Source: a virus. Taken from it: a DNA stretch of 21,147 nucleotides. Under the pieces are notes generated by a model. That model was given only the letters and a program-made list of their open reading frames with translations. It did not search any database and was not told the DNA's origin. A program made the translations under genes and the position numbers. The stretch covers positions 1 through 21,147 of the IMG/VR virus record IMGVR_UViG_3300030102_003594, one strand, 5' to 3'. Every line of letters begins with the position of its first letter. The first letter of the stretch is position 1. Below, one piece after another: positions 1-21,147 of the stretch.

Positions 1-361
1 TTGACGGGCAGGGCCGTAACGCCAAGAGCGACGGTCAAGAGAAAGTCCAGACCACGAACAGCGCAAGCTGGCGGCGAAAGCCGAAGTGGTACGAAAGGCG
101 CTTGTACAAGGTGAGGTCAACACGTTCATGGGATTCCAGTTCCACATGAGCACACGCCTCGGTAAATCAGGCAACATCCGCACATGCTTTGCATGGGCCG
201 AGGACGGCATCAAGCTGGCTGTCGGCAAGGATGTCATGTCACGCATCGATGAGCGCTCCGACAAGAGCTACTCCACCCAGGTTTACTACTGTGCCACTTT
301 CGGCGCGACCCGGATGGAAGAAGCTAAGGTCGTGCAAATCGATTGTGACGAGAGCGCATAG
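1..361 (+). CDS. Major capsid protein, C-terminal part (partial, apparent frame break)
   Basis: This is the end of the phage major capsid protein that builds the icosahedral head. The frame ending in TAG at 359-361 encodes TFMGFQFH, then FAWAEDGIKLAVGKDV, RIDERSDKSYSTQVYY and GATRMEEAKVVQI. I recognise this pattern as the C-terminal domain of the capsid family found in many T7-like and marine podoviruses. A whole protein would be over 300 residues, so most lies left of the window. In this frame there is a TAA at 17-19 and no ATG before the conserved part; the first possible start is a GTG at 86. Bases 3 to about 70 read better in another frame (DGQGRNAKSDGQEKV), so a one-base indel around 60-75, real or from assembly, probably separates two halves of one gene. 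The decoration gene follows 14 bases later. Confidence 0.8.
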
Positions 362-375
362 GGAGGGCATGAGAA

Positions 376-840
376 ATGGCTACTGTATATAGCACTCAGC
401 AAACCACGCTGACTCAAGACGACCCTTCTGACTTCGTGAAAGCCAACGAGCTGGGCGGTGAAGTCCGCGTTGCTCACGGCACCTACGAGGCTTCGAGCCT
501 GGCATCTGGCGACGTGATCGAAATGTTCACCCTGCCTGATGGCGCTCGCATCCTCCAGGGCCAGCTGGCTCACGATGCGTTAGGTTCGTCAACCACCTTG
601 TCTGTCGGCTTCGCAGCCCACACCAAGGCGGATGGCACCGCCGTCTCGGCATCTGCAGCTGCCTACAAGGCCGCAGCCGCTTCGACATCGGCACAGATCG
701 TGGACATTGCTGCCACGCTCGCGCTGCTGAATGGCGAGGAGGTCGATGCTGACGAGAATGGCAAGACCGTCACGGTCACTATGGGCGGCGCCGCTGGCAC
801 CGGCTCCATAGCCGTGACGATGCTCTACGTCATCAGCTAA
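376..840 (+). CDS. Putative head-decoration / minor capsid protein
   Basis: A 154-residue protein directly downstream of the capsid gene, with a good ribosome site (GGGAGG) ahead of the ATG at 376. The N-terminus carries a Gly/Val-rich stretch (ELGGEVRVAHGTYEASSLASGDV) broken by no Cys. It continues with FTLPDGARILQGQLAHDALG and an Ala/Ser/Thr-rich, predicted beta-rich C-terminal half ending TMLYVIS. Proteins with this layout (Thr/Ser-rich head, GDVIEM..LP.GARIL core) commonly follow the capsid gene in tailed phages and are presumed to sit on the capsid surface. The role is inferred from position and composition; I see no catalytic motif. It ends just before a strong terminator, so capsid and decoration genes are probably the last of the head transcript. 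Confidence 0.6.
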   Translation: MATVYSTQQTTLTQDDPSDFVKANELGGEVRVAHGTYEASSLASGDVIEMFTLPDGARILQGQLAHDALGSSTTLSVGFAAHTKADGTAVSASAAAYKAAAASTSAQIVDIAATLALLNGEEVDADENGKTVTVTMGGAAGTGSIAVTMLYVIS

Positions 841-846
841 CGACGA

Positions 847-874
847 GGGGGCAGCTCAGGCTGCCCCCTTCTTT
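847..874 (+). terminator. Rho-independent terminator after the head genes
   Basis: A perfect 9-bp stem (GGGGGCAGC / GCTGCCCCC) with loop TCAG is followed by TTCTTT. It lies 6 bases after the decoration gene stop and 14 bases before the start of the tail adaptor gene. It probably lowers tail-gene expression relative to the highly expressed capsid genes. Confidence 0.85.
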
Positions 875-888
875 CATAGGGGCTTGGA

Positions 889-1479
889 ATGGCATCAGTC
901 GTCGATATCTGTAACTCAGCGCTGAACCAGATCGGTGCGTCGAACATCATCAGCCTGACTGAAGACAGCAAGGCTGCGCGGATCTGTAACCAGCGTTATG
1001 ACTTTATCCGCGACTATGTGTTTCGAGCTCACCCCTGGAACAGCCTGATCCAGCGCGTGGCGCTGGCAGCAGACACAGCCACGCCGGCTTTCGAGTTTGC
1101 AAAACAGTTTTCATTGCCGACAGATCCATTCTGTCTGCGCGTCCTCAGCCTCGATGACCCCGACATCATTTTTCGCGTCGAGGGCCGCAAGATCCTGACA
1201 GACGAAAGCACGATCAATCTCAAATATGTCGGCCGGATCACAGATCCCAATGCTTATGACACGCTGCTAATCGAGACCATAGCAGCCGCCCTGGCAGCTG
1301 ACCTGGCTTATCCCTTGGTCGGCAGCGCCACCCTGGGCGCAAATATGAATGTGTTCTACCAGGAGAAACTCAAGGAGGCTCGCTTCGTGGATGCAACCGA
1401 GGACAACCAGATCAACACCTCGGACACCAGCATCTCGCAAAACTTCTCGGCTGATACATTTATCAATGCGAGACTCTGA
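889..1479 (+). CDS. Tail tubular protein A (T7 gp11-like head-tail adaptor)
   Basis: At 196 residues this matches the length of T7 gp11, the dodecameric adaptor between portal and tail nozzle. The N-terminus VDICNSALNQIGA followed by KAARICNQRYDFIRDYVFRAHPWN is the typical start of the gp11/tail tubular A family. The middle (FAKQFSLPTDPFCLRVL) and the helix IETIAAALAADLAYPL also fit. The protein should assemble under the portal as a structural ring and has no enzymatic role. It starts at ATG 889 after AGGGG. Its stop overlaps the nozzle gene start by one base (TGATG), as expected for two proteins made in fixed ratio. Confidence 0.9.
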   Translation: MASVVDICNSALNQIGASNIISLTEDSKAARICNQRYDFIRDYVFRAHPWNSLIQRVALAADTATPAFEFAKQFSLPTDPFCLRVLSLDDPDIIFRVEGRKILTDESTINLKYVGRITDPNAYDTLLIETIAAALAADLAYPLVGSATLGANMNVFYQEKLKEARFVDATEDNQINTSDTSISQNFSADTFINARL

Positions 1480-3752
1480 TGGCCAAGGCATCCCCGAGCT
1501 TTAGCAACTTCACGGCCGGTGAGCTGAGCCCCCGCCTCGATGGGCGCACAGATATCGCCAAATATTTTAACGGATGCAAAACGCTTCAGAATTTTGTTGT
1601 TCATCCGCATGGTGGGGCAAGCCGCCGACCAGGCACAATATTTATAAGAGAGGTCAAAAATAGCGCCCACAACGTCCGGCTGATACCTTTCGAGTTCAAC
1701 ACCGAGCAAGCCTATGTCCTGGAGTTTGGCGATCAACATTTCAGAATCCATAAGGATGGCGGCACGGTTGTATCGAGCGGCAGCCCGGTCGAGGTAACGA
1801 CTCCCTACCTTCACACCGAGCTCGAGGACATTAAGTTCACGCAATCTGCGGACGTGATGTATGTCGTCCATCCCAACCATGCGCCCAGGAAGATCACGCG
1901 CACCAGCCACACAGCCTGGACGATCACGGCTGTGGACTTTCAGCGTGGCCCGTTCCAGGACGACAACCTGACCAGCACCACGCTGACAGCCTCAGCTCGC
2001 ACCGGCACTGTGACCATCACCGCAAGCGCCAGCACCTTCGCCAGCACAGATGTCGGGCGCCTGGTCAAGCTGCACCACGGCTTTGCCAAGGTTGCCAGTT
2101 TCAGCTCGGCGACATCTGTCACCGCTGCCGTCCAGGAGACAGCTGACGGCCGGGCTGAGCTGGCGCCAAGCTACACAGCGACGACGCTGAGCTTTCATGA
2201 GGGCGACCCGTCTGCGACCGGGCTCGAGCACAATGACCGGATACAGGACAGCGCCGGCAACTTCTTGACCGAGGGATTTGCTGTCGGCATGAAGATCTCT
2301 GTCTCGGGCGCCGGCACAAGCAACAACAACGAGAGCGGCGCCATCATCGTCCAGATTACCGAGGACACGATGCTGCTGTCTCCGGTCGCAGATCTGACCG
2401 ACGAGGCAGCTGGCTCGAGCGTGACGATCTCAGGCGATCTGGTGGCAGACAGCAGCTTTGCCCTGGGCGCTTTTTCTGCAACGACCGGCTTCCCAGCTGC
2501 AGTCACCTTCTACGAGCAGCGCCTTGTTTTCGCTTCAACAACCGAGCAGCCGCAGACAATATTTTTCTCGGTAGGTGGCAGCTTCGAGGATTTCACAGCA
2601 GGCGTCAGTGCAGCTGATGCGCTGATATACACGCTCGGATCGAACCAGGTGAATGTCATCCGCTATTTGCAAAGCGGTCGGGTTCTGCTGGTCGGCACCT
2701 CGGGCGGCGAGTTTGTTGTCACCAGCTCAGAAAACGCGCCGCTAAGCCCAACCAACACAGTCGTCAAGCGCCAGGCAACCTACGGGTCCGCCAACATCCA
2801 GCCGGTCCAAGTGGCCAACGTGACGCTGTTTGTGCAGCGCGCTAGGCGCAAGCTGCGCGAGCTGGTGTTTGACCTGAACACAGACAGCTACCAGGCGCCG
2901 GACATGACGCTCCTGGCCGAGCACATAACGACCAGCGGCATCAAGGCAATGGCGCTGCAACAGGAACCAGACAACGTCGTCTGGTGCGTCCTGGAGAACG
3001 GCAAGTTCGTCGGCATGACTTACAGGCGCGAAGAGAACGTGATTGCCTGGCATGAGCATTTGCTTGGTGGCAGCTTTGGATCTGACAGCTTCGCTCATGT
3101 GGAAAGCGTGGCAACGATACCTGGCGCCCTGGATGAAGATCAAACCTATCTGATTGTTAAGAGGACCATCGGTGGAGCGACTAAAAGATATGTTGAATAT
3201 TTTAATTTCTTTGATTTCGGAGACAATAAACTTGACGCCTACTTTGTTGACTCGGGGCTGACCTACAGCGGGTCAGCTGCAACAACGATCAGCGGTCTGG
3301 ATCACCTCGAAGGCCAGACTGTCCGCATCGTGGCAAATGGCGCCACCCACCCCGACAAGGTGGTGAGCAGCGGACAGGTCACTCTCGATTTTTCTGCAAC
3401 CAACGTACATATCGGCCTCGGTTACACCTCGACACTGCAAACCATGCGGATTGATGCCGGCGGCACAGAAGGCACGTCACAGGCAAAGACCAAGCGCATC
3501 CATGAGGTCACGCTGAGGCTGTTTCGCACAGTGGGCGTGGAGGTCGGCAGCTCGACTAGCGAGCTCGACCGGATCCCTTTCAGATCCTCGGCGGACGCGA
3601 TGGATTCTGCTTTGCCGCTTTTTACAGGTGACAAGGAGGTCGAGTTTCGAGGGGGCTTCGATACTGACGGCTTTATTGTTGTGCAGCAGTCCCAAGCGAT
3701 GCCTATGACGATCCTATCGATCATGCCGCGTCTCATCACCTTCGATCAATGA
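1479..3752 (+). CDS. Tail tubular protein B / tail nozzle (T7 gp12-like)
   Basis: A 757-residue virion protein close to the size of T7 gp12 (794 aa), placed directly after the gp11-like adaptor. The N-terminal SFSNFTAGELSPRLDGR, then the stretch AKYFNGCKTLQNFVVHPHGG and RRPGT, is a signature of the nozzle/stabilisation proteins of many podoviruses. YEQRLVFAST near residue 345 is a second conserved spot. Residues of about 155-330 are Thr/Ser-rich and predicted all-beta, probably an insertion on the nozzle surface. It should form the hexameric tail tip channel that binds the fibres and lets DNA and ejection proteins pass. The gene overlaps the next one by four bases (ATGA). Confidence 0.88.
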   Translation: MAKASPSFSNFTAGELSPRLDGRTDIAKYFNGCKTLQNFVVHPHGGASRRPGTIFIREVKNSAHNVRLIPFEFNTEQAYVLEFGDQHFRIHKDGGTVVSSGSPVEVTTPYLHTELEDIKFTQSADVMYVVHPNHAPRKITRTSHTAWTITAVDFQRGPFQDDNLTSTTLTASARTGTVTITASASTFASTDVGRLVKLHHGFAKVASFSSATSVTAAVQETADGRAELAPSYTATTLSFHEGDPSATGLEHNDRIQDSAGNFLTEGFAVGMKISVSGAGTSNNNESGAIIVQITEDTMLLSPVADLTDEAAGSSVTISGDLVADSSFALGAFSATTGFPAAVTFYEQRLVFASTTEQPQTIFFSVGGSFEDFTAGVSAADALIYTLGSNQVNVIRYLQSGRVLLVGTSGGEFVVTSSENAPLSPTNTVVKRQATYGSANIQPVQVANVTLFVQRARRKLRELVFDLNTDSYQAPDMTLLAEHITTSGIKAMALQQEPDNVVWCVLENGKFVGMTYRREENVIAWHEHLLGGSFGSDSFAHVESVATIPGALDEDQTYLIVKRTIGGATKRYVEYFNFFDFGDNKLDAYFVDSGLTYSGSAATTISGLDHLEGQTVRIVANGATHPDKVVSSGQVTLDFSATNVHIGLGYTSTLQTMRIDAGGTEGTSQAKTKRIHEVTLRLFRTVGVEVGSSTSELDRIPFRSSADAMDSALPLFTGDKEVEFRGGFDTDGFIVVQQSQAMPMTILSIMPRLITFDQ

Positions 3753-4195
3753 ACGCTATCGATTACGAGGCAGCTCACCTCGAGCAGCTGATGGGCGGCC
3801 AGCTCAATGCTGGAGCGGAGCGTCTGGGATACATGATGCAATATGCTCACCGCCTCGAGCAGCCTGGCTGGGCCTTTACGGCCATTGATGACGGCGAGGT
3901 TCTATTTTGCACAGGCATTGTGGATATGTGGCCTGGGACTGGTGAGGTTTGGTTTATCGGTAGCCAGGATATCCACAGAAAGCCCAGGAAGGTCATCGAA
4001 TATTGCAGGGGCGCTATGCGCCGCTGTGCCTTGGAGAACGACCTGTGGCGCATCCAGGGAGTTTGCAGGGCAGACTGGCCGAGCGCTCTGCGGTTTGCAG
4101 AGTTTTTCGGCTTTGTAAATGAGGGGCTGATGCGCCGCTATGGCCCCGAGGGCGCAGATTATTACAGGGTAGCGTGGTTCCCAAATGGGCATTGA
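3749..4195 (+). CDS. T7 gp13-like internal virion protein A, GNAT-fold
   Basis: A 148-residue protein of the T7 gp13 family (T7 gp13 is 138 aa), needed for assembly of the internal core in T7. Its sequence resembles a GNAT acetyltransferase fold: AFTAIDDGEVLFCTGI is the central strand pair, VWFIGSQDI a strand, a helix of about residues 78-92 (HRKPRKVIEYCRGAMR) follows, and ALRFAEFFGFVNEGLMRRYG is the C-terminal region. The classical acetyl-CoA loop (Q/RxxGxG/A) is not visible, so catalysis is doubtful. It sits between the nozzle gene (4-base overlap) and the gp14-like gene (11-base overlap), matching the T7 order 11-12-13-14. Confidence 0.8.
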   Translation: MNAIDYEAAHLEQLMGGQLNAGAERLGYMMQYAHRLEQPGWAFTAIDDGEVLFCTGIVDMWPGTGEVWFIGSQDIHRKPRKVIEYCRGAMRRCALENDLWRIQGVCRADWPSALRFAEFFGFVNEGLMRRYGPEGADYYRVAWFPNGH

Positions 4196-4688
4196 AACAG
4201 CACTTTTCGCAGCAGCAGCCGGCACGGCAGCCGAGGCTTACGGTCAATATCAAGTCGGCAAGACGCAGCAAGCTGCTTATAACTTCAACGGCCAGATCGA
4301 TGAACGCAACGCCAAGGCTGCTGACCAGCAAGCTGAGCAGATCCGGCTGGCGGCAGATCTTGAGGCCATCAAGTTCCGCAACGACTTTCAGCGGCTGCAG
4401 GATGCTACCGCCCAGGCCAACCGATATAACGGCTGGATGGCTGACACCGGCACCCCGCTCAAGGTCGCCCTGGCAAACGCGACCGAGGCCGAGGAGGAGC
4501 TGGCGATAGCTGACTACAACGCCAGCATCGGGGCTGCCCAGGCTCGAGAGAGCGCGGTTCAGTCCAGGATGTCATCCCAGCTCAATCAGATGTATGGCCG
4601 GGCAGCTCGTCGGGCAGGGGCGATCAACGCCGGCAGCAGCCTCCTGGCTGGTGCGTCTAATATCGGCTATATCAGGGCAACGGCATGA
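4185..4688 (+). CDS. Internal virion protein B (T7 gp14-like)
   Basis: A 167-residue protein (T7 gp14 is 196 aa) that in T7 is ejected first and forms a pore in the outer membrane. It opens with a hydrophobic Ala-rich segment (ALFAAAAGTAAEA). A long helical region rich in Ala, Gln and charged residues follows (about 35-140). It ends in a Gly/Ala/Ser-rich segment (GAINAGSSLLAGASNIG). This membrane-prone end plus helical middle layout is usual in the gp14 family. Its place between gp13-like and gp15-like genes, overlapping both (11 and 4 bases), supports the call. There is no signal peptide or enzyme motif. Confidence 0.78.
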   Translation: MGIETALFAAAAGTAAEAYGQYQVGKTQQAAYNFNGQIDERNAKAADQQAEQIRLAADLEAIKFRNDFQRLQDATAQANRYNGWMADTGTPLKVALANATEAEEELAIADYNASIGAAQARESAVQSRMSSQLNQMYGRAARRAGAINAGSSLLAGASNIGYIRATA

Positions 4689-6523
4689 GGGTTCCAACCT
4701 ACCAATCGCAGGGCAAGCGGACCACAGAGGTCTCTGCACGTCAGCTGAATGTCAGAGCCAATGCTGGCGCCCTGGCTGCCGAAAGTCAGGCTTTCGCCAA
4801 TTTAGGGCAAACTGCGGCGAGGGTCGGTTCAACCTGGTTCGAGCAATCGCTGAAAGCAGAGCGCGCCGGCCAGCTCAAGAGCGCAGAAAACCAGCTGGCT
4901 CAAAAATTGAGGGATGTTGAGATCCAGGCGCTCAACACAAATCCTGCGGATGTCCCAACGCTCTATGAGCAAGAGACGACGGCCGCTATCGCAACCATCA
5001 CCAGTGGCATCAAGGATCCCGTCGTGCAGCGCCGCTTCAAGGGTAGCGCAGCCACGGCCACACTAAACAAGAGCGTCACCATTTTTAAAGATGCGCGCCT
5101 TCGCGGCATTGATCAGAACATGGCGAGCTTCGACACGCGCATCGATGAACGAATCAACACCATTGCAACGGGTGGCCGAGCTGATGCTCATGCGGCAAGG
5201 GTCGAGCTTTTTGGCGGTAGAGCAGCTGACGGCTCCCAGGTTGCCGGCATCTTCGAGGAGATGGCTGACGCTGGCTATATCAAGGCGACAGACATTGCCG
5301 CCAGGAGGCAGACTGCAGAGCAGCGCATCGACTTCCTGAGCGCGCAAAGCATCCTCAATGGCGTGGCTATCCGGCGCTCAGCAGAAGACGCTGAGAGTTT
5401 TCTTATTACGCTGCAGGATCCAAAGAAGTTCACAAACATGAAGCCCGAGAAGCGCGAGCAACTTATCAACCGCACCAACACCCTGGCGGTGACGTTGCGC
5501 CGCGCAGCCAACGCAGAAGCTGCCAAGGCTGACGCAACTGCAGCTCGAGAGCTGAAGAAAACACAGGACACCAACTTCGCCCAGCTGATGACCCAGGTGC
5601 GCCAATCCCGTCAAGGCGTCGAGGGTGTAGCCATGCCGACCATGCTTGATGTCATCGAGCACCAGGGCAACCGGACGTTGACCGATACCCAAGTGACGGC
5701 GCTCGAAAAGGCCATCCTGGGCCAGGACGCAGCTGCTACAAATACAGTCACGCTGGCTGGCTTTTACGCAAGGCTGGATCAGGCTGAAAACCAGGAAGAC
5801 ATCGATCAGCTGATGGCTGACGCGCTTACACATATTGGCCCTAATGGCGATATCCAGCTGCAGGACTTCCTGAGCCTCAACGCCTACAGCAACGGTCTGA
5901 TGGATAAGACCCCGCGCGCTATGGAGATCAAGCGGGTCAACAAGTTGCTGCGGAGCGCCATAGGTGACAGCGACGTGAGCTTTGGCAGCCAGTTTGATCC
6001 TCAGTTCATGGGGCAACTGCGAGCTGATGCCATTGACACCTATCACCAGCTCGTCCATGACACCGGCCGAGAAGATCCGCTTGAGCCGAAAGAAGCGTTT
6101 AATATGGTCATGCGGATGTTCAACGATGCAAAGACGCAGTCGCTGACCTTCCTGGCGCCGAGCTCAACTGTCCTGGATCTGATTGCAGAAACAAATCCAG
6201 GAAACGCTCAAAAACTTAAAAAGTTCAACACCTGGAGCGAGTTTGATCTCGAGAACGCCAGCAGGCTCGTTGCGGAATCTAAGAAACTAACGCCATTGCA
6301 AAAAGCTCTTGAGCTCGAGACCCTGCTGCTCATTGGGGAGGCAGTACGCGAGAGACAAAGGGCCCTGGAGCCAGCCGTTGATACCAACGCAGAGAGGGGC
6401 GAGGGCGGCCCTAACGAGACAGACGACAATCAAAGCCTGCTCGAAAAACTTCAGTCCTACATAACTGGGGGAGACGGCGGCACAACCCAGGATCGCTTGA
6501 AACGTATAGAGGAGCGGGGCTGA
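4685..6523 (+). CDS. Internal virion / DNA-ejection protein (T7 gp15-position)
   Basis: A 612-residue, almost wholly alpha-helical protein with no cysteine that I can see. It sits where T7 has gp15, the tube-forming ejection protein that bridges the periplasm. The N-terminus is basic and polar (VPTYQSQGKRTTEV). Long Ala/Glu/Arg/Gln-rich helices follow to about residue 565. The last 50 residues are acidic and probably disordered (ERGEGGPNETDDNQ). I find no lysozyme or transglycosylase motif. Function is inferred from position, helical character and coupling: ATGA overlap with the gp14-like gene, TGATG overlap with the next. Sequence similarity to T7 gp15 itself is not evident by eye. Confidence 0.65.
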   Translation: MRVPTYQSQGKRTTEVSARQLNVRANAGALAAESQAFANLGQTAARVGSTWFEQSLKAERAGQLKSAENQLAQKLRDVEIQALNTNPADVPTLYEQETTAAIATITSGIKDPVVQRRFKGSAATATLNKSVTIFKDARLRGIDQNMASFDTRIDERINTIATGGRADAHAARVELFGGRAADGSQVAGIFEEMADAGYIKATDIAARRQTAEQRIDFLSAQSILNGVAIRRSAEDAESFLITLQDPKKFTNMKPEKREQLINRTNTLAVTLRRAANAEAAKADATAARELKKTQDTNFAQLMTQVRQSRQGVEGVAMPTMLDVIEHQGNRTLTDTQVTALEKAILGQDAAATNTVTLAGFYARLDQAENQEDIDQLMADALTHIGPNGDIQLQDFLSLNAYSNGLMDKTPRAMEIKRVNKLLRSAIGDSDVSFGSQFDPQFMGQLRADAIDTYHQLVHDTGREDPLEPKEAFNMVMRMFNDAKTQSLTFLAPSSTVLDLIAETNPGNAQKLKKFNTWSEFDLENASRLVAESKKLTPLQKALELETLLLIGEAVRERQRALEPAVDTNAERGEGGPNETDDNQSLLEKLQSYITGGDGGTTQDRLKRIEERG

Positions 6524-7920
6524 TGCAGGAGAACGATCCCATCGAGCGTTTTGTCGCTGCCCGTCATTCGCAGCGCGGCAAGTCTCTGTTCGAGCAGATG
6601 CACTTTATGAATAGCGAGATGCCGATTGACGTGGACTATGTCTACGACAACGACATCACAGATCCTGGCAGGCCATCAGGACCGACCGAGGACGAGCTGA
6701 TTGCTGACCCACAGTTCCAGGCTGCCTCCAAGGTTGTCTTCGATGCCTTTGGTGGCGAGGGCAAAGCTGATCGCCAGTATGGCATGATGATGGGCCAGGA
6801 ACCGCCTAAGACCCGCGAAGATTACGCGAAGTGGGGCATGGAGTTCATGGGCTGGTTTAACTACAACCTCCCGCAGATGGGCACCATTAGCTATAAGGCC
6901 AGCCAGATGGAAGAGGGCGGCATGGAGCGCTTTGCCCTGTTCGAGCTGATGGAGCTCTACGATCAAAAGCAGATCAGCTGGTCCGGCACCCGCCGCTTCT
7001 GGACAGGGGTGCTGACAGACCCATCCACATACCTGGGACTCGGGACTTTTGGGATCGGGGTTGCCGGCCGTACAGGCGTAAAGACTGCAACCAAGGCCGG
7101 GCTCAAAGAGATCCTCAAGCGTAGTGCTGGCACGGCAGCTGCGCTTGAGGCTGCAGCTTATGGCGCTGCTGATGATGTCATGCGCCAGAATGTGAAGATC
7201 GGAGCCGGCCAGCAAGGCGAGCTCGACTTTACACAGACCGCTGCAGCAGCTGGCACAGCTGCGCTGCTGGGCGGATCTGTCGTCAAGGGCGCACAGTTCC
7301 TGGCTGACAAGCTGCCGACAAATCAGCTGATGACCAAGATCTATGACGGCGCAGATGAGGCCCAGGCCGACCTGGTCGGTTTCCTCAAAGAGTTTTCAGA
7401 GCGGCCCATCGAGACGGGCGAAGCTGCAGTCATACCAGAAAACCAGCCCAAGGTTGCTGATCCAGGGCTCAAGGATCCCGCGACGGCAAAGAAGAAGGTC
7501 AAGCGCAAGGGCTACAAATCGCCCGAGCAGCTGAGCGATATCGTGCGCGCCGGCATCGCTGTTGATCGTCCTGACGAAGCCCAGGCACTGGTTGATAAGC
7601 TCGCCGATAATTTTGAGATTGTTGATGAAGGGTGGGATGCCAAGCCTGGCGGTTTCTTTGACCGCAAGGTGATGGTCAGGCTGCCAAACAACAAAACCGG
7701 CGAGCTGCAGATCTATTCTCAAGAAATCGGCAATATCAAAGAGGATCTGCACAAGGTTTACACAGAAGCCCGTGAGATCGAAAAAGATCCGAAACAGCAG
7801 GATAAATATCAGGATCTGCTCAAGCAGAGTGACGCCATAGCAGCTCAAGCCCTGACAGCTGGTGCAGCGATATGGCAGCCCATCTACGACCAGATGAACC
7901 TGACGGTCCCTGGCTTGTAA
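6523..7920 (+). CDS. Presumed ejection protein with a RelA/SpoT-like region
   Basis: A 465-residue protein of the internal-core block. Residues 150-260 include Gly/Ala-rich, membrane-prone stretches (TYLGLGTFGIGVAGR, then GTAAALEAAAYGAA and TAAAAGTAALLGGSVV). Residues of about 324-420 differ: a basic lead (KKKVKRKGYK), LSDIVRAGIAVDRPDEAQAL, NFEIVD, KPGGFFDRKVMVRL, GELQIYSQE and YTEAREIE. This order resembles the RelA/SpoT nucleotidyltransferase fold (D..R..I.V, GY.S.H, EIQI). Glu394 would match the catalytic Glu of the EIQI strand; the family's GY.S.H reads GFFDRK here, so activity is uncertain. No lytic transglycosylase motif is seen. Function in ejection is inferred from its place between two core genes. 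Confidence 0.6.
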   Translation: MQENDPIERFVAARHSQRGKSLFEQMHFMNSEMPIDVDYVYDNDITDPGRPSGPTEDELIADPQFQAASKVVFDAFGGEGKADRQYGMMMGQEPPKTREDYAKWGMEFMGWFNYNLPQMGTISYKASQMEEGGMERFALFELMELYDQKQISWSGTRRFWTGVLTDPSTYLGLGTFGIGVAGRTGVKTATKAGLKEILKRSAGTAAALEAAAYGAADDVMRQNVKIGAGQQGELDFTQTAAAAGTAALLGGSVVKGAQFLADKLPTNQLMTKIYDGADEAQADLVGFLKEFSERPIETGEAAVIPENQPKVADPGLKDPATAKKKVKRKGYKSPEQLSDIVRAGIAVDRPDEAQALVDKLADNFEIVDEGWDAKPGGFFDRKVMVRLPNNKTGELQIYSQEIGNIKEDLHKVYTEAREIEKDPKQQDKYQDLLKQSDAIAAQALTAGAAIWQPIYDQMNLTVPGL

Positions 7921-7954
7921 TGAACGCCTCCAAAAGGTAGGATTAACAGATAAA

Positions 7955-10900
7955 ATGTCGATTGATCCCAACGCTCCAGAAGCGCTGGCGAATCAGGTCG
8001 GCTTGGCGGGTGGGCTCCTTGAGCCGCTAACAGGCGCCGAGCTCACGCAACCTGATCCCAGCGCTTTTGATTTTAGCCAAGACCCCGACAGTGAGTTCGA
8101 TCTCATAGCACCTATCAAAACGGTCGAGCAGGACGAGATCCAGCTGGCCATGTCTGGGCCTATCAGCAAAAACCTGGCGCGACTTATCGGCTTCGACTTT
8201 AGTGGCACGTTTGGCGATGCTGCAAAGAAAGTCGATGACATGCAGGCCAACCGGGGCAACCTGGACACCAGCGGCCGCACGGATGTCGAGGGTGAGCAGC
8301 TGACCTTCGAGGACGGCGTCTATGCGCCGTATGAGCGGGGCAGCGTCCTGCCAAATCTAAGGGCCGAGGGCGAGATGCCCAACCTTAGATTCGACAAGCC
8401 TAAGCTGGCAGATGAAGAGCGCGCTCAAATGGTCATCGAGGGCGTGGACCGTCAGGTTGAAATCCAGCCTGACGGGATGCTGGATGACTTCCGAGCTGTC
8501 GGATCTAGGGGCGATGAAAAGATCCCTGACGAGGGCCGGGTGCTGAGCACCATTCAGGCGATCAGCTCGACTTACTCGGGCCAGATTAACGAGGCCAAGC
8601 GCGGCGAGATCACCACCGAGGCCACCAGGCAGATGGCTGACATCCTGGGGATGGACGCCAACAAGCTCTCGAAAGCCATCCTGGGCCGCAAGCCCGGTCA
8701 AGCAATAAGCCTCACTGGCCCAAATGGCCAACCAGTAGGGATGGCTGAGGCGATGCTGGCATCGAGGGATCTGCTCGTCACAGAAATTAAATTCCTAGAC
8801 GAGCTGGCCAAGAAAGCAGAGACCGGCACAGACGAGGACGCGCTGCGCTTCCGCGAGCAGCTCGAGCTGGTCACCCAGCTGCAGATGCAGATCAAAGGAG
8901 CCCAGACAGAGATTGCCAGGGCGCTCGGTCAGTTTCGGATACCGGCCAGGGGTGGCCAGGCTGGCGCTGCTGCAGAGACCAGGTCGGCTGACATCACGAC
9001 GCTGCTCGAGGAGTATGGTGGGGCTGAGGATGTCCGCCTCATGGCCAGAGCGTATCTTGAGGCTGGATCGGTTGCAGATCGTGCTGCGATTACCAGGGCC
9101 GGCAGCAAGTTCAAAAAATTCACTGATGCGTTTTACGAGGCCTGGATCAACATCCTTCTCAGCAATCCTATCACCCATATCAAAAACAACGTCGGCAACA
9201 TCCTGATTATGGGCGCGCATGTTGCCGAGACAGGCATGGCTGCCACCGTAGGCACCGCCAGGCGCGCTATGGGCGGCGAGGGCGGCGTCTATTTCGGCGA
9301 GGTTCAGGCTCAGCTCTTTGGCGCCATGATGGCCATGCAGGATGCCTGGTCGGCATCAGGCAAGGCCTTCAAGACTGGCGAGGCGCCTATCCTGGGATCA
9401 AAGATAGACGGTCAGCGCGGGAAGCGGCCGGTCAGAGCTTTCTCAGCTGAGGGCTTCGAGGCTCAGGGTCCGCTTGGAGTCACGGCTGATGTTCTTGGCA
9501 GCGCATTTACCCTGGGCCGGGCTCCCACAAAGATGCTTGAGTTCGAGGACACCTTCTTCAAGGTTGTCGCGCAGCGGATGAGTCTATACCAGCAAGCCTA
9601 TCGCACAGCCAAGGGCGAGGGCCTGACAGGTGATGCGCTGAGCTCGAGGATCGCGGAGTTCGTTTATGACCCGCCGGCATCAGCTCTGAAAGAAGCTGAC
9701 GCTCACGCTAAATATGTCACCTTGCAGACTGACCTGGATGCAGCTGGCAAAGCACTGAACGGGGTCCGCAAGATCCCAATGGTCAGATATTTTCTGCCCT
9801 TCTTTAAGACGCCATACAACGCGGCGAAGTACGCGATGGTCGAGCGCTCACCGATAGGCTTTTATTACGGTGAAAGTGCAAGAGCGATCAAACGTGGCAA
9901 GGCGCCTGGCGCATCGCCAGCCGACAAGGCCGCGGCTGATATGGCGCGCACCAGGATCTATGTCGGCAGCATGACAATGATGACAGTCGGCATGATGGCG
10001 GCAAACGGTCAGATTACCGGCGCCGGACCAGCTGACCCCGAGCTGAAGGCCGCTCTGCGCCGCACTGGCTGGCAGCCTTACTCGATCCGAGTCGGTGACC
10101 AATATGTGAGCTACGCAGGGGCTGAGCCATTCTCAACAGTGCTTGGTCTTGCAGCTGACACAGCTGAGCTCGGCATGAGCTCGAGCCTGGATGGCGCCAG
10201 CTGGGAGCGTGCGCTTATGGCAGCTGGCGGAGCCATTTCTTACAACATGACAAACAAAACATTTCTGCAGGGTTTCTCTAATCTGGTCTCAACCGTCAAC
10301 GATCCTGGTCGATATGCAAATGGTACGGTTGATAGTTTTGTGCGCTCGCTAGTGCCACGGCTGGTTGCTCAGACTGAGAAGATGCAAGACCCCCTGGTGC
10401 GTGAAGCCAGGTCTGTCATCGATCAACTCAAGAGCCAGGTGCCCTGGCTAAGCAACACGCTGCCGGCAAAGCGCAACTTCTGGGGCCAGAAGGTCATGCT
10501 GTCACCGGCCCTGGGCCCGGACTTTCTAAGTCCAATCTACACAAGCACCATTGGGCCCAATCCTGCAGCTGAGGGCGAGAACGCAGCTCAACGAGCCTTC
10601 GATCTCGATCAAATGTTCATCACGCTGCGCTGGGGCCCTGGCAAGCACCCAGATGTCTATTCACAAAACGGCATCAAGGTCGGCCTCAAGCCCAAGGAGA
10701 TCGAGCAGTTTCATATCTACGCCGGCGCCAGGTCGCTCGAGTACATCGAGCAAGTGGTCGAGAGCGATAACTTCCAGCGTCTATTCAAGATCTGGAATGA
10801 CGAGGTCAGCCAGCCGACAACGCTGATGGATGTCCAGGTTGCCGACAAGACACTGACGCCAAGCACCAACGCCCAGGAGGCTCGAGAGCTCTGTATCGAC

Positions 10901-11053
10901 ATGCTGCAGAGCGCAGTGACGGCTGCCAGGCAACAGGCTCGCAAGGATCTGTTTAATGATCCGACCTATGGGCCTGAGATCGAAAGCGCATCCGAGGACT
11001 ACATCCAGCTCATGCAGCAGAAGAACGACACCATAAGGGATATGATGCGATGA
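7955..11053 (+). CDS. Large internal virion / DNA-ejection protein (T7 gp16-position)
   Basis: A 1032-residue protein, the largest of the window, in the place of T7 gp16 (1318 aa), which forms the inner-membrane end of the ejection channel. Residues 1-390 are polar and probably partly disordered. From about residue 390 a conserved phage region begins: WINILLSNPITHIKNN, then FEDTFFKVVAQRMSLYQQAY. PMVRYFLPFFKTPYNAAKYA follows, with a Met-rich hydrophobic segment near 672-690 (MTMMTVGMMAANG). The region continues with GAGPADPELK, then GWQPYSIRVGDQYVSY and AEPFSTVLGL. I know this region from large ejection or polyvalent proteins of many podoviruses. Unlike T7 gp16, no N-terminal transglycosylase motif is visible. 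The ATG at 7955 follows GGTAGGA; the stop overlaps the fibre gene by four bases. Confidence 0.75.
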   Translation: MSIDPNAPEALANQVGLAGGLLEPLTGAELTQPDPSAFDFSQDPDSEFDLIAPIKTVEQDEIQLAMSGPISKNLARLIGFDFSGTFGDAAKKVDDMQANRGNLDTSGRTDVEGEQLTFEDGVYAPYERGSVLPNLRAEGEMPNLRFDKPKLADEERAQMVIEGVDRQVEIQPDGMLDDFRAVGSRGDEKIPDEGRVLSTIQAISSTYSGQINEAKRGEITTEATRQMADILGMDANKLSKAILGRKPGQAISLTGPNGQPVGMAEAMLASRDLLVTEIKFLDELAKKAETGTDEDALRFREQLELVTQLQMQIKGAQTEIARALGQFRIPARGGQAGAAAETRSADITTLLEEYGGAEDVRLMARAYLEAGSVADRAAITRAGSKFKKFTDAFYEAWINILLSNPITHIKNNVGNILIMGAHVAETGMAATVGTARRAMGGEGGVYFGEVQAQLFGAMMAMQDAWSASGKAFKTGEAPILGSKIDGQRGKRPVRAFSAEGFEAQGPLGVTADVLGSAFTLGRAPTKMLEFEDTFFKVVAQRMSLYQQAYRTAKGEGLTGDALSSRIAEFVYDPPASALKEADAHAKYVTLQTDLDAAGKALNGVRKIPMVRYFLPFFKTPYNAAKYAMVERSPIGFYYGESARAIKRGKAPGASPADKAAADMARTRIYVGSMTMMTVGMMAANGQITGAGPADPELKAALRRTGWQPYSIRVGDQYVSYAGAEPFSTVLGLAADTAELGMSSSLDGASWERALMAAGGAISYNMTNKTFLQGFSNLVSTVNDPGRYANGTVDSFVRSLVPRLVAQTEKMQDPLVREARSVIDQLKSQVPWLSNTLPAKRNFWGQKVMLSPALGPDFLSPIYTSTIGPNPAAEGENAAQRAFDLDQMFITLRWGPGKHPDVYSQNGIKVGLKPKEIEQFHIYAGARSLEYIEQVVESDNFQRLFKIWNDEVSQPTTLMDVQVADKTLTPSTNAQEARELCIDMLQSAVTAARQQARKDLFNDPTYGPEIESASEDYIQLMQQKNDTIRDMMR

Positions 11054-12408
11054 CAGTATCCACCACCAGCAATAAGGTCAGCTTCAGCGCCAATGGCAGC
11101 ACGACCGTCTTTGCCTACAACTTCAAGATCTTTGCTGACGCTGATCTGACCGTCATCATCCGAGCCTCGGACGGCACAGAAACGACCAAGACGCTGACAA
11201 CGCACTACACTGTCTCTGGGGCTGGATCGTCTTCTGGTGGCAATGTGACATTCACCAGCGGCAACACGCCGGCCAACGGCGAAACGGTGGTCATTAAGCG
11301 TGAGCTTGATGTCACCCAATCGACAGACTATGTGGCCAACGATCCGTTTCCAGCAGCAAGCCACGAAGATGCGCTTGACCGGCTGACCATGATTGCCCAG
11401 CAGCAAACAGAGCAAATCGGTCGATCTATCGTCTTTCCTGATACGGACACAGCGGCCACAACAATTCCAAGCTCTGTCACGCGCGCAAACAAATTTCTAG
11501 GCTTTGGATCATCCGGCGAGGTCGCGGTGCTGTCCTCAACTGGCACAGCACCAGGCGCGATAGACACCGGCAACCTGGTTGATTCGGCGGTCACATCTGC
11601 AAAGCTGGCTGCTAACTCGGTTACATCGGCCAAGATTGTCGATGGCACCATAGCCACGGCAGATATAGCAGACGATGCTGTGAGCCAAGCCAAGATCGCA
11701 GACGATGCTGTTGGCACAGCGCAAATTGCTGATGATGCTGTAGGTTCAGCGCAAATTGCGGATGACGCAGTGGTTCAGGCAGCCGTCGCAGACAATGCTA
11801 TCGGTACAAATCAGATCGCCGATTCAGCCGTGACCGCTGCGAAACTGAGTTCGGACGCAGCTTTTACATCTGGCATGGTGATGCCCTTCGCAGGCACATC
11901 TGCTCCAACGGGCTGGCTCCTCGCATATGGCCAGGCCGTTTCGCGCAGCACCTATTCTAGTTTGTTCACAGCGATCGGGACAACCTACGGCTCCGGCGAT
12001 GGATCAAGCACCTTCAATCTGCCCGACCTGCGTGGCCGCGTCGTCGCCGGTCAGGATGACATGGGCAGCGCCTCGGCTAACAGGCTGACCAACCAGACCG
12101 GTGGCCTTGATGGTGACACGCTAGGTGCTACAGGTGGTTCAGAGACGCACACTCTAAGTGTGTCGCAGCTTGCAAGCCATAGCCATACTCTCAGCGGCGG
12201 TATTAAGACAATAACCCAAGGTGGCAGCAGTTTTGACACCGGCCTTGACAGAAGAGCCTACACCACAAACCAAGGCCAAAGCGCTGACGGCACTTTTAAT
12301 AGCAGCGACACATCGATGGATGACTTCTCGGTTGCCAGTAATGGCTCTGGCGCTGCCCACAATAACGTGCAACCCACAATCATCTTGAACTACATCATCA
12401 AAACGTAG
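11050..12408 (+). CDS. Tail fibre protein, T7 gp17-like N-terminus with tail-collar domain
   Basis: A 452-residue fibre protein. Residues 1-130 have the layout of the T7 gp17 N-terminal domain that attaches fibres to the nozzle (VFAYNFKIF, YTVSGAGSSSGGNVTF, ETVVIKREL, then HEDALDRLTMIAQQQTEQIG). Residues 178-267 are nine ten-residue repeats of the type ADDAVGTAQI, probably a trimeric shaft. From about residue 275 there is a phage tail-collar domain (MPFAGTSAPTGWLLAYGQAV, FNLPDLRGRVVAGQDD), and the end NVQPTIILNYIIKT is typical of that family. It should contact the host surface. It overlaps the ejection gene by ATGA and is followed ten bases later by a small protein. Confidence 0.88.
   Translation: MTVSTTSNKVSFSANGSTTVFAYNFKIFADADLTVIIRASDGTETTKTLTTHYTVSGAGSSSGGNVTFTSGNTPANGETVVIKRELDVTQSTDYVANDPFPAASHEDALDRLTMIAQQQTEQIGRSIVFPDTDTAATTIPSSVTRANKFLGFGSSGEVAVLSSTGTAPGAIDTGNLVDSAVTSAKLAANSVTSAKIVDGTIATADIADDAVSQAKIADDAVGTAQIADDAVGSAQIADDAVVQAAVADNAIGTNQIADSAVTAAKLSSDAAFTSGMVMPFAGTSAPTGWLLAYGQAVSRSTYSSLFTAIGTTYGSGDGSSTFNLPDLRGRVVAGQDDMGSASANRLTNQTGGLDGDTLGATGGSETHTLSVSQLASHSHTLSGGIKTITQGGSSFDTGLDRRAYTTNQGQSADGTFNSSDTSMDDFSVASNGSGAAHNNVQPTIILNYIIKT
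11581..11850 (+). repeat. Nine in-frame 30-bp tandem repeats in the fibre shaft
   Basis: Nine consecutive 30-bp units begin at 11581, 11611 and so on to 11821, each encoding ten residues with Ala-Val at positions 3-4 or close to it. Units 4 to 6 (11671-11760) are most alike, each starting GAYGATGCTGT. The units are diverged rather than identical, so they are old duplications kept by protein structure. Confidence 0.9.
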
Positions 12409-12417
12409 GAGTAAATC

Positions 12418-12732
12418 ATGGCAACCGTACTAGCTATCGATAGTGATAACTTTCACCCGATCCAAGCGCTTGCATTTGGCACGACACAGACCATCACGAC
12501 CAGTGGCTCGAGCACAGCCACCAGCAATGCGTTCGCAACTGGCACGACAGTGGTTCGCATTGTGGCAACGAAAGATTGTCACATTACCTTTGCGACAGCG
12601 CCGACAGCCACAACCTCACTGCCCTTCATGCCAGCCAATCAGGTAGAGTATTTCAAGGTGACTGCTGGTGAAAAATGCGCCGCTATTCAAAGCTCTGAAG
12701 CTGGCACTCTTTACGTTACTGAGATGGGGTGA
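12418..12732 (+). CDS. Small beta-rich virion-associated protein, unknown function
   Basis: A 104-residue protein I do not assign to a named family. The ATG at 12418 follows a strong ribosome site (AGGAG, 5 bases upstream). It is rich in Thr, Ala and Ser and looks all-beta: VVRIVATKDCHITFATAPTA is followed by LPFMPANQVEYFKVTAGEKC and GTLYVTEMG. Short proteins of this type with a V.V.A..D..I.F......T......P......F.V..G pattern are common near tail fibre genes and are thought to be virion surface or fibre-tip proteins. It lies between two adhesion genes and its stop (TGA 12730-12732) is six bases before the ATG of the next, so co-translation is likely. Confidence 0.6.
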   Translation: MATVLAIDSDNFHPIQALAFGTTQTITTSGSSTATSNAFATGTTVVRIVATKDCHITFATAPTATTSLPFMPANQVEYFKVTAGEKCAAIQSSEAGTLYVTEMG

Positions 12733-12737
12733 GGTCA

Positions 12738-15146
12738 ATGTTATTTGGCGTAGGAAAATTAGGTTCTCAGTTTCGTAAGACTGCTGGTGCTGGTGATGCT
12801 GCTCGTGTCGATTACACACCAAGCAATCCCGGTCCAGAAACCAATACCTATGCCTATGACCCATCTAAGCTCGAAAGAGACCAGCATGGCACCGATGAGT
12901 GGTATCGCTTCATCATAACAAGTGCTCGCAATTTTTGTTGGAACAGCGATGGCACAATATTTTTCTATAGCCAGCAAAGCCAAGAAGCAGTGTATGCTGT
13001 AAGCGTTTCGACAGCTTATGATTTAAGTACTGTTTCGGGCAGTCCTACAACTTACAATATAGTAGATTTAGGCTTACCAGCTGGGTGGTTTTTCAGTAGC
13101 GACGGCACAAAGTTATTTGTGATTTTAAGCACTGACATAATACATCGCATAAATTTAACGACCGCTTTTCAACCCGTGGCTACTGATACGTCTGTTGCGA
13201 ACGTTAATCTCGCAACTTTAAGCACGAATGTGAATACAAATCCAAAAAGTGGTTCGATCTCAACTGACGGCACAATCATGCACATATGGGATAGCGCCCG
13301 CGACAGTATTTTCCAATATACTATGTCAACGGCTTTTGACCTTAGCACGCTCAGTCTTGATGTTGAGTTTACTAAAACCACTTTGACCTCCGACGGAGCT
13401 TTTGCGCTTGATGGCGACGGCACAAAACTCTACGTCGTAGACAACTCCGCAACGGACTCAACATATAAAATAGAGCAATACAATCTGTCTACGGCCTTTG
13501 ACATTGACACAAGGGGTTCTGTCCAGAGTGTAATAGAGTTTGGTTCAGACTATATAATAAGTGATGTAGAGCATTTGGCTGTTTCTCCAGACGGCACAAG
13601 ACTTTATATAGCCTCCAACGACAGCGTCATTGGGCATCAAATGCACACGGCCCACGATTTAAGTACAATCGTTCCCGATGGTGTTGATTTTTATAACAGA
13701 CCAAACAGCCTTTCTCAGGGGGTAGAAAATACCGTTGTATCCCTGAGAGAGGCTTACTTTAACGCTGACGGCACAAAATTAATTTTTCTTGACGCCACCG
13801 ACGATAGTGTTGTCTCGGTAAACCTTGATAAGCCCTACTCATTAATTTCTGGCTTGGGCAACACTGAGACCACATTTTCGGTCAACTCTCAAGAGTCCTT
13901 CCCTTTAGCGTTTTTTCTCAAGCCCGATGGAACCAGTTTTTACGTCTGTGGTCTTTCGAGCGACACTTTTTTCCAATATGACATGACAACAGCTTTTGAT
14001 ATTAGCACCGCAAGCTATAGCAACAAATCTTTATCCCATAGCGCTCAGGAAGGCTTTCCGACAGGGATACATTTCAAGCCGGATGGCACAAAACTGTTCA
14101 TGACTGGCTTTAATTCTGATGCTTTAAACGAATACGCTTTATCAACCGCTTGGGATATAAGCACCGCTTCATTTACCCAAGCAGAGTCGGCCTTTGTCGA
14201 TGGGGCGATGGGCTTGACAGCAAACGGCGATGGGACTCAGTTTCTTACTGGTGACGGTGCCGATGGCCTGAAGGGCATAAACCTCGGCACGGGTTACGAC
14301 GCCTCAACTAAGACAAGCGATGTTAGCGGCCTTGGTACGAACTGGCTTGATGATGTTAGGCTTGGCCCTCGTGCTCATGCGCCAACTTGGCAAAAGTCTG
14401 GCGAAGTTATGCTTATGTCCCAGTCTAATAAAATTATTAAACTGTCTGCAAACGACAAAAGAATGGTCGAGCAGATTTACAGCCCTGAGATTGTTATTCA
14501 ATCCCCGCTAACCAGCGCAGACGATGCGAGGAATTACCATGTCCTGAACATTGAGTTTCGCGCTGATGCCCTGCCATCTGATTACACCGGACGCTTATTT
14601 ATCGGGCATAAGCTGCGCGGCAACTCGGCTTTTGACCTGTGTGTTGGGGCTGTTCAAATACTAAACTCAAGCTCTGCTAGGGTTCACGCTTGGCAGGGAA
14701 ATGATTTTACAAGCTGGGAAACAACAACCAATGAAGGCAATGCTTCCCCGACAGATTACGTTGAGGTTATAAACTATTTCAACACAGGCAGTTATGATTC
14801 AATTGCTTTAGGCTCTACTGATGCAAGGTGGAATATTGCAAGCTCAACTGCTGATTTGAATACTGGCGCGGCTGATGGTGTTTCTACTACTTATGGCTCT
14901 GGTGGCACTGCCGTCTTGCCTATTTCTGGGATACTCCAAGTTGCTCAGACAGCTTCAACTAACTTTGTGTATACCCCTACAGGAAGCGGCTCATCTTCTA
15001 GTCATTACATCTGGATGCGTAGCCCAGAGGTGACGCTTGCATCTGGGATTCACCAACTCCGAATTGCATATCTGTTCTCGACTAACTCAACGGCAACAAA
15101 GTTTTTTGACACCTTGCAGGTGTTCTGGGCCGATGCAGATAATTAA
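12738..15146 (+). CDS. Putative tail adhesin with propeller-like DGT repeats
   Basis: I prefer the ATG at 12738 (802 aa) over the in-frame GTG at 12729, which overlaps the previous stop. Residues of about 70-510 hold nine repeats of 49-59 residues. Each has F/V-x-DGTKLYV-like strands, then a short strand ending in QY or the like, and STAFDLST. This is the layout of a beta-propeller, such as those seen in YVTN/SMP-30-type repeats. Residues of about 575-800 are a separate beta-rich domain (VLNIEFRADALPSDYTGRLF to LQVFWADAD) that may bind glycan. The gene is clearly AT-richer than the structural genes, with more AAT, TTA and ATA codons, which suggests separate acquisition. A role in receptor binding is inferred from place and architecture. 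Confidence 0.65.
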   Translation: MLFGVGKLGSQFRKTAGAGDAARVDYTPSNPGPETNTYAYDPSKLERDQHGTDEWYRFIITSARNFCWNSDGTIFFYSQQSQEAVYAVSVSTAYDLSTVSGSPTTYNIVDLGLPAGWFFSSDGTKLFVILSTDIIHRINLTTAFQPVATDTSVANVNLATLSTNVNTNPKSGSISTDGTIMHIWDSARDSIFQYTMSTAFDLSTLSLDVEFTKTTLTSDGAFALDGDGTKLYVVDNSATDSTYKIEQYNLSTAFDIDTRGSVQSVIEFGSDYIISDVEHLAVSPDGTRLYIASNDSVIGHQMHTAHDLSTIVPDGVDFYNRPNSLSQGVENTVVSLREAYFNADGTKLIFLDATDDSVVSVNLDKPYSLISGLGNTETTFSVNSQESFPLAFFLKPDGTSFYVCGLSSDTFFQYDMTTAFDISTASYSNKSLSHSAQEGFPTGIHFKPDGTKLFMTGFNSDALNEYALSTAWDISTASFTQAESAFVDGAMGLTANGDGTQFLTGDGADGLKGINLGTGYDASTKTSDVSGLGTNWLDDVRLGPRAHAPTWQKSGEVMLMSQSNKIIKLSANDKRMVEQIYSPEIVIQSPLTSADDARNYHVLNIEFRADALPSDYTGRLFIGHKLRGNSAFDLCVGAVQILNSSSARVHAWQGNDFTSWETTTNEGNASPTDYVEVINYFNTGSYDSIALGSTDARWNIASSTADLNTGAADGVSTTYGSGGTAVLPISGILQVAQTASTNFVYTPTGSGSSSSHYIWMRSPEVTLASGIHQLRIAYLFSTNSTATKFFDTLQVFWADADN
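12948..14238 (+). repeat. Nine dispersed repeats centred on the decamer GAYGGCACAA
   Basis: The repeats start at 12948, 13101, 13266, 13416, 13590, 13767, 13926, 14082 and 14229, spaced 147-177 bases and always in frame. Seven of nine are GACGGCACAA or GATGGCACAA; those at 13926 and 14229 are diverged. Each encodes DGT plus the following residue of a propeller-like unit. The same Gly (GGC) and Thr (ACA) codons recur although the surrounding DNA is diverged. Confidence 0.85.
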
Positions 15147-15309
15147 GCCGACCGTCGTTTCCGTCAAGGCTGAATTGGACACGCTTTCGGCTGTTAGTCA
15201 GGAGCGCTTCATCGAGCTGCTTAGTCGGGTCAAGCGGCTCGAGACCATCATGGTCGGCTCTGCCGGCACAACAATCGTCCTCCTCATCGGCGTCCTGCTT
15301 TCAAAATAA
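15133..15309 (+). CDS. 58-aa tail-anchored membrane protein, XhlA/holin-like
   Basis: The ATG at 15133 overlaps the end of the adhesin gene by 14 bases; the longer reading from further upstream lies inside the adhesin and is not needed. The product has a cytosolic amphipathic, probably coiled-coil part (KAELDTLSAVSQERFIELL, then SRVKRLETIM) and a C-terminal membrane segment (GTTIVLLIGVLLS) with one terminal Lys. This layout, a coiled coil then a C-terminal anchor, is that of XhlA-type lysis helper proteins. Its place at the head of the lysis genes agrees. It could instead be a small holin or antiholin. It ends 9 bases before the next start, which has its own GGTAA site. Confidence 0.6.
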   Translation: MQIIKPTVVSVKAELDTLSAVSQERFIELLSRVKRLETIMVGSAGTTIVLLIGVLLSK

Positions 15310-15318
15310 GGTAACGCA

Positions 15319-16038
15319 ATGCTTGATCCGGCCACCATCGGCGCGGCCGTGTCGGTGGCGTCCAGCGCTTTCAAAGTGCTGCAAAAAGGGTTTGCCGCCG
15401 GGCGTGAGCTAGAGCAGATGACGCAAGACCTGTCGAGGTGGATGTCTGCTGTGTCGGATGTCGATCACCTGGAGAAGAGCGCCAAAAACCCCAGTCTGTA
15501 CCTCAAGCTGACCAAGGGCAAGAGCATAGAGAGCCTTGCCCTGGAAGCCTTCACGGCCAAGAAGCAGCTCGAGGACCAACGCTATCAGCTCAAGCAGATG
15601 ATCCAACTGACGAGGGGCGTGGCAGCGTGGAACGAGCTGATCGCCCTGGAGGGCAGGATCAGGAAACAACGCCAGGAAGCCATCTACGCTGCTCAGCAAA
15701 GACGACAGAAAATCATCGAGTACATTGCTTGGACAGTAACCATCGGTGGCGGCGTCATGGCGCTGGCTGGCTTTGTGCTGCTGCTCAAGGCCCACACCGC
15801 CCAAGCCAGTGACTGGGCCAATGACCTGACGACTTGCCGGCTGGTTAAATGTTTGAAGCTCGACAATAAGCAAGAGGTCTGCGTTTACCGAGGCGCTCAC
15901 AATACACAAGAAACCCTGTTTTTCTCGCTGAATCCACGCGAATGGAAACCCAGGGAATATCTGTGTCAATGGAAGGTCGATCAGCCGCCGCCGCCAAATG
16001 TTTACGATGTTTTGAAGGCAATCAAGGAAAGTCAGTGA
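15319..16038 (+). CDS. 239-aa single-span membrane protein with four C-terminal Cys, lysis region
   Basis: I do not recognise a named family. Residues 1-130 are helical and highly charged (coiled coil, e.g. EGRIRKQRQEAIYAAQQRRQ). Residues of about 133-156 form one strong membrane span (YIAWTVTIGGGVMALAGFVL). Residues 160-239 contain four Cys (173, 178, 188, 216), enough for two disulfides, and end in a PPPP stretch. With Arg/Lys just before the span, the N-terminus should be cytosolic and the Cys part periplasmic. This is the reverse proportion of a classic Rz spanin but similar in topology, so a spanin-like role is possible. Its stop overlaps a GTG start (GTGA), linking it to the following EF-hand protein. 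Confidence 0.6.
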   Translation: MLDPATIGAAVSVASSAFKVLQKGFAAGRELEQMTQDLSRWMSAVSDVDHLEKSAKNPSLYLKLTKGKSIESLALEAFTAKKQLEDQRYQLKQMIQLTRGVAAWNELIALEGRIRKQRQEAIYAAQQRRQKIIEYIAWTVTIGGGVMALAGFVLLLKAHTAQASDWANDLTTCRLVKCLKLDNKQEVCVYRGAHNTQETLFFSLNPREWKPREYLCQWKVDQPPPPNVYDVLKAIKESQ

Positions 16039-16355
16039 CACAGAAAAAACTGGAGAGGTCGAGCGAGTTCGAGCGCTATGACCTGGACAATGATGGCGTG
16101 GTCACTGACGCAGAGATCGAGCGCGCTCGTGAAATCCGGGAGACAGAAGACAAAAGCCGCAAGCACTTAGCGCAGCTCCGGCTTGCGAGGTATGCGCTGA
16201 TCGGAATGGGCGTCTACACGGTTCTGCTTTTTATGCCGTTTATACCCGATAGCCGCATCAAGTTACTGAGTGAGGTTAGCCCATTGCTTTACATCAGCTT
16301 GTCTGGCGTCGTGGGCGCGTACATGGGCTTCACGCAAATGGGAGATAAAAAATGA
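16035..16355 (+). CDS. EF-hand, two-span membrane protein in the lysis module
   Basis: I chose the GTG at 16035, which forms a GTGA overlap with the preceding stop; the longer reading from 15942 would lie inside the previous gene. The 106-residue product starts with a polar helix and then a canonical EF-hand loop, DLDNDGVVTDAE, with D16, D18, D20, G21, T24 and E27 in the ligand positions. A charged helix follows (EIERAREIRETEDKSRK), then two membrane spans (residues 53-70, ALIGMGVYTVLLFMPF; and 84-101, LLYISLSGVVGAYMGF). Two spans and position directly before a holin suggest a holin/antiholin-type protein whose cytosolic EF-hand may bind Ca2+. The calcium role is inference. It overlaps the next gene by ATGA. 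Confidence 0.65.
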   Translation: MTQKKLERSSEFERYDLDNDGVVTDAEIERAREIRETEDKSRKHLAQLRLARYALIGMGVYTVLLFMPFIPDSRIKLLSEVSPLLYISLSGVVGAYMGFTQMGDKK

Positions 16356-16747
16356 TACAGGCGCTTATTGGGCCGGTGACTGGCCTGCTGGACAAGTTCA
16401 TTGAGGACAAAGACCAAAAGGCGCGGCTGGCGCATGAGGTCGCCACGATGGCCCAGAACCACGCCCAGGAGTTGGCGAAGGGCCAGCTTGAAATCAACAA
16501 GGCAGAGGCACAGCACCGCAGCATCTTTGTCGCTGGGTGGCGTCCTTTCGTGGGCTGGACATGCGGCATTGCCTTGGCTTGGCATTTCGTGCTGGCACCC
16601 CTGACCATGTTTGTATGCGCTTACATCGGCGTCACCATTCCAGAGTTGCCCACCTTTGATATGTCGTCATTGCTGACCGTGCTAATGGGCATGCTGGGCC
16701 TTGGTGGACTACGCACATTTGAAAAGACCAAGGGCATTGCAAAATGA
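16352..16747 (+). CDS. Holin of the GTA three-TM type
   Basis: A 131-residue membrane protein. The stretch QLEINKAEAQHRSIFVAGWR (residues 45-64), continuing PFVGW, is the signature of the three-TM holin family (Pfam GTA_holin_3TM) shared by alphaproteobacterial gene transfer agents and phages. Hydrophobic segments lie at about 66-95 and 104-121. The N-terminal 40 residues form a charged amphipathic helix. It should assemble lesions in the inner membrane that let the lysozyme out. The gene is coupled by ATGA to the EF-hand protein upstream and by ATGA to the lysozyme downstream. Confidence 0.85.
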   Translation: MIQALIGPVTGLLDKFIEDKDQKARLAHEVATMAQNHAQELAKGQLEINKAEAQHRSIFVAGWRPFVGWTCGIALAWHFVLAPLTMFVCAYIGVTIPELPTFDMSSLLTVLMGMLGLGGLRTFEKTKGIAK

Positions 16748-17196
16748 ATATTGATGTTTTGCGTGAGCAAATTGCCAGTGACGAAGGCAAAAAATATGAG
16801 GTGTATTTGTGTTCAGAAAATCACCCGACCATGGGCATTGGTCATTTGATAACGACTAATGACCCAGAGTATGGACAGCCCATCGGCACAGAGGTCAGTG
16901 AGGATCGGGTAAATGAAGCGTTTGACAGCGACATAAGGACAACGCTGGATGACTGCCGAATCATCTTTGATGACTTTGACGGAATGCCAGAGGAAATTCA
17001 GCTTTGCCTGGCAAACATGGCGTTTCAACTTGGCAGGCCCACATTGACCAAGTTTCGCAAATCTGTGGCCTATGCAAATGATGGTGATTGGTCGTCCCTT
17101 GCAGATGAGATTTTAGACAGCCGCTGGGCGCAAGAACAAACGCCACACCGCGCCAACCGCATCAGTGACCGTATCAAGGCAGTAGCTGATGGCTAG
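16744..17196 (+). CDS. Endolysin, T4-type lysozyme (GH24)
   Basis: A 150-residue muramidase that cuts the glycan strands of peptidoglycan. The N-terminal SDEGKKYEVYLCSENHPTMG followed by IGHL aligns to the T4 lysozyme active site without gaps. Glu14 matches T4 Glu11, Thr29 matches Thr26 and His34 matches His31. The position of T4 Asp20 is Cys23. The E-8-x-5-T spacing is kept. Later parts fit GH24: LCLANMAFQLGRPTLTKFRK and then SRWAQEQTPHRANRISD (T4: QTPNRAKRV). No signal peptide is present, so export depends on the holin. It overlaps the holin by ATGA and the following basic protein by eight bases. Confidence 0.92.
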   Translation: MNIDVLREQIASDEGKKYEVYLCSENHPTMGIGHLITTNDPEYGQPIGTEVSEDRVNEAFDSDIRTTLDDCRIIFDDFDGMPEEIQLCLANMAFQLGRPTLTKFRKSVAYANDGDWSSLADEILDSRWAQEQTPHRANRISDRIKAVADG

Positions 17197-17446
17197 AAAA
17201 GCGCCAGCCAAGGGCAAGGCCAAGGTCAAGGTCACTGCCACAGGTAAGCGCGTCAGTTACGGCCAAGCTGGCAAGGCAAAGGGTGGCGGCCCCCGTGTGC
17301 GACCTGGCACCAGCAAGGGCGACAGCTATTGCGCTAGGTCAGCCGGGCAGATGAAAAAACATCCCAAGGCTGCACGCAATCCGAATAGCCCGTTGAGGCT
17401 ATCGCGCAAGCGCTGGAAATGCGCTGGTAAAAAGTCACGGAGATAA
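17189..17446 (+). CDS. Small basic protein, DUF6321-like
   Basis: An 85-residue, strongly basic protein that starts inside the end of the lysozyme gene. The first 35 residues are Lys/Ala/Gly-rich and low complexity. Then come RVRPGTSKGDSYCARSAG, QMKKHPKAARNPNSPLRLSR and KRWKCAGKKSRR. I recognise this block from short proteins of marine phages, I believe the family named DUF6321, but the name is from memory. The two Cys (at SYCAR and KWKCAG) may bind metal or form a disulfide. Function is unknown; charge suggests nucleic acid binding. Confidence 0.75.
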   Translation: MARKAPAKGKAKVKVTATGKRVSYGQAGKAKGGGPRVRPGTSKGDSYCARSAGQMKKHPKAARNPNSPLRLSRKRWKCAGKKSRR

Positions 17447-17449
17447 TCC

Positions 17450-17608
17450 ATGAAGATGAAGAAATTGACGGCACGGCAACAGGCCGCGCTGAAGCGCCAT
17501 GGCGTCCATCACACAGCCAAGCACATGACAGAAATGCGTAAGCTGATGCGTGGCGGCAAGACATTTACAGAAGCGCATCGGGCGGCGATGCGTAAAGTTG
17601 GAAAGTGA
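17450..17608 (+). CDS. 52-aa basic protein, unknown function
   Basis: It starts at ATG 17450, eight bases after an ACGGAG ribosome site and three bases after the previous stop. The product is very basic and His-rich: LTARQQAALKRHGVHHTAKH, then MRKLMRGGKTFTEAHRAAMR. The helix-turn pattern MRGGKTFTEAHR-AAMRKVGK at the end recurs in small proteins of marine phages. It is predicted as two short helices. No membrane span or enzyme motif is present. The codon use and tight spacing support a real gene. Confidence 0.7.
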   Translation: MKMKKLTARQQAALKRHGVHHTAKHMTEMRKLMRGGKTFTEAHRAAMRKVGK

Positions 17609-17615
17609 GGAAGAC

Positions 17616-17729
17616 ATGCCAGGAATGATGAAAAAGCCAAAAGTGATGCCAAAGCGCAGACCGACACGGGCGGCAGCTAAAAAGAAAAAGCCAGCAATGC
17701 GTCGTGTCAGAAGGGGTATGTCCTACTAA
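17616..17729 (+). CDS. 37-aa Lys/Arg/Pro-rich peptide
   Basis: A tiny gene from ATG 17616 with a GAGGAAG ribosome site at good spacing. The peptide has 15 Lys/Arg residues and no Asp or Glu (PKRRPTRAAAKKKKPAMRRV, end RRGMSY). It overlaps the next start by one base (TAATG), so the reading frame fits the coupled arrangement of its neighbours. It is similar in composition to core-like DNA-condensing peptides, but I can only state composition. It is too short for family recognition. Confidence 0.6.
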   Translation: MPGMMKKPKVMPKRRPTRAAAKKKKPAMRRVRRGMSY

Positions 17730-17905
17730 TGGCACCCCGCAAAAAATCATCGGGGCCGAAGCCGACAAACCCCAAGCTGTATGCAACCGTCAAAGCAGCA
17801 GCCAAGCGCAAATTTGATGTCTACCCATCTGCCTATGCCAACGCTTGGTTGGTGCGCGAGTACAAAAAGCGTGGTGGTAGATACAGGGGCAAAAAACCGT
17901 CATGA
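17729..17905 (+). CDS. 58-aa basic protein with PSAYANAW motif
   Basis: Starts by TAATG overlap with the previous stop and ends by ATGA overlap with the next start. The product is basic: a flexible head (APRKKSSGPKPTNPKLYATV), then KRKFDVYPSAYANAWLVREY and KKRGGRY. The motif K-F-x-V-Y-P-S-A-Y-A-N-A recurs in small proteins of phages and giant viruses, where the function is unknown. No Cys and no membrane span. The conserved central motif suggests a folded helical unit between two tails. Confidence 0.72.
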   Translation: MAPRKKSSGPKPTNPKLYATVKAAAKRKFDVYPSAYANAWLVREYKKRGGRYRGKKPS

Positions 17906-18165
17906 GCCTGACCAAGTGGTTCAAAGAAGACTGGGTTGATATCAGCGCACCAAAGAAGGGTGGCGGCTACAAAAAGTGTGGCCGCACCTCTTCAGAGCGT
18001 GGCAAGCGTGGCTATCCCAAGTGCGTGCCAGCCGCAAAAGCAGGGCGCATGAGCAAGTCGCAGATCAAGTCTGCGGTGCAGCGAAAGCGGTCTAAAAAGC
18101 AGGGTGTGGGTGGCAAGCCGACCAACGTGGCGACCTTTGCAAATAGGCGCAAAGCACGGGCGTAA
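17902..18165 (+). CDS. Basic protein, DUF5872-like
   Basis: An 87-residue basic protein and the last of the rightward late genes. The N-terminus LTKWFKEDWVDISAPKKGGG, followed by YKKCGR, then GYPKCVPAAKAGRMSKSQIK and GVGGKPTNVATFANRRK, is a well conserved type in marine phages and large viruses; I believe it is DUF5872, a name from memory. The two CxxxxxxxxxxC-type cysteines (KKCGR, PKCVPA) may bind metal. The role is unknown. No terminator hairpin follows directly; the attP-like region begins at the stop codon. Confidence 0.77.
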   Translation: MSLTKWFKEDWVDISAPKKGGGYKKCGRTSSERGKRGYPKCVPAAKAGRMSKSQIKSAVQRKRSKKQGVGGKPTNVATFANRRKARA

Positions 18166-18185
18166 TTTGTTATAGTTTGTTATAG
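18166..18185 (+). repeat. Left arm-type repeat pair TTTGTTATAG x2 (attP P arm)
   Basis: Two exact copies of TTTGTTATAG stand head to tail at 18166-18175 and 18176-18185, one helical turn apart. The same decamer occurs twice on the other side of the tRNA fragment. This placement matches integrase arm-type binding sites. Role inferred from symmetry around the att core. Confidence 0.7.
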
Positions 18186-18191
18186 GTTTCT

Positions 18192-18221
18192 GGCTACCAG
18201 CGGTTACCAACGACAACCAAA
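18192..18221 (+). repeat. Helically phased 10-bp repeats, candidate excisionase sites
   Basis: GGCTACCAGC (18192) and GGTTACCAAC (18202) are 10-bp direct repeats, with a degenerate third unit GACAACCAAA (18212). Tandem 10-bp-phased sites beside integrase arm sites are usual for excisionase binding. The inference is weak without binding data. Confidence 0.4.
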
Positions 18222-18266
18222 ACACCCCAAAAATACTAGGTTTTTACCACCAAATACCTGTTAAAA

Positions 18267-18315
18267 CCGCCCTTTCACGGCGGCAACACGAGTTCGAATC
18301 TCGTACGGGATGCCA
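18267..18315 (+). other. tRNA-Glu(TTC) 3' fragment, attP core
   Basis: The 49 bases read as the 3' part of a tRNA-Glu. The anticodon stem CCGCC/GGCGG (18267-18271, 18279-18283) encloses loop CTTTCAC with anticodon TTC at 18274-18276. The T arm ACGAG/CTCGT (18288-18292, 18300-18304) encloses TTCGAAT. The 3' acceptor strand is 18305-18311, then G and CCA at 18313-18315. No D arm or 5' acceptor strand lies upstream, so it is not a functional tRNA. Such fragments rebuild the host tRNA when a phage integrates there, so this should be the crossover region, with tRNA-Glu as the host attachment gene. Confidence 0.85.
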
Positions 18316-18345
18316 GCCTACAACCCAAGCATAGCTTCAAAAACA

Positions 18346-18381
18346 AGCCCTCGGCCTTAATCGGCTGGGGGCTGTTTTTTT
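18346..18381 (+). terminator. Rho-independent terminator between att core and integrase
   Basis: An 11-bp stem (AGCCCTCGGCC / GGCTGGGGGCT, with two G-T pairs) and loop TTAATC is followed by G and seven T. It starts 30 bases after the CCA of the tRNA fragment. After integration it would end transcription of the rebuilt tRNA-Glu before the integrase gene. Confidence 0.85.
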
Positions 18382-18383
18382 GT

Positions 18384-18404
18384 TTTGTTATAGTTTTGTT
18401 ATAG
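18384..18404 (+). repeat. Right arm-type repeat pair TTTGTTATAG x2 (attP P' arm)
   Basis: Exact copies of TTTGTTATAG at 18384-18393 and 18395-18404, 11 bases apart, in the same orientation as the left pair. Together with the left pair they frame the tRNA fragment, as in the P and P' arms of lambda-type attP sites. Confidence 0.7.
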
Positions 18405-18413
18405 TTTTTCATT

Positions 18414-18437
18414 GTCAACCTTGACCTTAAATGTCAA
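18414..18437. promoter_or_regulatory. Alternating GTCAA/TTGAC half-sites upstream of integrase, candidate operator
   Basis: GTCAA (18414-18418), TTGAC (18421-18425) and GTCAA (18433-18437) form two overlapping inverted repeats with spacers of 2 and 7 bases. The site lies 36 bases before the integrase ATG. TTGACC at 18421 could also be a -35 box, but the best -10 candidate (TAGTTA, 18446) is poorly spaced. A protein controlling integrase transcription probably binds here; which one is unknown. Confidence 0.4.
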
Positions 18438-18473
18438 AATACTCCTAGTTAAAGATCAAATGGGAGCAAGTTG

Positions 18474-19721
18474 ATGAGAGATTTATCCGTAAAGTTTTGG
18501 AAGGAACGGGGATATTATGTGATCAACGCCGCGCGTGTTGGGTTGAGTGTTAATCACGGAAATTTTGCTACCAAGGGTGAAGCGGTTAGAGAGGCAGAAA
18601 GATTGAAAGCACAGTTTGTCCTTGGCCAGGATGTCGAGGCCAAAGCAAAGCCGAAATTGTTTTCAGTCCATGACGCGCTTGATGACTACCAAGCCAATCA
18701 AGAGTTGTTGCAAACCAAGTCGTATCATGAAGCACAAAAGTTTAATTTGAAATTACTGGCGGCTGTGAAATTCAAAGGCATCCCAGTTGGCAAGCATCAG
18801 ATGGAGCGACTTGGCCGGAAGGCAGAGCGCGAAGATTTCAGGACGTGCATTCAATTAGCAATCACAAGTGAAGGCAAAAGCGTTGAGACTATGCAAACCC
18901 GTCGTAAGCATTGGTCAAAGTTTTTCAAGTTTGCGGCTGGCAAGGGATGGATCGACGCGAATCCGATTGAAGACATCCAGCTTCCCAAGCCCAGCAAAAA
19001 AGATGTGCGCGCTCCAAAAGTGCAGCCCGGTTTTATCGCTTGGCTGCAAACTGACGCGCTCGACGCGCACGCTGCCGCTTTCAAAAAAGCAGCAGAGAAA
19101 AAGTTCAAACATGGTCAACGCAACCATCTGACTATAAGCCCAGCAAAGCTGGAATTGATGATCCTGCTGTCAATCACCACCGGCCTGCGTCAGGGTGAGT
19201 TGCGTGCCCTGCGCCGGTGCGACTACTCACCTAACAGACAAATCATTTCTATCCGCGGTGGCATTGATCACGGCACACAAACGATTGGCCGTGCAAAAAC
19301 TGAAGAAGGTCAAGACCGCGACATTGAGGTGCCGCAGGCAGTTTGTGCGATGCTGGACGACTTGCTCGAAAAAAGCAGATTCCAAGATTTTGATGACTTG
19401 GTGTTCCCGTCAACGACTGGCACGCCGCTACGCAAAAACGACTTTTGTGCGGCCATCAAGCCCATGCGTGCAGTCTGCCCTTTTAAGGATGAAGAAACGG
19501 GCAAGCCGCTGCATTTCTTGTGGGCAGACATGCGCCACGCATTTGCTAGCAACATGATCAATCAGCTTGGTGCAAACTGGGTCGATGTATCAGAATCAAT
19601 GGGCCATACAAACCCAGAGTTTACTAAGCGGCGTTACGGCCATTACATCGAAGATGAAGCAAAGAGCCAGCGCAAACGCGATGCGGCTGGCGCAGTGTTG
19701 GTAAAAAAGAAGGGGCGCTAA
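18474..19721 (+). CDS. int: Tyrosine-family site-specific integrase
   Basis: A 415-residue recombinase that should integrate the phage at tRNA-Glu. I start at ATG 18474, seven bases after GGGAG, rather than at the in-frame TTG at 18471. Residues 1-60 are a basic arm-binding domain (FWKERGYYVINAARVG), and 62-190 contain the core-binding SAM-like domain. The catalytic domain shows Arg239 (TTGLRQGELRALR), probable Lys275 (RAKTEEG), Arg354 (ADMRHAFAS), His378 (MGHTNPEF) and the nucleophile Tyr388 (KRRYGHYI). The box II motif normally HxxR reads AxxR (Ala351). The gene is directly downstream of the attP-like region and converges with the minus-strand operon, whose terminator lies in its last codons. 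Confidence 0.92.
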   Translation: MRDLSVKFWKERGYYVINAARVGLSVNHGNFATKGEAVREAERLKAQFVLGQDVEAKAKPKLFSVHDALDDYQANQELLQTKSYHEAQKFNLKLLAAVKFKGIPVGKHQMERLGRKAEREDFRTCIQLAITSEGKSVETMQTRRKHWSKFFKFAAGKGWIDANPIEDIQLPKPSKKDVRAPKVQPGFIAWLQTDALDAHAAAFKKAAEKKFKHGQRNHLTISPAKLELMILLSITTGLRQGELRALRRCDYSPNRQIISIRGGIDHGTQTIGRAKTEEGQDRDIEVPQAVCAMLDDLLEKSRFQDFDDLVFPSTTGTPLRKNDFCAAIKPMRAVCPFKDEETGKPLHFLWADMRHAFASNMINQLGANWVDVSESMGHTNPEFTKRRYGHYIEDEAKSQRKRDAAGAVLVKKKGR

Positions 19722-19730
19722 TGCGCCCCT
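19703..19730 (-). terminator. Minus-strand terminator embedded in the end of the integrase gene
   Basis: AGGGGCGC / GCGCCCCT form an 8-bp perfect stem around a four-base loop (19719-19722). Read on the minus strand the stem is followed by TCTTTTTTA (the KKK codons of integrase on +). The + strand has no T run after the stem, so it acts for leftward transcription. The integrase stop TAA lies in the loop. Confidence 0.8.
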
Positions 19731-19731
19731 G

Positions 19732-19884
19732 TCATGCTTGAAATGTTGCGGCTACCGCCTCTGCCGTTTCTTTGTCGGCACAACAAGCAATGCGATGGGT
19801 ACCGGTCTTGGTCAAACTCACAACCCAAAAAACTACCTCACCATTTTTTGTCCCTTGGCGAACTTCAACGACTGGATTTGACAT
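19732..19884 (-). CDS. 50-aa protein, last gene of the leftward operon
   Basis: A short gene starting at ATG 19884 with GGGAG eight bases upstream, 12 bases after the stop of the preceding gene, and ending directly before the terminator. The product reads SNPVVEVRQGTKNGEVVFWV, then VSLTKTGTHRIACCADKETA. It is predicted as a three-strand sheet followed by one helix. The pattern VVFWVVSLTKTGTHRI has the look of a small folded domain. No family is recognised. A second ATG nearby (19890) opens a frame that stops after 18 codons, so I prefer 19884. Confidence 0.6.
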   Translation of the reverse strand: MSNPVVEVRQGTKNGEVVFWVVSLTKTGTHRIACCADKETAEAVAATFQA

Positions 19885-19896
19885 TTGCTCATCTCC

Positions 19897-20079
19897 CTAG
19901 CTTGTCAATTTCATATAGTCCAAAATTTTTTTCAACCACCAATGCCCCTGATGTTGCGGACGATTTTCAGTCAGCGGCTCCACATTCATGGCCTGCCGTT
20001 TGGCGTCCCATATCCGTTTCATCACCTTGCTGTGTCGCGCACGCTTTTCAGGCGTCCATGCTGCTTTTCGTTTGCTCAT
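19897..20079 (-). CDS. 60-aa basic protein, unknown function
   Basis: Starts at ATG 20079, five bases after AGGTGG; an upstream GTG at 20088 overlaps that site and is less likely. The product is basic, with a helix KAAWTPEKRARHSKVMKRIW that resembles the short NUMOD3-type DNA-binding repeat (S.E...K.S..MK..W). It ends in a Trp/Lys-rich tail (HWWLKKILDYMKLTS). It could be a small DNA-binding accessory protein. It overlaps the end of the helix-turn-helix gene by 32 bases and precedes the 50-aa gene by 12. Confidence 0.6.
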   Translation of the reverse strand: MSKRKAAWTPEKRARHSKVMKRIWDAKRQAMNVEPLTENRPQHQGHWWLKKILDYMKLTS

Positions 20080-20260
20080 CAATCCCACCTAATTTCACAA
20101 TTTCGGCACGCGGTATGAACCACCGTGAACCATCTTGAATAGCCGCGATTTGGCCATCCTTAATCCAGCGTCTGACGCGCTTGCGGCTGGCCTCGCTGTA
20201 GCCTTCACCGAAAAGGGCATCACACGCCTCTCTGACCGTCAGTAAAGCCTGCCTAGCCAT
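20048..20260 (-). CDS. Small winged helix-turn-helix protein, candidate excisionase
   Basis: I start at ATG 20260, which overlaps the previous stop by eight bases; the longer reading to 20494 would lie over the upstream gene. The 70-residue product has LLTVREACDALFG (residues 6-18), then RRWIKDGQIAAIQDGSRWFI (residues 30-49) and PRAEI. This is the layout of MerR/AlpA/excisionase-type winged helices, in which the recognition helix precedes the G-I/W-F-I-P wing. Size and proximity to the integrase suggest a recombination directionality factor. It could also be a transcription regulator of the early operon. The direct repeats at 18192-18221 are a possible target. Confidence 0.65.
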   Translation of the reverse strand: MARQALLTVREACDALFGEGYSEASRKRVRRWIKDGQIAAIQDGSRWFIPRAEIVKLGGIDEQTKSSMDA

Positions 20261-20612
20261 TCTTAGCGGCCTCGTACCCCATTGGCGGTGGCGGGGCGTC
20301 TGGCACGCTGGTATGCGGCGGCGGTGGCGGTGGTGGCGCATAGGCTGGGGCGGCTGGTTGCTGCGCTGGTGCGCCGTCATTGAGCCACAGGCGTGATCTT
20401 GCAACACGGTGATATGTGTCGCCAACTTTGACCTGAATCTCCAGACCTGGCTGTTGTTTGAAATCTTCTTTGTTCGCCTGATAGTACGCATCAAGACGCG
20501 CTCTTAGATCAGGGTCAGTGATGTTGAACCAGAAACTGATGCTCATGTTGTCGTCGATTTCGACACCACGAACCAGTTGTATCTTTCCGGCCTTATACTC
20601 AGGTGCTGCCAT
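20253..20612 (-). CDS. 119-aa protein with proline-rich tail, early operon
   Basis: I choose ATG 20612, which has AAAGGAAAC nine bases upstream, over the ATG at 20648, which would overlap the ERF-like gene more deeply. Residues 1-80 are a compact, predicted alpha/beta domain (YKAGKIQLVRGVEIDDNMSI, then SFWFNITDPDLRARLDAYYQ and VKVGDTYHRVARSRLWLN). Residues 81-112 are Pro/Ala-rich (PAYAPPPPPPPH), probably a flexible linker or tail. No family is recognised. A partner of the annealing protein, such as a single-strand-binding accessory, is possible from position but not shown by motif. It overlaps its neighbours by 14 and 8 bases. Confidence 0.65.
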   Translation of the reverse strand: MAAPEYKAGKIQLVRGVEIDDNMSISFWFNITDPDLRARLDAYYQANKEDFKQQPGLEIQVKVGDTYHRVARSRLWLNDGAPAQQPAAPAYAPPPPPPPHTSVPDAPPPPMGYEAAKNG

Positions 20613-21147
20613 TTTGAAGTTTCCTTTCTTGTTTCTTCCAGAAGGCATAAAAGCGGTTGTAGTCGTCAGGCTTTGCCTTGTGCATTGCAGTAAGCACAGG
20701 GTTCATCTCACCGATCCAAGCGTTCAGCCCGGTGAGTGATTTGAATGTTTGGATTTTGGTTTCGAGCGCATCCAGATCGTATGCAGATTCTTCTTCTGCT
20801 GACCTAACGGCCTCCACACCGTCATCTGGTGCTTGTGGTTTGAAATCCACATCATCCTTGTCGCCTGTTGAAATCATCAACAAGGCGCGCAAAAACTGCT
20901 TCACAGCATAGGATTGAGCGCTGCCGCTGGTCTGTGCGCCCGTCAGGGGCAACATGACATCCATGCCCACAGGATCGGTCTTTTCACCTGACACATGGCC
21001 CATTGCCAGCCGATATGAAAATTTGGCCCACAGTTTTGCATTGCCTGCGCTGAACGTCTCTGTGCTGACGCTATCGACTTGCGGGTGCAGACCGTGTTCA
21101 GCGCAGATCGGGCGGCACATATCCAAGAACGCATCAACGGACGCAAA
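20599..21147 (-). CDS. ERF-family single-strand annealing protein (partial, start beyond window)
   Basis: The frame is open to the window edge (first residues FASVDAFLDMCRPICAEHGL), so the start is missing. That opening matches the ERF pattern YASIDDVLEAVRPALAKHGL. The strand-loop-helix part GAQTSGSAQSYAVKQFLRAL followed by LMISTGDKDDVDF matches the family's G...TYARRY.L...LGI..DDD block. ERF proteins bind single-stranded DNA and anneal complementary strands for phage recombination or genome circularisation. The C-terminal 75 residues are charged and helical (ESAYDLDALETKIQTF). It heads the visible part of the leftward operon ending at 19703. The visible length is 182 residues plus stop. Confidence 0.82.
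   Translation of the reverse strand, partial: FASVDAFLDMCRPICAEHGLHPQVDSVSTETFSAGNAKLWAKFSYRLAMGHVSGEKTDPVGMDVMLPLTGAQTSGSAQSYAVKQFLRALLMISTGDKDDVDFKPQAPDDGVEAVRSAEEESAYDLDALETKIQTFKSLTGLNAWIGEMNPVLTAMHKAKPDDYNRFYAFWKKQERKLQNGST

Follow-up and report, generated by a model that had tools for sequence, protein, structure and literature searches.

A RelA/SpoT-type domain in a split gp16-like protein of a podovirus: a candidate virion-borne pyrophosphokinase

Some phages carry enzymes in the virion that act at once, T4 Alt and N4 vRNAP being familiar examples, with a chemistry different from that of the domain described here. T4 Alt is an injected enzyme. RelA/SpoT domains were predicted in 2017 in phage polyvalent and MuF proteins, being described for Spirochaete and epsilon-proteobacterial (pro)phages and for MuF fusions, and an alarmone-like response was proposed (Iyer et al. 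2017, PMC5512222). Assays of (p)ppApp synthetases borne on MuF proteins have followed, and among the MuF toxins the synthetase Apk2 is paired with the hydrolase Aph1 (PMC12226406). In such enzymes GYxSxH forms the guanosine acceptor loop and GYxGxN the adenosine acceptor loop; Apk1/SaEAS use an Arg three residues after the syn2 Asp (R330/R124), whereas the tRNA-modifying toxSAS FaRel2 has its syn2 Arg at D+5 (D90/R95) and the lysines K66/K74 (PMC11782079). The T7 internal virion protein gp16 is tetrameric in the core, is ejected, and is believed to cross the inner membrane with its C-terminal part in the cytosol (PMC8954989).

The window analysed in this work is the whole 21,147-base virus record IMGVR_UViG_3300030102_003594. 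Its 465-residue protein resembles the polyvalent proteins in carrying a RelA/SpoT domain and in being a phage product presumed to travel in the virion and to be injected, but the carrier is of another type: a gp16-like ejection protein of a podovirus, divided between two open reading frames (ORFs). With the Apk2 MuF toxins of temperate phages and with Tas1/Apk1 it shares the Apk-type syn2 (D..R), the ATP-site residues and, in a sister group, a hydrolase partner, and head-borne delivery as in Apk2 is predicted for it. Unlike them, it has neither a MuF domain nor an IapK-like immunity gene that we could find, its syn3 is of the form GYxD rather than GYxGxN, and its activity is a prediction. The toxSAS enzymes FaRel2 and CapRel have in common with it the SYNTH fold and the position of the G-loop tyrosine; they differ in the place of the syn2 Arg, and no toxin-antitoxin pair was seen with the window domain. 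An earlier, sequence-only reading of this DNA had called the delivery of such an activity at infection a new phage strategy, a claim that the reports of 2017 and on MuF-borne synthetases anticipate: RelA/SpoT domains on virion-borne polyvalent and MuF proteins are already known (PMC5512222, PMC12226406). New are the use of a podovirus ejection protein as carrier, the subfamily with GYxD, a portal fusion and the paired hydrolase. A limited literature search, which is no proof of absence, turned up no gp16-type protein reported to carry a RelA/SpoT domain.

The synthetase fold

The region originally proposed to be RelA/SpoT-like (window positions 7492-7790) encodes, in frame, residues 324-422 of the 465-residue protein, and the motifs put forward for it, LSDIVRAGIAV, KPGGFFDRKVMVRL and GELQIYSQE, are indeed present. 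The SYNTH domain, however, begins upstream of these limits, near residue 309, preceded by helices that start around residue 268, so that the ATP-binding residues K317 and K325 are included (Table 1). Structure prediction had been suggested as a check, and the AF2 model of residues 268-465 built with 26 sequences (pLDDT 84.6, pTM 0.78) has a nucleotidyltransferase fold. A previous model of a shorter segment with 13 sequences was weak (pLDDT 68), yet pointed to alarmone synthetases; the longer segment and the 26 sequences resolved it. In VIA-align, structural rows 1-29 for the newer model were all alarmone synthetases, RSH or toxSAS proteins (Z 15.5 to 8.3), with RelQ at Z 15.5 (173 aligned, rmsd 3.7), Tas1 at 14.0, SaEAS at 12.6 and CapRel at 11.1, while the first non-alarmone row had Z 7.8 and the rows from there down included many pol-beta-type nucleotidyltransferases. 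The best 50 Foldseek matches of the same model were all RSH/SAS proteins, and the best matches of a viral-library fold search were polyvalent proteins (ART-PolyVal, DdrB-like) and proteins named RelA/SpoT.

Profile comparisons agree with the model. Among solved structures, a family profile combining the window group with the group around Bordetella phage PHB04 matched Tas1 (E = 1e-8) and RelA (E = 8e-4); in hhalign a profile restricted to the window clade scored 36 against 20 bacterial RSH domains, the maximum for 200 column-shuffled decoy profiles being 21.7. Against Tas1 the window-clade profile, too shallow for this purpose, gave E = 0.38 and ranked below an unrelated glucosidase. Taken alone, the window domain had PF04607 as its sole match (E = 0.05, profile positions 4-94) with 14.3 bits, short of the curated cut-off of 27 bits, which is a detection threshold and no biochemical feature; PHB04 gp034 lies above it with 30.6 bits, and homologues from other phages passed or approached it. 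The full-length protein had no Pfam match at E<=10, Pfam, NCBIfam and PHROG scans of its ORF returned nothing useful, and a genome search with PF04607 did not have the window's domain among its matches. A phmmer search of the PDB with the C-terminal 142 residues yielded chance matches only, mostly beta-glucosidases, which were discarded. Because the profile matches, the decoy test, the AF2 model and the structural rows agree, we regard the assignment of residues ~309-420 to a RelA/SpoT-type SYNTH domain (pol-beta nucleotidyltransferase) as settled for practical purposes. By its sequence the domain appears closest to the Apk/(p)ppApp-synthetase branch, and dN/dS values of 0.10-0.25 within it point to purifying selection.

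Table 1. Features of the window that bear on the SYNTH domain, its carrier and the type of phage
Feature	Position	Strand	Evidence or remark
757-residue tail protein	1479..3752	+	phrog_376, E 8e-226; T7 gp12 position
167-residue gp14-like internal virion protein	4185..4688	+	phrog_418, E 2e-6
612-residue ORF, T7 gp15 position (place of internal virion protein C)	4685..6523	+	synteny only
465-residue ORF	6523..7920	+	putative N-terminal part of an internal virion (ejection) protein of T7 gp16 type, encoded in two pieces; C-terminal RelA/SpoT-like domain
Residues 86-237 of the 465-residue ORF	6778..7233	+	homologous to LUZ100 gp47 residues 73-224, 47% identity, E 2e-39
Residues 268-465 of the 465-residue ORF	7324..7917	+	modelled as complete SYNTH fold
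Conserved core of SYNTH domain, about residues 309-420	7447-7782	+	
K317...K325, ATP-binding lysine pair	7471..7497	+	invariant; spacing 8, as Tas1 PIK-x7-K and FaRel2 K66/K74
D339-I-V-R342, syn2	7537..7548	+	metal-binding Asp, Arg at +3 (Apk-type, unlike RSH with R at +5)
G377-F378-F379-D380-R381-K382, syn3/acceptor loop	7651..7668	+	family signature GYxD
E394-L-Q396, syn4 metal/ATP residues	7702..7710	+	Tas1 alignment; invariant
K406, H410, Y413, next helix	7738..7761	+	invariant in phage family; RSH here AE..HW.YK
1032-residue ORF, putative C-part of gp16-like internal virion protein D	7955..11053	+	phrog_6651, E 2e-44; collinear with L099
Lysis cassette	16352-17196	+	GTA-type 3TM holin (PF11351), phage lysozyme (PF00959)
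Tyrosine integrase	18471-19721	+	PF00589, E 2e-15

A split gp16-like carrier and other carriers

The genes stand in the order tail protein (gp12 place), gp13-place ORF, gp14-like gene, gp15-place ORF, 465-residue ORF and 1032-residue ORF; the last two resemble T7 gp16 in homology as well as in their position after gp14/gp15. The protein matched by the N-terminal part, LUZ100 gp47, is annotated as 'internal virion D, similar to T7 Gp16', and the 1032-residue ORF matches 57 phage records, many of them annotated as internal virion protein D, which bears out the earlier identification of a core protein. A single polypeptide of 1747 residues (L099:2-5245) contains a degenerate RelA/SpoT-like domain, in which R342 and Q396 are lost, followed by the gp16 C-part. 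T7 gp16 itself differs in having an N-terminal transglycosylase; LUZ100 gp47, alike in gene order and homology, lacks a SYNTH domain, and none was seen in the gp16-like counterparts from six other phages that are cultured or complete. Given the homology of the N- and C-parts, the single-chain collinearity in L099 and these module-free cultured relatives, SYNTH appears to be an optional module of a split gp16. The carrier is thus very likely, judging from its homologues, an ejected core protein, and by analogy with T7 gp16 the module is likely to reach the cytosol, since it sits between the gp16 N-part and C-part. As to the MuF N-terminal domain of polymorphic toxins, the 465-residue ORF gave no Pfam match of any kind, and its N-part matched a gp16-like protein instead. 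In Methylophilales phage MEP301 (L141:3652-6751) two ORFs that overlap, gp24/gp23, encode the gp16-like protein, and each of them matches the 1032-residue ORF of the window; gp16 seems to have been split at another place too.

The tyrosine integrase is present in three of the 32-37 kb relatives as well, and no T7-type RNA polymerase was found in the longer relatives searched; for these two reasons the window phage is probably best called a temperate podovirus and not an autographivirus.

Relatives of the domain in viral contigs comprise near-identical copies, groups 60-73% identical and a distant group around PHB04 gp034, which is 34% identical to the window domain (tblastn E = 0.04). The domain also occurs on other carriers. 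In L061:3853-6453 it is fused to the C-terminus of a portal protein (PF06381, E = 1e-72), in PHB04 the domain gene adjoins the portal gene, and in L094:3646-6873 a polyvalent protein of 1075 residues, next to a transglycosylase-type core gene, combines a DdrB-ParB domain with a GYxD RelA/SpoT-like domain; like the best viral fold matches, this protein is of the polyvalent kind. Another candidate, L063, was dropped as evidence for a MuF carrier, having a Cys-rich motif and no Pfam support. In bacterial genomes the phage-family profile had a single prophage-like match, in an Oxalobacteraceae MAG, and nothing convincing came from plasmids. A cultured phage of the window type did not turn up in the phage collection searched.

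Active-site residues and the paired hydrolase

Twelve residues (K317, K325, D339, R342, V347, G377, D380, E394, Q396, K406, H410 and Y413) are invariant over 26 diverse phage sequences, in which the others are 20-92% identical to the window; they include Glu394, found where the sequence-only reading had placed it. The K-x7-K pair, the metal-binding Asp and the E.Q pair agree with the ATP/Mg residues of SAS/toxSAS enzymes, and R342 occupies the D+3 place of Apk. Both hallmarks of (p)ppGpp synthetases, the guanosine loop GYxSxH and a syn2 Arg at D+5, are missing (GFFDRK/GYxD; Arg at D+3). The acceptor loop of the window clade in fact bears neither the guanosine (SxH) nor the adenosine (GxN) signature: where Apk has GxN it reads DRK, the equivalents of Tas1 K353/N370 are lost, and GYRDxN is seen in some sister-group sequences. 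The motifs would seem to resemble those of the (p)ppApp synthetases Tas1/Apk1 more than those of RelA, with a distinct GYxD acceptor loop. Since syn2 is Apk-type and Tas1 is the closest relative, an adenosine acceptor is favoured.

A further clue to the chemistry comes from the neighbours of the sister genes. An HD_4 (MESH1/SpoT-like) gene lies just downstream of the RelA/SpoT-like gene in L012:5758-6336 and at least nine sister loci; its alarmone-hydrolase signature is found about 0.85 kb downstream of the domain start in nine PHB04-type loci (motif search) and in L052 (profile search), some of which may be near-duplicates, the samples being related. In the PHB04 genome PF13328 was matched with E = 1e-22, and gp032 with E = 3e-21. 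A small conserved ORF (MVYIENEGALFRGPAR...) separates the two genes in the sister loci. This pairing mirrors Apk2-Aph1 and by analogy supports a 3'-pyrophosphate chemistry in the family. Neither HD_4 nor another recognised immunity gene, and hence no toxin-immunity pair, was found in the window or the window-clade contigs searched. The retention of the ATP/Mg residues and the pairing of the sister genes with an alarmone hydrolase make a pyrophosphokinase activity of the alarmone type plausible.

The loop GFFDRK, in place of the usual GY.S.H, had been taken as a sign that the domain might be inactive or act differently. F378 does equal the Y-to-F change used to impair FaRel2 (Y128F), PhRel2 (Y143F) and FaRel (Y175F) (PMC11782079), and on that account the copy in the window may be impaired or dead. 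Yet no close relative shares GFFDRK, all of them having GYFDRK, and the codon (positions 7654-7656) is TTC (Phe) in the window against TAC (Tyr) in 8/8 clade members compared. The substitution appears to concern one copy of a lineage that keeps Tyr, and the earlier interpretation as a whole is partly supported.

Possible action at infection and its rivals

The explanation towards which we lean, without strong conviction, is that an Apk-branch SYNTH module is cargo in a split gp16-like ejection protein and is delivered to transfer pyrophosphate. The 465-residue protein would be housed in the internal core and leave the virion ahead of the DNA, together with the gp14/gp15/gp16-like proteins; with the order N-part, SYNTH, gp16 C-part, the module may end on the cytosolic side and, as infection starts, would use ATP as the source of a pyrophosphate group for the 3'-OH of an acceptor of adenosine type, most likely ATP/ADP, the 3'-CCA end of tRNA being the alternative. 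ATP and/or host growth functions would be lowered in consequence. Published rates for Apk1/SaEAS are about 1e5 products per minute, and four gp16 subunits sit in the T7 core; on these figures, by our own estimate, a few SYNTH copies per virion could use a sizeable part of the cell's ATP within minutes. Possible benefits would be early host shut-down, exclusion of competitors or a bias towards lysogeny, on which the integrase carried by the window clade bears. A stronger form, in which the ejectosome has a pyrophosphokinase of its own, the gp16-type DNA conduit putting a GYxD enzyme of new specificity into the cytosol before phage expression and the sister hydrolase resetting the signal, is offered tentatively and must be called doubtful.

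Several observations would suit a catalytically dead relic, its SYNTH fold retained by the ejection protein as a spacer with a structural or a nucleotide-binding/DNA-tunnel role: the acceptor loop has diverged, the window has F378, the distant relative L099 lacks R342 and Q396, in wider comparisons the SYNTH region changes more quickly than the remainder of the 465-residue protein, and the window clade has no immunity gene. This is nevertheless unlikely, as the ATP/Mg residues are all invariant, even on unrelated carriers and in sequences that share just 20-30% identity with the window, Phe at 378 is limited to the window, and an alarmone hydrolase is paired with the sister genes. It is improbable, too, that the protein is not ejected at all and acts late in the producing cell or as an assembly component only. 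The separation of its gene from the gp16 C-part would fit such a role, but its place in the gp14-gp15-gp16 row, the homology of its N-part to LUZ100 gp47, the fusion with the gp16 C-part in L099 and the established ejection of T7 gp16 (PMC8954989) all speak for ejection.

The alternative acceptor deserves separate mention. An active pyrophosphokinase working on tRNA 3'-CCA, as toxSAS enzymes of the FaRel2/CapRel type do, would block translation at infection. A hydrolase partner alone leaves the acceptor of a pyrophosphokinase unfixed, CapRel is structurally similar to the model (Z 11.1), and nucleotide signatures are missing from the acceptor pocket. We nevertheless consider it very improbable: the syn2 Arg is at the Apk place and not at D+5 as in FaRel2 (D90/R95), Tas1 is the closest sequence match, and a general block of translation would harm the phage as well.

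Under the preferred explanation, that of a delivered Apk-branch pyrophosphokinase, D339, E394 and residue 378 predict loss of activity, and the HD_4 gene of the sister group predicts the chemistry. Should the domain be active, the part played by phage ejection proteins would go beyond that of a conduit: they would bear exchangeable enzyme cargo, which would act on the host nucleotide economy ahead of viral transcription. The routes by which alarmone synthetases are delivered (T6SS, T7SS and MuF heads) would then extend to the podovirus ejectosome.
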